From: Erythrobacteraceae bacterium CFH 75059
Lineage (GTDB): Bacteria > Pseudomonadota > Alphaproteobacteria > Sphingomonadales > Sphingomonadaceae
Direction: 5' to 3'
DNA: 64,000 bases
Assembly: GCA_004331795.1 (NCBI GenBank)
Contig: SJSR01000007.1
Span: 1-64,000 of the forward strand
Under the pieces are notes generated by a model. It saw only the letters and a program-made list of their open reading frames with translations, did not search any database and was not told the origin of the DNA. The position numbers were made by a program, and so were the translations under genes. Positions 1-64,000 of this stretch are shown one piece after another (position 1 is the stretch's first letter; every line of letters begins with the position of its first letter).

Positions 1-228
1 CGGCACGGGCGCGGCCGCAGTCGCCGGCGGCGGTGGCGGCGGAGGCACAGCAGCGCCCTGCGGTTCCGCGGCCTCGCCAGGGCGGAGCAGCTTGCGCCGA
101 CGCTTCACCTCCACGGCGACCTTGTTGGTGCGGCCGTGCGAAAAGGTCTGCTTCACCTCACCCGCGTCGACCGAGCGCTTCAGGCCCAGCGGCTTGCGCG
201 AGGGCGCGGTGGTGTTTTCGTCGCTCAT
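1..228 (-). CDS. infB: Translation initiation factor IF-2, N-terminal fragment (cut by window edge)
   Basis: First 76 codons of a longer gene that runs off the left edge of the window. The protein begins MSDENTTAPSRKPLGLKR, continues with a basic stretch containing SHGRTNKVAVEVKRRRK, and then enters a proline- and alanine-rich linker. This is how alphaproteobacterial IF-2 N-terminal regions look before the GTPase core. IF-2 delivers initiator tRNA to the 30S ribosomal subunit. The start codon overlaps the ylxR stop as ATGA (225-228), so translation is probably coupled. Position after rimP-nusA-ylxR is the conserved infB context and is the main support, because the G domain lies outside the window. 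Confidence 0.93.
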   Translation of the reverse strand, partial: MSDENTTAPSRKPLGLKRSVDAGEVKQTFSHGRTNKVAVEVKRRRKLLRPGEAAEPQGAAVPPPPPPPATAAAPVP

Positions 229-995
229 AAACCTGCTCGATCCTTCAAACCATCCGGCTGGCCACCGGCCGCAGCCGCTGCGCCGGTCCCGTGTGCGGGT
301 GTCACCGTGTCCCTTGCAGCGCCACCAGCGCCGCAGAATTCCGTCATCCTGGCAAGCAGACCGGCAACGCGGTCCGCCGCACCGGCGTCGACAAGCGCGA
401 GGTGAACCGCGTTCTCGCGGCCCAATGCCACAGACAGAGCGGCACGGTCCAGTGGCAAGCGCGCGCCTGTTTGCCCCGAACCTTCGGCATCGCTCCCGAC
501 CCGCCATGCCTGGTCGAGCTTCGCGGCGCCGTCGGGTGCCGCATCCGCCGCGTGGTAAAGCGCGAACACGCGCCCTTCGCGCGCCGCCCGGTCGATCCGC
601 TGCGTCCCGAGCAGCAGATGGCCGGCGCGCAGCTCCAGCCCGAGGCGCTCGACCAGCGCCCGCTCGAACGCCGCCTGCGCCCTTGCGGGCAGATCGTCCG
701 GAATGTCCAGCCGCACGCCATGGAACGCGCGCGCCAGCGTGCGGCGCAGCGTGCCGTCCGCCAGCGCCTGCTCGAGCGCCGCGCGGGAGACTCCCACCCA
801 CGCACCGCGACCCGGCGCCCGCGCCAGGACATCGGGCAGCACAAGCCCGTCCGGCGACAGGGCAAGCCGCAGCAACCCGGCCCGGCTGCCCGTCGTCCGG
901 GTCAGGATGCAGCGGCGCTCTGGCCCGTCACGGCCGTCCCGGCGCTGCGTCCGCGCTGTGGACGCGCTCAGCCCTTCATTGCGGGGAGTCCGCAT
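225..995 (-). CDS. ylxR: YlxR (DUF448) RNA-binding protein with L7Ae-like C-terminal region
   Basis: About 256 residues if started at the MRTPRNEG methionine (995); a start at 1019 adds eight residues. The N-terminal part has the YlxR signature PERRCILTRT and the GRGAWVG loop, typical of DUF448 proteins between nusA and infB. Stand-alone YlxR is only about 90 residues. Here a second region (roughly residues 110-225, including LGLELRAGHLLLGTQ and a conserved Ala/Leu-rich helix) resembles the L7Ae/L30e-like domain fused to YlxR in alphaproteobacteria. The start overlaps the end of nusA by about 20 bp and the stop overlaps the infB start by 4 bp, so it belongs to one operon. It probably acts in RNA binding or transcription-translation coupling; the exact role is uncertain. 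Confidence 0.9.
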   Translation of the reverse strand: MRTPRNEGLSASTARTQRRDGRDGPERRCILTRTTGSRAGLLRLALSPDGLVLPDVLARAPGRGAWVGVSRAALEQALADGTLRRTLARAFHGVRLDIPDDLPARAQAAFERALVERLGLELRAGHLLLGTQRIDRAAREGRVFALYHAADAAPDGAAKLDQAWRVGSDAEGSGQTGARLPLDRAALSVALGRENAVHLALVDAGAADRVAGLLARMTEFCGAGGAARDTVTPAHGTGAAAAAGGQPDGLKDRAGL

Positions 996-2616
996 CGGCG
1001 GCCTCCTGGCTGGACGCACCCGCGTCTTCGTCTTCGAACCAGTGCGCCCGGGCGGCCATGATGATCTCGTTGCCCTGTTCCTCGGTCAACCCGTAGCTGC
1101 CCAGGACGCCGCCCTTGTCGGCTTCGCGCTGCTGCCGCCGCTGCGGCGGACCCTCGGCACTGGCGCGGCGCCGCGGCGCCTCCGGCCGCTTGGCGATCAG
1201 CTCGTCCGTGGCGAGGTCGGCCAGATCGTCGAGCGTGCGGATGCCGGCCTTGCCGAGCGTGACCAGCATGGCCTCGGTCAGGTGGGGCAGTTCGGCCAGC
1301 GCATCCTCGACGCCGAGTTCGCGGCGCTGCGCCCGGTGCGCCTCCTCCTGCCGCTCAAGCGCCTCGACCGCGCGGCTCTGCAGCTCTTCGGCAAGCTCCT
1401 CGTCGAAGCCTTCGATGGAGGCCAGTTCGGCCAGCTCGACATAGGCGACCTCTTCGAGATCCTGGAACCCTTCGGCGACCAGCAGCTGCGACAGGGTTTC
1501 GTCGACGTCCAGTTCCTCCTCGAACATCTTCGACCGCTCGGCGAATTCGCGGGTGCGCCGCTCGCTCGCCTCCTCCTCGGTCATGATGTCGATCTGCCGC
1601 CCGGTCAGCTGGCTGGCGAGGCGCACGTTCTGCCCGCGGCGGCCGATGGCAAGGCTGAGCTGGTCGTCGGGCACCACCACCTCGATGCGCCCCTCCTCCT
1701 CGTCCAGCACGACGCGCGCGACCTTGGCCGGCTGCAGGGCGTTGACCACGAAGGTGGCGATGTCGTCGGACCACGGGATGATGTCGATCTTCTCGCCCTG
1801 CAGCTCCTGCACGACGGCCTGCACCCGGCTGCCCTTCATGCCGACACAGGCGCCGACCGGGTCGATCGAGCTGTCACGGCTGATGACGCCGATCTTAGCG
1901 CGGCTGCCCGGATCGCGCGCAGCGGCCTTGATCTCGATGATGCCGTCGTAGATCTCCGGCACTTCCTGCGCGAAGAGCTTGCGCATGAAGTCGGGATGGG
2001 CACGCGACAGGAAGATCTGCTGCCCGCGGTTGTTGCGCTCGACCTTGGCGATGAGGGCGCGGATGCGCTCGCCCACGCGGGCCGCTTCGCGCGGGATCTG
2101 CTGGTCGCGGCGGATCACTCCCTCCGCCCGGCCGAGGTTGACGATGACATGGCCGAACTCGACTGACTTGATGACGCCGGTGATGATCTCCCCGGCGCGA
2201 TCCTTGAATTCCTCGTACTGGCGCTCGCGCTCGGCGTCGCGGACCTTCTGGAAGATCACCTGCTTGGCCGACTGCGCATCGATGCGGCCCAGGTCGACCG
2301 GCGGCAGCGGATCGACGATGAAGTCTCCGACCACGGCGCCGGGCTGCAGCTTCTGGGCCTGTTGGAGGTCAACCTGCTTGAAGTAGTCCTCGACCTCTTC
2401 CACGACCTCGACCACCCGCCACAGCCGCAGTTCGCCGGTCTGCGGATCGAGCTTGGCGCGGATGTCGTTCTCCGCGCCGTAGCGGTTGCGCGCCGACTTC
2501 TGGATGGCCTCTTCCATGGCTTCGATGACGATCGCCTTGTCGATCATCTTTTCCGAAGCCACGGAGTTCGCGATTGCGAGCAGCTCGGCCTTGTTGGCGG
2601 AAATTGCAGTGGCCAT
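976..2616 (-). CDS. nusA: Transcription termination/antitermination factor NusA
   Basis: A 546-residue NusA, which binds RNA polymerase and nascent RNA and modulates pausing, termination and antitermination. The N-terminal polymerase-binding domain (about 1-130) is followed by an S1 domain (about 135-200, with GVIKSVEFGHVIVNLG) and two KH domains. The first KH carries GACVGMKGSRVQ and the second AIGRRGQNVRLAS. The C-terminal third is acidic (ELDVDETLSQLLVAEGF) and has helix-hairpin-helix-like repeats, as in many alphaproteobacteria. Its ATG shares one base with the rimP stop (TGATG). Length and domain order are normal. Confidence 0.97.
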   Translation of the reverse strand: MATAISANKAELLAIANSVASEKMIDKAIVIEAMEEAIQKSARNRYGAENDIRAKLDPQTGELRLWRVVEVVEEVEDYFKQVDLQQAQKLQPGAVVGDFIVDPLPPVDLGRIDAQSAKQVIFQKVRDAERERQYEEFKDRAGEIITGVIKSVEFGHVIVNLGRAEGVIRRDQQIPREAARVGERIRALIAKVERNNRGQQIFLSRAHPDFMRKLFAQEVPEIYDGIIEIKAAARDPGSRAKIGVISRDSSIDPVGACVGMKGSRVQAVVQELQGEKIDIIPWSDDIATFVVNALQPAKVARVVLDEEEGRIEVVVPDDQLSLAIGRRGQNVRLASQLTGRQIDIMTEEEASERRTREFAERSKMFEEELDVDETLSQLLVAEGFQDLEEVAYVELAELASIEGFDEELAEELQSRAVEALERQEEAHRAQRRELGVEDALAELPHLTEAMLVTLGKAGIRTLDDLADLATDELIAKRPEAPRRRASAEGPPQRRQQREADKGGVLGSYGLTEEQGNEIIMAARAHWFEDEDAGASSQEAADADSPQ

Positions 2617-3182
2617 CAGTCGTCAGCCTTCTCTTCCTCAATCTCTACGATTTCGTCCGCACCTGCCGGGTCGATCGGGCGGGTCGCGGCAATGAGTTCA
2701 TCCGTCAGCACCAGCTTGGCCGAGCGGACCTGCGCCAGCGGCAGGGTGACATCGCCCGCGCTGCGGTCGGTGAGCAGCACCCCTTCACCGTCCAGCCCGC
2801 GCAGCACGCCGCGGAAGTTGCGCTGACCCTCAACCGAGGGATCAAGCACGATCTTCGCCTCGTGCCCCGCCCAGTCGCGGTAATCCTTGGGGCGGGTGAG
2901 CGGGCGATCAATGCCCGGACTGGACACTTCGAGGTGGTAGGCGTCCGGGATGAGGACATCCCCTTCCTCCTCGAGCCTGTCGAGCATGTCCGACACTCGC
3001 CGCGACAGCGCCGCGCACTGGTCGATGACCAGCTGTCCGGTTGCCGGATCCTCGGCCATGACCTGCAGCGCCTGTCCGCCGTCGCCGGCCTCGCTCGTCA
3101 TCATGCGCACCCGCACCAGCTCGAGGCCGAGCGCGCGCGCTTCCGGCTCGATCAGGGAGACAAGGCGGGGAACATCGACCAT
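2616..3182 (-). CDS. rimP: Ribosome maturation factor RimP
   Basis: A 188-residue protein when started at MVDVPRLVSLIEPEARALG (3182), the usual RimP start. An upstream in-frame ATG at 3260 would add 26 low-complexity residues and is unlikely. RimP assists late 30S subunit maturation. Diagnostic stretches are LGLELVRV, the segment ending YHLEVSSPGIDRPL near the middle, and the C-terminal SH3-like domain with FRGVLRGLDGEGVLL. It is first in the rimP-nusA-ylxR-infB operon. The 127 bp between its start and the pspF stop show no gene and presumably hold the operon promoter. Confidence 0.95.
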   Translation of the reverse strand: MVDVPRLVSLIEPEARALGLELVRVRMMTSEAGDGGQALQVMAEDPATGQLVIDQCAALSRRVSDMLDRLEEEGDVLIPDAYHLEVSSPGIDRPLTRPKDYRDWAGHEAKIVLDPSVEGQRNFRGVLRGLDGEGVLLTDRSAGDVTLPLAQVRSAKLVLTDELIAATRPIDPAGADEIVEIEEEKADD

Positions 3183-3309
3183 GGTGCACGGGCTCCGGGC
3201 GACAGTGGCAAGCGCTTTTGCGCCGGCCCCTTGCGGCGCCAGCCCTTCACCGTTGCCCACAATGTCGGGATGGCTTCCAGTTAGTCGATGAAGGGGGCCT
3301 GCGCAACCC

Positions 3310-4332
<1,023 letters not shown>

Positions 4333-4433
4333 GGCCGAATTGGTAGCACCGCAAGCCAACATTTCGCAAGCAGCCCCAACCATGCGGAATGCGTCGTGAG
4401 CGATTTGCGCGGTTTTCCCGCGCGTAGCGGCGT

Positions 4434-4450
4434 CTGGCACGATGCTTGCT
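4434..4450 (+). promoter_or_regulatory. Sigma-54 (-24/-12) promoter of the psp operon
   Basis: CTGGCACGATGCTTGCT matches the sigma-54 consensus YTGGCACG-N4-TTGCW at every defined position. The GG (4436-4437) and GC (4448-4449) elements are separated by ten bases. Transcription would start around 4461, heading toward pspA, with pspF divergent. PspF binding sites would be expected upstream, toward 4340-4420, but I could not identify them. Confidence 0.88.
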
Positions 4451-4690
4451 TCGACGGAGTCGTGAAGCCATGAGGACCGTGATGCGATGACCGACGACGA
4501 CTTCCTGACCCCTGAGCCGTCCTCGAACCGGCGTCCCCGCGCCGGGTCGGGCAGCGTTGCCACGCCCCGCATCGAGCGGGAAGTGGAGCGCGCCCGGCAT
4601 CGCACCACGGACACGCGGTCCGAGCAGCGGGCCTCGCGCCGCAGCGCACCGCCGCGCGGACCGGAAGATTTCTTCAACGGAGCAAACTGG

Positions 4691-5380
4691 ATGGGCATCT
4701 TCAGCCGCACCCGCGACATCATCGCTGCCAATTTCACCGACATGCTCGACAAGGCAGATGACCCGGCGAAGATGATCCGCATGATCATCATGGAAATGGA
4801 GGAAACCCTCGTCGAGGTCCGGGCCTCCGCCGCGCGCACCATTGCCGACCAGAAGGAGATGCACCGCCACACCGTGAAGCTCGACCGGCTTCAGGCGGAC
4901 TGGGCCGAGAAGGCGCAGCTTGCCCTGTCCAAGGACCGGGAGGATCTGGCCCGCGCCGCGCTGGTCGAGAAGAACAAGGCGGCCGACATGGCACGGCAGC
5001 TCAAGGAGGAAATCGCCGTTCTCGACGACGCGCTGCGCGCCTACGAACAGGACATCCAGAAGCTCCAGAACCGCCTGCGTGAAGCGCGCAGCCGGCAGAC
5101 GGCCATCGCGGCCCGGCTCGAGTCCGCCGAAAACCGCGTCAAGTTGCGCACCCTGATGAGCACGGAACGGGTGGACGAGGCGCTGTCCCGCTTCGACCAG
5201 CTGGAACGCCGGGTCGACTATGCCGAAGGACGCGCCGACGCGCTCGCCATCGCCGGTGACGGCAAGCCGTCGCTGGCCGAGGAGATCGCCGCGCTGGAAG
5301 GCAGCGACAAGGTCGACGAGGAACTCGAAGCCCTGAAGCGGGCGCTCGGCAAGGGCGGCAGCAAGGACAAGGAGGGCTGA
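4691..5380 (+). CDS. pspA: Phage shock protein PspA
   Basis: A 229-residue peripheral membrane protein with the canonical start MGIFSRTRDIIAANFTDMLDKAD, the amphipathic helix that binds stressed membrane. It is followed by long coiled coils typical of the PspA/Vipp1/ESCRT-III family. PspA maintains inner membrane integrity and inhibits PspF. A ribosome site (GGAG, 4679-4682) sits eight bases before this ATG. The frame is open back to an ATG at 4487, which has its own purine-rich site and lies about 26 nt after the predicted sigma-54 start point. The 68 extra residues would be basic and proline/arginine-rich (see findings). The shorter start is chosen because it matches the family. Confidence 0.93.
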   Translation: MGIFSRTRDIIAANFTDMLDKADDPAKMIRMIIMEMEETLVEVRASAARTIADQKEMHRHTVKLDRLQADWAEKAQLALSKDREDLARAALVEKNKAADMARQLKEEIAVLDDALRAYEQDIQKLQNRLREARSRQTAIAARLESAENRVKLRTLMSTERVDEALSRFDQLERRVDYAEGRADALAIAGDGKPSLAEEIAALEGSDKVDEELEALKRALGKGGSKDKEG

Positions 5381-5383
5381 GCC

Positions 5384-5680
5384 ATGGAAGGGTTTGTGGC
5401 CATCATCGCGCTGTTCATCGCGCTGCCGTGGATCGTGCTCCACTACATCACCCGGTGGAAGACCGCCGCCACCATCACCACCGACGACGAGGTGCTGCTC
5501 GACGAGCTGTACCAGCTTGCCAAGCGTCTGGACGAGCGGATGGACACGGTGGAACGGCTTGTCGCGTCCGACAACGCGGATTTCCAGCCGGCCAAGCTGA
5601 TCGCCGATCAGGAAACGGACAATCAGAAGCTGCGCGAACTGGACCGCCTGTTCGCGGAGAAGAAGGGACTTCGCCAATGA
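5384..5680 (+). CDS. pspB: Phage shock protein PspB
   Basis: A 98-residue inner membrane protein. One N-terminal transmembrane helix (about 3-22) is followed by WKTAATITTDDEVLLDELYQLAKRLDERMDTVERLV, the typical PspB cytoplasmic coiled coil. With PspC it senses membrane stress and draws PspA away from PspF. It lies 3 bp after the pspA stop, and its own stop overlaps the pspC start (ATGA), so it is clearly co-transcribed. The extra C-terminal residues after the coiled coil make it somewhat longer than the enterobacterial protein of roughly 75 residues. Confidence 0.93.
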   Translation: MEGFVAIIALFIALPWIVLHYITRWKTAATITTDDEVLLDELYQLAKRLDERMDTVERLVASDNADFQPAKLIADQETDNQKLRELDRLFAEKKGLRQ

Positions 5681-6054
5681 ACACGCCCCGCACGACACTG
5701 TACAAGGACAAGCAGAACGCCAAGCTCATGGGGGTGTGCGCCGGCATTGCCGACTACACCGGAGTGGATGCGCTCTGGGTCCGCCTCGGCGCCGTGTTCC
5801 TGCTGTTCGCGCTGAGCGGCATGATCATCCCGCTCTACTTCGTGGCCGGCCTGCTGCTGAACAACAAGCCGGCCCAGCTCTACACCGATCCGGAAGAGCA
5901 GAAGTACTGGCAGGGCGTCCGCCAGAGCCCCAAGCGGACGGCGCGCGAGATCCGGGCCCGCTTCAAGGACATCGATCGCCGCCTTGCCGAGGTCGAAGCC
6001 TACTACGTGTCCAGCAACCCCCGCCTGAACGCCGAAATCGAACGGCTGCGGTGA
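5677..6054 (+). CDS. pspC: Phage shock protein PspC
   Basis: A 125-residue protein starting MNTPRTTLYKDKQNAKLMGV. The PspC domain is clear: GVCAGIADYTGVDALWVRL followed by a hydrophobic helix (about 43-66) and a cytoplasmic/periplasmic tail with a short coiled coil (FKDIDRRLAEVEAYYVSSNP). PspC is the membrane partner of PspB in the stress-sensing complex. The start overlaps the pspB stop by 4 bp. After its stop an 85 bp spacer precedes three further small membrane protein genes on the same strand. Confidence 0.94.
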   Translation: MNTPRTTLYKDKQNAKLMGVCAGIADYTGVDALWVRLGAVFLLFALSGMIIPLYFVAGLLLNNKPAQLYTDPEEQKYWQGVRQSPKRTAREIRARFKDIDRRLAEVEAYYVSSNPRLNAEIERLR

Positions 6055-6139
6055 GGGCAAGGGGAGCGCCGGCGAGCCGGCAGAGCGAGAACGAGGATGC
6101 GGCGGCGACGCTGCAGCAGAGCAAGAAGGAGCATGCGTG

Positions 6140-6481
6140 ATGAGTGCCAGCGATTTTCTCCCCTACCTCGGCTGGATCATCCTGGCCTGCTTCGTTCTTG
6201 GCGCGCTGGGGATCGCCGTCTCGTTTCAGACGACCCGGCTGAAAATCAAGAACGGCTACCCGCTCGAAGGCATGTGGGGACAGTCGCTGAAACCCGGCAG
6301 CGACAAGCAGATGGCCGAGCGCGTCACGCTGCTGACCCAGGAGAATGCCCAGCTGCGCGCCGAACTTGGCTCGATGAAGGACCGGCTCGCCACTGTGGAG
6401 CGCATCGTCACTGACAGCGGCTACGCCATCGGTCACGAGATCGAAGCCCTGCGGCTGGAGCAGCGGGAGTCGGTGCGATGA
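6140..6481 (+). CDS. Small PspB-like single-pass coiled-coil membrane protein (psp-associated, copy 1)
   Basis: A 113-residue protein of unknown function. One transmembrane helix (about 8-30, LGWIILACFVLGALGIAVSF) is followed by a basic segment and then a coiled coil with LLTQENAQLRAELGSMKDRLATVERIVTDS. The RLATVERIVTDS motif resembles PspB's ERMDTVERLVASDN. An AAGGAG ribosome site (6126-6131) supports the ATG at 6140; a GTG at 6137 is a near alternative. It is the first of three similar genes after pspABC and its stop overlaps the next start (ATGA). A role in the psp membrane-stress complex is inferred from context and shape, not demonstrated. Confidence 0.8.
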   Translation: MSASDFLPYLGWIILACFVLGALGIAVSFQTTRLKIKNGYPLEGMWGQSLKPGSDKQMAERVTLLTQENAQLRAELGSMKDRLATVERIVTDSGYAIGHEIEALRLEQRESVR

Positions 6482-6738
6482 CCATGTGGACCATGATTGC
6501 CCTGATCGTGCTCGCCAGCCTGCTCTACAGCGCGTGGCACCGGAAGACCGAGCTGGAGGAGGAGCGGCTCAAACTGCAAGGGACGGTCGCCCCCGAGATC
6601 CAGCGCGAGCTGGCCGAGCTGCGCGAACGGGTCAAGGTGCTGGAGCGCATCGCCACGGACAGCAACACGCTCGGCCACGAGGACACCCGCCGCATCGCCG
6701 CCGAAATCGACGCCTTGCGTGATCAGCCGCACCGTTGA
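6478..6738 (+). CDS. Small PspB-like single-pass coiled-coil membrane protein (psp-associated, copy 2)
   Basis: An 86-residue protein: transmembrane helix at about 3-19 (TMIALIVLASLLYSAWH), then a charged coiled coil ending in LRERVKVLERIATDSN. That motif is nearly the same as in the genes before and after, and resembles PspB. The start overlaps the upstream stop (ATGA). A second in-frame ATG two codons later could also be used. Function is unknown; it probably joins or modulates the PspBC complex. Confidence 0.8.
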   Translation: MTMWTMIALIVLASLLYSAWHRKTELEEERLKLQGTVAPEIQRELAELRERVKVLERIATDSNTLGHEDTRRIAAEIDALRDQPHR

Positions 6739-6750
6739 GGGAGCGCCACC

Positions 6751-6996
6751 ATGCCGTTTGTCGACCCTGTCACCGTCTTTGCCGTCACTGCGCTTGTCGG
6801 CCTGCTCGTCGTCACCGCCGGCCTGCTGCGGGCGTGGCTGGCCTGGGTGGCGCTGAAGGAGCGCGAACTCGAACGCCGGCCCGGCCAGCCGTCGCCGGAA
6901 CGCGGCTCGCCGGAAGGTGCGGCGCGGATCGAGCTGGCCGATCTGCGCGAACGCATCCGGAAGCTGGAGGCGATTGCCGACGGACTGGACCACTGA
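6751..6996 (+). CDS. Small PspB-like single-pass coiled-coil membrane protein (psp-associated, copy 3)
   Basis: An 81-residue protein with a hydrophobic helix at about 9-34 and a C-terminal coiled coil LRERIRKLEAIADGLDH. It has the same layout and closing motif as the two preceding genes. A GAGGGAG ribosome site (6737-6743) sits about seven bases before the ATG. The linker (residues 42-60) is proline/glycine-rich. It ends the apparent psp transcript; sufE follows after 67 bp. Function unknown. Confidence 0.78.
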   Translation: MPFVDPVTVFAVTALVGLLVVTAGLLRAWLAWVALKERELERRPGQPSPERGSPEGAARIELADLRERIRKLEAIADGLDH

Positions 6997-7063
6997 AAAG
7001 CGTGGCGCGGGGCGAGCGGCGCGAACCCTTCCGGGCCGGTGCGGCCGGTGTTAAGGCCCTGTC

Positions 7064-7471
7064 ATGCGATCCCTTGACGACATCCGCGACGAGTATGCGT
7101 TTCTCGAAGGCGACGAGCGGTACCGTCTTCTGATCGAGCTGGGCCGCGAGCTGGAACCCATGCCCGACGCGCTCAAGACCGACGCCACGCTGGTGCGCGG
7201 CTGCTCGGCGCAGGTGTGGGTCTACCCGACCGAGCGGGACGGGCGGCTGCATTTCCTTGCGGACAGCAACGCCGCGATCACGAAGGGGATCGTCGCGCTG
7301 GTGATCGCGGCGGTTCAGGACCGGCCGCACCACGAGGTCGCTTCCATGGACATCGCCGCGGCGCTCGAACCCTTCGCGCTCACGCGTCACCTGTCCTCCA
7401 ACCGCACGCAGGGCGTGCCGAACATGATCGCGCTCATCAAGGCGCACGCCGCGCGGCTGGCTGCAGCGTGA
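7064..7471 (+). CDS. sufE: Cysteine desulfuration protein SufE
   Basis: A 135-residue SufE-fold protein that accepts sulfur from the desulfurase SufS for Fe-S cluster assembly. The active cysteine lies in VRGCSAQVWV (about residue 46-47). The family pattern around it is complete: IRDEYAFLEGDERYRLLIELG at the N-terminus, ITKGIVALVI in the middle, and the LSSNRTQGVPNMIALIKAHA tail. No other suf gene is in the window, so it is an isolated copy. Confidence 0.93.
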   Translation: MRSLDDIRDEYAFLEGDERYRLLIELGRELEPMPDALKTDATLVRGCSAQVWVYPTERDGRLHFLADSNAAITKGIVALVIAAVQDRPHHEVASMDIAAALEPFALTRHLSSNRTQGVPNMIALIKAHAARLAAA

Positions 7472-7487
7472 TCGGCCCGGCGCCGGC

Positions 7488-8066
7488 ATGATCGCCGGGT
7501 GGAAGGCGTCGCTGGCCGGCGCGGACCTGGCGGACTGGGTGACGGTCGCGGCCTATCTCGGAACAGCCGCGCTGTCGGCGGGCGCGGCGCGTCAGGCCTT
7601 CCTGCGCCGCCGTCCGCGCGAGCGGCTGTTCTGGCTTCTTGTCACCGGCCTGCTCTGCTTCCTCGGTGTCAACGAGTTGCTCGACCTGCAAACCCTGCTG
7701 ACCGACATCGGGCGGGCCAACGCGCGTGCCTATGGCTGGTACGGCAATCACCGGCAGGTGCAGTACTACTTTGTGCTGATCCTCAGCCTCATCGCCGTGG
7801 CGGCTGGCATGCTGATGCTGCGGCTGACACGGCGAACGCCGGGCAGCATCCGCCTGGCGCTCGCGGGGCTGGTGTTCATCGGTCTATTCGTCCTGCTGCG
7901 CGCCGCGTCCTTTCACCACCTCGACGACCTGCTCGGAAGCGGGTTCAAGAGCTTCCCGCTCGGCTCGTTCCAGGAAGTGTTCGGGATTGCTCTGGTCGCG
8001 CTCGCCGCCGCGCTCTACCGCCGCCGGCGATCTCCCGGGCCATATCGCCGGGCGGCGCGGCGCTGA
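7488..8066 (+). CDS. Conserved integral membrane protein of unknown function
   Basis: A 192-residue protein with about five hydrophobic segments (near 20-35, 45-62, 92-112, 122-140 and 160-178) and arginine-rich loops. The segment FWLLVTGLLCFLGVNELLDLQTLLTDIGR resembles a proteobacterial membrane family that is often mislabelled as isopropylmalate isomerase. I see no catalytic motif. It follows sufE by 16 bp and converges on crtZ. No function should be assigned. Confidence 0.75.
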   Translation: MIAGWKASLAGADLADWVTVAAYLGTAALSAGAARQAFLRRRPRERLFWLLVTGLLCFLGVNELLDLQTLLTDIGRANARAYGWYGNHRQVQYYFVLILSLIAVAAGMLMLRLTRRTPGSIRLALAGLVFIGLFVLLRAASFHHLDDLLGSGFKSFPLGSFQEVFGIALVALAAALYRRRRSPGPYRRAARR

Positions 8067-8135
8067 ACACGGGCCCCGGCGCGGCCGGGACTGTTGAAGA
8101 TGGCCGGCTCGGCAACCGGAGGGCCGAAACGCCGC

Positions 8136-8636
8136 TCAGGCGCCTGCGCTGTCCCTCACCCGCGCCAGGCCGGCCTCCCGCTGCCGCTTGAGTTCGGCCT
8201 TGAGCTTGGCTGGATCGCGGGCGAGGACGAAGCCGAACGACACCCCGCCTTCCTTGCCGATCGTCGCATGGTGCAGCTTGTGGGCCTGCACCAGCCGTTT
8301 GGCGTAGCCGCGCTTGGGAACCCATTTGAAATAGCGCTGATGCACCAGTCCGTCGTGGATGACGGTGTAGATGAGGCCGTAGAGGGTGATCCCGAACGCG
8401 GTCCACCACAGCGCCTCGGACACGTAGTACCCGATCAGGAACATGAAGAACACGATCGTGCCGAACACGACGGCGTAGAGGTCGTTCTTCTCCAGCACGT
8501 TGTCATGCGGCTCGTGATGATCCCGGTGCCACGCCCAGCCCCAGCCGTGCATGATGTATTTGTGCGCCGCCCAGGCGAACGCCTCCATCCCGATGACGGC
8601 GGCGAGGACGACTGCGATGATCTCCAGAGTGCTCAT
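8136..8636 (-). CDS. crtZ: Beta-carotene 3-hydroxylase CrtZ
   Basis: A 166-residue membrane di-iron hydroxylase started at MSTLEIIAVVLAAVIG (8636). The four histidine clusters of the CrtZ family are present: HKYIMH, HRDHHEPH, HDGLVHQR and HKLHHA. They alternate with hydrophobic helices. It adds 3-hydroxyl groups to beta-ionone rings, giving zeaxanthin, or astaxanthin together with CrtW. The start overlaps the crtW stop (ATGA, 8633-8636), so crtW and crtZ form one translation-coupled unit. A longer reading from 8693 lies inside crtW and is unlikely. Confidence 0.95.
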   Translation of the reverse strand: MSTLEIIAVVLAAVIGMEAFAWAAHKYIMHGWGWAWHRDHHEPHDNVLEKNDLYAVVFGTIVFFMFLIGYYVSEALWWTAFGITLYGLIYTVIHDGLVHQRYFKWVPKRGYAKRLVQAHKLHHATIGKEGGVSFGFVLARDPAKLKAELKRQREAGLARVRDSAGA

Positions 8637-9409
8637 GCCCTCGCCGGCTCCCGCTGGACCACGGCGTGACGATGGGACGGCAGGCGCCACCATGGCACGC
8701 CGGGGGCAAGATGGTGTTCGTGATGATAGCCGAAGTGGAAGCAGCTTGCGAGGCTCGCCAGCACGCCCAAGCCGTCGCTCCTCGCATTGTGGTGGTCGGC
8801 GAAGGCGCCGCCGCAGTGGTTGTGCGGGCGCCAGGTGCCGAAATAGAAGAGCTGCAGCGAGGAGGCGATGGCCGGCAGCCCGTACAGCAGCACTATCTGC
8901 GCCATGGGAACGCCGAGCACCAGCCAGTAGAGCGTGACCACCGTGCTCACGAACAGCACCGAGCGGATGCCGAAGTACCGCCGGATGAAGGTCGCATACC
9001 AGCGCCAGAAGCGGGTCGGGTGATCCTCGTCGAAATCGGGATCGCCGCTACGCCCGGCATGCCGGTGGTGCGCATGGTGAGCGTCCCGCATGCGCGACCA
9101 GACGAAGCCGGCATACAGGAACAGCAGCGTCGCGCCGATGGCGCTGTTCAGCCGGGGGCGGCCGGGCGCGAGCGAGCCGTGCATCGCATCGTGACTGACG
9201 ATGAACAGGCCGACCGACAGCCAGCATTGCACCACGGCCATGATCAGCGCCGCCGGAAGCGTCTGCCAGTCGAGCGTGAAGACGAACAGCGCATAGACGT
9301 GAAGCGACAGCCAGGCGCCGAGGATCAGGGTTGCCAGCGACAGGCCGATCAAGGCCTGCGCGCGCGCCGCACGAGGAGGGATCCGGTGAGAAACAGCGAC
9401 GCCGCTCAT
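8633..9409 (-). CDS. crtW: Beta-carotene 4-ketolase CrtW
   Basis: A 258-residue membrane fatty-acid-desaturase-like enzyme started at MSGVAVSHRIPPRAARAQ (9409). The iron-binding histidine boxes are HDAMHG, HHAHHRHAG and YHHEHHLAPG. Hydrophobic spans lie at about 20-60 and 130-170. It oxidises beta-ionone ring position 4, making echinenone and canthaxanthin, and astaxanthin in combination with CrtZ. Carotenoid backbone genes (crtE, crtB, crtI, crtY) are not in the window. The pair therefore depends on precursors encoded elsewhere. Confidence 0.95.
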   Translation of the reverse strand: MSGVAVSHRIPPRAARAQALIGLSLATLILGAWLSLHVYALFVFTLDWQTLPAALIMAVVQCWLSVGLFIVSHDAMHGSLAPGRPRLNSAIGATLLFLYAGFVWSRMRDAHHAHHRHAGRSGDPDFDEDHPTRFWRWYATFIRRYFGIRSVLFVSTVVTLYWLVLGVPMAQIVLLYGLPAIASSLQLFYFGTWRPHNHCGGAFADHHNARSDGLGVLASLASCFHFGYHHEHHLAPGVPWWRLPSHRHAVVQREPARA

Positions 9410-9465
9410 GACTTCACCCGATATAGTGACGCGGAAGGGCGCGGCCAAGCCGTTGCGCCCGCTCG

Positions 9466-9879
9466 TCACGAGGAGGCGGAAGGGGCCTCGCCGAAGAAGT
9501 AGCGCGCGATGTCCTCGCCGATGCGCGCCGGACGCAGCGTGACGGCATCGATGCAGCACCAGGCGGACCTCACTTCGGCAAGCACGTCCTCGCCGCGGGT
9601 GATGATCGTGGTGTAGAACGCCCGCACTCCGGCGATCTTCTCCAGCACCGTGCGCGCCACAACCTCGTCATCGAGAAAGGCCGGCTTGCGGTATGTGATC
9701 TCGTGCTTGAGCGCCACCCATGCCCGCGACGCGACCGCCTCAGCGGGAGCGAGCTTGCGCCAGTGGGCGAGCACCGCGTCCTGCACCCACGACAGGTAGC
9801 GCGCGTTGTTCACGTGCCCCATGAAGTCGATGTCGTCCGGGATGATGCGGATGGGAAAGGCAAAGGGCTTGGCGCTCAT
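9466..9879 (-). CDS. Acyl-CoA thioesterase, 4HBT/YbgC hotdog family
   Basis: A 137-residue single hotdog domain. The catalytic-loop motif DIDFMGHVNNARYLSWVQDA is present near residue 16-35; the aspartate before MGHVNNA is the usual catalytic residue of 4-hydroxybenzoyl-CoA-type thioesterases. Later core strands read VALKHEITYRKPAFLDDEV. It likely hydrolyses acyl-CoA thioesters, but the substrate cannot be read from sequence. It is 56 bp upstream of crtW on the same strand, so a shared transcript is possible. Confidence 0.88.
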   Translation of the reverse strand: MSAKPFAFPIRIIPDDIDFMGHVNNARYLSWVQDAVLAHWRKLAPAEAVASRAWVALKHEITYRKPAFLDDEVVARTVLEKIAGVRAFYTTIITRGEDVLAEVRSAWCCIDAVTLRPARIGEDIARYFFGEAPSASS

Positions 9880-10024
9880 GACGCACCTTTAGGCTGCATC
9901 GGGTTACGATGCCATGACTCGTTCGTCCCGCGGTCTGCGTTCCCTCCCCGCCCGGCGGGAAACGGGGCACCGATCGGCGCTCCGGTGCTTGCCCGCCCTC
10001 CGCAAATCGCGCATGACCGCCTCC

Positions 10025-10201
10025 ATGACGAGCAAACCCGCACGCAATGTGGCCAGGACGGCGGCCTTGGCCGTGGGCGCGATCGGCTCCGCCGCCATCG
10101 CGGCCGCCTATCTCTACTCCTCCCGCCGGCGCGAGGGCGCCGAACACAAGGGGACGGCCCCTGCCCGCCCTCCATCGGGCGAGCCGCCGCAGACCGACTG
10201 A
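10025..10201 (+). CDS. Putative small single-pass membrane protein
   Basis: A tentative 58-residue gene, starting MTSKPARNVARTAALAVGAI. It has one Ala-rich transmembrane helix (about 10-32) followed by RRREGAEHKG and a proline-rich tail. High third-position GC downstream of the chosen start looks coding. No clear ribosome site was seen; ATGs at 10013 and 9914 are alternatives. It fills most of the gap between the thioesterase and the quinone oxidoreductase and ends 24 bp before the latter. Function unknown. Confidence 0.42.
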   Translation: MTSKPARNVARTAALAVGAIGSAAIAAAYLYSSRRREGAEHKGTAPARPPSGEPPQTD

Positions 10202-10225
10202 CCGTTCAAGGAAGGTGCCCCGCGC

Positions 10226-11257
10226 ATGAAGGCTGTATTGTCCGAAACCGTCGGAGGGCCGGAAACCCTTCGGGTCGTCGCGCTCGATCCGCCTGTTCCC
10301 GGACCGGGGCAGGTGGTGGTCGACGTCGCGGCCTGTGCCATCAATTTTCCCGACGCGCTGATCATCCGCGATCTGTACCAGTTCAAGCCGCCGCGCCCCT
10401 TCTCCCCGGGCAGCGAGATTTCGGGCGTGATCCGCGCGCTGGGACCTGATGTCGAAGGCTGGGAGGTCGGGGACCGCGTCATCGCCGGTCTCGGCAGCGG
10501 CGGGCTGCGCGAGCAGGTGGTTGTCGAGGCGGCGCGGCTGTTCCGCGTCCCCGACGCGATCGACCTGATCGAAGCCTCCGCACTGCTGATGACGTACGGA
10601 ACGACCATCCACGCACTCAGGGACCGGGGCGGGATCAGGTCCGGCGAAACGATGCTCGTGCTCGGCGCGGCCGGGGGCGTCGGGCTGTCGGCGGTGGAGC
10701 TGGGCAAGGCGTACGGCTGCCGTGTCATCGCGGCGGTGTCGTCGGAAGAAAAGGCCGAGATGGCACGCCGCGCCGGGGCGGACGACGTCGTCATCTATCC
10801 CCGCGCTCCGTTCGACCGGGAGCAGTCCAAGGCGCTGGCCCAGCAGTTCAAGGACGCGGTCGGAGCAGGCGGCGCCGACATCGTGTTCGACGTCGTCGGC
10901 GGCGACTATTCGGAGCCGGCGCTGCGGGCGATCGCCTGGGAAGGCCGGTTCCTCGTCATCGGCTTCCCGGCCGGGATCGCCCGCATGCCGCTCAACCTCA
11001 CCCTGCTCAAGAGCTGCGACATACGCGGCGTCTTCTGGGGCGCCTTCACGGCGCGGGAGCCCGCGCGCAACGCCGCCAACATCGCCGAGCTGTTTCAACT
11101 GTGGGAGGCGGGACGCATCCGTCCGGCCATCTCGCGCACCTTCACGCTTGCGGAAGCCGGCGAGGCCATCGCCATGCTCGAGCGGCGGGAGGCGATGGGC
11201 AAGCTGGTCGTGGTCATGGACGGCGCATCGTCAGGCAGCGGGACCGTTGCCGCGTGA
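10226..11257 (+). CDS. NADPH:quinone oxidoreductase, zinc-independent medium-chain dehydrogenase family
   Basis: A 343-residue MDR-superfamily enzyme. The N-terminal GroES-like domain has INFPDALIIRDLYQFKPP and the GSEISGVI segment. The Rossmann fold carries the dinucleotide motif VLGAAGGVGLSAVELGKA (about 150-167). The structural-zinc cysteines of alcohol dehydrogenases are absent, which places it with QOR-type enzymes that reduce quinones or other electrophilic carbonyls with NADPH. Substrate is uncertain. It is not clearly in an operon; DUF1476 starts 45 bp downstream. Confidence 0.88.
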   Translation: MKAVLSETVGGPETLRVVALDPPVPGPGQVVVDVAACAINFPDALIIRDLYQFKPPRPFSPGSEISGVIRALGPDVEGWEVGDRVIAGLGSGGLREQVVVEAARLFRVPDAIDLIEASALLMTYGTTIHALRDRGGIRSGETMLVLGAAGGVGLSAVELGKAYGCRVIAAVSSEEKAEMARRAGADDVVIYPRAPFDREQSKALAQQFKDAVGAGGADIVFDVVGGDYSEPALRAIAWEGRFLVIGFPAGIARMPLNLTLLKSCDIRGVFWGAFTAREPARNAANIAELFQLWEAGRIRPAISRTFTLAEAGEAIAMLERREAMGKLVVVMDGASSGSGTVAA

Positions 11258-11302
11258 GGACGTTCGCCCTACCATGGCGCCAGACACTCAGATGAGGACC
11301 CG

Positions 11303-11626
11303 ATGACCGACTTCAGCGATCGCCAGCGTGCCGAGGAGGCCAAATACGCACTCGACGGGGAGCAGGCGTTCAAGCTCACGGCGCGACGCAACCGCCTGCT
11401 TGGCCACTGGGCGGCAGGCAAGCTCGGCCTCACTCCCGAAGAAACGGACAGCTACGCCAAGGCGGTGGTGCAGGCCGACTTCGAGGAGGCGGGCGACGGC
11501 GACGTGATCCGCAAGGTTCTGGGCGATCTGACCGCGGCCGGCTGCGACGTGGACGAAGCCGCGATCCGCGACGCCCTCGCCAGCTGCGAGGATGAAGCCC
11601 GTCGGCAGCTCGCCAGCGAACTCTGA
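11303..11626 (+). CDS. DUF1476 protein, F1-ATPase inhibitor zeta subunit
   Basis: A 107-residue four-helix protein beginning MTDFSDRQRAEEAKYALDGE, with FKLTARRNRLLGHWAA as the family core. DUF1476 proteins are the alphaproteobacterial zeta subunit, whose N-terminal segment blocks reverse rotation of the F1Fo ATP synthase. The family is nearly confined to alphaproteobacteria, so it also supports the taxonomic call. ATP synthase genes are not in the window. bolA and grxD follow on the same strand. Confidence 0.92.
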   Translation: MTDFSDRQRAEEAKYALDGEQAFKLTARRNRLLGHWAAGKLGLTPEETDSYAKAVVQADFEEAGDGDVIRKVLGDLTAAGCDVDEAAIRDALASCEDEARRQLASEL

Positions 11627-11648
11627 GACCCCGGACCGGCACTCTGCC

Positions 11649-11882
11649 ATGCCCATGTCCGCCGACGAGATCCGGCACCTGATCGAGACCGCGCTTCCCG
11701 GTGCACAGGTCACCATCCGCGACCTCGCCGGAGACGGAGACCATTACGCCGCAGAGGTCGTGGCGCCGCAATTCGACGGCCTGACGCGCGTGCGTCAGCA
11801 CCAGCTGGTCTACGATGCGCTGGGCGGACGCATGGGCGGCCTTCTGCACGCCTTGCAACTGTCCACGCGCATTCCCAGCTAG
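11649..11882 (+). CDS. bolA: BolA family protein
   Basis: A 77-residue BolA-fold protein (75 if started at the second ATG, 11655). Recognisable parts are EIRHLIETALPGAQVTIRDL at the N-terminus and RVRQHQLVYDALGGRMGG, whose conserved histidine is a cluster ligand in BolA-glutaredoxin complexes. The monothiol glutaredoxin gene follows 55 bp later. Together they would form a [2Fe-2S]-bridged heterodimer in iron-sulfur trafficking or iron sensing. This short type is the BolA2/IbaG-like class. Confidence 0.9.
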   Translation: MPMSADEIRHLIETALPGAQVTIRDLAGDGDHYAAEVVAPQFDGLTRVRQHQLVYDALGGRMGGLLHALQLSTRIPS

Positions 11883-11937
11883 CGGCCCAGACGCAGACAC
11901 ACGCACACTCACTCACACGAATTCGGAACCGGCGCTC

Positions 11938-12267
11938 ATGTCCGACATCACCACCCGCATCGCGGAGATCGTCAACTCCGGCGACGTCGTTCTGTTCATG
12001 AAAGGCACCCCGCTCTTCCCGCAGTGCGGCTTTTCCAGCCGTGCGGTCGCCATACTCGAGCATTGCCACGTGCAGTACGAAAGCTTCGACGTCCTGCAGG
12101 ACATGGAGGTGCGGCAGGGGATCAAGGATTACGCCGACTGGCCGACCATCCCCCAGCTTTACGTCAAGGGCGAGTTCGTCGGCGGCAGCGACATCATGGC
12201 CGAGATGTTCGAAGCAGGCGAACTCCAGCAGATGTTCGCAGATCGGCAGGTTGCGACCACCTCCTGA
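11938..12267 (+). CDS. grxD: Monothiol glutaredoxin, Grx4/GrxD family
   Basis: A 109-residue CGFS-type glutaredoxin started at MSDITTRIAEIVNSGDVVLFMKG. The active-site motif QCGFSSRAV is complete, as are the glutathione-contacting segments WPTIPQLYVKGEFVGGSDI. These proteins bind a [2Fe-2S] cluster with glutathione and pass it on, often together with BolA, whose gene is immediately upstream. Length is normal for the family. The Nudix gene starts four bases after its stop. Confidence 0.95.
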   Translation: MSDITTRIAEIVNSGDVVLFMKGTPLFPQCGFSSRAVAILEHCHVQYESFDVLQDMEVRQGIKDYADWPTIPQLYVKGEFVGGSDIMAEMFEAGELQQMFADRQVATTS

Positions 12268-12271
12268 TCCC

Positions 12272-13054
12272 GTGTGCCGGGCAAGCAGTCCGGCTGCCGA
12301 GATCCCGGCGGCGACGCTGGTCGTGTTCCGCCGCAGCAGGACCGCAGGCGCGCCGGAGATCCTGATGGTCGAGCGCGCGCGGGCCTTGTCATTCGCGGGC
12401 GGAGCGGCAGTGTTCCCCGGCGGGCGGGTGGATGACGAGGATCGCTGCCTTGCCGCCTCCCTGCGGGTGCCGCGATGCGATACGGACGAGGCGGCGCATC
12501 GGATCGCGGCCATTCGCGAAACCTTTGAGGAAACGGGCCTGCTGGTGGCCACACGACAGCGGGTGGCGCCGCAGGCCGCCGCGGCAGCGCGCCGGGCGCT
12601 CGAGGCGGGCACACCCTTTGCACGCATCCTGGAGGCGAACGGGTGGGATCTCGACGCCGAGGCGCTGACGCCGTTCGCGCGCTGGCTGCCGCGCGGGATG
12701 AGCCATTCGCGCATCTTCGACACCCGTTTCTACCTGACCGATCTCGGCACCGGCGAGGTCAGCCTTGCGGTGGACGAGACGGAGAACACGCGGCTGTTCT
12801 GGACGAGCGCGGACGCGGCGCTGCGGCGGGCGGATGACGGCAGGCTGCGGCTCATCTTCCCGACGCGCCGCAATCTGGAACGGCTGGCCCGGTTCCGCGA
12901 CTTCGCCGCCGCGCGGGCGCAGGCCGAGGCCGTGGGTGTGCGGACGATCTGCCCTGCGATCGTCGAGGAGGACGGATCGCGCTGGCTGACGATCCCGGAC
13001 GGGCTGGGCTATCCGGTCACCCGCGAACGGCTCGACACCGCGATGCGTGACTGA
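12272..13054 (+). CDS. Nudix hydrolase
   Basis: About 260 residues using GTG at 12272, four bases after the grxD stop; no ATG lies in a suitable place. The Nudix box is present as GGRVDDED...IRETFEETGLL, with an insertion between the glycine part and the REXXEE part. The catalytic REXXEETG core is intact. The domain is preceded by AATLVVFRRSRTAGAPEILMVERA, the usual first strand and loop. The insertion resembles longer CoA- or NADH-type Nudix enzymes, but the substrate cannot be assigned. Translation is probably coupled to grxD. Confidence 0.85.
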   Translation: MCRASSPAAEIPAATLVVFRRSRTAGAPEILMVERARALSFAGGAAVFPGGRVDDEDRCLAASLRVPRCDTDEAAHRIAAIRETFEETGLLVATRQRVAPQAAAAARRALEAGTPFARILEANGWDLDAEALTPFARWLPRGMSHSRIFDTRFYLTDLGTGEVSLAVDETENTRLFWTSADAALRRADDGRLRLIFPTRRNLERLARFRDFAAARAQAEAVGVRTICPAIVEEDGSRWLTIPDGLGYPVTRERLDTAMRD

Positions 13055-13073
13055 CCGGACGACCAGCGCACTG

Positions 13074-13105
13074 GCGGCGCGGCCCGGTCTCTCCGGCCGC
13101 GCCGC
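13074..13105. terminator. Bidirectional hairpin between convergent genes
   Basis: Perfect 11-bp inverted repeat, GCGGCGCGGCC (13074-13084) against GGCCGCGCCGC (13095-13105), with a 10-base loop. It lies between the ends of the convergent Nudix and autotransporter genes. There is no strong U-tract on either side. Termination is inferred from position and stem strength. Confidence 0.6.
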
Positions 13106-13114
13106 GCAGATCTC

Positions 13115-16100
13115 TCAGAAACGGAAGGTCACGTCCGCCACCGCCCGGTCGTTGCGCAGGTCACTGCGCCCGATGCTGCTTTCCACTCCCACGCCGAAGC
13201 GGACGGTGCCGTTGTCGATGCCGAGACCGCCCCGCACTTCGGCCCAGTCCGTGTCACCGCCGGCGACCGGCAAGGCGATTGCCAGATGGTCGGCCGCCGC
13301 GAAGCGGACATTCAGTCCGGCGTCTCCGCCGCCAAGCACGCGCACGTAATCGGCCTGAAGCTGGGGCACGAAGGTCCAGCCGCCGGCCAGTCGTCGTGAC
13401 CCCGACAGCTTCACGCCCAGCCGCGCATCGGTCTGCGCGAGAGTCACGGCCTCGACCGCGAGAGCGGCCTCGCCGCCCGTCTCGGTGAAGCCGGACATCC
13501 GGGTGCGCTGGTGACTGAGCTGCGCGCGCGGCGTGACGATCAGTCCGCCGCCCATCGCCACATTCACGCCGGTTTCGGCCACGGCGGTGATGCGCGAGAG
13601 ATCCTGCTCCCCGAACAGGCCGAAGCTGCCGCCGGTGCCGAAACCGGCGCGCGTGGTGCGGATGCGCGCCTGGTCGAGATTGGCGGCGAGCCCGACATAG
13701 GCGCCGTCCCCAAGCTGATAGCTGCCGTAGAGCGCCATCTGGCCAAGGGAGGAGCGCGCCTCGTCGGTGCCGCCGATCGTCACGCCCTGCGCATGGCCGG
13801 CGGCCATGCCGAGGGTGAAATTCGGCGCGACTTCATGCTCGAGGCCCATGCCGAAGAAGGTCGACCGCATGCCATCCTCGACCCGGTTGGTGACACCTGC
13901 CGCGCCCTGGCCCGATGTCATGCCGCCGCTGACGAAGCCCGAAACTCCCTCGGGCAGCGCCGCGGAGCGTGTTCCGCCAGGCGTCAGCCCCGCAAAGCTC
14001 ATCTGGGGCGAATGGCCCATACCTGATGCCTCGGCACCCATGATGCCGAGCGGCGAGCCGACGATGCTGAGCGTGCCGGTACCGGCGGTGCCCATTACCG
14101 ACAGACGATCCCCTACGGCGTTGAACAGCGCATTGCCCTGCTGCTGCATGAGGGTGCGGCCCTGCTGGATCGTGCGCGGCGCAAGGCTGTCGAGCGCCGC
14201 CGTCAGCGAGACGGGGTCCATCAGGTCGACGGCGCCGTACAGGTTGAACAGCGCCCCGTAGGAACCCTCGCGCAGCGTGTCGAGCGCGGCCCCGAAGGCG
14301 CGGGCGGTGGGGTTGTTGCGCCCGATGATCTCGACCAGCGCTCCGGCCCGCAGCTCCGCAACCACCGTGTTCGCGGTGTAGCGCAGTTCCGGCCGCAGCA
14401 CTCCCTGGAACGAGAACACCCGGCCGAACTGGCCCTCCACCCCGCCCGCCGCGCTGGCGATGACGAACGAATCGCCATGGCGCGGCGCGGCTCCCGGTGC
14501 CTTGTTGAACACGACGGAGGCGCCGGTGGCCGCGGGATTGGCGGCATCGGAGAGCGACAGCACGCCGGTGACGTTCAGCCGGTCGGCGCCCGCGCGGCCG
14601 GCGTCGATGAACAGGGCCGCACCGGACGCGAGGATCGCGTTCCCGTCGATCGTCAGCGTGCCGATGCGGTCGGCGCCGCCGGGTGCGATGACCCCGCTGA
14701 CCGAGGTGAAGAACGGCGCCCGGATCGTGCCCGTTCCGCTGACCAGGCCGGAGAGCACGAACGCCTCGCGCGCGCTCAGCGTGCCGTCGACATTGGTCCA
14801 GCCGGCGATCTGCGTCCAGTCACCGAGCGAGCGCAGCGACCCGCTCGCGGCAATGTCGAGGATGGCCGGCCCGTTCAGCGTCAGGCGGTCGATGGTGATG
14901 TTCGCCCCGGAAAGCGTCGTGCGGCCGGCGGACAGCGTCACGTCGAAGTAGCGTGGCCGAATGCCGAGCTGCGGATTGGCACGCACGTTGTTCGGCACGA
15001 AGTTCTGCGTGCCCGGACCACCAGCGACGAAGAACTCGGGGCCGGTCGCATTCGACGCGACAGGCCGGGTGAAATCCTCGCATTCGGTGAGGAAGCAGAT
15101 GTCGCCGAACTTGGCGCCCGTGCCGCTCACCTCGTCGCCCGGCGCGTTGGGCAGGCGGTTGATCAGGCGCCCGTCGAGATCGACGAGGTAGTTCGGATCC
15201 ATGGCCTGGATCCAGTGGCCGGGGTCGGTCCACTGCCCGGCCCCGCCCCTGGTCGTCGCGTACACATAGGGGTTGTTGGCGACGATCTGCTGCCAGAAGG
15301 AGTGCAGCGGCTGATAGAAGCTGTGGGTGCCGTAGTTGTGGAACTGCTGTGCGCCGAAGAAGCGCGAGCCGCCCGACAGCACGCCGATGATGACGGCGCG
15401 GTCATACTTCTGATCGACGATCAGCGGACCCCCCGAATCGCCGCCGGCGGTCGTGCCCTCGCGCGGCAGGGCCACATCGTTGGGGCCGAACAGGCCGAAG
15501 TCGAACCGCCCCGCGGCCGGGTTGTAGGCCCCCACGCCGGCAGGATCGCTGAACGAGCTCATGTACAGGTTCTGCTCGAACCCTGACCGGGCGCCGAACA
15601 GGAATTCGTTGCGATCCGCGAGCGAGCCGAGGAAGGAGACGTAGTTTTCGGCGGTGCGCCGGCGGTAGTCGATGCCGCGATTGCCCAGCGCGTTGGTGCC
15701 GTTGCCGCCGTAGCCGGTGACCGTCACGTGCTCCTGACCCGTCAGCGGCGTGAACAGCATGGCCCAGGTGGGGATGTCGAACGCCGGCGTGTCGAGCGTG
15801 GCCATCGCCACGTCGGCCTGAAGGAACCCGCCGTTAAGCGAGCGCGGATCGTACCACACGTGCTCGACATTGAAGATCGCGCGCGCCGTGTCCGTCGCGT
15901 ACAGGGTTCCGCCGTCGAGGCCGAGCCAGCGGCGCACCGCCGGCAGGTTGTCGGCGCCGAAACCGAACGAGATCGGCACCCCGCCGGTCGGCTGGCCGTA
16001 TGCCTCGGCCGGCCGGGTGTTGACGCAGTGGGCCGCGAAGATGACCGTGCGCGGGTTGATCAGCGTGCCCGTGCACAGCCCCAGCGAGAAGTTCGCGGGA

Positions 16101-16375
16101 TTGGCGCGCACCACCATCTGTCCGACGCCGTTGACGCCCGAGTCGAGACTTCCGCCGGGCGCGGGCAGGACCGGGCTGATGTCGTCCCGGGTAATGATGG
16201 CCGAGCGGTCCTCGCCAAGGTCGGGGACGTCCGTGACGCTGCCGCGCGCCGCCGAATCGATGGCGTGCCCCGCCGCCGGAGCCGCCCCTTGGGCCATGGC
16301 CCCCGAAGGCAGGGCGAGCGCGAAACAGGACGTGGCAGCGAGAAACAGGCTGCGAACAGTGGTGGGCGTGCGCAT
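13115..16375 (-). CDS. Autotransporter with trypsin-like serine protease passenger domain
   Basis: A 1086-residue type V secreted protein. A signal peptide (about 1-28, ending ALPSGAMAQ) leads into an S1-like protease region. It has catalytic histidine in FAAHCVN, a candidate aspartate in ADVAMATLD and catalytic serine in TAGGDSGGPLIVD. The middle (about 440-700) is beta-helix-like, with repeats such as ITIDRLTLNGPAILDIAASG and a PEP-type GVIAPGGADRIGTLTIDG. The last 280 residues form an autotransporter beta-barrel that ends VTFRF, with the terminal phenylalanine needed for outer membrane insertion. Most autotransporter proteases have subtilisin or IgA1-type passengers with different triads. 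The physiological target is unknown. Confidence 0.88.
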   Translation of the reverse strand: MRTPTTVRSLFLAATSCFALALPSGAMAQGAAPAAGHAIDSAARGSVTDVPDLGEDRSAIITRDDISPVLPAPGGSLDSGVNGVGQMVVRANPANFSLGLCTGTLINPRTVIFAAHCVNTRPAEAYGQPTGGVPISFGFGADNLPAVRRWLGLDGGTLYATDTARAIFNVEHVWYDPRSLNGGFLQADVAMATLDTPAFDIPTWAMLFTPLTGQEHVTVTGYGGNGTNALGNRGIDYRRRTAENYVSFLGSLADRNEFLFGARSGFEQNLYMSSFSDPAGVGAYNPAAGRFDFGLFGPNDVALPREGTTAGGDSGGPLIVDQKYDRAVIIGVLSGGSRFFGAQQFHNYGTHSFYQPLHSFWQQIVANNPYVYATTRGGAGQWTDPGHWIQAMDPNYLVDLDGRLINRLPNAPGDEVSGTGAKFGDICFLTECEDFTRPVASNATGPEFFVAGGPGTQNFVPNNVRANPQLGIRPRYFDVTLSAGRTTLSGANITIDRLTLNGPAILDIAASGSLRSLGDWTQIAGWTNVDGTLSAREAFVLSGLVSGTGTIRAPFFTSVSGVIAPGGADRIGTLTIDGNAILASGAALFIDAGRAGADRLNVTGVLSLSDAANPAATGASVVFNKAPGAAPRHGDSFVIASAAGGVEGQFGRVFSFQGVLRPELRYTANTVVAELRAGALVEIIGRNNPTARAFGAALDTLREGSYGALFNLYGAVDLMDPVSLTAALDSLAPRTIQQGRTLMQQQGNALFNAVGDRLSVMGTAGTGTLSIVGSPLGIMGAEASGMGHSPQMSFAGLTPGGTRSAALPEGVSGFVSGGMTSGQGAAGVTNRVEDGMRSTFFGMGLEHEVAPNFTLGMAAGHAQGVTIGGTDEARSSLGQMALYGSYQLGDGAYVGLAANLDQARIRTTRAGFGTGGSFGLFGEQDLSRITAVAETGVNVAMGGGLIVTPRAQLSHQRTRMSGFTETGGEAALAVEAVTLAQTDARLGVKLSGSRRLAGGWTFVPQLQADYVRVLGGGDAGLNVRFAAADHLAIALPVAGGDTDWAEVRGGLGIDNGTVRFGVGVESSIGRSDLRNDRAVADVTFRF

Positions 16376-16616
16376 GGAACCTCCCGAAAAGTCGTGACCG
16401 GCACACGGCTCAAGGCCGCATGCCTCCGATACGGGCTAGGTTAACGAAAGATGAGCAAGGGTCCAGCCTTCCGTTCATAATCTTGCCGATCATCCGGCAT
16501 TTCGTTGGGGATTGTTGCGCTGAGTTGCCCAACCTTCGGTCTGGCGGCCCACGTGCGGCACCCCGCGGCGCAGCGCCCGCTTGTGCCGCTGCCGGTTTGT
16601 TTGCCAGAGAGTGGCC

Positions 16617-18245
16617 ATGGGCAGGATCGGGAGCGCAAGAGGTTTTTCATTTTGGCTGTGGGCCCTGCTCCTCGCCGTCGCGGGCTCCGGCCTCGCGCCC
16701 TGCGGGGTCGTGAAGCGAGCCGAGGCACAGGTGCTCGGCCTCGGGGAAAGCGCCGCCAGCCCGACGCCCGCGGCGGATCCATACGGGCGCGACACGCCTC
16801 GCTCGACCGTGACCCGGCTGCTCAGAGCGCTGGCCGACCGCGACTACGTGACGGCGGGGCAGATCTTCGCCCTGCCGGCAGAGCGCCAGGACGAAGCCGC
16901 AGACCTGGCCCGCGCGCTCCAGGCTGCGCTGGACGCCGGAGGCACGCTGCGCCCCTATGCGGAACTGTCGAACGATCCTGCCGGCGCGACGGGTGACGGT
17001 CTGCCCGCCGATCAGGAGCAGGTCGGAACCTTCGGCGGCGCGGAGGCGCTGCCGATCCTGCTGCAACGCACCACGGCGGAGGATGGAAGCGCCTTCTGGC
17101 AGATCGCGCCGGCGACGCTCGATGCACTCGAATCGATCGACATCGCCGTGCCCCCCGCAGCTGCGGATGCGACGGAGCGGGGACCGACCATCGCCGGCGC
17201 GCCGGTCGCGGACTGGCTGCGGCTGGCGGGCGTCCTCGTGCTGCTGTTCGCCGGGTTCTGGCTGCTCTCGCGGCTGCTGCTGTTCGCCGGGCGCAGGCTC
17301 GGCAACGCCGAGTCGCCCGCCTACCACCTCCTGAACGCCGCCCTGCCGCCACTGGCGCTGGTTCTGGCCCTCGTCACCTTCCGCATCCATGGCGGCGATG
17401 CCGAAGTGTCGATCATCGCGCGCCAGACGATGCTGCGCTATCTCGGCATCCTCAATCTGCTCGCCCTGCTGTGGTTCGCCCTGCGGCTGGTCAACGGCAT
17501 CACCAACTGGCTCAGCAACCGCATGCAGCGGGCGGAGCGGCGCCAGGCCGCCTCCGTGATCGTGTTCGCCCGCCGCGTCATCAAGATCCTGCTGCTGCTG
17601 TTCGCCGCGATCGGGGTGCTCGACACGCTGGGCTTCAATGTCACCACGGGACTGGCCGCGCTGGGCCTCGGCGGCCTCGTGCTGGCGCTCGGCGCGCAGA
17701 AGTCGGTCGAAAACCTCGTCGGCACCCTTTCGGTCCTCGCCGACCGGCCGGTGCAGGTGGGGGACTTCTGCCGCGTCGGCGACGTGTCGGGGACGGTGGA
17801 GGACATCGGCATCCGCTCCACCCGCATCCGCACCACCGAACGGACGGTCATCAGCATCCCCAACGGCGACTTTTCCTCCCGCCACATCGAGAACTTCTCG
17901 CAGCGCGACCGCTTCCTGTTCCAGATGATCTTCGGCGTCGATTACGAAGCGGAGCCCGCTCAGCTCGCGGAGGCGGCCGCAACCATCGCCGCCGTGCTCC
18001 ACGACCATCCGCAGGTGGGCCGCGACCCCTGCCGCGCGGTGGTCAAGGGGCATGGACCCGACGCCTACGAGATCGAAGCCCTTGCCTACATCGAGACGAC
18101 CGATTTCGGGGAAAGCCTCGCCGTGCGGCAGGAACTGCTGCTGTCCATCTACCGCAAGCTGGCGGAGGCCGGCATCCCCCTCGCGTCCGCCACCCGCGCC
18201 GCCTTCTACCGCCGCGATCCGGCCGCCGGCGCACCCCGCGCCTGA
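16617..18245 (+). CDS. Mechanosensitive ion channel, MscS family
   Basis: A 542-residue protein started at MGRIGSARGFSFWLWALLLAV (16617). A signal peptide or anchor is followed by a periplasmic region of about 180 residues (ADPYGRDTPRSTVTRLL, with an FGGAEALPILLQR segment). Then come membrane helices near 203-222, 238-255, 276-297 and 322-360. The pore helix and MscS beta domain read LGLGGLVLALGAQKSVENLV and DFCRVGDVSGTVEDIGIRST. The family opens under membrane tension on hypo-osmotic shock. The periplasmic extension is longer than in small MscS and may tune gating. It may be an isolated transcription unit. Confidence 0.9.
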   Translation: MGRIGSARGFSFWLWALLLAVAGSGLAPCGVVKRAEAQVLGLGESAASPTPAADPYGRDTPRSTVTRLLRALADRDYVTAGQIFALPAERQDEAADLARALQAALDAGGTLRPYAELSNDPAGATGDGLPADQEQVGTFGGAEALPILLQRTTAEDGSAFWQIAPATLDALESIDIAVPPAAADATERGPTIAGAPVADWLRLAGVLVLLFAGFWLLSRLLLFAGRRLGNAESPAYHLLNAALPPLALVLALVTFRIHGGDAEVSIIARQTMLRYLGILNLLALLWFALRLVNGITNWLSNRMQRAERRQAASVIVFARRVIKILLLLFAAIGVLDTLGFNVTTGLAALGLGGLVLALGAQKSVENLVGTLSVLADRPVQVGDFCRVGDVSGTVEDIGIRSTRIRTTERTVISIPNGDFSSRHIENFSQRDRFLFQMIFGVDYEAEPAQLAEAAATIAAVLHDHPQVGRDPCRAVVKGHGPDAYEIEALAYIETTDFGESLAVRQELLLSIYRKLAEAGIPLASATRAAFYRRDPAAGAPRA

Positions 18246-18271
18246 CTGTCCGCAACGAGGCCCTTGCCGGA

Positions 18272-18348
18272 TGGCGCGCCCTGGAGGATTCGAACCTCCG
18301 GCCTCAGGATTAGAAGTCCCGCGCTCTATCCAGCTGAGCTAAGGGCGC
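18272..18348 (-). tRNA. tRNA-Arg (anticodon UCU)
   Basis: A 77-base cloverleaf on the minus strand. The acceptor arm GCGCCCT pairs with AGGGCGC, followed by discriminator G and an encoded CCA (18272-18274). The D arm contains AGCTCAGCTGGATAGAGC and the anticodon loop is CTTCTAA, giving anticodon TCT. The T arm GGAGG-TTCGAAT-CCTCC is complete. The 5' end is only five bases downstream of the ppx stop on the same strand, so the tRNA may be processed from a ppk-ppx read-through transcript or have a promoter inside ppx. No integrase or attachment-site duplication is near it. Confidence 0.97.
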
Positions 18349-18353
18349 ACGTG

Positions 18354-19943
18354 TCACCGCAATAGCGGCGATGATGCGGCGGTCAAACCGCTTCGCTCCG
18401 GCTGCGGGGGAGAAGCCGTGCCAGGCGCCGCGAAGGTGTCGTCCGGCACCACCTCGATGCCGCCGGTCACGCCCAGACGGCCGGCCAGCAGCCGCAGATC
18501 CTTCTCGGTCGCCGGGCCGATCAGCGCCGCGTGATGGGCGCAGACCTGCAGCACGAGCCGCCCTTCCTCGCAGACGAGCCGCGTCGCCTCGAGCGACTGC
18601 GTCGATCCGCCGCCCAGCCTGCGCCACAGCCGGATGGCAAGGCCCCAGGCATAGCCCCGTTCAAGATCGTCACGCGGCGCCCGGTCCAGCACGGCCGGCG
18701 GCAGGTCGCCGGTGGCGCCGTTGCCGCAGATCGTTGCGGCGATCATCGCCCGCTCCGCCTCGGTGATCGCCACCCAGCGCTTGTACAGCGCCCAGTTGAC
18801 CGCGTGCTGCACCCGCAGGTTCGGCTCGACCTGCATGGCCGCGAGCGCCAAGGTGACGGCGGCCTGGCGCAAGCGCGCCTGGTCGGACGTGGCCGCGCGC
18901 GTCGCCCGCGCCGTCCAGCCGGCCACCCGCGCGGCGAAGACCGGCGTCACACCGTGCTGCTTGCCGAAGGCGATGGTTCCGGCGAGCAGCGGATCCTGCG
19001 CCTGAATGGCCGGCGGAAGCGCGGCGTAAAGCACGCCCTCGCGCAGTCCCCATGACGAGAAGATCAGGCGCTGCGGCTCCAGCCGCTTCAGCAGCACCTG
19101 CAGCAGCACCGCCGCATCGGGAAGACTCGCGGCGCGCATGGCGGTGATGCGCGGCTCCTGCGACAGGCGCTGCACGGGGGCCTTGGCCAGCGCCGCGGCG
19201 AAGTGGCGTGCCTCCGCCCCGGTCATCGTCAGCCCGTGGGGGTCCGCGCGCGGACGGCCGGCGGCCGCATGGGCGTGCACGGCCATGGCCCGCCATGTGC
19301 CGCCGACCAGGTAAAGGTCCGCCGCCTTCGCCACCTCGGCCTTCTTGAGCTGCGTCGCCAGCGCTGCCCGGTAGTTGGCGGCATCGCGCTTCTTCAGGGC
19401 CGCAAGCCGGAGGGTTCCGAGCGGGAGGCTCAGACCCGCGTGCGGACCGTCGGCGGCAAGCCGCACGAGTTCGAGACTGCCACCGCCCAGATCGGCGACG
19501 ATGCCGTCGGCGCCCGGAAAGGCGCCGGCGACGCCCCACGCGCTGAGATCGGCCTCCTCGCGCCCCGACAGCACGCGCGCCGCGATCCCGATCTGTCCGG
19601 CTTCGGCGAGGAAGCGATCCCGGTTCGCCGCTTCGCGCACCGCGGCCGTGGCCACCGCCTCGACGTCGCGCACGCCCCAGTCGTCAAGGATCAGCCGGAA
19701 CCGCGCCAGCGCCCGCATCGCCATGGCGATGTTCTCGTCAGCCAGAGACCCGTTGCGCGTCACCCCCAGCCCCAGCTGCGCCGCGACCTTTTCGTTGAAC
19801 AGGATGATCGGGGCGCGGGGGGATCCGCCATAGATGACCAGCCGGACCGTGTTGGAGCCGATGTCGATGATCGCACGCCGGCCATCATCCGCGCCGCCGC
19901 CGCCGCGACGGGCGCCCTGCCGCCCCTGCCAGCTGCCGATCAT
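18354..19943 (-). CDS. ppx: Exopolyphosphatase, Ppx/GppA family
   Basis: A 529-residue ASKHA-fold phosphatase. The phosphate-1 motif IIDIGSNTVRLVIYGG is near residues 24-39, and phosphate-2 is GIVADLGGGSLELVRL. The adenosine-like motif falls around YLVGGTWRAMAVH. A C-terminal helical region (about 310-500) matches the HD-like part of Ppx. It removes terminal phosphate from polyphosphate and may also hydrolyse pppGpp. It follows the polyphosphate kinase gene by 28 bp on the same strand, a common ppk-ppx pairing. The C-terminus ends in a low-complexity tail. Confidence 0.93.
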   Translation of the reverse strand: MIGSWQGRQGARRGGGGADDGRRAIIDIGSNTVRLVIYGGSPRAPIILFNEKVAAQLGLGVTRNGSLADENIAMAMRALARFRLILDDWGVRDVEAVATAAVREAANRDRFLAEAGQIGIAARVLSGREEADLSAWGVAGAFPGADGIVADLGGGSLELVRLAADGPHAGLSLPLGTLRLAALKKRDAANYRAALATQLKKAEVAKAADLYLVGGTWRAMAVHAHAAAGRPRADPHGLTMTGAEARHFAAALAKAPVQRLSQEPRITAMRAASLPDAAVLLQVLLKRLEPQRLIFSSWGLREGVLYAALPPAIQAQDPLLAGTIAFGKQHGVTPVFAARVAGWTARATRAATSDQARLRQAAVTLALAAMQVEPNLRVQHAVNWALYKRWVAITEAERAMIAATICGNGATGDLPPAVLDRAPRDDLERGYAWGLAIRLWRRLGGGSTQSLEATRLVCEEGRLVLQVCAHHAALIGPATEKDLRLLAGRLGVTGGIEVVPDDTFAAPGTASPPQPERSGLTAASSPLLR

Positions 19944-19971
19944 CGGCGTGCGGCGTCCGGGTGCAGGCGGC

Positions 19972-22134
19972 TCACAGCGCGCCCCGCCGCAGACTCAGCT
20001 TGGGCACACCGCCCTCCTCCAGCGCGCCGCCGCGCCCCGACAGGGACGGATTGGTCATGAAGTAGCGGTGGCAGTTGAACACGCGATCCTCGCTCCCGGG
20101 GCGGGCAGTCGCGCGAACATAGGTGCCGTCCGGCTGGCAGTACCAGCTCTGCTCCGTGTCCAGCATGTTGGCGAGCAGCACCTGCTGCAGGACCTGATCG
20201 TGCACCGTGCGGTTGTTCATCGGGATCAGCGTCTCCACCCGCCGGTTGAGGTTGCGCTCCATCAGGTCGGCCGAGCTGATGAACACGCTGGCCTGCGGAC
20301 TGGGCAGCCGCGCCCCGTTTGCGAAGGCATAGATGCGGCTGTGCTCGAGAAAGCGGCCAATGATCGACTTCACCCGGATGTTGTCCGACAGACCGGGCAC
20401 CTGCGGCCGGAGGGTGCACATGCCCCGGCAGACGATGTCCACCGGAACCCCGTCCTCGCTCGCCCGGTAGAGCAGATCGACCATACCCTGATCGGTCAGT
20501 TGGTTGCACTTGATCCAGATGCCCGATGGCCGGCCGGCGCGCGCGTTGTCGATTTCCTGTTCCACCGCCTCCTCAAGCCGCTCGCGCAGGTTGAGCGGCG
20601 CAATCGACAGGCATTCGGTGTCCCGTGGCTCGATGTAGCCTGTGACGAAGTTGAACATCTTGGCCGCGTCACGGGCAAGCCGCGGGTCGTTGGTGAAGTA
20701 GCTCAGGTCGGTGTAGATCCGCGCGGTGACCGGGTGATAGTTGCCCGTGCCGAAATGGCAGTAGGTGCGGAACCCGTCGTCCTCGCGCCGGACCACGAGG
20801 GCGACCTTGGCGTGCGTCTTCCATCTGAGAAAGCCGTACACCACCTGCACGCCCGCCCGCTCCAGCTCGCTGGCCCATTTGAGGTTCTGTTCCTCGTCGA
20901 ACCGCGCCTTCAGCTCCACCACGGCCGTCACCGACTTGCCCGCCTCGGCGGCGGCGATCAGCGCGGCGATGACCGCCGACTGGTTGCCGGCGCGGTACAG
21001 CGTCTGCTTGATGGCCACCACGTTCGGATCCTCGGCGGCCTGGCGGATGAAGTCGACCACCACCTCGAAGCTTTCGTAAGGGTGATGGATTATGATGTCC
21101 TTCTGCCGGATGGCTTCGAGGACATTGCCGTCATACTCAAGCACCCGTTCCGGGTAGCGCGGCGTGTAGCTGTCGAACTTCAGGTCCGGCCGGTCCTCCG
21201 CCACGATGTCGGCCAGCCCCTCGATGCCGATCATGCCGTTGGTGCGAATGACCGCTGCCGCGTCGACGCCGAGCTCGTCGAGCAGCAGCTGCTCGGCCGC
21301 CGGGTCGAAATCCTCCTCCAGCTCGAGCTGGATCACGTGCCCGCGTCGGCGGCGCTGGATCGCGCTGCGGAAGGTGCGGACGAGATCCTCCGCTTCCTCC
21401 TCGATCTCGATGTCGCTGTCGCGCAGCACGCGGAAGATGCCGCTGCCGGTGATGGAATAGCCGGGGAACAGCACGCTGGCGAACCGCTCCACCAGACGCG
21501 GCATGCTGATCCAGATCGCCTCGGCGCCCGGCACGCGCACGAAGCGCGGCAGCGCGTTCGGCAGCAGCACCATCTCCGTCAGCTCCTCGCCGTCCTCGTC
21601 GCGGATGACGGAGAACAGCAGACCTGTGCCCTTGTTGGCGACGAAGGGGAACGGATGCGCGGGGTCGATCGCCTGGGGCGTCATCAGCGGCATGATCTCG
21701 GCGGCGAAATAGGCGCGCAGCGACTCGAACGCCTCGGCGCTGATCCGCTTCTCGTCGGCGATGTGGATGTCCGCCCGCGCCAGCAGCGCCTGCAGCGCGC
21801 GCCAGGTGTCCTGCTGCCGGTGAGTGAGCGCGCCCATGCGCTCGGCGATCGCCACCAGCTGCTGCTGCGGCGTCAGACCGTCAATCGAGGGGCGCTCGAT
21901 GCCGCGGTTCATCTGCCCCACGAGCCCGGCAACGCGGATCATCATGAACTCGTCGAGGTTGCTGCCCGAGATGGACAGGAAGCGCAGCCGCTCCAGCAAG
22001 GGGTGGTTCTCGTTTCGAGCCTCGTCCAGAACCCGCTCGTTGAAGGCAAGCCAGCTCAGCTCGCGGTTGAAATAGGCGCCCGCCTCGCCCGGACGCGGCG
22101 CGGGTGGCGCGGAGGGGCGCGGATCGCTGGCCAT
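19972..22134 (-). CDS. ppk1: Polyphosphate kinase 1
   Basis: A 720-residue kinase started at MASDPRPSAPPAPRPGEAG (22134), just before the conserved YFNRELSWLAFNERVLDEA. PPK1 reversibly polymerises the gamma-phosphate of ATP into polyphosphate. The autophosphorylated histidine is H460 in HFGTGNYHPVTARIYTD. The C-terminal catalytic half has the expected EPRDTECLSIAPLNLRERL and SSADLMERNLNRRVETLIP segments. Length and layout are normal. The gene stands first in a ppk-ppx unit, 90 bp downstream of virB11 on the same strand. Confidence 0.96.
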   Translation of the reverse strand: MASDPRPSAPPAPRPGEAGAYFNRELSWLAFNERVLDEARNENHPLLERLRFLSISGSNLDEFMMIRVAGLVGQMNRGIERPSIDGLTPQQQLVAIAERMGALTHRQQDTWRALQALLARADIHIADEKRISAEAFESLRAYFAAEIMPLMTPQAIDPAHPFPFVANKGTGLLFSVIRDEDGEELTEMVLLPNALPRFVRVPGAEAIWISMPRLVERFASVLFPGYSITGSGIFRVLRDSDIEIEEEAEDLVRTFRSAIQRRRRGHVIQLELEEDFDPAAEQLLLDELGVDAAAVIRTNGMIGIEGLADIVAEDRPDLKFDSYTPRYPERVLEYDGNVLEAIRQKDIIIHHPYESFEVVVDFIRQAAEDPNVVAIKQTLYRAGNQSAVIAALIAAAEAGKSVTAVVELKARFDEEQNLKWASELERAGVQVVYGFLRWKTHAKVALVVRREDDGFRTYCHFGTGNYHPVTARIYTDLSYFTNDPRLARDAAKMFNFVTGYIEPRDTECLSIAPLNLRERLEEAVEQEIDNARAGRPSGIWIKCNQLTDQGMVDLLYRASEDGVPVDIVCRGMCTLRPQVPGLSDNIRVKSIIGRFLEHSRIYAFANGARLPSPQASVFISSADLMERNLNRRVETLIPMNNRTVHDQVLQQVLLANMLDTEQSWYCQPDGTYVRATARPGSEDRVFNCHRYFMTNPSLSGRGGALEEGGVPKLSLRRGAL

Positions 22135-22224
22135 GGTGCCGTTTATCGGTCTCGGCAAGCCGCTGCGCAAGGGAGTGACGAAGCCGCACATGCGGTGGCG
22201 CACCGCGCAGCGCCGTTGCCGCGG

Positions 22225-23256
22225 TCAGCCGGGCTTGCGCACCAGGGCGCGGCTCTCGGCGATCTGGGTGATGGTGCGGCGTCCCTGCTCATCCCGGCCC
22301 AGCTGCACCAGCACGTCGATCACGCTGGTGGCATAGGTGATGGTGTCGGCCCGCGACAGGCCGATGCCGGTCTGCATGACCATGAGCGCCAGCTGCTCCA
22401 GCGCCCCGGTGAGCGAGTTGGCGTGGATGGTGGAGAAGCTTCCCGGATGGCCGGTGTTGATCGCCCTGAGAAAGCTGACGCTTTCGGCGCCGCGCAGTTC
22501 GCCGAGCACGATCCGGTCCGGTCTGAGACGAAGGGCCGCCTGCAGCAGCTCGTTGGCCGTGACCTTGGCCTCGCCCAGCTCGCCCTTCACCGCCACCAGC
22601 CCGGCGCCGTTCTCGCCCGGCAGCCGCAGCTCGGGCGTGTCCTCGACGAGGATCACCCGTTCGTGCGCCGGGATCTCACCCAGCATGGCGTTGAGGAAGG
22701 TGGTCTTTCCGGTCGAGGTTCCGCCGGAGATCAGGATGGTGCGCCGCTGCCGGATGGCTTCGCGCAGATAGGCGATCGGCTGCGCGTTCGGGTCCGGCAG
22801 CTGCGGACGCGGTCGCGGCGAGAGCGGACCGGCATCGTAGGCATCCAGCGTCAGGTCCAGCCGCCGGTGCCGGCGGATCGCCATCACCCAGTGCCGCCGC
22901 GACGCCGGCGGTCCGCAGAACTGCACCCGCGCGCCGTCCGGCAAGGTCGCGCCCAGCAGCGGGTGCTCGCGGTTGATCCCCTGATGGCTGACCCGCGCCA
23001 CCTGCTCGGCAAGCCGCTGGACCAGCTGATCCGTCACCGCCTCGCGCCGGTGCCGCCGCATGCCGCCCGAAGCGGCGTCCTCCACCCACACCTCTCCGGG
23101 GCGGTTGACGATGATTTCCGTCACGGTGTCCCGCTCGAGCCACTCGCGGAACGGTGCGAGATAGGCGTCGAGGTAGACGGAGCGCTCCGCCACGGAAAGG
23201 GCGGAGCCGCTCCGGTCTTCCGGGTCGCGCGGTCCGATCGGCGAGATGCTTGCCAC
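22225..23256 (-). CDS. virB11: Type IV secretion ATPase VirB11
   Basis: A 343-residue hexameric traffic ATPase. Walker A is GGTSTGKTT (178-186), the Asp box reads VILVEDTPELRL, Walker B is ILGELRGAE and the His box is NTGHPGSFSTIHANS. The N-terminal domain (about 20-140) is the usual VirB11 substrate-binding part. It is the last gene of the secretion cluster, 13 bp after virB10. It would sit at the cytoplasmic face of the inner membrane and drive pilus assembly and substrate transfer with VirB4. Confidence 0.95.
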   Translation of the reverse strand: MASISPIGPRDPEDRSGSALSVAERSVYLDAYLAPFREWLERDTVTEIIVNRPGEVWVEDAASGGMRRHRREAVTDQLVQRLAEQVARVSHQGINREHPLLGATLPDGARVQFCGPPASRRHWVMAIRRHRRLDLTLDAYDAGPLSPRPRPQLPDPNAQPIAYLREAIRQRRTILISGGTSTGKTTFLNAMLGEIPAHERVILVEDTPELRLPGENGAGLVAVKGELGEAKVTANELLQAALRLRPDRIVLGELRGAESVSFLRAINTGHPGSFSTIHANSLTGALEQLALMVMQTGIGLSRADTITYATSVIDVLVQLGRDEQGRRTITQIAESRALVRKPG

Positions 23257-23269
23257 GACGTGCGGTCGC

Positions 23270-24427
23270 TCAGTTCCGCGTCACATCGGTGAAGTTGAGA
23301 TCGCGCGCGGTGAAGATGCGGATCGGCTCGCCCTGACGCACCCGAACGGTGGGACCGATCTGGCCGTCCGCCTGCGCCGCCGCCGCCGCCGCGCTCTGCC
23401 CGCCGCCCATGACGACGGACGCCCCGCCGCCCGCGATGGTGCTGAGGCCGCCGACCACCGACAGCAGCATCGCCGAGCCGAAGCGCTGGAAGAAGTTCGA
23501 CCGCACCTCGCCGCGAAGGCCAGTGCTGCCGTCAAATCCCACTGCCGGCGAGGCAAGGTTGACCGACGCTCCGTCCGGGCGGATCAGCCGGGTCCAGATC
23601 ACATAGGCGCGGCGCTGGCCGTTCTGCAGGCCGGACTGATACTGCCCGATCAGGCGCGACGACCGGGGCACGAGCACGTTGGAGCCGTCGAAGCTGCGCA
23701 CGTCCTGGCTGACCACCGCCCGCACATAGCCGGGCACGTTGGTGTCGATGGCGGTCTCCAGCACCGCGGGGATGAGAGTGCCCTGCGTGATGGTCGTCGA
23801 CGGGTCGGTCATCGGGGTGGCGCGGGCCGGGCCACCGCCCACGCCGCCGACGCGGCTGGCGAAATCGCCGGCGGCATTGCCGGGAGCGGTGGCCGCCGCC
23901 TCGGGCGACAGGCCGGCCGTGCCCGCCTCGCCCGACATTGGCGCCGCACTGCCGTCGAACACCATGGTCGGGCTGGCGAGGCTGTTCGCCTGCGGCATGG
24001 CGCCCGGGGCCGGCGGGCTGGCGTAGACCGGCGCGGGTGCCGGATCGGCCATCACCGGCGCTGGGGCATAGCCGGCGGTGCCGGGCTGCGGCGGCACCAC
24101 GGTCACGTCGGCGGGAGCAGCCGGCTGGGCGATGACCGCCTGCGCCGGGTCGCCGGCCGGAGCTTGTCCGCCGACCCCCTGCGGCTGCTCGAGGCGTGCC
24201 GAGCTCATGCTCCACAGGGTGACGAGGCCCAGCCCGGCGACGAGGGCGATGCCTGCCACCATCCCGAGCCCGTCGGACCGCCCGCGCCGCTGCGTGACCG
24301 CCGGATAGGCATACGCAGTGCGACTGGCGAAATCGATGATCTCGGCGCTTTCGCTTTCGCGCGGGTCGCCCTCGGTTTCAGGCGCGAGAGCGATGCCCCG
24401 GCTCTTCAGCTTGGTGGCCATGCGCAT
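23270..24427 (-). CDS. virB10: Type IV secretion core complex protein VirB10
   Basis: A 385-residue TrbI/VirB10 protein. A cytoplasmic tail is followed by a membrane helix (LGMVAGIALVAGLGLVTLWS) and a proline/alanine-rich periplasmic linker of about 120 residues. The conserved C-terminal beta-barrel has TLIPAVLETAIDTNVPGYV, VLVPRSSRLIGQYQSG and the antenna region near GGLSTIAGGGAS. VirB10 spans both membranes and links energy use to the outer membrane pore. The start shares one base with the virB9 stop (TGATG). An alternative start two codons later begins MATKLKSRG. Confidence 0.94.
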   Translation of the reverse strand: MRMATKLKSRGIALAPETEGDPRESESAEIIDFASRTAYAYPAVTQRRGRSDGLGMVAGIALVAGLGLVTLWSMSSARLEQPQGVGGQAPAGDPAQAVIAQPAAPADVTVVPPQPGTAGYAPAPVMADPAPAPVYASPPAPGAMPQANSLASPTMVFDGSAAPMSGEAGTAGLSPEAAATAPGNAAGDFASRVGGVGGGPARATPMTDPSTTITQGTLIPAVLETAIDTNVPGYVRAVVSQDVRSFDGSNVLVPRSSRLIGQYQSGLQNGQRRAYVIWTRLIRPDGASVNLASPAVGFDGSTGLRGEVRSNFFQRFGSAMLLSVVGGLSTIAGGGASVVMGGGQSAAAAAAQADGQIGPTVRVRQGEPIRIFTARDLNFTDVTRN

Positions 24428-25302
24428 CAGAACATTTCCCTCCATTCCGGCTCGATCCGCGCGGCAGCCGCCATCGCCGCCGCTTCGGTGCGCCGCGCGC
24501 GCGCCTCGGCCTCGCGCACGGGCAGGGGCTTGCCGCCATAGCTCAGCGTAGCGTGAGCCCGACCGGACCGGAACACCAGCGCAGCCGGGACGCCCTCGAC
24601 GACAACCGTGTCTCCGCGCACGCTGAAGTTCACCGGCCCTTCCGTCTTGCCGTCCTCCGCCAGCATCAGGATGGCGGGCACATCGCGCCCGGACGGCCAG
24701 GTCAGGAAGGTCGACTGCCCGTCGTCGAACACCCGTTCCGGCAGCAGCCGGCGATCGCCCTTCGTTGCCCACGCGAAGTTGAGCGCCGCCGGGTCGACCG
24801 TCTCAGGGGGCGCCGCGGCTTCCGCCGCCGTGTTCTGCGCAGGCGCAGCCTCGGCCAGCAGCCTCGCCGATGCGCGCGTTCCGGCCGGCGGCTCGGGATA
24901 GTCGAAGTTCAGGACGTAGACGGGCCGCCCCGTGTTGCCGGCCACCAGATCGAAGAAATAGGTGCGCAGGTTGGTGACCACCGTCATGTTGGTCGCCGCA
25001 TTGGTTTCCAGCGGCTTGATGAACAGGAGATTGGCACGCTTGTTGGGTGTCACCTGCCAGGCGTTGCTGTCGCCGATGGCGACGTTTTCGATCCGCTCGT
25101 CCTCGGCGAAGCGGATGGTCGCCTGCACTTTGACGCGGCCACGGATCTGGACCACCTCGTCCGGGTTGTAGCGCACCGTCACGAGACGGCTGTCCTGGGC
25201 ATGCGCGGGGGCGGCCGTCAGCACAGCTGCGCCCGCGAGCAGCGCGGCGCAGCCGGCCGCGGTGAGGCGCCGGCCGCCGGGAATCCTGCGGCGGGTGATC
25301 AT
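24427..25302 (-). CDS. virB9: Type IV secretion outer core protein VirB9
   Basis: A 291-residue periplasmic/outer membrane protein with a cleavable signal peptide (about 1-35, ending TAAPAHA). The N-terminal domain starts DSRLVTVRYNPDEVVQIRG, the usual VirB9/TrbG opening. The C-terminal domain includes YVLNFDYPEPPAG and WPSGRDVPAILMLAEDG. A short Ala-rich linker joins the two. VirB9 and the VirB10 C-terminus form the outer pore, usually with a VirB7 lipoprotein. No virB7 gene can be found here because the genes overlap end to end. Confidence 0.94.
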   Translation of the reverse strand: MITRRRIPGGRRLTAAGCAALLAGAAVLTAAPAHAQDSRLVTVRYNPDEVVQIRGRVKVQATIRFAEDERIENVAIGDSNAWQVTPNKRANLLFIKPLETNAATNMTVVTNLRTYFFDLVAGNTGRPVYVLNFDYPEPPAGTRASARLLAEAAPAQNTAAEAAAPPETVDPAALNFAWATKGDRRLLPERVFDDGQSTFLTWPSGRDVPAILMLAEDGKTEGPVNFSVRGDTVVVEGVPAALVFRSGRAHATLSYGGKPLPVREAEARARRTEAAAMAAAARIEPEWREMF

Positions 25303-26480
25303 CGTATCTTCTCCAGGTTGCGGATGTTGGCCGGCTTGAAGCGGCTGCCGATGCCCTGCGCACGCAGCGGCGCAATCGCCGGAGTGGCAGCGCCGCCGGC
25401 GGGAGTGGCGGTATGGATCCGCACGTCGCGGCGCGTGGCGAAGCCGCCGCTTGCAGCGCCGCTCGTGTCGTTGGCCGCGGCCGCCACCGGGATCGCGCTG
25501 ACATCAAGGCGCCGCGAGGCGGCGATGGTGGCCGAGGTGGTGGCGGCGAGCTGCGCCGCCGGGGGCAACGCAGCCGGCGCCGGCGCAGGTGCCACCAGTG
25601 ACCCCGGCGCTGCCGCCGACGGGACGGACTGTCGCGCCAGCCCGAACACCGTCCAGCCGGACACCATGGTCGCGGCGGTCCTGAGCACCAGCACCATCAG
25701 CGCCACGTGCACCGCGCCGATGAGGAAGAACGCCGCCGCCGCCTGCGGATTGATCTGCCCCGGCGGCTGCGCCAGCGCGCTCAGCACCGGCACCGCCAGC
25801 TCGAGCATGACCCCGCCGCCAAGAACGGCGAACAGGGGGGTGAGCGCGAGCATCACCACGCCTTTCAGCCAGCCCGCGAACAGACCGCGCGTGCCTTCGA
25901 ACAAGGCCATCACGACGAACACCGGACCCAGCGCGACCAGCACCGCCAACGCGATCCGCGCCGTGACGAGCACTCCCACCGTTCCGAGCAGCAGCAGCAT
26001 GGCGCCAAGCCACAGCAGCCCGGCAGGCGAGAAGGCGGAGATGTCCGTCTGCCCTCCGCTCGCGGTCTGCACCGCGGCGAAGACGATGTCGATCTTGTCG
26101 CCAAAGGTCTGGGTCGCGGACCCCCTGTCGCCGGTGACCATGCTGGCAAGGTAGTCCGGCGCCTGGACCGCAAGGTTCCAGACGACCGAATGGAAGGCCA
26201 CCCAGCTGGTCGCGAACGTCACCACCAGCCCCAGCGTCATCATGCGCGGCGTCAGCGAGCGCACCGACAGGCTCGACCGGCCGAGCAGCAGCTGGATGGC
26301 GAAGAAGGCGATGAACAGGGTCAGCAGGATGGTGAGCGCCGTGCCCAGCCCCCCGCCGCTGGCGAACAGTCGCCCGAAGGCCTGCGCGGCGAACTGGTTG
26401 GCGACACAGTCGACGGCCTGCAGGCTCGCCGACACGCCCAGCCCGACATTGTCGAGCGCCTGCTGGCACCCGGCGCTCAT
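25299..26480 (-). CDS. virB6: Type IV secretion inner membrane protein VirB6/TrbL
   Basis: A 393-residue polytopic protein started at MSAGCQQALDNVGLGVSAS (26480). Hydrophobic helices lie at about 44-66, 80-100, 148-172, 174-200 and 225-290. The alternating loops and the WTVFGLARQ segment suit VirB6/TrbL. The last 90 residues form a proline/alanine-rich soluble tail. VirB6 is thought to pass substrate through the inner membrane. Both ends overlap neighbours by 4 bp (ATGA with virB4 upstream and virB9 downstream), so translation is tightly coupled. Confidence 0.9.
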   Translation of the reverse strand: MSAGCQQALDNVGLGVSASLQAVDCVANQFAAQAFGRLFASGGGLGTALTILLTLFIAFFAIQLLLGRSSLSVRSLTPRMMTLGLVVTFATSWVAFHSVVWNLAVQAPDYLASMVTGDRGSATQTFGDKIDIVFAAVQTASGGQTDISAFSPAGLLWLGAMLLLLGTVGVLVTARIALAVLVALGPVFVVMALFEGTRGLFAGWLKGVVMLALTPLFAVLGGGVMLELAVPVLSALAQPPGQINPQAAAAFFLIGAVHVALMVLVLRTAATMVSGWTVFGLARQSVPSAAAPGSLVAPAPAPAALPPAAQLAATTSATIAASRRLDVSAIPVAAAANDTSGAASGGFATRRDVRIHTATPAGGAATPAIAPLRAQGIGSRFKPANIRNLEKIR

Positions 26481-28912
26481 TCCGCCGCCATCCGGTTGCG
26501 GTAGAGGCTCAGATCGGCCAGCGTGTCCTCGAACCCGCCGGGCCAGGCGTGGCCGGTCAGCGCCGGAAACCAGTCGGCCGGGCTGTCGCCGACCGCCTCG
26601 CGAAGCAGGTCGAGACGCCGCACGGCGCTCTCGCGGCCCGACAGCAGGGTTAGAACCTCCGGCGCACCCGAAAGGTCGAGGCGCACTACGACGCTGGCAT
26701 CGGGCTGGCGGACGAGGAAGCAGCGGCTGTGCGCCGGCAGGGTGCGGATCAGCGCCAGCTCGTGCTGCGTCAGGCCGAAGCCGTCGCAGTAGTCCTCGGG
26801 ACGCGCCCGGCTGTTGGGCAGGAAGATCATGGTCGCGGTCTGCTCCACCAGCGCCGTGGAGATGCGGCTGTCCAGCGCATCGCGCGCCGACTGGGTGGCG
26901 AACCCGACCAGGGCGTTGCGCTTGCGCAGCGTCTTGAGCCAGTCGCGGATGCGGGCGGCGAACACCTCGTCGTCGAGCGCCTTCCACCCTTCGTCGATGA
27001 GGATCATCGTCGGCTGTCCGTCCAGCCGCTCGTCAATGCGGTGGAACAGGTACATCATGGTCGGCGTGCGCAGCTTCGGGTTTTCCAGCAGCGCCGTCAT
27101 GTCGAAACCGAGCACGCGGTTCGACAGGTCCAGCTCGTCGCGGGCGTTGTCGAACAGCCAGCCATGCTCGCCCTCGCCGATCCAGGCGGACAGCCGGTCG
27201 GCCAGGTCGCCCGGCTGCGGCCGCCGCGCGCCGGCGAGCAGCTCGCGGAAATGACGCAGGCGCCGCAGCGCGCCGTCATTCGCATAGGCGGCATCGACGG
27301 CGCCGGCGATAAGAGCATCCTCTTCCGGTCCGCTCGCCTGGAGCAGCACGCCAAGCCACTGGCGCAGGAAGGCACGGTTCGCCGCGCTGTCCGGCAATGC
27401 CAGCGGATTGAAGCCCGACGGCTCGCCGGCGCGGATCGCATCGTAATGGCCGCCGATGCCGCGGATGAACAGCTCCGCACCGCGATCCTTGTCGAACAGG
27501 ATGGTGCGGGGACGGAACTTCTGGGCCTGGGCGGCGAGGAAGTTCATCACCACCGTCTTGCCCGAGCCGGACGGCCCGATGACCGAGAAGTTGCCGAGGT
27601 CGCCGTGGTGGAAGTTGAAAAAGAACGGCGTCGCGCTGGTGGTCTCGAGCAGGGTCACGGCCTCGCCCCAGTGGTTGCCGCTCGCCTGCCCGAGGGCAAA
27701 GCCGTGCAGCGAACCGAAACTCGCCATGTTGGCCGAGGAAATCAGGGCGCGGCGCACGAGATAGCTTTCATTGCCGGGAAATTGTCCCCAGAACGCCGGT
27801 TCGAGATTGGTGTCCTCGCGCACTGCGATCGCCCCGGTGTCGGCGAGCGCCGCGGCGCAGGCGGCCACGGCCTCGTCGAGCCGCTCGAGCATGCTCTCGC
27901 GCACGAGCACCGACAGGTGGTGATCACCGAACCCGACGCCGCCGCTGCCCAGCGCGTCGCGCGCGGCAAGCATGTCGCTGCGTTCGGCGCGGGCTTCTTC
28001 GTCCGCCGAGCGCAGCCGCCGCAGCGCAAGATCCATGCGCTCGCGCGCCGTCTGCCGCTCGGTCGGCGCATAGCTTTCGGTGACCACCATCTCGTAAGGC
28101 AGCCGCAGCAGCGCATCGAGGAGGCCCGGCGACGTGGCATCCGGATAGTCCTTCAGCCCGAGAATGGCGGCAAAGCCCGGCCCGCCCGAGCCGCGCAGCT
28201 CCATCGCGTCCAGTCCGAAGCTGGCGCGCTTGTAAGGCAGCATGGCGCCGATGTCCGTGTCGTCCGCGGGCCGGCGCACGGGCCGCATCTCGCCGTTGTA
28301 AAGCGCCGACAGCAGCTCCAGCATCTCAGAATACGGACGATCGCCGCTGCCCTCGTAGTCACCGAGGAGCTGCGCGCCATAAGCAGACAGGGACGCGACG
28401 ATCCCCGTGGCCGCGGCCTTGAGCGCGCGCAGGTCGCGGGGGTCGGCTTCGGCCGCCGCATCGGCGCGGCGGCGTTTCAGCGCCTTGCCGGCGCGCTCGG
28501 CCAAACCCGCCTTGCCGCGCGCCGGCCGGCGGACGAGGGTGACGAACTGGTCGTTGATGAACAGTGCGCCCGCGCCCAGCCGCTCGCGCCAGCGCTGATC
28601 GATGTGGCGGCTCACCGGGTCGGGGAACGCCGCGTCCAGCTCCACCTCCACCTTGCGCCGGATCACATGGTGGTAGAGCACGAAGCGCGCGTCCAGCGTC
28701 GAGCGCAGCATCACCTCGCGGCTCGCGGCGTGGGCGTTCAGCGCCTCGCTGTCCTCGGTCTCGAACAGCAGGCCGGGAACCTGCACCGACATCATCAGCG
28801 ACCCGTCGCGCAGGAGCACGGTGTGCTGGTCCACCAGCCGCGCATAGGGCAGGCGATCGCCCGCGCGGGCTTCCTTGGCGCTCCACGCTGCGGCCCCGAG
28901 AAACTTCTTCAT
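26477..28912 (-). CDS. virB4: Type IV secretion ATPase VirB4/TrbE
   Basis: An 811-residue ATPase started at MKKFLGAAAWSAKEARAGD (28912), preceded by a GGGGA ribosome site. A start at 28945 would add 11 residues. The N-terminal VirB4 domain (about 25-400) includes LLRDGSLMMSVQVPGLLFET. The C-terminal motor has Walker A GPSGSGKT (446-453), DKDRGAELFIRGIGG, and Walker B TMILIDEGWKAL. The VirB4 hallmark VGFATQSARDAL follows. Family members energise pilus biogenesis at the inner membrane. Confidence 0.95.
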   Translation of the reverse strand: MKKFLGAAAWSAKEARAGDRLPYARLVDQHTVLLRDGSLMMSVQVPGLLFETEDSEALNAHAASREVMLRSTLDARFVLYHHVIRRKVEVELDAAFPDPVSRHIDQRWRERLGAGALFINDQFVTLVRRPARGKAGLAERAGKALKRRRADAAAEADPRDLRALKAAATGIVASLSAYGAQLLGDYEGSGDRPYSEMLELLSALYNGEMRPVRRPADDTDIGAMLPYKRASFGLDAMELRGSGGPGFAAILGLKDYPDATSPGLLDALLRLPYEMVVTESYAPTERQTARERMDLALRRLRSADEEARAERSDMLAARDALGSGGVGFGDHHLSVLVRESMLERLDEAVAACAAALADTGAIAVREDTNLEPAFWGQFPGNESYLVRRALISSANMASFGSLHGFALGQASGNHWGEAVTLLETTSATPFFFNFHHGDLGNFSVIGPSGSGKTVVMNFLAAQAQKFRPRTILFDKDRGAELFIRGIGGHYDAIRAGEPSGFNPLALPDSAANRAFLRQWLGVLLQASGPEEDALIAGAVDAAYANDGALRRLRHFRELLAGARRPQPGDLADRLSAWIGEGEHGWLFDNARDELDLSNRVLGFDMTALLENPKLRTPTMMYLFHRIDERLDGQPTMILIDEGWKALDDEVFAARIRDWLKTLRKRNALVGFATQSARDALDSRISTALVEQTATMIFLPNSRARPEDYCDGFGLTQHELALIRTLPAHSRCFLVRQPDASVVVRLDLSGAPEVLTLLSGRESAVRRLDLLREAVGDSPADWFPALTGHAWPGGFEDTLADLSLYRNRMAAE

Positions 28913-28948
28913 TGGCCAGGTTCCCCGTGACGCGCGCAGGTGCAAGGT

Positions 28949-29233
28949 TCACGCCGCATAGCTGTTGCAACCCCAGTGCTTCCAGTTCCGGACGCGCGGG
29001 CATTTCGACACCTTGGTCAGCCAGAGATCGAACACGCGCGGCTCCCGCAGGCACGCGAAGTAGCCGATGACATGGATCACCAGCGCCCCGAGCAGCGCGT
29101 AGAAGCTGCCGGTGATCAGGAACAGCTCGGTCGTCACCAGGGCGTTGATGATGAAGAAATTGTACGTGACACCGGCGAACATCTGCGGCCGCGTCAACGC
29201 GCGGTGCACGGGATGGCGGACAAGCGCCGTCAC
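28949..29233 (-). CDS. virB3: Type IV secretion protein VirB3
   Basis: A 94-residue protein using GTG at 29233 (MTALVRHPVHRALTRPQMF), one base after the virB2 stop and preceded by a GAGGGTGAG site. The ATG at 29281 would overlap virB2 by 46 bp and is unlikely. The VirB3 pattern HRALTRPQMFAGV is followed by two hydrophobic helices (about 25-62). The C-terminus ends WKHWGCNSYAA. VirB3 is an inner membrane partner of VirB4 in pilus assembly. Confidence 0.92.
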   Translation of the reverse strand: MTALVRHPVHRALTRPQMFAGVTYNFFIINALVTTELFLITGSFYALLGALVIHVIGYFACLREPRVFDLWLTKVSKCPRVRNWKHWGCNSYAA

Positions 29234-29234
29234 C

Positions 29235-29552
29235 TCACCCTCCCGACGCGCTCTGGATGCCGGCCACGATGGTGCCGGCACCGAACAGGATGAAGACGCC
29301 GATGATGACCGTGGCTCCGAAGCGCCAGTTCATGCGCCCGGTCAGCATCATGAAACCGACCGCCGCGACGGCCATCACCGCCACCGCCGTCGCGACATTG
29401 CCGAGCAACGTGCCCTGAAGCCAGCTCAGCGCATTGACGATCGGCCCCGATCCTTGGGGATCGGCCTGTGCCGACGCCGGAACCGCCATCACCGCCAGCG
29501 ACACGGCGAGACCGGAGGAAAGAAGACGCTGCAACCCGTTACTCCCGTGCAT
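29235..29552 (-). CDS. virB2: Type IV secretion pilin, VirB2/TrbC family
   Basis: A 105-residue prepilin. The signal peptide (about 1-30, ending VPASAQA) is followed by two hydrophobic helices (about 48-69 and 79-101) separated by the short basic loop TGRMNWRFG. This is the standard VirB2 two-helix hairpin. It is the major pilus subunit of the apparatus. The start overlaps the virB1 3' end by 14 bp. No cyclisation motif can be judged. Confidence 0.93.
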   Translation of the reverse strand: MHGSNGLQRLLSSGLAVSLAVMAVPASAQADPQGSGPIVNALSWLQGTLLGNVATAVAVMAVAAVGFMMLTGRMNWRFGATVIIGVFILFGAGTIVAGIQSASGG

Positions 29553-30147
29553 GATTGGACAAGCGGCCCATCACGGCCGCAACATAGTTTCGTGTCTCGG
29601 CAATCGCCGGGACGCCGCCGGCGCGCATGACGCGGCCGGGACCGGCGTTGTACGCCGCCAGCGCCCGTTCCAAATCGCCGTCGAAGCGGTCGATCTGCGC
29701 CCGCAGATACCGTGCCGCCCCTTCGAGATTGGCGAACGGATCGTCCGCATCCACCCCGAGCTCCCGCGCCGTGCCGGGCATGAGCTGCCCCAGACCCCGC
29801 GCGCCCTTCGGCGACACCGCCTGCGGGCGCCACCGGCTCTCCTGCCACACCAGCGCCTCGATCAGCGCCGGGCTGAGATCGAAGCGGCGCGCCAGTTCGC
29901 GCACCTTCGCGGCGTAGACCGCCGGCACCAGCCGTTCCGCGCGCGCCGCGTCGTGTTCGGCCCGCGGGTCGACACCGCCCGGCGCCGGCGCTGCCTCGTC
30001 CGGCGCGGCCGGTAAAGGCTTCACGCCGCCCGCAACCCAGCGTGCGCCGGCGGCGTCGATCTGCAGCACGTCCGCCCGTGCCGCGGTGGAGCCCAGCACC
30101 AGCGCCGCAAGAGCTGCGGCGGCACGCCACGGCATTGCGAGAATCAT
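29539..30147 (-). CDS. virB1: Lytic transglycosylase of the type IV secretion cluster (VirB1-like)
   Basis: A 202-residue secreted protein started at MILAMPWRAAAALAALVLG (30147), directly after a strong GGAGGGG ribosome site. The signal peptide ends near STAARA. The SLT domain (about 80-200) has the catalytic glutamate in LVWQESRWRPQAVS, then KGARGLGQLMPGTARELG and the AYNAGPGRV motif. It opens peptidoglycan for assembly of the secretion channel. It is first in the cluster. The AT-rich sequence upstream (about 30160-30225) is unlike the coding DNA around it and is the probable promoter region. Confidence 0.92.
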   Translation of the reverse strand: MILAMPWRAAAALAALVLGSTAARADVLQIDAAGARWVAGGVKPLPAAPDEAAPAPGGVDPRAEHDAARAERLVPAVYAAKVRELARRFDLSPALIEALVWQESRWRPQAVSPKGARGLGQLMPGTARELGVDADDPFANLEGAARYLRAQIDRFDGDLERALAAYNAGPGRVMRAGGVPAIAETRNYVAAVMGRLSNHARE

Positions 30148-30203
30148 GACCCCTCCATGCGGTCGCATTGATACGCTTCTATGACATTAGGCTGACCATA
30201 TAG

Positions 30204-32345
<2,142 letters not shown>

Positions 32346-32404
32346 CCGCTCTTGCTGGAGGAACGGTGCTGGCGTGTGACCCCGGACGCGGTGGGGATGT
32401 TGCC

Positions 32405-33061
32405 TCAGGCGGCCTGCTCGTCGCGAGCGGCCGGGACCAGCTTGCCGACAAGCGCGCGCAGTTCCGATGGCGTCGTGTGGCCGGCGACAATCTCGTGATA
32501 GCCGATGCCGGCTTTCCGCAATGCCTCCTTCTTCACCGCGTCGCGTGCCGCAGCAGATTGGCCGCGGTAGTGGCCGGTCCCCTGATACTCGAGCGCATGA
32601 ACGACCTGACACTGCTCGTTCATCAGGGCGAAGTCGACCCGCTTGGAATTAATGGCGAGGAATGCGCTCTTGTCGGAGGCGGTGAGGAATTCTCCCAGAC
32701 TCACCTGCGCCATGACCTGCCATGACGGATTGCGGCCTACGACAGCCGCATCAAGGGCCTTGAACACTGCCGCCTCCGGCCTGTTCAGCAGGGGCCGCGC
32801 CTTGTACGAGGCTCGGGAAACGGCCTTCAACTGCTCGGCCGCGAGATCCGCGGCGTCGCTGTCCCTTGCAGAAGCTGCCGGGCCGGCCGACGGCGGTGGC
32901 CGTCTTCGTCCGACGCCTCTCGGCCGGCTCCGCCACGGCCGATTGCCTTCGTGCCTCCGCATCCTTGGAGAATAGGCGATGACGCGACCGGCAACAAAGA
33001 GAATGCATAGGACGATCAGCACAAGAGACGTGTCATCAAGAACGAGTCGCGCCGTGTCCAT
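32405..33061 (-). CDS. DUF2726 protein with N-terminal membrane anchor
   Basis: A 218-residue protein started at MDTARLVLDDTSLVLIVLC (33061). A hydrophobic helix (about 10-30) is followed by a basic linker (RMRRHEGNRPWRSRPRG) and a C-terminal DUF2726 domain. The domain has KRVDFALMNEQCQVVHALEYQGTGHY and KKEALRKAGIGYHEIV, the restriction-endonuclease-like (PD-(D/E)XK) pattern of DUF2726, with D before FALM and ExQ. Nucleic-acid cleavage or binding is therefore possible but unproven. It stands alone, convergent with thiC and divergent from csbD. Confidence 0.82.
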   Translation of the reverse strand: MDTARLVLDDTSLVLIVLCILFVAGRVIAYSPRMRRHEGNRPWRSRPRGVGRRRPPPSAGPAASARDSDAADLAAEQLKAVSRASYKARPLLNRPEAAVFKALDAAVVGRNPSWQVMAQVSLGEFLTASDKSAFLAINSKRVDFALMNEQCQVVHALEYQGTGHYRGQSAAARDAVKKEALRKAGIGYHEIVAGHTTPSELRALVGKLVPAARDEQAA

Positions 33062-33180
33062 CTCCTGATCTTGGTTCAGTGCAGTTAAGAAGTTGTTGCC
33101 GTCGATCTCTACGTATGGAGATGAAGTAAAGGTGGAGGCTAACCAATGGATCGCCTTCAAGCACCTTCGTTCGAGCAACC

Positions 33181-33206
33181 GGAACGGATCGGAGCCGCTG
33201 CGCGTT
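33181..33206 (+). promoter_or_regulatory. EcfG-type general stress response promoter upstream of csbD
   Basis: GGAAC (33181-33185), a 17-base spacer, then CGTT (33203-33206). This fits the alphaproteobacterial EcfG (sigma factor of the PhyR-NepR system) consensus GGAAC-N16/17-CGTT. The csbD start codon is 61 bases beyond the -10 element. It was the only copy I noticed in the window, but the scan was by eye. Confidence 0.7.
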
Positions 33207-33266
33207 CAGAGTTCATGCGCCCGGCCACGGCCGGCGCGTACCGCAACATGCATGAGGAGAGAAGCG

Positions 33267-33449
33267 ATGGGTGAGTTCACCGACAAGATGAAGGCAGCCG
33301 GCAACAAGCTGGCGGGCAACACCAAGGAAGCCATCGGCGACGCGACCGACAACGAGCGGCTGGAAGCGGAAGGCAAGGCGCAGCAGGCCAAGGGCACCGG
33401 CCAGAACATCAAGGGTTCGGTGAAAGGCGCCCTCGGCGACGACATCTGA
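33267..33449 (+). CDS. CsbD family stress protein
   Basis: A 60-residue hydrophilic protein of the CsbD family: GEFTDKMKAAGNKLAGNTKE, then EAIGDATDNERLEAEGKAQQ and the repeated QNIKGSVKGALGD end. A GAGGAGAG ribosome site precedes the ATG. CsbD-like proteins are abundant in general stress responses of many bacteria; biochemical role is unknown. An EcfG-like promoter lies upstream and a strong hairpin follows, so it is probably a monocistronic stress gene. Confidence 0.92.
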   Translation: MGEFTDKMKAAGNKLAGNTKEAIGDATDNERLEAEGKAQQAKGTGQNIKGSVKGALGDDI

Positions 33450-33459
33450 CCGGTGCGGA

Positions 33460-33487
33460 TCCGCCGGTGCGTGCGCGCACCGGCGGA
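33460..33487. terminator. Strong hairpin between csbD and the S9 peptidase gene
   Basis: TCCGCCGGTGCG (33460-33471) pairs perfectly with CGCACCGGCGGA (33476-33487) around a four-base loop, 11 bp after the csbD stop. The converging peptidase gene ends 14 bp further on. It can serve as a bidirectional terminator, though no U-tract follows. Confidence 0.7.
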
Positions 33488-33500
33488 CCCCCGGCACCAT

Positions 33501-35513
33501 TCAACGCGCCGAAGCCGGCGCAGCGGCACCCTGAGCGTCACCCAGCAGGTGCCGCTGCCAGAACATTAGGCTGGTCCAGAACTGGTAGTCCGCGTTCTCC
33601 TTCCGGGCAAAGCCGTGCCCCTCGTTCTGCCCTACCAGATGCCACGCCTCGCGCCCCTGGGCGCGCACCGCCTCGACGATCTGGTCGGCTTCTGACGCCG
33701 GAACACGCGGATCGTTGGCACCGGTCACCACCATCAGCGGGATCCGCAGCTCGTTGACCCGTGTCAGCGGGCTGATCCTCAGGAGCGCCTCACGCTGCGT
33801 CCGCTCGTCGCCATATTCCACCCGGCGCAAGTCCCGGCGGTAGGACTGGGTGTTCTCGAGGAAAGTGACGAAATTGGAAATGGCGACGATGCAGTTCGCC
33901 GCGCGCAGCCTGTCGCCGTAGAAGATCGCGGACGCGTAGCACATGTACCCGCCATACGATCCGCCGGTCACGCCGATGCGGGTGCGGTCGATGCCCGGAT
34001 CCGCCTGAAGGTGGTCGAGAAAGGCGCCGATGTCGCGGACGCTGTTCTCCCGCAGCTCGGGACCGTTGTCGAGACTGACGAACCGCTTGCCATAGCCGGT
34101 CGACCCGCGCACGTTCGGGTAGAAGATGGCGATGCCCTGCTCGTTCAGCAGATAGTTGTTGCGGCCGAGGAAGCCGGGCCGCGACTGCGCCTCGGGTCCG
34201 CCATGAATGCTGATGATCAACGGCCGCGCGCCGGGAAAGCGCGCAGGGTCAGGGCGGTAGAGAAAGCCCGACACAGGCTCGCCGTCGAAGCTGCGGATCT
34301 CCACCAGTTCGGGCTCTGCGTTGCGGCCTGCGTCAAGACCGCCGGTCTCGCTCTGCGTCCACCGGGTCACCGCCAGCGTCTGCGGGTTCACCGAGTAGGC
34401 ATCAGCGGCGCTGCGCGCGGAGGTGAAGGTGATGCCGATCTCGCCCCATGGCGCGATCTCCAGCCCGCCGATCAGGCCCGAGGGCAACCCCTCCACAATC
34501 CGCGCCCGGCCGGTGCGCGGATCGAGCACCCGCAGGCGGGCAATGCCCGCTTCGTTCGTCACCAGCGCGATGAAGCTGCCGTCGGGGGCGATGTCGAAGC
34601 CGTCCACGTCCCAGTTGACGCCGAGGTCGACAGGGGTGAACCGCCCCGAAGCGATGTCCAGCCGGCCGAGGCGCTTGAACTCCGATCCTTCGTCGGACGT
34701 GACCCACAGCGTCCCGTCCGGCGCGAACTGCGCGCCGCTGTACGAGATGTCGCGGCTGTGATCGCCGATTGCGGTCATTCGGCCGGTGGTCAGGTCGAGC
34801 AGGTGAAGATTGCTCTTCGTGACCGAAATGTACTGAGCGACGACGGCCTGCCGCTTGTCGGGCGTAAAGTCGGCCAGCGCCCAGCCGCCGCCGCTGACCT
34901 GCGCCACCATGCGGTTGGAGGACGGGTCGCGGGGATCCATGACATACAGGTCGTTGTCCGTCCCGTTGCGGCGCGTGGAGCTGTAGGCGATCAGCTGGCC
35001 GTCATGGCTCCAGGTGTTGAAGCTGTTGCGGCTGCGCCCGTCGGTGAGCAGCTCGAGCCGTCCGTCGCGGACCCGGAAGAGCTGGTAGAATTCGTCACCG
35101 CCGGTGTCGCGCGACGCGACCATCACGTCGCCGGCCGGCGACCAGCTTCCGCTCACCGGCTCCTCCTCGAAGGTGAGCTGCGTGCGCGCTCCCATCGGCA
35201 CGGCGACGCGGTGGATCTGGCTGGTGTTGCCGAAGCGCGTGCCGATCAGCATCGAACGGTCGGTGGGATGCCAGCTCGAGAAGGCGGCGGTGCGGAACTC
35301 CATGTAGGGGCGGGTGCGCTGCGCCAGCTCCGCCGGAACCGGCGGAATGCCGTCGGCGACGAGAGCCGCCGGACGCGGCACCTCCCGCACCCCCGCCTGC
35401 TCGCCACCCGCCACGGCGGCCGGCGTATTCGAGCCGGGCTGCGCCACGGGTTGCGCCGCTGCGTTCGCGGACAGCATCAGGGCCAAGGAAAGGGCAAGCA
35501 TCGATGTTCGCAT
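33501..35513 (-). CDS. S9 family peptidase (prolyl oligopeptidase-type), secreted
   Basis: A 670-residue protein with a signal peptide (about 1-20, ending ANAAAQ). The N-terminal beta-propeller (about 70-420) shows repeats such as WSHDGQLIAYSSTRRNGT and FAPDGTLWVTSDEG. The C-terminal alpha/beta hydrolase has the nucleophile motif VTGGSYGGYMCY, the acid residue near VTGANDPRVP and the histidine in NEGHGFARKEN. These enzymes cleave short peptides after proline or other residues. A periplasmic role in peptide scavenging is inferred. It is transcribed alone. Confidence 0.93.
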   Translation of the reverse strand: MRTSMLALSLALMLSANAAAQPVAQPGSNTPAAVAGGEQAGVREVPRPAALVADGIPPVPAELAQRTRPYMEFRTAAFSSWHPTDRSMLIGTRFGNTSQIHRVAVPMGARTQLTFEEEPVSGSWSPAGDVMVASRDTGGDEFYQLFRVRDGRLELLTDGRSRNSFNTWSHDGQLIAYSSTRRNGTDNDLYVMDPRDPSSNRMVAQVSGGGWALADFTPDKRQAVVAQYISVTKSNLHLLDLTTGRMTAIGDHSRDISYSGAQFAPDGTLWVTSDEGSEFKRLGRLDIASGRFTPVDLGVNWDVDGFDIAPDGSFIALVTNEAGIARLRVLDPRTGRARIVEGLPSGLIGGLEIAPWGEIGITFTSARSAADAYSVNPQTLAVTRWTQSETGGLDAGRNAEPELVEIRSFDGEPVSGFLYRPDPARFPGARPLIISIHGGPEAQSRPGFLGRNNYLLNEQGIAIFYPNVRGSTGYGKRFVSLDNGPELRENSVRDIGAFLDHLQADPGIDRTRIGVTGGSYGGYMCYASAIFYGDRLRAANCIVAISNFVTFLENTQSYRRDLRRVEYGDERTQREALLRISPLTRVNELRIPLMVVTGANDPRVPASEADQIVEAVRAQGREAWHLVGQNEGHGFARKENADYQFWTSLMFWQRHLLGDAQGAAAPASAR

Positions 35514-35617
35514 GGCATCCTCCGTTTGGCGCGGACGCTAGTGTGACTTGCCGCAGGACGCAATCCGCGCGCCACGGCGCGGCTGGGCAGCGGCGACAGC
35601 AGGAGCACTGCGCGCAG

Positions 35618-36976
35618 CTAGAAGTCGTCCCCTGTAGCGTCGCCTTCCGCCACCTGCGTCGCCGGAGCAGGCCGCGGGGGATGAGTGTCCTCGTCAAGCG
35701 GTTGCGGTGCCAGCCGCGGCACGCCGCGCGGCGGGCGCGTGCCCGCACTGCTCGGCGGGCGCAGTTCACCGGGGCTCTTGAGCGACTTGACCGGCACCAC
35801 CAGGCAGTGGCTGAACGCGGGGAGAACCTCGCGCCAGTCGGCGATCAGCTTCTTGTACGCCTTGCCGACGGCCCGGCAGTTGCGGTCGAGGTCGAACAAG
35901 CCGACGGGATGCACCCGGTTGTTCACCTCGCGCAGCGCCGTGTCCCAGTCCATCTGGTCGGTCAGCGAATACCAAGTGAAGCCCACGGTCGCGATCCCGT
36001 CATTGCGGACGCGCAGCACGTTGGCCCACTGCTTCCACAACCATTGCACCGCCTCGTCGCCGTTCGGCCCCTCCTTCATGTTCGTTTCAGTGTGCATGAT
36101 CGGCAAGCCGTAGCGGGCGTAGTACTGCCGGGTGATCTCCGCATAACCGAACACCTCGCCCGAAGCCTCGGAGTGACCGTCGGCGAACACGCGGTGCTCG
36201 TTGGTGAAGTAGTAGTCGTTCCCCAGAACGCAGTGCTGCTTCAGCCGATGGGTGAGAAACCAGTTGTATTCCTCACGCGTCATGCCATTCGCCAGCAGGT
36301 ATTCGTACATGTCCGAATTGACACGATTGCCGTAATTGAGGTCGAGAGACAGGAAACGCCAGCGATTGCGCAGTTCCGCCGCGTGAATGGCGGCGGGACT
36401 GTCCGCGTGAAAGTATTCGGACGACTCGCTCTGGATGAAGATGGCGTCAGGGCGACGCTTGAGGATTTCCGTCATGGCCATGACATTGGCCTTCACGAGG
36501 TGCTTGAGAGCGGTGACAAACCCCTCGTCGCTGCTCAGCTGCTCGTTCCACCAGCCGTACAGGCCGGAGAACATGGCGCAGATGAACATCTCGTTGATCG
36601 GTGTGTACAGCTGGATCCACGGATACCGTTCGGCAAAATCGGCCGCATAGCGGGCGAACAGTTCAGGAAAGTCCGGATTCTGGAAATTGCCGATCCAGTC
36701 AGGAACGCCGAAGTGGCACAGGTCGAGGATCGGAATGATGTCCCGGTTCTTCAGCTCGCCAAGCGTTTCGTCGGCGAAGTCCCAGTGGTATTTGCCCGGA
36801 CCGGCATAGGTGGTGTGCAGCGGCGGTCCGTAGCGCAGGTAACGGATCCCGAGTTCCTCCACGCAATCGAAGTCCGTGCGCCAGTGGCGGTAGTGGCCGC
36901 ACGCCTCCATCTGGTCGACCCGAGTGCGCCCGCCATTGATGGTCGGAATGGAGTTCTCGATGCCGGTGGCAAACAT
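35618..36976 (-). CDS. Glycoside hydrolase family 1-like protein
   Basis: A 452-residue TIM-barrel protein without a signal peptide. The acid/base glutamate of GH1 is E129 in YTPINEMF, and LCHFGVPDWIGNFQNPDF matches the GH1 region before it. The nucleophile region reads MHTETNMKEGPN (E297) in place of the usual (I/V)TENG, so the active site is unusual. A proline-rich tail (last 50 residues) is not part of the barrel. It lies 39 bp downstream of the SMP-30 gene on the same strand and faces dgoD. A beta-galactoside or similar substrate is inferred from context only. Confidence 0.78.
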   Translation of the reverse strand: MFATGIENSIPTINGGRTRVDQMEACGHYRHWRTDFDCVEELGIRYLRYGPPLHTTYAGPGKYHWDFADETLGELKNRDIIPILDLCHFGVPDWIGNFQNPDFPELFARYAADFAERYPWIQLYTPINEMFICAMFSGLYGWWNEQLSSDEGFVTALKHLVKANVMAMTEILKRRPDAIFIQSESSEYFHADSPAAIHAAELRNRWRFLSLDLNYGNRVNSDMYEYLLANGMTREEYNWFLTHRLKQHCVLGNDYYFTNEHRVFADGHSEASGEVFGYAEITRQYYARYGLPIMHTETNMKEGPNGDEAVQWLWKQWANVLRVRNDGIATVGFTWYSLTDQMDWDTALREVNNRVHPVGLFDLDRNCRAVGKAYKKLIADWREVLPAFSHCLVVPVKSLKSPGELRPPSSAGTRPPRGVPRLAPQPLDEDTHPPRPAPATQVAEGDATGDDF

Positions 36977-37015
36977 GAAGTTGGCGATGGCGACTCTCCT
37001 CCTCCGGGCGCGGCG

Positions 37016-37891
37016 TCACCCCGCGAACAGCGGCTCGGCGACCCCGCGCACGCCCGGTTCGAGCATAAACGTCCCACCGGCCAAAGGTTGCCCGGCAAGC
37101 ACCTCGTCTGACAGGTCGCGGCGGGCGCTGGTGATGAACAGGCGGTCCAGCGCCGCACCGCCGAAGGTCACGCTCGTCGGCCGCTGGACCGGGACCGCAA
37201 GCTCGGCGAGAAGGCGCCCGTCGGGCGCGAACCGGCGAACGCACCAGCCGTCCCAGAACGCCACCCACAGACAGCCGTCCGCATCGATCGTCATGCCGTC
37301 GGGAAAACCATGGGCGTCGTCAAACTGCAGATGGACGCGCCTGTTGCCGGTCATTCCGTCCGGTGTCAGGTCGTAGGCGTAGATACGCCTGCGCGCGGAA
37401 TCGGCGTGGAACATGGTCCGTCCGTCAAGGCTGAACGCCGGTCCGTTCGGGACGCGGTAGCCATCGTCGGCCGCGCACCACGACAGATCGGGATCGATCC
37501 GGTACAACGTGCCGCTGTCCATCCGTTCTGCCCGGTCCATCGTGCCGGCCCACAGCCGCCCCTTTTTGTCGACCTTGGCGTCGTTGAAGCGGTTGCCGGG
37601 CCGGTGTGGCTCGATCTGCGCCGCGACGGTCACGGTGAAGGCGTCGTCGACGAACAGCAGGTCGCCGTAGCCTCCCGCCACGAAACCGCCCGCCGCGCGG
37701 GGCACCAGCCAGCAGACAGGGCAGGAGACATCGATGCGGCGCACGCCGTCCTCTTGCGACCAGCGATAAAGCCGCTGTCCCGCGATGTCGGTCCAGAAGA
37801 GCGCCTGCTCCCGCGCGAGCCACACCGGCCCCTCGCCCAGCACCGCCTCGACCGGCGCGATGCAGGTGATCTGGGGATCGGTACCGGTCAT
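37016..37891 (-). CDS. SMP-30/gluconolactonase family protein
   Basis: A 291-residue six-bladed beta-propeller lactonase. Metal-site motifs are present: LGEGPVWLAREQALFWTDI at the N-terminus (ligand E), GNRFNDAKVDKKGRLWAGTM, and DAHGFPDGMTIDADGCLWVAF. Such enzymes open sugar lactones, for example galactono- or gluconolactone. The facing gene is a galactonate dehydratase, which makes galactonolactonase the likeliest activity, but specificity is not readable. Translation start at MTGTDPQITCIAPVEAV; the GH1 gene follows on the same strand. Confidence 0.88.
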   Translation of the reverse strand: MTGTDPQITCIAPVEAVLGEGPVWLAREQALFWTDIAGQRLYRWSQEDGVRRIDVSCPVCWLVPRAAGGFVAGGYGDLLFVDDAFTVTVAAQIEPHRPGNRFNDAKVDKKGRLWAGTMDRAERMDSGTLYRIDPDLSWCAADDGYRVPNGPAFSLDGRTMFHADSARRRIYAYDLTPDGMTGNRRVHLQFDDAHGFPDGMTIDADGCLWVAFWDGWCVRRFAPDGRLLAELAVPVQRPTSVTFGGAALDRLFITSARRDLSDEVLAGQPLAGGTFMLEPGVRGVAEPLFAG

Positions 37892-37957
37892 GCGCTTGCT
37901 GCCCCCGAGTGAAGAGGACTACATTCTTGCTCACCCTGCCGGCGGAGGATAGCCCCC

Positions 37958-39100
37958 GTGAAGATCGCCCGCATCGAAACCTTCGCCGTTCCCCCGCGCT
38001 GGCTGTTCGTCCGGGTCGAAGCGCAGGACGGGTCGTTCGGCTGGGGCGAGGCCAGTCTGGAAGGCCACGCGGAGGCGGTTGCCGGGGCGTTCGAGGCGCT
38101 GCGCGACCGCTTCGTCGGTGCCGATCCGCGCCGGATCGAGGACATCTGGCAAGTCGCCTATCGCGGCGGCTTCTACCGCGGCGGCGCCGTGCTGATGTCG
38201 GCGCTGTCCGGACTGGATCAGGCGCTGTGGGACTGGAAGGGGCGCCACCAGGGCGTGCCCGCGCACGAGTTGCTGGGCGGACGGGTGCGCGAGCGCATCC
38301 GCGCCTACGCCTGGATCGGCGGCGACCGCCCGGACGATGTCGCCGAGGCCGCGAGCGCGCGGCGGGAGCAGGGTTTCACCGCCGTCAAGATGAACGCCAC
38401 GGCCGAGCTCGACTGGCTCGGATCGCCGCGCCTGTTCGACGCGGTGGTCGCCAGGGTCGAAGCGGCGCAACGTTCGGGGATGGATGTGGGGCTCGACTTC
38501 CACGGGCGCGTGCACCGGCCGCTGGCGAAGCAGCTGGCCAAGGTGCTGGAGCCGCTCGGCCTGCTGTTCATCGAAGAGCCGCTGCTCTCAGAAAATCCGG
38601 AAGGGCTGGCGCAGATTGCCAGCCTCGTCGCGACGCCCATCGCGCTGGGCGAGCGGCTGTATTCGCGCTGGGACTTCAAGCCGTTTTTCGAGCAGGGCGC
38701 CGTGGACATCGTCCAGCCGGATCTCAGCCATGCCGGAGGTCTTTCCGAATGCCGGCGCATTGCCGCCATGGCCGAAGCCTACGACATCGCGGTGGCCCCG
38801 CACTGTCCGCTCGGTCCGCTGGCGCTCGCCGCCTGCCTGCAGCTTGCCGCCTGCACCCCGAACGTGGCCATCCAGGAGATGAGCCTCGGCATCCACTACA
38901 ACACCGAAGGCCATGACCTGTACACCTACCTCAGCGATCCCGCGCCGCTGACCCCGCGGGACGGCAGCCTGCTGATCCCGGAAGGACCAGGCCTCGGCAT
39001 CGCAATTGACGAAGCGGGGGTGCGGGCTGCGGCGGTGCATCCGCACCGCTGGCGCAATCCCGTCTGGCGCCACGCCGATGGCAGCTTCGCCGAATGGTGA
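37958..39100 (+). CDS. dgoD: D-galactonate dehydratase-like enolase superfamily enzyme
   Basis: A 380-residue mandelate racemase-subgroup enzyme. Metal ligands D180 (LDFHGRVH), E206 (FIEEP) and E232 (LGERLYS) are spaced 26 residues apart, as the family requires. H182 and H282 (APHCPLGPL) are the catalytic pair of the galactonate dehydratase family. It removes water from D-galactonate to give 2-keto-3-deoxygalactonate. Lactonase and GH1 genes diverge from it and an aldose epimerase overlaps its end. Other acid-sugar dehydratases share this layout, so the substrate is likely but not certain. Confidence 0.87.
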   Translation: MKIARIETFAVPPRWLFVRVEAQDGSFGWGEASLEGHAEAVAGAFEALRDRFVGADPRRIEDIWQVAYRGGFYRGGAVLMSALSGLDQALWDWKGRHQGVPAHELLGGRVRERIRAYAWIGGDRPDDVAEAASARREQGFTAVKMNATAELDWLGSPRLFDAVVARVEAAQRSGMDVGLDFHGRVHRPLAKQLAKVLEPLGLLFIEEPLLSENPEGLAQIASLVATPIALGERLYSRWDFKPFFEQGAVDIVQPDLSHAGGLSECRRIAAMAEAYDIAVAPHCPLGPLALAACLQLAACTPNVAIQEMSLGIHYNTEGHDLYTYLSDPAPLTPRDGSLLIPEGPGLGIAIDEAGVRAAAVHPHRWRNPVWRHADGSFAEW

Positions 39101-40218
39101 GCCAGTCTCGCGGCGATGAGCAAGCCGGCATGGGGGTGGATGTCCGCTCCTTCGGCGTCACGGCACACGGCGAAGAGGTCCACGCCATCGCGCTGCGCCG
39201 CGCGCCGCTCGCCGTGACGATCATCACCTTGGGCGCGCGCATCCAGGCGCTGTGCTGTCCCGACGGGTCAGGACACATCGCCGACGTCGTGCTCGGCCAC
39301 GACACGGTCGCCGGCTACGAGCAGGACCGCCATTATTTCGGCGCCACGATCGGACGGGTAGCGAACCGCATCCGCTGCGGCCGGTTCATCCTTGATGGCC
39401 GTGAGCACCGCGTGCTCCCCAATGACGGCCCCCATGCGCTGCACGGCGGGCCGGCAGGGTTCGACCGCGCCAACTGGCGGATCGCGGCGGTGGGAACGCG
39501 TGATGATGCCTCGGTCAATCTGGCCCATGTCAGCCCGGCCGGAGATCAGGGCTTCCCCGGCACCCTCAGCGTCGAGGCGCGGTTCGCTCTCGAGGAACCC
39601 GGAACCCTCAGCGTCACCTACACCGCGACTAGCGATGCACTCACCCTCGTCGATCTCACCAGCCACACCTACTGGAACCTTGCCGGACACGCCTCCGGCG
39701 AGAGCGGTCTTGGCCACGCCATGACCATCCCGGCCGACTGCATCCTTACTGTGACCGACGACGGCATTCCGACGGGCGAGTTCCGCCCCGTCGCCGGCAC
39801 TCCTTTCGACTTTCGCGTGCCACATCGTCTCGCCCGGCGCGCGCGCGATGGGAGGGAGGCGCAGATCGTCGCCCGGCGCGGGTTCGATCACTGCTTTGTG
39901 TTTCCCGACGCGGCGGCCGGAACGCCGCGGCGCGTCGCGCATCTGCGGCACCCGGCCTCGGGACGCACGCTCGAGGTGCTGTCGGACCGCCCCGGCCTGC
40001 AGGTCTATTCCGGCAATTTCCTCGACGGCGCCGTGGCCGGCAAGGACGGCGTGCTCTACCGGATGGGCGACGGGATCGCGCTCGAGCCGCAGCATCTGCC
40101 CGACACCGCCACCTGCCCGGAGTTCGGCTCGATCCGGCTCGCCCCCGGCGGCGTGTTCCGCCACGCGATCCGCTACCGGCTCGGCGTCGCGCCCATTGGT
40201 CCGGGCGGGCAGGAATGA
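39094..40218 (+). CDS. galM: Aldose 1-epimerase (mutarotase)
   Basis: A 374-residue galactose mutarotase-fold protein. Catalytic regions are visible: FGATIGRVANRIRCGRF, NDGPHALHGGPAGFDRANW, and the histidine in LVDLTSHTYWNLAGH. The glutamate region YSGNFLDG is near the C-terminus. It interconverts sugar anomers before dehydrogenation. The ATG at 39094 overlaps the dgoD stop by seven bases; GTG at 39097 and ATG at 39130 are alternatives. Coupling to dgoD supports a galactose or galactoside pathway. KDGal kinase and aldolase genes are missing from the window. Confidence 0.9.
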   Translation: MVSQSRGDEQAGMGVDVRSFGVTAHGEEVHAIALRRAPLAVTIITLGARIQALCCPDGSGHIADVVLGHDTVAGYEQDRHYFGATIGRVANRIRCGRFILDGREHRVLPNDGPHALHGGPAGFDRANWRIAAVGTRDDASVNLAHVSPAGDQGFPGTLSVEARFALEEPGTLSVTYTATSDALTLVDLTSHTYWNLAGHASGESGLGHAMTIPADCILTVTDDGIPTGEFRPVAGTPFDFRVPHRLARRARDGREAQIVARRGFDHCFVFPDAAAGTPRRVAHLRHPASGRTLEVLSDRPGLQVYSGNFLDGAVAGKDGVLYRMGDGIALEPQHLPDTATCPEFGSIRLAPGGVFRHAIRYRLGVAPIGPGGQE

Positions 40219-40286
40219 GGGAAACGGTTTGTGCCCGTCGAAACTTGCTCTTATGCGATGCGCAAACAGATGGGAAAGACCCCGCA

Positions 40287-41765
40287 ATGAATGACCAACC
40301 CGCGCGCGTGAAAACCGGCACTGCCGGTCTGGACCAGGTCCTGTGCGGCGGTCTGTCGCCCGAGCGGGTGTATCTCGTCGAAGGCACGCCCGGCACGGGC
40401 AAGACGACCCTTGCGCTCCGGTTCCTGCTGCAGGGCGCCGAGGAAGGGGACACGGGCCTCTACATCACCCTGTCCGAAACGAAGGACGAGCTGCACGGCG
40501 TGGCCGCCTCGCACGGGTGGGATCTTGGCGCGATCTCGGTGCTCGAACTCGTGGCCGAGGACGAGTTCGGCAGCGACTTCGAACAGACCCTCCTGCACCC
40601 TTCCGAGATCGAGCTTGGGGAAACGGTGCGCGGCATCATGCGCAGGGTGGAGGAGGTGAACCCCGCGCGGGTCGTGCTCGACAGCCTGTCGGAACTGCGG
40701 CTGCTGGCGCAAAACGCGCTGCGCTACCGGCGCCAGATCCTCGCGCTCAAGCACTTCTTCTCGCGCCGCAACTGCACGGTGGTGCTGCTGGACGACCGCA
40801 CCGCGGAACCCAACGACCTGCAGCTGCACAGCGTCGCGCACGGGGTCATCACGCTTGAGCAGACCGCCAACGATTTCGGGTCCGAACGGCGCCGGCTGCG
40901 GATCATCAAGATGCGTGGCATGCGCTATCGCGGCGGCTATCACGACTTTACCATCGAGACCGGCGGCCTTGCCGTGTATCCGCGGCTGATCGCCGCCGAA
41001 CACGCGCGCGACCACGACATGACCGCCGTGTCCAGCGGGCTCCCTGCCCTCGACAAGCTGCTCGGCGGAGGACTTGTGCCCGGCACGAACACCCTGCTGG
41101 TTGGGCCGGCGGGCGTGGGCAAGACGACCACGGCAATGCTGACGGTGCTCGAAGCGCTTCGGCGCGGGGAGAAGGCGGCCTACTACCTCTTCGACGAACG
41201 TGTCGCCACGCTGCGGCTGCGGGCCAGAGCGCTCGGGATGGAGCTGGAACCCCACGAGGAATCCGGCCACCTCATCATCCGCCAGGTCGATCCGGCCGAG
41301 CTGTCGCCGGGAGCCTTCGCCGGAGCGGTGCAGGACGCCGTCGAGCGCAACGGCGCGCGGACGATCGTGATCGACAGCCTCAACGCCTACCTTCACGCCA
41401 TGCCCAGCGACAATTTCCTCCTGCTGCAGATGCATGAACTGCTCAGCTATCTCAGCCAGCAGGGGGTGGTGTCGCTGATGATCCTCGGGCAGCATGGCAT
41501 CACTGGCGACCTGCGCAGCGACGTGGACATCAGCTACCTTGCCGACACGGTCATGATGCTGCGCTACTTCGAGGCGGAAGGCGCGGTGCGCAAATCGATG
41601 GCCGCGATCAAGACCCGGACCACCAATCACGAGCGCACCATCCGTGAATTCACAATCGGCGCCGGCGGCATCACCATCGGCGAGCCGCTGACGCGCTTCG
41701 AAGCCGTTCTGACGGGACAGCCCCGCTATCCGGCGGGTGGAGGTGGCTTGTTCGGCGATGAGTGA
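40287..41765 (+). CDS. KaiC-like two-domain ATPase
   Basis: A 492-residue protein with two RecA-fold KaiC domains. The first has Walker A GTPGTGKTT (33-41) and ITLSETKDEL in place of the canonical EE pair. The second has Walker A GPAGVGKTT and LFDERV. In cyanobacterial KaiC the phosphorylated Ser431-Thr432 pair sits in an ISTITD loop; the aligned loop here is ISYLADT, with S416 followed by Y417. No kaiA or kaiB is nearby. The gene overlaps the next one, a hybrid histidine kinase, by 8 bp, so a two-protein signalling module is likely. Its input and output are unknown. Confidence 0.9.
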   Translation: MNDQPARVKTGTAGLDQVLCGGLSPERVYLVEGTPGTGKTTLALRFLLQGAEEGDTGLYITLSETKDELHGVAASHGWDLGAISVLELVAEDEFGSDFEQTLLHPSEIELGETVRGIMRRVEEVNPARVVLDSLSELRLLAQNALRYRRQILALKHFFSRRNCTVVLLDDRTAEPNDLQLHSVAHGVITLEQTANDFGSERRRLRIIKMRGMRYRGGYHDFTIETGGLAVYPRLIAAEHARDHDMTAVSSGLPALDKLLGGGLVPGTNTLLVGPAGVGKTTTAMLTVLEALRRGEKAAYYLFDERVATLRLRARALGMELEPHEESGHLIIRQVDPAELSPGAFAGAVQDAVERNGARTIVIDSLNAYLHAMPSDNFLLLQMHELLSYLSQQGVVSLMILGQHGITGDLRSDVDISYLADTVMMLRYFEAEGAVRKSMAAIKTRTTNHERTIREFTIGAGGITIGEPLTRFEAVLTGQPRYPAGGGGLFGDE

Positions 41766-44175
41766 TCCGGCTGCTCTCCCGGCGGCCCGCGACCATGCCG
41801 CCATCGTCTACGCGCCGCGCGGCCGGGACGCGCAGGTCGCGGCGGACGTGCTGCACCGCCATGGCATCGAAACCCTCGTCGCCAGGTCGATGGAGGAGGT
41901 GCGCCAGCAGATGCTGGCGGGCGTGGGCGCCGCCGTCCTCGCCGAGGAGGGTCTCCACTACGATGGCTTCCGCCTGCTGGAGCAGCAGCTTGCCGAGCAG
42001 GCTCCATGGTCCGACCTGCCGATCGTCGTCCTCACGAATGGCGGGCGCATGTCCCGCACCCTGGCCGAGACCGAGCGCCTGCGCTCGCTCGGCAATGTCG
42101 TGCTGCTGCCCCGCCCGCTGCACGCCGACGAGCTTGTCCACGCGGTGAAGTCGGCCCTGCGCGCGCGTGAGCGCCAGTACGAGACGCGCGGCCATCTCGA
42201 GGAGCTTGAGCGCCGCCAGAAACGGCTGCGTGCCAGCGACCGGCGGTTCCAGGCGATCGCCAACTTCATCGACCAGATGGTCTGGTCGACCCTTCCCGAC
42301 GGGTACCACGACTACTACAACGACCGGTGGTACGAGTTTACCGGAGTTCCGGTCGGCTCGACCGACGGGGATGCGTGGAACGGCATCTTCCATCCTGACG
42401 ATCAGGAGCGGGCCTGGGCGCGCTGGCGCCATTCGCTGGCCACGGGCGAACCCTACGAGATCGAGTATCGCCTGCGCCACCGCAGCGGCGAATACCGCTG
42501 GGTGCTGGGCAAGGCGAAGGCGGAGCGCAACAGCGCCGGGGCGATCACCCGCTGGTACGGCACCTGCACCGACATCCATGACCAGGTGCTCGCCCGCGAG
42601 ATGCTCGCCCGGTCGCGCACCGCTCTCGAGGAAGCCGTGCGCCAGCGGACCGAGCAGCTCGAAACCGCGCTGGCCGAGCGCGAGGCGGCCTGGGCCATGG
42701 CGGTCGACCTGCTCGTGGTGGTCGATCCCGACACCAGATTCTCCGCCATCAACCCGGCATGGACGACGCTGCTCGGCTGGTCGCCCGAGGACCTGATCGG
42801 CCGGCCTTTTCCCGAGATCACCCACCCGGACGATCTCGAGGAAACGCTGGTCAAGTTCCGCTCCGTCTTCGACGAGCCGCTGGTCGATCCGTACGAGTTC
42901 CGGCTCCGGCACAAGGACGGCAGCTACCGCTATTTCGCCTGGACGGCGCAGTTCAACAACGGCGCGGTGTTCGCGACCGGACGCGACATGACGCAGCAGC
43001 GGCTGCAGGCCGAAGCGCTGGCGGCGACCGAGGCGGCTCTGCGCCAGAGCCAGAAGCTTGAAACCATCGGCCAGCTCACCGGCGGCGTGGCGCACGACTT
43101 CAACAACCTGCTGATGGCCATCCGGTCGAGCCTCGACCTGCTGGAGAAGCGCCTGCCGGGCGACGATGCGAAGCTTGGCGCCCTCTTGCGCAACGCGGTC
43201 AAGGCGACGGAACGGGGAGCAAGCCTCACCCAGAGGATGCTGGCCTTCGCGCGCAAGCAGGAACTGGACGTGCGGCCCACCTCCATCGTCGATCTGCTCG
43301 AAGGGATGCGCGACCTTCTGGAACGCTCGCTCGGTCCGCAGATCGCGGTGACGATCCATGCGCCCCGCGATGTGGCCGACGCCATGGTGGACCCGAACCA
43401 GCTCGAAATGGCGGTGCTCAACCTCGCGGTGAACGCCCGCGATGCGATGAACGGACCCGGCAGGCTCGACTTCCATCTCGAGGAAGTCGACGTTGAGAGC
43501 GCGCCGGATCTCGCCCCGGGCCGGTATCTCAGCCTGCGGGTGCAGGACACCGGCAGCGGCATGGACGCCGCCACGCTTGCCCAGGCGCTCGAGCCGTTCT
43601 TCACCACCAAGGGCGTGGGCAAGGGCACCGGCCTCGGCCTGTCGATGGTGCACGGGCTGGTGCATCAGCTTGGCGGGGCGCTGCGGCTCGAGAGCACCGT
43701 CGGCGAGGGCACAACGGCGACGATCCTTCTGCCGGCGATCCGGGCGGCGGCCGCGCCCGGTCAGCCGGCAAGCCCGATCAGCCGCGAGGACGCGGTGAGG
43801 CGGCGCCTGCGCATCCTGACGGTCGACGACGATGCCCTCGTGCTGTTCGGGACCGCCGCCCTGCTGGAGGATCTGGGGCACGAGGTGGTGGAGGCCGGAT
43901 GCGGCGAGGAGGCGCTGGAACTCGCCCGCACGTCGGACCCGTTCGACCTCGTGATCACTGACCAGGCGATGCCGAACATGACCGGGCTGCAACTGGCGGA
44001 GGTGCTTCACGAGGAGCAGCCGGACCTGCCCGTCATCCTCGCCAGCGGCTATGCCGAGATCGAGGAGGGCGCCCTTCGCCTCATCGCCGCGCGGCTCGAG
44101 AAGCCGTTCACCGACGAGGCGTTGCGGCGGGCCATCGCGAAGGCGCTCGACAGCGTGTGCGAGCCGGCGCAGTAG
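41758..44175 (+). CDS. Hybrid histidine kinase with degenerate receiver, two PAS domains, kinase and receiver
   Basis: An 805-residue soluble sensor kinase. Residues 1-125 resemble a receiver domain without its acidic phosphoacceptor (AAVLAEEGL). Two PAS domains follow (about 165-270, with YNDRWYEFTG, and about 305-415, with INPAWTTLLGWSPEDLIG). The kinase has H446 in GGVAHDFNNLL, the N box VLNLAVNARDAM and G boxes DTGSGMD and GTGLGLSMVHGL. The C-terminal receiver has LTVDDDALV, D735 in LVITDQAMP and the lysine in EKPF. No membrane helix was seen, so sensing is cytoplasmic. It starts inside the end of the KaiC-like gene, which points to a partnership. Confidence 0.92.
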   Translation: MSDPAALPAARDHAAIVYAPRGRDAQVAADVLHRHGIETLVARSMEEVRQQMLAGVGAAVLAEEGLHYDGFRLLEQQLAEQAPWSDLPIVVLTNGGRMSRTLAETERLRSLGNVVLLPRPLHADELVHAVKSALRARERQYETRGHLEELERRQKRLRASDRRFQAIANFIDQMVWSTLPDGYHDYYNDRWYEFTGVPVGSTDGDAWNGIFHPDDQERAWARWRHSLATGEPYEIEYRLRHRSGEYRWVLGKAKAERNSAGAITRWYGTCTDIHDQVLAREMLARSRTALEEAVRQRTEQLETALAEREAAWAMAVDLLVVVDPDTRFSAINPAWTTLLGWSPEDLIGRPFPEITHPDDLEETLVKFRSVFDEPLVDPYEFRLRHKDGSYRYFAWTAQFNNGAVFATGRDMTQQRLQAEALAATEAALRQSQKLETIGQLTGGVAHDFNNLLMAIRSSLDLLEKRLPGDDAKLGALLRNAVKATERGASLTQRMLAFARKQELDVRPTSIVDLLEGMRDLLERSLGPQIAVTIHAPRDVADAMVDPNQLEMAVLNLAVNARDAMNGPGRLDFHLEEVDVESAPDLAPGRYLSLRVQDTGSGMDAATLAQALEPFFTTKGVGKGTGLGLSMVHGLVHQLGGALRLESTVGEGTTATILLPAIRAAAAPGQPASPISREDAVRRRLRILTVDDDALVLFGTAALLEDLGHEVVEAGCGEEALELARTSDPFDLVITDQAMPNMTGLQLAEVLHEEQPDLPVILASGYAEIEEGALRLIAARLEKPFTDEALRRAIAKALDSVCEPAQ

Positions 44176-44214
44176 CATGGGCGGCCGCCGCTGCGCCGTC
44201 GCAGGAGAAACCGC

Positions 44215-45318
44215 ATGAAATCTCGCGCCGCCGTCGCCTTTACCCCCAGACAGCCGCTAGAGGTGGTGGAAGTGGACCTCGAAGGTCCGCGCGCGGGCGA
44301 GGTGCTGGTGGAGATCATGGCCACCGGCATCTGTCACACCGACGCCTACACGCTGGATGGTCACGACAGCGAAGGCATCTTCCCCGCCATCCTCGGTCAT
44401 GAGGGGTGCGGCGTGGTGCGCGAAATCGGTGCCGGCGTCACCTCGGTCGCGCCGGGCGACCACGTCATTCCGCTCTACACGCCGGAATGCCGGCAATGCA
44501 AAATGTGCCTCAGCGGCAAGACCAACCTGTGCAGCGCCATCCGCGACACGCAGGGCAAGGGGCTCATGCCGGACGGCACCAGCCGCTTCTCGTACCGGGG
44601 CGAGCCGATCTACCACTACATGGGCTGCTCGACCTTTTCCAATTTCACCGTCCTGCCGGAGATCGCCGTGGCGAAGATCCGCCCGGACGCGCCGTTCGAC
44701 ACCACCTGCTATGTCGGCTGCGGCGTGACCACCGGTGTGGGCGCCGTGCTCAACACTGCCAGGGTGCAGGTGGGCGACACCGTCGCCGTCTTCGGTCTGG
44801 GCGGGATCGGCCTCAACGTCGTGCAGGGTGCACAACTGGCCGGGGCGAGCCGGATCGTCGGCGTCGACATCAACCCCGCGCGCGAGGATTGGGGCCGCCG
44901 GTTCGGCATGACCGACTTCATCGACGCGCGCGCCGGCGGCGTGGTGGAGCGGATCGTCGCCATGCTCGACGGCGGGGCGGACTACTCGTTCGACTGCACG
45001 GGCAACACGGACGTGATGCGGCAGGCGCTGGAATGCTGTCACAAGGGCTGGGGAACCTCCGTCATCATCGGCGTGGCGGAGGCCGGCAAGGAGATCGCCA
45101 CGCGTCCCTTCCAGCTCGTCACGGGCCGCAACTGGCGCGGCACGGCGTTCGGCGGCGCGCGGGGGCGCACCGACGTGCCCCGAATCGTCGACTGGTACAT
45201 GGACGGGCGGATCGCCATCGATCCGATGATCACCCACCGTCTGTCGCTGGACGAGATCAACCGCGGCTTCGATCTCATGCGCCGGGGCGAGAGCATCCGG
45301 GCCGTCGTCATCTACTGA
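44215..45318 (+). CDS. frmA: S-(hydroxymethyl)glutathione dehydrogenase (class III alcohol dehydrogenase)
   Basis: A 367-residue zinc-dependent enzyme. Zinc-ligand motifs are [14 protein letters not shown] and [11 protein letters not shown] for the catalytic site, and [17 protein letters not shown] for the structural zinc. The coenzyme fold has [19 protein letters not shown]. It oxidises S-hydroxymethylglutathione, formed from formaldehyde and glutathione, to S-formylglutathione. FghA, encoded two genes on, completes the pathway to formate. It is the first gene of the operon, with an intergenic gap of 39 bp after the kinase gene. Confidence 0.95.
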
Positions 45319-45340
45319 GACCAACGAGGAGACTTCAGCC

Positions 45341-45721
45341 ATGTTCAGCCACGTCATGCTCGGCGCCGACGACATCGAGGCGTCGAAGGCGTTCTACGAC
45401 GCCACGCTTTCGGCACTGGGGGGCCGCGCCGGCACTCTCGACCCCAAGGGGCGTGTGTTCTACATGCACAAGGGCGGCATCTTTCTGCTGACGAAGCCCA
45501 TCAACGGCCAGCCGGCAAGCTGCGGCAACGGCTCCACCATCGGTTTTGCCGCCGACAGCGAGGAGCAGGTGCACGCATGGCACGAGGCGGGGCTGGCGCA
45601 TGGCGGCACGGCGATCGAGGATCCGCCGGGCCTGCGCGAGGGTGCGGGCATGAAGCTCTACCTCGCCTATCTGCGTGATCCGGCCGGCAACAAGATCTGC
45701 GCCATGCACCGGCCGGGCTGA
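45341..45721 (+). CDS. VOC (glyoxalase/bleomycin resistance) family protein
   Basis: A 126-residue single VOC domain. It begins MFSHVMLGADDIEASKAFYDATLSALGG, the standard first beta-alpha unit, and ends AYLRDPAGNKICAMHR, which carries a conserved C-terminal strand. It sits between frmA and fghA, 22 bp after the first and 1 bp before the second. Proteins of this type are often found in glutathione-dependent formaldehyde operons in alphaproteobacteria. Its substrate is unknown; glutathione adduct handling is a reasonable guess. Confidence 0.85.
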   Translation: MFSHVMLGADDIEASKAFYDATLSALGGRAGTLDPKGRVFYMHKGGIFLLTKPINGQPASCGNGSTIGFAADSEEQVHAWHEAGLAHGGTAIEDPPGLREGAGMKLYLAYLRDPAGNKICAMHRPG

Positions 45722-45722
45722 G

Positions 45723-46559
45723 GTGGAGACGGTCTCCGAAGCGAGGGCGTTTGGCGGCACGCAGGGCGTCTACCGCCACCCGTCCGCCAGCACCGGCACC
45801 GGCATGACGCTGGCCGTCTTTGTCCCGCCGCACGCGCCGGGCGAGCGCCTGCCGGTGCTGTGGTACCTGTCGGGCCTGACCTGCACCCATGCGAACGTCA
45901 TGGACAAGGGCGAGTACCGACGGGCCTGCGCCGAACACGGCATCATCCTCGTCGCGCCGGACACCTCGCCGCGCGGCGACGATGTGCCCGACGATCCGCA
46001 GGACTTCGCCTTCGGCCAAGGCGCAGGCTTCTATCTCGACGCGACCGAACAGCCGTGGGCGCGCCACTACCGGATGCGGTCGTATGTCGAGGAGGAGCTG
46101 CCCGGCCTTGTCGCGCAGACCTTCCCCGCAGACATGACGCGGCAGGGCATCACCGGCCACTCCATGGGCGGGCACGGCGCCCTCACCGTCGCTCTTCGCA
46201 ATCCAGGCCGCTTCCGCTCGGTGAGCGCCTTTGCCCCGATCGTGGCGCCCGGCCGCGTTCCGTGGGGGCAAAAGGCGTTCGCGCGCTATCTCGGCCCGGA
46301 CGAGGCGAGGTGGCGCAAGTATGACGCCGTCGCGCTGATCGAGGACGGCGCGCGCCTGCCGCACCTGCTCGTCGATCAGGGCCTGGCCGACCAGTTTCTG
46401 GTGGAACAGCTGCAGACCCACCGCCTCGCCGCCGCCTGCGAGGCGGCGCAGATGCCGGCGCAGATCCGCCTGCACGAGGGCTACGACCACTCCTACTATT
46501 TGGTCTCGACCTTCATGGCCGACCATGTGGCCTGGCACGCGGAGCGGTTGGGCTCCTAA
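45723..46559 (+). CDS. fghA: S-formylglutathione hydrolase
   Basis: A 278-residue esterase D-type alpha/beta hydrolase. A GTG start at 45723 gives METVSEARAFGGTQGVYRH, the expected family N-terminus. The nucleophile is S147 in GHSMGGHGALT, with the histidine in LHEGYDHSYYLVSTFM. The CTHANVMDKGEY segment is the family substrate region. It hydrolyses S-formylglutathione to formate and glutathione, finishing the pathway begun by FrmA. The upstream VOC stop lies one base before the start. Confidence 0.94.
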   Translation: METVSEARAFGGTQGVYRHPSASTGTGMTLAVFVPPHAPGERLPVLWYLSGLTCTHANVMDKGEYRRACAEHGIILVAPDTSPRGDDVPDDPQDFAFGQGAGFYLDATEQPWARHYRMRSYVEEELPGLVAQTFPADMTRQGITGHSMGGHGALTVALRNPGRFRSVSAFAPIVAPGRVPWGQKAFARYLGPDEARWRKYDAVALIEDGARLPHLLVDQGLADQFLVEQLQTHRLAAACEAAQMPAQIRLHEGYDHSYYLVSTFMADHVAWHAERLGS

Positions 46560-46641
46560 GCACCTCAGCAGAACGCTCCACCTTGACCAATGAGCCAATT
46601 CTCTAAAGGTTGTCTCCATACTGAAGAAGGGGGGCAAAGCG

Positions 46642-47346
46642 ATGCTGAAAGAAGCTAGAAAACTTATATCAGCGCTTCTAGCAAACCCTGATCCACAAAT
46701 AACTTCTGAAGAGAGTGCCTACAGGCGCTTGGCTGATCGCGGCTACTCCCCGAAATCGATCATTGATGTTGGTGCGCACGAGGGTGAGTGGACACGCTTG
46801 GCAAAGCGAGTATTTCCTGAAGCGAAAGTCCTGATGTGCGAAGCTTCGGAACAGAAGGCTGCGAATTTAGAGAGTATCTGTCGAGAACTCCCAAACACCA
46901 CCTATTCAATCGCCCCATTGGCAAGTGAAGGGGGGAAAGAAGTCACATTTTACCTTATGGATAATGCTTCTTCTATTATGCCCGAGAATAGCAATATACC
47001 ACGAGAAGAGGTAAGACTTACTACAAAGACGTTGGACGACGTTGCATCAGAAATGGATGGACCGATCTTCCTTAAGATTGATGTTCAAGGGGCGGAGTTA
47101 GAGGTGCTGAAAGGAGGAACTGAAACGCTTAGGAAATGCGATGTCATCCAACTCGAGGTTGCTGTTCTAGAATATAATAGAGGCGCGCCTGATATGAGAA
47201 CTGTTTTGGAAACGATGCACAGACTCGGGTTCTCTCCTTTTGATATCGGTGGTCTGGTCAGGCCCGATTCAATCAACCTAGTCCAAATAGACCTGTTGTT
47301 CGCCAAGCATCACTCTCCGTTGCGGCCGACTTATTTCGCTTTCTGA
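46642..47346 (+). CDS. FkbM family methyltransferase, atypical base composition
   Basis: A 234-residue class I SAM-dependent methyltransferase of the FkbM type. The SAM-binding motif is SIIDVGAHEGEW near residue 39-50, and the acidic loop is FLKIDVQGAELEVLKGG, both characteristic. GC content is far below the neighbours: only 23 of 60 bases are G or C at 46921-46980. Codons such as AGA, TTA and ATA, rare in the rest of the window, are frequent. A purine-rich GAAGAAGGGGGG site precedes the ATG. It looks recently acquired. Its substrate is probably a sugar of a surface polysaccharide or another O-methyl target. Confidence 0.88.
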   Translation: MLKEARKLISALLANPDPQITSEESAYRRLADRGYSPKSIIDVGAHEGEWTRLAKRVFPEAKVLMCEASEQKAANLESICRELPNTTYSIAPLASEGGKEVTFYLMDNASSIMPENSNIPREEVRLTTKTLDDVASEMDGPIFLKIDVQGAELEVLKGGTETLRKCDVIQLEVAVLEYNRGAPDMRTVLETMHRLGFSPFDIGGLVRPDSINLVQIDLLFAKHHSPLRPTYFAF

Positions 47347-47374
47347 ATGCGGCTTGAGCACTGCTCAGCAATTT

Positions 47375-48391
47375 TCACAGAAATCCTTCCTGATCACCCA
47401 TCCGCCGCGGCACATCCAGTCCCAGGTGCCGCCAGCCGTCATCGTTCAGCACCCGCCCCCGCGCGGTGCGGGCGAGCAGGCCGAGCTGGATGAGGTAGGG
47501 TTCCACCACATCCTCGATGGTGTCGCGCGGTTCGGAAAGGCCGGCGGCCAGCGTTTCGACCCCCACCGGCCCGCCCTTGTAGGTGGTGGCGATCATGGTG
47601 AGGTAGCGGCGGTCCATGGCGTCCAACCCCAGCCGGTCGATCTCCAGCCGGGTCAGCGCCGCGTCCGCCACCGCGCGCGTCACCGTCCCCGCGCCGGCCA
47701 CGTCGGCAAAGTCGCGCACCCGTCTGAGCAGCCGCCCGGCCACCCGCGGCGTGCCCCGCGACCGGCGGGCGATCTCGCGCGCGCCGCCCTCGTCCAGCGC
47801 GAGGTTCAGCAGCCGCGCCCCGCGCGTCACCACCCGCAGCAGCTCGTCCTCGGTGTAGAAGGTCAGGCGCACGGGAATGCCGAACCGGTCGCGCAGCGGC
47901 GTCGTCAGCAGCCCCTGCCGCGTGGTCGCGCCGACCAGCGTAAATGGCGGCAGGTCGATCCGCACCGACCGCGCCGACGGCCCTTCCCCGATCATGATGT
48001 CAAGCGCGCGGTCCTCCATCGCCGGGTAGAGCACCTCCTCGACGACGGGATTGAGGCGGTGAATCTCGTCGATGAACAGCACATCGCGCGCCTCGAGGTT
48101 GGTCAGCAGCGCGGCCAGATCGCCCGCCTTGGCGATCACCGGGCCGCTGGTGGCGCGGAACCCCGCGCCCAGTTCGCGCGCGACGATCTGCGCCAACGTC
48201 GTCTTGCCAAGGCCGGGCGGGCCGAAGAACAGCGTGTGGTCCATCGCCTCGCCCCGCGCCTTTGCCGCGGCGATGAACACGGCAAGGTTCTCCCGCGCCG
48301 CCTCCTGCCCGACGAATTCGGCCAGCGACTTCGGACGCAGCGCGGCGTCGGGATCGTCCGGTTGCCGGGCGGGGGTGTGGAGGGGGGTCAT
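47375..48391 (-). CDS. ruvB: Holliday junction branch migration ATPase RuvB
   Basis: A 338-residue AAA+ motor started at [20 protein letters not shown] (48391). It has [16 protein letters not shown], Walker [15 protein letters not shown], Walker [12 protein letters not shown], sensor 1 [16 protein letters not shown] and the C-terminal winged helix ending RMGDQEGFL. RuvB drives branch migration with RuvA. ruvA lies about 500 bp upstream but is separated by the GIY-YIG gene on the opposite strand and its flanking repeats. Loss of a shared transcript is likely. Confidence 0.97.
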
Positions 48392-48421
48392 GCGAGGTGA
48401 GCGTGTGGCTCTAGACGGCCG

Positions 48422-48440
48422 TTGAAGCAAGTTCACGATG
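48422..48440. repeat. Degenerate partial copy of the REP-like repeat
   Basis: TTGAAGCAAGTTCACGATG resembles the core TGAAGC(A/G)AGTTCA(G/C)CATG of the two repeats that flank the GIY-YIG gene, with several mismatches. It is 36 bp before the left arm. It may be an older decayed copy. Confidence 0.45.
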
Positions 48441-48475
48441 GGCGGGAGACCAAGGTGCTCTCGTTAACCCGCAAA

Positions 48476-48506
48476 CGTCATGCTGAACTCGTTTCAGCAT
48501 CCATCC
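48476..48506. repeat. Left arm of REP-like palindromic inverted repeat
   Basis: A 31-base repeat whose reverse complement recurs at 48848-48878 with a single mismatch. Its core is a short palindrome, TGCTGAA-ctcgt-TTCAGCA. The same sequence translated in one frame gives MLNSFQHPS. Sequences of this kind recur dispersed in many sphingomonad genomes. It lies just upstream of the GIY-YIG gene. Confidence 0.85.
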
Positions 48507-48524
48507 TTCCACACAAGGCAATCC

Positions 48525-48860
48525 ATGCCGCGCGAGCGCCACCCCTGCGTCTACATCCTCGCCAGCCAACGCAACGGCACGCTGTATATCGGCGTCACCA
48601 GCGACCTTGTCGCCCGGCTGTGGGAACATCGCACTGGAGCCAGCAATGGCTTCACAAGCCGCTACGCGGTTAACCGCCTCGTCCGCTACGAGATGTTCGG
48701 CGACATGGATCGGGCCATTGCACGCGAAAAGCAGCTGAAGCGATGGCACCGGCGGTGGAAGATCAACCTGATCGAAGACGCAAATCCGGATTGGCATGAC
48801 CTTGCCCCTGCCTTGGGCTTGCCTCCCATTCCTCCGCGCGTGACGAGGGATGGATGCTGA
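48525..48860 (+). CDS. GIY-YIG nuclease domain protein in a repeat-flanked cassette
   Basis: A 111-residue protein started at MPRERHPCVYILASQRNGT (48525). A longer reading from 48480 begins inside the left repeat. The GIY-YIG core is VYILASQRNGTLYIGVTSD, with the arginine in DLVARLWEHR and the EKQLKRWHRRWK segment near the C-terminus. Stand-alone proteins of this UvrC-like/YhbQ group are thought to be nucleases. The stop codon (48858-48860) lies in the right repeat arm. Flanking inverted repeats and the position between ruvA and ruvB on the opposite strand suggest mobility or repeat-associated function. Confidence 0.88.
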   Translation: MPRERHPCVYILASQRNGTLYIGVTSDLVARLWEHRTGASNGFTSRYAVNRLVRYEMFGDMDRAIAREKQLKRWHRRWKINLIEDANPDWHDLAPALGLPPIPPRVTRDGC

Positions 48861-48878
48861 AGCGAGTTCAGCATGACG
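48848..48878. repeat. Right arm of REP-like palindromic inverted repeat
   Basis: A 31-base sequence, the reverse complement of 48476-48506 with one difference. Internal palindrome: TGCTGAA-gcgag-TTCAGCA. It supplies the last codons and the stop of the GIY-YIG gene. The ruvA stop lies 11 bp beyond it. Confidence 0.85.
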
Positions 48879-48889
48879 ACAAGAACGCC

Positions 48890-49498
48890 TCACCCCGCCG
48901 CCCTCTTCAACGCCACCCGGATCAGCTCCCCCTCGCCCGCGCCTTCGCCCAGTTCGCTCTGCGCTTCCGCCACGGCGCGGGCGGCGACGGCGGGTTTGAA
49001 GCCGAGGTTCTCCAGCGCGGACACGGCATCGGCGCTCGCGCCGCTCACCCGCATGGGCGCGCCCGCCGCCACGCCCGCGCCGCCGCCGCCCGGCAGCGCG
49101 CCGGCCCTGTCGCGCAGTTCGTTGACGATGCGGCCGGCCAGCTTCGGCCCCACGCCGTTCGCCCGCGCCACCATCGCCGCATCCCCGCTGGCGCAGGCGT
49201 CGCGCAGCTCGCCCGCCGACAGCGCCGACAGGATCGCCAGCGCCACCTTCGACCCCACCCCCTGCACGCCGGTCAGCAGGCGGAACCAGTCGCGTTCCGC
49301 CGCGTCGGCGAAGCCCAGCAGGCGCATGTCGTTCTCGCTCACCTGCAGGTCGGTGTGCACGCGGCACGCCTCGCCCACATCGCCCAGCGCGGCGAGGGTC
49401 CGGGCCGAACAGTGGACGAGGTAGCCGACGCCCGCCACGTCGATCACCGCCCAGTCGGCGCCGACCTCCTCCAGCCGGCCGGACAGGCGGGCGATCAT
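48890..49498 (-). CDS. ruvA: Holliday junction DNA-binding protein RuvA
   Basis: A 202-residue tetrameric protein started at [20 protein letters not shown]. The OB-fold N-terminal domain is followed by helix-hairpin-helix motifs ([20 protein letters not shown] and [18 protein letters not shown]). The C-terminal RuvB-contact domain (about 150-202, [20 protein letters not shown]) ends the protein. It recognises four-way junctions and loads RuvB. ruvC, usually upstream, is not in the window. The gene diverges from aroC across 213 bp with no gene in it. Confidence 0.97.
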
Positions 49499-49711
49499 GC
49501 GCGCACTCCGTTCGTCGCTGGTGCAGAACACATGGACCGCATGTGACACGGTCCTGAGAGGAAAACGTACCAAGCGTCCTGCCGCGGCGGACGCAGCGGG
49601 CAGGGCATGGACGACGGGATGGTCATGGCGCGTCGATGACACGATTCGGTGCCGTAGGGAAGCACGCGCCCGCCATCTCGACACGCGCCGTCGCGGCCCT
49701 AAAGACGCGGC

Positions 49712-50785
49712 ATGAGCTGGAACACGTTCGGGCGGGTTTTCCGCTTCACCACCTGGGGGGAAAGCCATGGGCCGGCGCTCGGCGTCGTGATCGACGGCTG
49801 CCCGCCGGGGCTGACGCTTACCGAACAGCGGATCCAGCCCTTCCTCGACCAGCGGCGGCCGGGCCAGAGCCGCTTCACGACGCAGCGGCGCGAGGCCGAC
49901 GCGGTCCGCATCCTGTCCGGCGTGTTCGAGGGACGCACGACCGGCACGCCCATCAGCCTGCTGATCGAGAACACCGATCCGCGTTCCGCCGACTATGCCG
50001 CCCTGGCGCAGACCTACCGGCCGGGTCACGCCGACTATGCCTACGAGGCGAAATACGGCTTTCGCGATCCGCGCGGCGGCGGACGCAGCTCGGCGCGCGA
50101 GACCGCCGCGCGGGTGGCGGCGGGCGCGGTGGCGCGCGCGGTGATCCCGCAGGTCGACATCCTCGCCCGTGTCGTGGAGATCGGTGGCGACCCGGTCGAT
50201 CCGGCGCGCTTCGACCGGGAGGAAATCGGCCGCAACCCGTTCTTCAGCCCCGACGCGGCCGCGGCGACCCGCTGGGAGTCGCTGGTGGACGAGGCCCGCC
50301 GGTCCGGTTCCTCGCTCGGCGCCGTCGTCGAATGCGTCGCGACGGGTGTGCCGCCGGGCTGGGGCGCGCCAGTCTATGCCAAGCTCGACGCCGACCTTGC
50401 GGCCGCGATGATGGGGATCAACGCCGTCAAGGGCGTGGAGATCGGCACCGGCTTTGCCGCGGCGCGGCTGCGCGGAGAGCAGAATGCCGACGCCATGCGC
50501 CCCGGACCGAACGGACCGGACTTCGCCTCCAATCACGCCGGCGGCATCGCCGGCGGAATCAGCACCGGGCAGCCGCTCGTCGTCCGGGTGGCGTTCAAGC
50601 CCACCTCCTCGATCCCGGCGGCGCTGAACAGCATCACCCGCGACGGCGAGGCCACGCAGGTGCGCACGACCGGGCGGCATGATCCGTGCGTCGGCATCCG
50701 GGGCGCGCCGGTCGTCGCGGCCATGATGGCGTTGGTGCTGGCCGACCATGCGCTGCTGCACCGGGCGCAGTGCGGGCAGGGCTGA
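49712..50785 (+). CDS. aroC: Chorismate synthase
   Basis: A 357-residue FMN-dependent enzyme converting 5-enolpyruvylshikimate-3-phosphate to chorismate, the last shared step of aromatic amino acid synthesis. Signatures are [22 protein letters not shown], the [21 protein letters not shown] region (both about one-third into the protein), and [14 protein letters not shown]. The C-terminal [15 protein letters not shown] closes the active site. Length is normal. It diverges from ruvA and precedes ahpC by 111 bp on the same strand. Confidence 0.97.
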
Positions 50786-50896
50786 TCAGCCGGCGATAAG
50801 AATTTTCGATGGCGGCAATCGACAATCTCGGGTTTGCTGCGCTGCAACACGCACTACATGGCGGCGTGCAACCGCTTCAACATGGAGACAGTTTCA

Positions 50897-51463
50897 ATGG
50901 GTATCATCGGCTCGCAGCTGCAGCCTTTCTCCGCCACCGCCTTCCAGGCGGGACGCAACTTCTTCGAGGTCACGGACGCGGACGTGCGCGGCAAGTGGGC
51001 GGTGTTCTTCTTCTATCCCGCCGACTTCACCTTCGTCTGCCCGACCGAGCTGGAGGATCTGGGCGAGCACTACGGCACGCTGCAGAAGCTCGGCGTCGAG
51101 GTCTATGCGGTGAGCACCGACACCCATTTCAGCCACAAGGCGTGGCATGACACCTCCGAGCGGATCGGCAAGCTGACCTTCCCGTTCCTCGGCGACCAGT
51201 CGCACACGCTGGCGAACAATTTCGGCGTGCTGCGCGAAGGCGCGGGACTGGCCGACCGCGCCACCTTCGTGATCGACCCGGACGGCGTGATCCAGATCAT
51301 GGAGATCACCTGCGAAGGCGTCGGCCGCAACGCCAACGAACTCGTCCGCAAGATCCGCGCGGCGCAGTATGTGCGGGAGAACCCCGGACAGGTGTGCCCG
51401 GCAGCGTGGGAAGAAGGCAGCGAGACGCTGGCCCCCTCGCTCGATCTGGTCGGCAAGATCTGA
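50897..51463 (+). CDS. ahpC: Alkyl hydroperoxide reductase subunit AhpC
   Basis: A 188-residue typical 2-Cys peroxiredoxin started at [17 protein letters not shown] (50897), after a GGAG ribosome site. The peroxidatic cysteine is C48 (FTFVCPTE) and the resolving cysteine C167 (GQVCPAAW). It reduces hydrogen peroxide and organic peroxides with electrons from AhpF. The upstream intergenic contains CGAT-N7-ATCG (50807-50821), a weak OxyR-like dyad. Two strong hairpins lie between ahpC and ahpF. katG is two genes on, so this is a peroxide defence block. Confidence 0.96.
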
Positions 51464-51472
51464 CACCCCGAT

Positions 51473-51511
51473 ACGGCGGGCGCCCCCTCCCCCCTTCGCG
51501 GCGCCCGCCGT
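51473..51511 (+). terminator. Hairpin 1 in the ahpC-ahpF spacer
   Basis: ACGGCGGGCGCC (51473-51484) pairs perfectly with GGCGCCCGCCGT (51500-51511) around a 15-base loop, starting ten bases after the ahpC stop. A partial terminator or an RNA-stabilising stem would allow more ahpC than ahpF product. No U-tract follows. Confidence 0.6.
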
Positions 51512-51540
51512 CAAGAGCCCGGGTTCAACTCGGGTCGCTG

Positions 51541-51578
51541 GAAGACCCGGAGCCACCATCCCCCGGCTTCGGGTCTTC
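51541..51578 (+). terminator. Hairpin 2 in the ahpC-ahpF spacer
   Basis: GAAGACCCGGAGCC (51541-51554) pairs with GGCTTCGGGTCTTC (51565-51578), with one G-U pair in 14, around a ten-base loop. It ends 37 bases before the ahpF start. It may be a second attenuator or a processing stem. Confidence 0.55.
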
Positions 51579-51615
51579 TGCGCCTCGGGACTTCTTCAAC
51601 GTGGAGACAACAGCC

Positions 51616-55619
<4,004 letters not shown>

Positions 55620-55644
55620 GCGCGAGCGGACACGGTGTCTGCAA

Positions 55645-55676
55645 CCACCCCACCGGCAGCGATGCCAGGGGTGTGG
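55645..55676 (+). terminator. Possible terminator after katG
   Basis: CCACCCCACC-GGCA-gcga-TGCC-AGGGGTGTGG: an inner perfect four-base stem with a wider, imperfect outer stem. It is placed 26 bp after the katG stop and before the TauE/SafE gene. No U-tract. Weak evidence. Confidence 0.35.
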
Positions 55677-55692
55677 CTGCGGCGGCGCACGG

Positions 55693-56445
55693 ATGGAGTC
55701 GAGCCGACGTGCAGGGTGGCGGATTGAGGTGTTCGACCTTGCCCTAATCATGGCCGGCGGGTTCGTGGCCGCCGCCGTCTCCGGTGCCGCCGGGTTCGGC
55801 GGTGCCCTTCTGCTGTTGCCGTTGCTGACGCACATGGCCGGGGCGAAAGTCGCGGTTCCCCTTCTGACGGTGGCTCAGCTGACCGGCAATCTTGCCCGGA
55901 TCGGGTTCAATGCGCAGGCGATCGCCTGGCGCCCCGTCGGTCTGTTCCTGCTCGGCGCGGTCCCGGCCGCTGCCCTCGGAGCGTTGTCCTTTGTCTCGCT
56001 GCGCGAGGATGTGGTGGTGCGCGCCGTCGGGGCGGCGCTGCTCTGTTTCGTGCTGCTGCGCGTCACAGGTGTGCTCACCCTGCGCCCTTCGCGCTCGCTT
56101 CTGATTGGCGGAGGCGCGCTGACCGGGTTCCTTTCCGGCCTGGTCGGCAGCGCCGGTCCGCTCGGCGCGGCCGTCTTTCTGAGCCTGAACCTGCCTCCAC
56201 CTGTGTATATCGCCAGCGAAGCGGTGTCCGCGGCGGCGATGCACGGGTTGAAGATGGCGATCTACGGAACGCAGCTGCGGCTCGATCCGGCGTTCTGGTC
56301 GGTCGCCTTCGCGCTTGGGGGAGCGATGATCCTGGGAACGTGGGCCGGCAAACGGCTCGTCGAGAAACTGTCGCCCGACCGGTTCCAGCGGCTCGTCAGC
56401 GTTCTCCTGAGCGCAGCCGCCGCACAGATGCTGCTTTTCGGCTAG
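55693..56445 (+). CDS. TauE/SafE family membrane transporter
   Basis: A 250-residue polytopic protein of the sulfite exporter TauE/SafE family (DUF81). There are about seven hydrophobic helices. Recognisable parts are VSGAAGFGGALLLLPLLTHM near the N-terminus and SGLVGSAGPLGAAVFLSLNL in the middle, the two half-repeats of the family. Transported anion is unknown. The start ATG 55693 lacks a clear ribosome site; GTG at 55729 is a plausible alternative. Confidence 0.85.
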   Translation: MESSRRAGWRIEVFDLALIMAGGFVAAAVSGAAGFGGALLLLPLLTHMAGAKVAVPLLTVAQLTGNLARIGFNAQAIAWRPVGLFLLGAVPAAALGALSFVSLREDVVVRAVGAALLCFVLLRVTGVLTLRPSRSLLIGGGALTGFLSGLVGSAGPLGAAVFLSLNLPPPVYIASEAVSAAAMHGLKMAIYGTQLRLDPAFWSVAFALGGAMILGTWAGKRLVEKLSPDRFQRLVSVLLSAAAAQMLLFG

Positions 56446-56478
56446 TTCGGCGGGTGCGGGCTGGCCGTTCGCGCGCGT

Positions 56479-57063
56479 CTAGCGCCCTCGCCGCAGCACG
56501 AGATACAGCGCCCCCTCGCCCCCGTGCCGGGGATGCGCGCGGCGGATGGCGGCGATGCTGCCGGCGTGGGGGCCGGCGGCCAGCCAGTCGAGCACCTTGG
56601 CCCGGATCGCGCCGCGCCGCGTCCCCCGGTCCGCCGCCTCCACCGGGCGCGGCTTGCCGGCGATCAGCAGCACGACCCGCGCCCCGATCGCCCGCGCCTG
56701 CGCCAGGCCGTCGTTGAGGCGGTGATAGGCGCCGTCGAGCGTGGTGCCGTGCAGGTCGAGGGTGAGGTCGGGGTGCAGCCCGCCGCCCCGGATCCGCCGC
56801 TCCCAATGGCCATCGAGGCCGCCCGACAGGGGAGAACGCGGGGTCCGGCTCCCCGTCTGCACGCGGTCGGCACGGGGCGGCGGCGCGGTTGCCCCGGTCG
56901 CCGGAGGCGGAGCGCACCGTGGCGGTGAGCCGGGCTGCCCGGCGGGCGGCGCGCCGGCCTGTGCCGGCCCTGGCGGCGTTCGGCTGTCCAGCGGCCGCAC
57001 CGTCGCCGTGACCCTCGCCCACAGCTCCGCCTCCTGTGCCGTCAGGCCGCGCGGCGGCTTCAC
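56479..57063 (-). CDS. Smr (MutS2 C-terminal) domain protein
   Basis: A 194-residue protein. A proline-rich N-terminal region (about 30-80) precedes the Smr domain (about 100-190), with LTLDLHGTTLDGAYHRL, ARVVLLIAGKPRP and HPRHGGEGALYLVLRRG. The LDLHG and HGG (here RHGGEGA) motifs are those of Smr nucleases. Function as an RNA or DNA nickase is inferred from the family. Its start overlaps the mltA stop by 4 bp. Confidence 0.88.
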   Translation of the reverse strand: MKPPRGLTAQEAELWARVTATVRPLDSRTPPGPAQAGAPPAGQPGSPPRCAPPPATGATAPPPRADRVQTGSRTPRSPLSGGLDGHWERRIRGGGLHPDLTLDLHGTTLDGAYHRLNDGLAQARAIGARVVLLIAGKPRPVEAADRGTRRGAIRAKVLDWLAAGPHAGSIAAIRRAHPRHGGEGALYLVLRRGR

Positions 57064-58271
57064 TGCAGCCGGCCTTCAGCCTCCAGCCGCGCCACCGTTG
57101 CCCGGGGCAGCAGGACCAGCGCGCGGCCGCTGGAACTCATGTCGCCGGCGATGCGACGCGCGTCCTCGCCCGCACCCCAGAAGGTGTCGAACCGGTTGGC
57201 ACCCCTGATTGCGCCGCCGGTGTCCTGCGCCACCCACAGCCCGTCCGCCTCGTCCCGGTCGAGGTCGAGCCACACCGGCGCGCCGTAGGGAACGAAGCGC
57301 GGGTCGACCGCGACGCTGACGCGCGGCCGCACCGGCACGCCAATCGACCCGAGCGGCCCGTCCCCGCTCAGTTCCCGGAAGAACACCCAGCTGGGGTTCT
57401 CGCGCATGAGCGCGCGCCCTGCCTCCGGGTGATCGCGCAGATAGGCCATGATGCCCTGCATCGAGGGCGCGTACTGCCCCGGCTCCTCGCCAAGAAGACC
57501 CCGGTCGCGCAGCAGGCGGCCGATGGCCACGTAGCCATGGCCGTTCTGCCCGGCATAGCCGATCCGCATCACCGATCCGTCCGGCATGCGCAGCCGGCCC
57601 GAGCCCTGGATCTGCAGAAAGAACAGCTCCACCGGATCGAGCGCCCAGGCCAGCTCAAGGCCGCGTCCCGCCAGCGCGCCATCTTCAATGGCCGCCCGGT
57701 CGTGGTAGTCGACGAAGCGGCCGTTCTCGTCGTAGCGCCCGAGCGGCGGGCGGCCGTCGCGCTGCTCGGGCGGCGTGTCAGCCGGCCAGGCGCGCACGAG
57801 GTCCGGCGGAAGCGCATAGACGGCCATGGCGCCGGGGACGGGCACCGGGCTGCCCTCGATCTCCGGCTCAAAATAGCCTGTGGCGAAGGCCGCGCCGCCG
57901 GCCACTTCCAGCGTATCGAACTGCGTCCGGAAGAACTCCGCCGCGTCGCCGTCAGCCGCGACGCGCGCCGCGGCGCAGGCTTCGCTCCAGTCTTCCGGCC
58001 GGGTGAGGCCGCTCAGATCCGTGCGTTCGAGCAGGACGGGACAGCTCTCGCGGAACGCGCGGAGCGCCCGCGCCGCACTCGCCGCGCCCGACACGAGGTG
58101 CGCCGTCGGCTCTCCTCTGCGCAGCGGCGCGTCGAGTGCCCGCGCCGCGGCCGGGGCAGGCACCTGCGCCGATGGGGGTGGCCCTGCCGGGGCGGGAGCC
58201 GGGGAGACGGTGCGCACGCAGCCGGCGAGGAGGACCGCGGCGCAGACCGCCACGACGGTTCGGGCGTTCAT
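57060..58271 (-). CDS. mltA: Membrane-bound lytic murein transglycosylase A (lipoprotein)
   Basis: A 403-residue lipoprotein started at MNARTVVAVCAAVLLAGCVR (58271), with lipobox LLAGC and cysteine at residue 18. The MltA core has ATGYFEPEIEGSPVP, a hallmark of the fold, LFFLQIQGSGRLRMPDG, and the 3D domain VAQDTGGAIRGANRFDTFWG near the C-terminus. It cleaves peptidoglycan glycan strands at the outer membrane. It follows the Tim44-like gene by 40 bp and overlaps the smr gene by 4 bp. Confidence 0.93.
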   Translation of the reverse strand: MNARTVVAVCAAVLLAGCVRTVSPAPAPAGPPPSAQVPAPAAARALDAPLRRGEPTAHLVSGAASAARALRAFRESCPVLLERTDLSGLTRPEDWSEACAAARVAADGDAAEFFRTQFDTLEVAGGAAFATGYFEPEIEGSPVPVPGAMAVYALPPDLVRAWPADTPPEQRDGRPPLGRYDENGRFVDYHDRAAIEDGALAGRGLELAWALDPVELFFLQIQGSGRLRMPDGSVMRIGYAGQNGHGYVAIGRLLRDRGLLGEEPGQYAPSMQGIMAYLRDHPEAGRALMRENPSWVFFRELSGDGPLGSIGVPVRPRVSVAVDPRFVPYGAPVWLDLDRDEADGLWVAQDTGGAIRGANRFDTFWGAGEDARRIAGDMSSSGRALVLLPRATVARLEAEGRLQ

Positions 58272-58311
58272 GGCAGCAACCGCACCCCTGTTGCCGGACC
58301 GGCGCGCCGGC

Positions 58312-58968
58312 TCAGTCCTGATCGGTCTCGCTGAGCAGCCAGGCCGGATCATCCGAGGAGACATCGCGCGTGAACGTCCACAGGTCGCGGCTCTCCACCG
58401 CGTCGTTGAGCGACCCGGCAACGACATTGCCGTCGCGGTCGCGCGTGACGGCCGCCACGTCGGCCACGAACAGCACGGTGACATGGGCCATCCGACCCTC
58501 GAGCCGCGCATCCTGGACAGTGGCGTCCTCGATGCGGATCAGGCGGTTGTCGAGCGATTCGCCGGCCGCCTCGCGCTCGTCGATGGCGTTGACGAACCCC
58601 GCATACACGTCGTCCGCGCACAGGTCGCGCAGCGCGTCGCGATCGCCTTTCCAGAAGGCTTCGAGCACCATGGCGTAGGCGCCCTTGGCCCCTTCGAGGA
58701 ACCGGAGCAGATCGAACTGGCCATCCGCCGCCGCGATGGCGCGGATGCCGGCCTCGGCCTGCGGAGCGGTGTCGACCGCCCCCGCCGCCGGAGCGGACGC
58801 AGCCGGGGCGGCCACATGGTCGCGCGCCGGCGCCTTCTCGGCGTCCCGCGCCTCCATGCGCCGCGGCACGACCTCCTCGCCATGTTCGGCGCGGCGGCCC
58901 AGAACCGAATACAGCCGCAGCCCCAGAAAGGCGGCAATCATGGCCAGAATGACAATCTCGATAATCAC
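58312..58968 (-). CDS. Tim44-like protein (TimA)
   Basis: A 218-residue protein with a GTG start at 58968 (VIIEIVILAMIAAFLGLRLYSV); the ATG at 58989 would add seven residues. An N-terminal hydrophobic segment (1-20) anchors it. An Ala/Pro-rich linker is followed by a Tim44 domain (about 90-215), with FDLLRFLEGAKGAYAMVLEAFWKGD and LRDLCADDVYAGFVNAID. Alphaproteobacterial TimA proteins are related to mitochondrial Tim44, which binds membrane lipids. It is transcribed away from secB, and mltA follows. Confidence 0.88.
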   Translation of the reverse strand: MIIEIVILAMIAAFLGLRLYSVLGRRAEHGEEVVPRRMEARDAEKAPARDHVAAPAASAPAAGAVDTAPQAEAGIRAIAAADGQFDLLRFLEGAKGAYAMVLEAFWKGDRDALRDLCADDVYAGFVNAIDEREAAGESLDNRLIRIEDATVQDARLEGRMAHVTVLFVADVAAVTRDRDGNVVAGSLNDAVESRDLWTFTRDVSSDDPAWLLSETDQD

Positions 58969-59173
58969 AGCGTTCTCGCAATCGTGCATTCGCGCCCGCC
59001 GGCGCAAGCCCTGCCGCCCGGTCATGGGCAGTCATGCCCTACATAGGTGAACAATTCAACGGAACAACGCTCTGGCGGCACGCTGGCTCCCGGCAAGGTG
59101 CATTGACCTGTGGCGCGCGGCGGCATAGGGCGGCCGCCACGCTTCCAATCCCGACAAGACGGAACACACCCCG

Positions 59174-59695
59174 ATGGCTGAACCAGGCAACGTGCTGACG
59201 GATCTCGACGGTGATGCTGCCGCAAACGGTGCCGACACCCGTCCGGCGGCCGGCATCATCTCGCAGTATGTCAAGGATCTCTCGGTCGAGAATCCCAACG
59301 CGCCGAACAGCTATCAGTGGCAGGAACAGCCGCAGATCGACCTGCAGTTCAACATCGCCGCGAACCGCGTCACCGAGGAGGTCCACGAGGTCGAGCTGAA
59401 GGTGAACGTCACGGCCAAGGGCGAGAAGGGCAACTTCTACCTCGTGGAGCTGGCCTATTGCGGGCTGGTCGGGATGCGCAACATTCCGGACGATCAGGCG
59501 CACGCCTTCCTTTACGCGGAGGCGCCGCGGCTCATCTTCCCCTTCGCCCGCCGGATCGTGGCCGACGCCGTGCAGGATGCGGGTTTCCCGCCGCTGGTTC
59601 TCGAACCGATCGACTTCAACGGGCTGTATCTTCAGCAGTTGCAGGCGCGCCAGCAGGCCGGCAACGCGGATGCGGCACCGGCCGGCAACGCCTGA
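59174..59695 (+). CDS. secB: Protein-export chaperone SecB
   Basis: A 173-residue tetrameric chaperone. It contains QYVKDLSVENPNAPNSYQW, IDLQFNIAANRV, HEVELKVNVTAKGEKGNFYL and the YAEAPRLIFPFARRIVADAV core. It keeps presecretory proteins unfolded and hands them to SecA. The N-terminal 25 residues and the Ala-rich C-terminus are variable in the family. It diverges from the Tim44-like gene, a common alphaproteobacterial arrangement. murJ follows after 40 bp. Confidence 0.96.
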   Translation: MAEPGNVLTDLDGDAAANGADTRPAAGIISQYVKDLSVENPNAPNSYQWQEQPQIDLQFNIAANRVTEEVHEVELKVNVTAKGEKGNFYLVELAYCGLVGMRNIPDDQAHAFLYAEAPRLIFPFARRIVADAVQDAGFPPLVLEPIDFNGLYLQQLQARQQAGNADAAPAGNA

Positions 59696-59735
59696 GTCTC
59701 ATCCCGGCCTGCGCGTTCGGGACCCGTCCTGACCG

Positions 59736-61301
59736 ATGAGCCTCATCAAGAACGTCAGCACGATCGGCGGGCTGACCGCCGTCAGCCGGGTGTTCGGCTT
59801 TGCCCGCGACATCCTGCTGGCCCGGGTTCTCGGCGCCGGGGGCATCGCCGATGCCTGGCAGCTCGCCTTCCAGCTGCCCAACCTGTTCCGCCGGCTGTTC
59901 GCCGAAGGCGCTTTCGCGAGCGCGTTTGTTCCCCTGTTCAACCGGCACATGACCGAGAGCGACCGGTCGGCGCGGCAGTTCGCGGCCGAGGTGCTGGCCA
60001 TCCTGCTGCCGATCCTCGTCGTGTTCGGCGGCCTGTTCATGCTGTTCATGCCGTGGATCCTCTACGCCTTCGCCAACGAGGAGCTGCGCGGCGACGCGCG
60101 CGTCTACGACCTCGGCGTGACGATGGCCCGGATCGCCTTTCCCTACCTGCTGTTCATGAGCCTCGCCTCGCTGCTGGCGGCGGTGCTCAACTCGCTCGCC
60201 CGTTTCGCGGCTGCCGCTGCGGCGCCGATCATCCTCAACCTGTTTCTCGTGCTGGCGCTCATCTATGGGATGATCCTTCCCGCGGGAGAGGAGAGCAAGG
60301 CGGCCACCGGCCTTGCCCTGGCGATCTCCGTCTCCGCATCGGGCCTGGCGCAGCTGCTGTGGCTGGGCTGGTGGATGCACCGAGGAGGCTTCCGCATCCC
60401 GCTGGTTCGCCCCCGTCTCACAGCGCGGGTGAAGGAGATGGGCATCCTCATCGTCCCCGCGGTGTTCGGGGCCGGCGTCTATCAGATCAGCCGCCTCGTC
60501 GACCTGGCCTTCATGCGCGGCCTGCCTGACGGGAGCCTGACGCACATGGCGATGGCTGATCGCTGGAACCAGCTGCCGCTCGGCATCATCGGCATTGCCT
60601 TGGGCACGGCCATCCTGCCCTCGCTCTCGCGCATGGTGTCGCGCGGCGAGGGGGATCAGGCGCAGCGGCTGCAATCGAACGCGGTGGAGCTGTCGATGCT
60701 GCTCACCGTGCCGGCGGCCGTGGCGCTGTATTTCATTGCGACGCCGCTGGTGCGCACATTCATGCAGGGCGGCGAGTTCACCGCGCAGGACGCGGCGATC
60801 ACCGGAAACGTGCTGTCCGCCCTCGTGCTGGGCCTGCCGGCCTATGTGCTGGTCAAGGTGCTCACCCCCAACTTCTTCGCGCGCCGCGACACCCGCACGC
60901 CGGTCATCACCGCCGCCATCAGCCTCGTCGTCACCATTGCGCTGAACCTCCTCCTCGTGCCGCGTCTCGGCGTGGTGGCGCTGGCGCTCTCCGGGTCGGT
61001 CGGCGCATGGCTCAACTCGGCCCTGCTCTACACCCTGCTGCACCGGCGCGGCTTCTACCATCTGACCGGCCTCGTCATCGGCCGGCTGGCGCGGATCGCG
61101 CTCGCCGCGGCGATGATGGGCGTTGCCCTGTGGTGGTTCACCGATGCAACCGCGCCTGCCGCGGGCGCGGGAACGACCCAGCGGCTGTTCGCGCTGATGC
61201 TCCTGATGCTGGTGGGCGGGGTCGCCTTCGTCGTCACCGGCGCGGCGCTGCGGATCGTAGACCGTCCGACGATCTCCAGGCTGATGCAGCGCGATGCCTG
61301 A
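59736..61301 (+). CDS. murJ: Lipid II flippase MurJ (MviN)
   Basis: A 521-residue polytopic inner membrane protein with about 14 helices. N-terminal landmarks are SRVFGFARDILLARVLGAGG, LPNLFRRLFAEGAFASAFVPLF and RIAFPYLLFMSLASLLAAVLNS. LPSLSRMVSRGE and FFARRDTRTPV occur later, as usual. MurJ carries peptidoglycan precursor lipid II across the inner membrane. The stop overlaps the trpS start by eight bases. Length is normal. Confidence 0.95.
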   Translation: MSLIKNVSTIGGLTAVSRVFGFARDILLARVLGAGGIADAWQLAFQLPNLFRRLFAEGAFASAFVPLFNRHMTESDRSARQFAAEVLAILLPILVVFGGLFMLFMPWILYAFANEELRGDARVYDLGVTMARIAFPYLLFMSLASLLAAVLNSLARFAAAAAAPIILNLFLVLALIYGMILPAGEESKAATGLALAISVSASGLAQLLWLGWWMHRGGFRIPLVRPRLTARVKEMGILIVPAVFGAGVYQISRLVDLAFMRGLPDGSLTHMAMADRWNQLPLGIIGIALGTAILPSLSRMVSRGEGDQAQRLQSNAVELSMLLTVPAAVALYFIATPLVRTFMQGGEFTAQDAAITGNVLSALVLGLPAYVLVKVLTPNFFARRDTRTPVITAAISLVVTIALNLLLVPRLGVVALALSGSVGAWLNSALLYTLLHRRGFYHLTGLVIGRLARIALAAAMMGVALWWFTDATAPAAGAGTTQRLFALMLLMLVGGVAFVVTGAALRIVDRPTISRLMQRDA

Positions 61302-62361
61302 CGTCCTGCCTGATGCCCTTCCAGTCGCCGCGCGCGTCGTGTCCGGCATCCAGCCGACGGGCAACCTGCACCTTGGCAATTATCTGGGCGCCATCCGCAA
61401 CTGGGTGGCCATGCAGAACAGCCTGGGGCCGGACGGCACCTGCCTGTTCTTCCTGGCCGACCTGCACGCCCTGTCCATGCCGCTCGACCCTGCCCGCCTG
61501 CGGCGCGAGACGGTCGAAATGGCGGCGACGCTGCTGGCCTGCGGCATCGATCCGACGCGCTCGGTCCTGTTCAACCAGGGGCAGGTGCCGCAGCACGCCG
61601 AGCTTCAGTGGCTGCTGAACGGCACCGCCCGGATGGGCTGGCTGAACCGCATGACGCAGTGGAAGGACAAGGCAGGAAAGAACCGCGAGGGCGCGAGTGT
61701 CGCCCTGTTCACCTATCCCGTCCTGCAGGCCGCGGACGTGCTGCTGTACCAGGCAACCCACGTCCCCGTGGGGGAGGACCAGAAGCAGCACCTTGAGCTC
61801 GCGCGGGACATCGCGCAGAAGTTCAACAACGACTTCGCCGAGCCGCAGCTTGGCCGGCCGCTGTTCACCCTGCCCGAGCCGATTATCCCGCCCAGCGCGG
61901 CGCGCATCATGTCGCTGCGCGACGGGTCGGCCAAGATGTCGAAGTCGGATCCCTCGGACATGAGCCGCATCAACCTCACCGATGGCGCCGACGCCATCGT
62001 CCAGAAGATCCGCAAGGCCCGCACCGATCCCGAGCCGTTGCCGTCGGAGGCGGAGGGGCTGGACGGGCGGGCGGAGGCGGCGAACCTCGTCACCATCTAT
62101 GCCAGCCTCGCCGGAACGCACGTCGCCGCCGTGCTGGCCGATCATGGCGGGTCCGGCTTCGGGGCGTTCAAGAACGCGCTCGCGGACCTGCTCGTCGCCA
62201 CCCTCGAACCCATTTCCACGCGTCTGCGCGACCTGCTCGCCGATCCCCGCCATGTCGAGCAGATGCTGGTCGACGGCGCGGTGCGCGCCCGCGCGCTGGC
62301 CCAGCCCACGCTTGACGCCGCCTACAAAGCGGCCGGCATCCTGCGCCCCGGCTCCCTCTAA
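61294..62361 (+). CDS. trpS: Tryptophanyl-tRNA synthetase
   Basis: A 355-residue class Ic synthetase. The HIGH-like motif is GNLHLGNYLG (near 26-35) and the KMSKS motif is SAKMSKSDPSD, after IMSLRDG. Tryptophan-binding regions QWLLNGTARMGWL and VPVGEDQKQHLELARDIAQ match the family. It begins inside the end of murJ. A perfect hairpin follows its stop. Confidence 0.97.
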   Translation: MPDVLPDALPVAARVVSGIQPTGNLHLGNYLGAIRNWVAMQNSLGPDGTCLFFLADLHALSMPLDPARLRRETVEMAATLLACGIDPTRSVLFNQGQVPQHAELQWLLNGTARMGWLNRMTQWKDKAGKNREGASVALFTYPVLQAADVLLYQATHVPVGEDQKQHLELARDIAQKFNNDFAEPQLGRPLFTLPEPIIPPSAARIMSLRDGSAKMSKSDPSDMSRINLTDGADAIVQKIRKARTDPEPLPSEAEGLDGRAEAANLVTIYASLAGTHVAAVLADHGGSGFGAFKNALADLLVATLEPISTRLRDLLADPRHVEQMLVDGAVRARALAQPTLDAAYKAAGILRPGSL

Positions 62362-62383
62362 CCCGCTTAAAACCCGTCGTTTT

Positions 62384-62403
62384 CTCGCTTTGTTCAAAGC
62401 GAG
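62384..62403. terminator. Perfect 9-bp hairpin after trpS
   Basis: CTCGCTTTG (62384-62392) pairs with CAAAGCGAG (62395-62403) around a two-base centre, 22 bp after the trpS stop. It is a complete palindrome. A run of T precedes rather than follows it, so it may act as a terminator for minus-strand transcription, a processing site or a protein-binding site. Confidence 0.5.
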
Positions 62404-62480
62404 TTCACCTTGCCGCAGCTAAGGCACGGAACAACGCTCGCCCTGGCGAGTCGGTGACAATGCGAAAGGCGGAGAAGGCG

Positions 62481-63182
62481 ATGGGCAAGTTTCATCAGTT
62501 CGGGCGTGCGGCAAAACTGGCGTCGGTGCCGCTGCTCCTCGCGAGCCTGGCGGCCTGCGCCACCCCGTTCCGCGCCGACGTGTCGCGCTTCCAGTCGCAG
62601 CTTCCGGCGCCTCAGGGGCAGACCTTTGCCGTGGTCGCCGCCGATCCGGCGCTCCAGGGCGGGCTCGAGTTCGCGCTGTACGCGAACTACGTGGCCGATC
62701 AGATGCAGCGCCTCGGCTATCAGCGCGCTTCCTCACCCGAGACCGCAAACCTGCTGGTCCGCTTCAACTACGGTGTCGACAACGGCCGCACGCAGATCCG
62801 CTCCACTCCGGGTTTCCGCGATCCGTTCTGGGGTCCGTGGTACGGATATGGGCGCTTCTACCGTTCGCCCTTCGGCCACCGCAGCTACTGGGGTCCGGGC
62901 GCCTGGGCCTACGGCTTCCACGATCCGTTCTTCGGCGGGCCGGAAATCCGCAGCTACACCGTCTTCACCAGCGGCATTTCGCTGCAGATCGAGCAGGCGG
63001 GCACGGGACAGCGGCTGTTCGAAGGGCGGGCCGAGGCGGTCTCCACCTCGAACCGGCTGCAGCACCTCGTGCCGAATCTGGTCGAGGCGATGTTCACCGA
63101 TTTCCCCGGCAATTCCGGCGAGACGGTGCGGATCTCGATCGCGCCCGAAGGGGACCGGCGCACCGTCCGGCCGATCCGTTGA
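62481..63182 (+). CDS. DUF4136 domain lipoprotein
   Basis: A 233-residue protein started at MGKFHQFGRAAKLASVPLLL (62481), with a GGAGAAGG ribosome site. Lipobox LASLAAC puts the lipidated cysteine near residue 27. The DUF4136 domain spans the rest: FAVVAADPALQGGLEFALYA, NLLVRFNYGVDNGR and a Gly/Tyr/Trp-rich middle (DPFWGPWYGYGRFYRSPFGH). Members of the family are of unknown role, probably in the envelope. It is likely monocistronic. Confidence 0.88.
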   Translation: MGKFHQFGRAAKLASVPLLLASLAACATPFRADVSRFQSQLPAPQGQTFAVVAADPALQGGLEFALYANYVADQMQRLGYQRASSPETANLLVRFNYGVDNGRTQIRSTPGFRDPFWGPWYGYGRFYRSPFGHRSYWGPGAWAYGFHDPFFGGPEIRSYTVFTSGISLQIEQAGTGQRLFEGRAEAVSTSNRLQHLVPNLVEAMFTDFPGNSGETVRISIAPEGDRRTVRPIR

Positions 63183-63198
63183 GCAACGTCTGAAAGCA

Positions 63199-63231
63199 GC
63201 GGGCGGAGCGGCGAGTGGTCGCGCCGCCCGT
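63199..63231 (+). terminator. Hairpin between the DUF4136 gene and a convergent gene
   Basis: GCGGGCGG (63199-63206) pairs with CCGCCCGT (63224-63231), with a G-U pair at the base, and an inner stem GGCGA/TCGC. It starts 17 bp after the DUF4136 stop and faces the minus-strand membrane protein gene. No U-tract. Confidence 0.45.
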
Positions 63232-63274
63232 TGCGCCAGCGTGCCTGCCTCCGGCGGACCCCGCGCCGACCGCT

Positions 63275-63598
63275 TCACCCGCGGCGGGCGCGGATGACCG
63301 CCACCCCTACCGCTATGGCGACGGATGCGATCAGGAACGCCGGAGGAAAGCTGGGGCCGCTGCTTCGCGCCCCGGCGATGCGGTCGTCGGCCAGCGTGAT
63401 CAGCCAGTTGCCGAAGTGGATCGCCGCCAGCAGCAGGACAAAGGTAAGCGCGACGGCGCGCGGCGCCGTGGCCTGCCAGCCCGTGCCGCGCGCCACGATG
63501 CGCAGCAGGCGGGACGCCACCCAGACGAGCACCACCGTCCAGGCTGCCAGCAGAACGAGGCCGAGGAGCACCGTGCCGAGGGGCAGCAGTCCGGTCAC
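63275..63598 (-). CDS. Small integral membrane protein, unknown
   Basis: A 107-residue protein with three hydrophobic helices (about 3-30, 46-70 and 84-103) and a basic C-terminus. No family motif is recognised. It lies 12 bp downstream of dut on the same strand, so the two are probably co-transcribed. Confidence 0.72.
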   Translation of the reverse strand: MTGLLPLGTVLLGLVLLAAWTVVLVWVASRLLRIVARGTGWQATAPRAVALTFVLLLAAIHFGNWLITLADDRIAGARSSGPSFPPAFLIASVAIAVGVAVIRARRG

Positions 63599-63610
63599 GG
63601 GATCAGCCTG

Positions 63611-64000
63611 TCACATCCCTGTCGAGCCGAAGCCACCGTCGCCCCGCTGCGTGAGCGGCACGCTGTCGACGACGCGCCACGCCGCGCGGACAACCGGCGC
63701 GAGCACAAGCTGGGCGATCCGCTCGCCACGCCGGACGATGAAAGGTTCGGTGCCGTGGTTGATCAGGATGACCTTGAGCTCGCCGCGGTAGTCGGCGTCG
63801 ATCGTGCCCGGCGTGTTCGGCACCGTGACGCCATGACGCAGCGCCAGCCCCGAGCGGGGCCGCACCTGCACCTCGTAGCCGTCGGGGATCGCCAGCACCA
63901 GCCCCGTGGCCACGGCATGGCGCGCGCCGGGCGCCAGTTCCACCGTCTCGGCCGCGGCGACATCCATTCCCGCGGCGCCGGTCGTGGCGTAGGCCGGAAG
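63611..64000 (-). CDS. dut: Deoxyuridine 5'-triphosphate nucleotidohydrolase (partial, cut by window edge)
   Basis: The last 129 residues of a dUTPase that continues beyond the right edge. Motif 1 [16 protein letters not shown] is encoded right at the edge, then motif 2 [14 protein letters not shown], motif 3 [17 protein letters not shown], motif 4 [10 protein letters not shown] and motif 5 [11 protein letters not shown]. It hydrolyses dUTP to dUMP, protecting DNA from uracil. It precedes the unknown membrane protein. Confidence 0.96.

Follow-up and report, generated by a model that had tools for sequence, protein, structure and literature searches.

In Erythrobacteraceae bacterium CFH 75059, two inverted palindromes tagged with CGTC enclose a small GIY-YIG nuclease gene that is located between ruvA and ruvB, and related nuclease genes recur between such palindromes in other genomes. 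In our main reading, to which we assign a probability of roughly two in three, the cassette is a gene-bearing doublet of CGTC REPs and the nuclease is the dedicated enzyme of this doublet, mobilising the cassette itself and, in trans, gene-less doublets. By analogy with RAYT transposases and GTAG REPs, the data are best read as a nuclease that would mobilise, or at least act on, its cognate CGTC REPs, the movement being inferred.

CGTC-tagged REPs were surveyed in 2013 (Di Nocera et al. 2013, PMC3733652). These elements carry a CGTC tag, a stem of 8–9 bp starting with A or T, a loop of 4–5 nt and a tail that is mostly CCA. They usually occur as head-to-head dimers, are known from five phyla with most in alphaproteobacteria, and include dRS3 of Neisseria (in CGTC-1) and RPE-4 and RPE-6 of Rickettsia. 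In the survey's words, they "apparently lack a dedicated transposase" (PMC3733652).

The cassette and its two arms

The window, that is, the whole stretch of 64,000 nucleotides that was analysed (contig SJSR01000007.1), has the following features at the ruvA–ruvB site.

47375–48391, minus strand: ruvB, neighbour, outside the cassette
48476–48878, plus strand: whole cassette from CGTC to GACG, 403 bp, equal to the median arm-to-arm length across the 148 two-armed loci
48476–48506, plus strand: left arm, with CGTC tag (48476–48479), stem (48480–48487 and 48493–48500), loop CTCGT (48488–48492) and tail CCA (48501–48503)
48525–48860, plus strand: GIY-YIG nuclease gene, 111 aa from ATG 48525 (126 aa from the alternative ATG 48480)
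48848–48878, minus strand: right arm, inverted copy, with stem (48854–48861 and 48867–48874), loop (48862–48866) and tag GACG (48875–48878; CGTC on the minus strand)
48890–49498, minus strand: ruvA, neighbour, outside the cassette

The left arm (48476–48506) reads CGTCATGCTGAACTCGTTTCAGCATCCATCC. Both 31-bp arms consist of an outward-facing CGTC tag, an 8-bp stem that begins with AT, a 5-nt loop, the returning stem and CCATCC, in other words a CGTC-tagged palindrome with a CCA tail. The sequence-only reading had described the first 31 bases as recurring in reverse complement at 48848–48878 with one mismatch; the comparison agrees and places the mismatch in the loop. Folding bore out the palindrome that it had seen within each arm, as each arm alone forms a hairpin with an 8-bp stem and a 5-nt loop (z -4.5 and -3.9), and none of 200 shuffles was as stable. 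A search of the window with TGCTGAACTCGTTTCAGCA, allowing up to three mismatches, returned two matches where 0.00 were expected, and none of 100 shuffles reached two. A chance origin of the repeat is ruled out by these shuffles together with the hairpin stability.

The single gene between the arms encodes, as proposed, a GIY-YIG nuclease, GIY-YIG being the only Pfam match of this single-domain protein (PF01541, 5e-16). It lies on the plus strand, whereas ruvA and ruvB are on the minus strand. Its stop codon, TGA at 48858–48860, does fall within the stem of the right arm. The layout of a nuclease gene between inverted arms is confirmed as genuine.

The nuclease

The alternative ATG at 48480 is located inside the left arm, in frame with the nuclease gene. 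Since some relatives (e.g. L042, L044 and L122) carry a stop codon between the two ATGs, ATG 48525 is probably the conserved start. In an alignment of 41 proteins, Y10, Y21, G23, R31 and N87 were invariant and E68 was conserved in at least 90%. We take these six residues to be the GIY-YIG catalytic set; GIY...YIG and the Arg, Glu and Asn active-site residues that mark the GIY-YIG superfamily are all present. As judged from dN/dS (median 0.14 and maximum 0.24 over 28 pairs) and from cores free of stop codons in 204 of 208 nuclease loci, the gene is under purifying selection.

AlphaFold models the 111-aa protein with a mean pLDDT of 87, and we infer that this length leaves no space for an extra DNA-binding domain. 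The solved structure closest by sequence is 1zg2 (E 1.5e-6), and UPF0213, UvrC and SLX1 are the nearest solved relatives by sequence and also by fold, the Foldseek scores being weak (best E 3e-3). In NCBIfam the window protein had no match, and three other tested proteins matched only far below the cut-off. Assignment to a known defence system was rejected, the PADLOC matches being only weak (best 3e-4). With the window protein as query, no match was obtained in 50,697 phage records, and phage carriage was rejected; 32 of the 33 plasmid records with a match were typed as non-mobilizable. The nearest named relatives in the genome scan belong to Sphingomonadales, e.g. Porphyrobacter and Erythrobacter.

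Recurrence of the flanked nuclease loci

At E <= 1e-8, 210 of the 298 genomes sampled from the family contain a relative of the nuclease; at E <= 1e-15, so do 87 of 349 genomes of the phylum. The set of loci analysed is not random, consisting of best-scoring or hand-picked loci: from the scan of named genomes only the 80 top-scoring of 565 were retained, and another 80 matches were chosen by hand from the family match list, mostly from its middle and lower part. Before counting, L001, L003–L010 and L121 were excluded (source-genome duplicates, UvrC and repeat-only loci), and 12 duplicate cores were dropped from 220 to give 208 unique loci. Outward CGTC hairpins were detected with 8-bp stems only, so that the arms of L262 and L273, recognised by eye and with 9-bp stems, were missed.

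Full flanks were available for 198 of the 208 unique loci, and 144 of these had outward CGTC palindromes on both sides, compared with a single one of 376 control windows in the same loci. At least one outward CGTC arm was found at 184 of the 198 loci (25 of 376 controls), and no arm was detected at the remaining 14. Of the first 31 loci, 30 showed a pair of inverted palindromes; the one miss, L038, has a short flank and does carry arms. In the next 110 loci, a set that was not deduplicated and contains the window once more, the best inverted match reached at least 15 in 73 cases, against none of 410 shifted windows. The two arms of one locus are often unlike in sequence, yet the palindrome is kept in each.

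The sequence-only reading had likened the layout to REP systems with a GIY-YIG enzyme replacing the usual transposase, a comparison that would have failed if the repeats were unlinked to GIY-YIG genes elsewhere or if all relatives carried the gene between ruvA and ruvB without flanking repeats. Neither is the case, as the two-sided counts given above and the presence of at least one CGTC arm at all 38 ruvA–ruvB nuclease loci demonstrate, and the comparison is supported.

The same controls bear on the possibility that the association is passive, in which case REPs serving as terminators or mRNA stabilisers would gather beside small genes and the link to GIY-YIG genes would have no function. REPs do lie mostly downstream of genes (PMC3733652), and the stop codon within the right arm of the window suits such a role. 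Passive gathering is nevertheless strongly disfavoured by the lone control window with both arms, and it leaves unexplained the two-sided outward orientation as well as the class concordance and genus-level covariation described below.

Outside Pseudomonadota only seven loci were found, all in metagenome assemblies for which assembly error is not excluded; both arms were present in two (Cyanobacteriota and Rifleibacteriota), one arm in two (Planctomycetota and Myxococcota) and none in three. A plasmid collection contributed six nuclease loci. Two from Sphingobium and one from Azospirillum had arms, the Sinorhizobium meliloti locus had 9-bp-stem arms by eye, and an adjacent arm pair was absent at L263 of Rhizobium tumorigenes. 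In the sixth, from Neisseria gonorrhoeae, the nuclease is situated within an array of class C repeats (see below) in mixed orientation, which presumably match the dRS3 motif. In S. meliloti L262, the end of the nuclease gene and the right repeat recur upstream of the gene, resembling a partial tandem duplication.

Stem classes and nuclease clades

Four stem classes recur among the arms: A (..TGAA) and B (..CGGA), both mostly with a 5-nt loop, and C (..CCGC and close variants) and D (..CGGC), both with a 4-nt loop. Judged by the lengths of stem and loop, class A corresponds to CGTC-2 of the survey and class C to CGTC-1 (PMC3733652). The source genome (2.26 Mb) encodes one such nuclease with class A arms and a second with class B arms. 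The second (L002, contig C13, about 17076–17294) is accompanied by a different inverted CGTC palindrome with a CCGGA stem.

The two arms agreed in stem class in all 124 pairs with both arms in A–D; 24 further pairs contain an unclassified arm and stand outside this count. On a maximum-likelihood tree of the nucleases from 176 loci, the stem class changed 16 times, compared with a mean of 72.0 (minimum 60) for shuffled classes; the tree counts omit the 32 of the 208 loci to which no single stem class could be given. For the 138 loci of Sphingomonadales the number was 12, compared with a shuffled mean of 47.8 (minimum 36 of 300), and for the 38 loci outside this order the signal was weak, with 6 changes against 9.6 (minimum 7). 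Stem class tracks nuclease clade. Common descent of whole loci could be the source of part of this agreement, and the copy number of the repeats elsewhere in the genome was therefore compared.

Repeat copy number and nuclease presence

Over 298 genomes, the number of class A repeats correlated with the score of the A-like nuclease (Spearman 0.62). Of the 61 genomes with a nuclease match at E <= 1e-40, 53 had at least five class A repeats. Of the 88 nuclease-free genomes (no match at 1e-8), 82 had fewer than five class A repeats and six had at least five (G018, G070, G135, G141, G176 and G194); loss of the nuclease or assembly gaps may perhaps account for these repeat-holding genomes.

The comparison within genera used the 33 genera in which a strong A-like nuclease (E <= 1e-38) is present in some species and absent from others. 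After subtraction of two repeats per nuclease-bearing genome, class A repeats were more numerous with the nuclease in 29 genera and less numerous in four (p 1e-5). The strictest correction, in which two repeats were subtracted per nuclease match, gave 24 genera up, 7 down and 2 equal (p 5e-4), and this over-corrects since some matches belong to other classes. Class C repeats under the same A-nuclease split showed no such trend in these genera (11 up, 15 down, 7 equal; p 0.92). Within genera, repeat number covaries with the presence of the nuclease, and does so in a class-specific manner. Besides the six repeat-holding genomes named above, two findings are counter-evidence: across all 298 genomes, class C repeats too correlate with the A-nuclease score (0.41), and where a class C nuclease was seen, their number was raised only marginally (p 0.057).

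Much of this evidence is also explained if the nuclease is a homing parasite, which cuts gene-less REP doublets and has its gene copied into the gap by recombination between palindromes, the repeats themselves being spread by another enzyme. Repeat abundance would then equal target abundance, which also fits the genus-level covariation, and the nuclease gene does occupy the spacer position of a doublet. At ruvAB of G018, a doublet without a gene is found at the very spot occupied by the gene in other genomes, and GIY-YIG enzymes are classic homing endonucleases (PMC1564403). A homing parasite, however, requires a second, unknown mobilising enzyme, and the 2013 survey reports no CGTC-associated transposase (PMC3733652). 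Moreover, the scarcity of class A repeats in 82 of 88 nuclease-free genomes would be unexpected if the repeats spread independently of the nuclease. We consider homing unlikely rather than remote.

The ruvA–ruvB site

The nuclease is located between ruvA and ruvB in 38 of the 208 loci, antisense to ruvA in 31 and sense in 7. The sequence-only reading took ruvA and ruvB to be adjacent as a rule. This is not so in the family, where the gap was below 200 bp in only 5 of 26 loci with a resolvable ruvB start, out of 30 fetched loci that were the best-scoring 30 of 108 matches. Of the proposed insertion between the two genes, the position stands, whereas the interruption of otherwise adjacent genes does not, the site being a recurrent home of the nuclease. 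The gap differs among the 30 fetched ruvA regions: it holds a nuclease in seven (window included), a gene-less doublet in L242, a single repeat in L253 and merely 13 bp in L259. This variability makes ruvAB a favoured or anciently inherited home of the nuclease. On the tree, occupancy of ruvAB changes 18 times, whereas shuffling the labels gives 35.3 changes (minimum 31 in 200 shuffles). The observed changes, together with the 38 loci found there, rule out the ruvAB position as a unique event.

Comparison of ruvAB in relatives for an empty site, as had been suggested, gave none that was clean at the base level, the flanks having diverged. In the nearest relative, G019 (L232), the space between ruvA and ruvB is taken by another ORF, of about 118 aa, and the gap seems to be a general insertion spot of the family. 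The ORF adjoining ruvB in the window (46642–47346) is, by its look, what we take to be an FkbM-type methyltransferase.

The role of ruvA and ruvB as Holliday-junction processing genes suits an alternative in which the nuclease is a host maintenance enzyme. It would trim or resolve REP hairpins and cruciforms so that more repeats are tolerated, and the flanking repeats would aid its own expression or stability. Apart from the 38 loci at ruvAB, the kinship to UPF0213, UvrC and SLX1, the purifying selection, the near-absence of mobilizable plasmid matches and the lack of phage matches to the window protein are all in keeping with such a function. It leaves unexplained, however, why the gene itself has flanks of matching class, and why cassettes occur between sufB and sufC in two lineages (see below). 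We regard maintenance as quite improbable, and return to the nuclease as the dedicated enzyme of the doublets.

Signs of mobility

In the source genome, the strict class A pattern occurs five times, namely as the left arm of the cassette, as one doublet (two copies) and as two more repeats. The right arm of the cassette misses the strict pattern by one base, and a looser pattern recovers it along with other partners. The source genome is low-copy for class A repeats. At L004 (about 1496–1586), the coding sequence of cysS includes an in-frame REP doublet that adds ~30 residues and leaves the frame of 520 aa open; a base-level empty site could not be identified at cysS, the flanks being too diverged. 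The doublet of L005 is shared with G019.

Gene-less doublets of the form CGTC-hairpin-CCA...TGG-hairpin-GACG, with spacers of 34–84 bp, were seen in two repeat-rich genomes (400 kb of each). G066 had three outward and three inward pairs, G286 had four outward and no inward pairs, and 20 of the 34 class A repeats of both fell outside outward pairs. G286 contains two pairs of near-copy doublets at different sites, whose likeness stops at the tags. Among 33 repeats away from the nuclease at other loci, close pairs were outward in ten cases, inward in two and tandem in one.

In Azospirillum lipoferum 4B a nuclease lies between sufB and sufC with one doublet on each side, and this cassette is missing in A. 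ramasamyi, A. oryzae, Azospirillum sp. B510, A. thermophilum, A. argentinense and A. brasilense. The sufB–sufC gap of Shinella sp. PSBB067 (L273) contains a different nuclease with 9-bp-stem CGTC arms. The Shinella and Azospirillum cassettes are apparently independent insertions in one operon gap. In a pair of Rhizobium genomes, a second doublet is absent from one relative, where other DNA is in place; the flanks had diverged and no clean empty site was obtained.

No target-site duplication was found outside the arms in 141 of 148 loci (shuffled 141.2), nor at any of seven gene-less doublets, which sets the cassette apart from a classic DNA transposon. At the arms of the 148 loci, which are related and not independent, the tag is directly preceded by C or T in 90%, and G makes up 7–10% at positions -2 to -8. 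Repeats away from the nuclease show a similar, noisier G-poor trend (33 repeats, with 30% G at -2, and another 34), compared with 31% G overall. The G-poor sequence 5' of the tag is possibly a target preference or an extended motif. Movement of the cassette and of the repeats is inferred and not shown, as no transposition has been observed.

Relation to known systems

The arms of the window match the CGTC REP superfamily, as described in the survey, in the unpaired end tag, stem, loop and CCA tail, and head-to-head dimers repeated in the genome are also present in the source genome, at low copy. The difference is that no enzyme is reported there for CGTC REPs (PMC3733652), whereas here a GIY-YIG gene recurrently occupies the dimer.

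With REPINs and the REP-RAYT systems (REPtrons), the cassette shares the dispersed palindromic doublets and an enzyme gene that sits between repeats of the same type. The enzyme of REP-RAYT systems is an HUH tyrosine transposase (IS200/IS605-like) and their tag is GTAG, in contrast to the GIY-YIG nuclease and the CGTC tag found here. RAYT transposases are thought to mobilise GTAG REPs. GIY-YIG enzymes hydrolyse DNA and are not known to have strand-transfer chemistry, a point against the main reading. The homing endonucleases I-TevI and I-BmoI have the same catalytic domain and are encoded by a similarly selfish-looking nuclease gene; unlike these, the present protein is a single small domain, no intron or intein was seen, and palindromes flank the gene. 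The GIY-YIG nucleases UPF0213, SLX1 and UvrC, although structurally closest, are to our knowledge not described as repeat-flanked.

No paper linking GIY-YIG enzymes to CGTC REPs or dRS3 was found among the open-access papers of PubMed Central that searches listed; subscription papers and preprints were not covered, and an earlier report is possible. GIY is absent from the text of some papers that cite the survey (PMC3733652), and RepRanger 2025 (PMC12306157), which also cites it, contains neither nuclease nor transposase in its text.

Proposed mechanism and implications

In the proposed mechanism, the small GIY-YIG gene would be the spacer between two outward-tagged CGTC hairpins. The nuclease would recognise the hairpin of its own stem class, as an extruded cruciform or as a single strand, and nick or cut at or near the CGTC tag; both the binding and the cutting are inferred, and structure-selective GIY-YIG enzymes provide the analogy for cutting a hairpin in either form. 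Host repair or recombination may then copy or re-insert the doublet, presumably without target duplication and with a preference for sites that are G-poor 5' of the tag. In this way the nuclease would mobilise its own cassette and, in trans, gene-less doublets. Everything beyond the gene travelling with matching hairpins is inferred. As the mover that CGTC REPs were reported to lack, the nuclease is a strong candidate, but one for which no cleavage, binding or transposition has been observed.

A bolder claim, on which we are evenly divided, is that these cassettes constitute a class of bacterial transposable element, in which a single-domain GIY-YIG nuclease recognises its own hairpin ends and moves not only itself but also, in trans, gene-less repeats that can number hundreds in one genome. 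Such an element would supply the engine that the CGTC REP superfamily has been missing, all the way from Sphingomonadales to dRS3 of Neisseria, working by hydrolytic hairpin cutting and host repair and not by transposase chemistry.

The 2013 survey left open how CGTC REPs spread (PMC3733652), and a recurrent, class-matched nuclease gene makes this question directly testable. If the main reading is true, REP-type repeats would have a second, chemically different engine, and a function would be suggested for widespread small GIY-YIG proteins that are now annotated by domain only.
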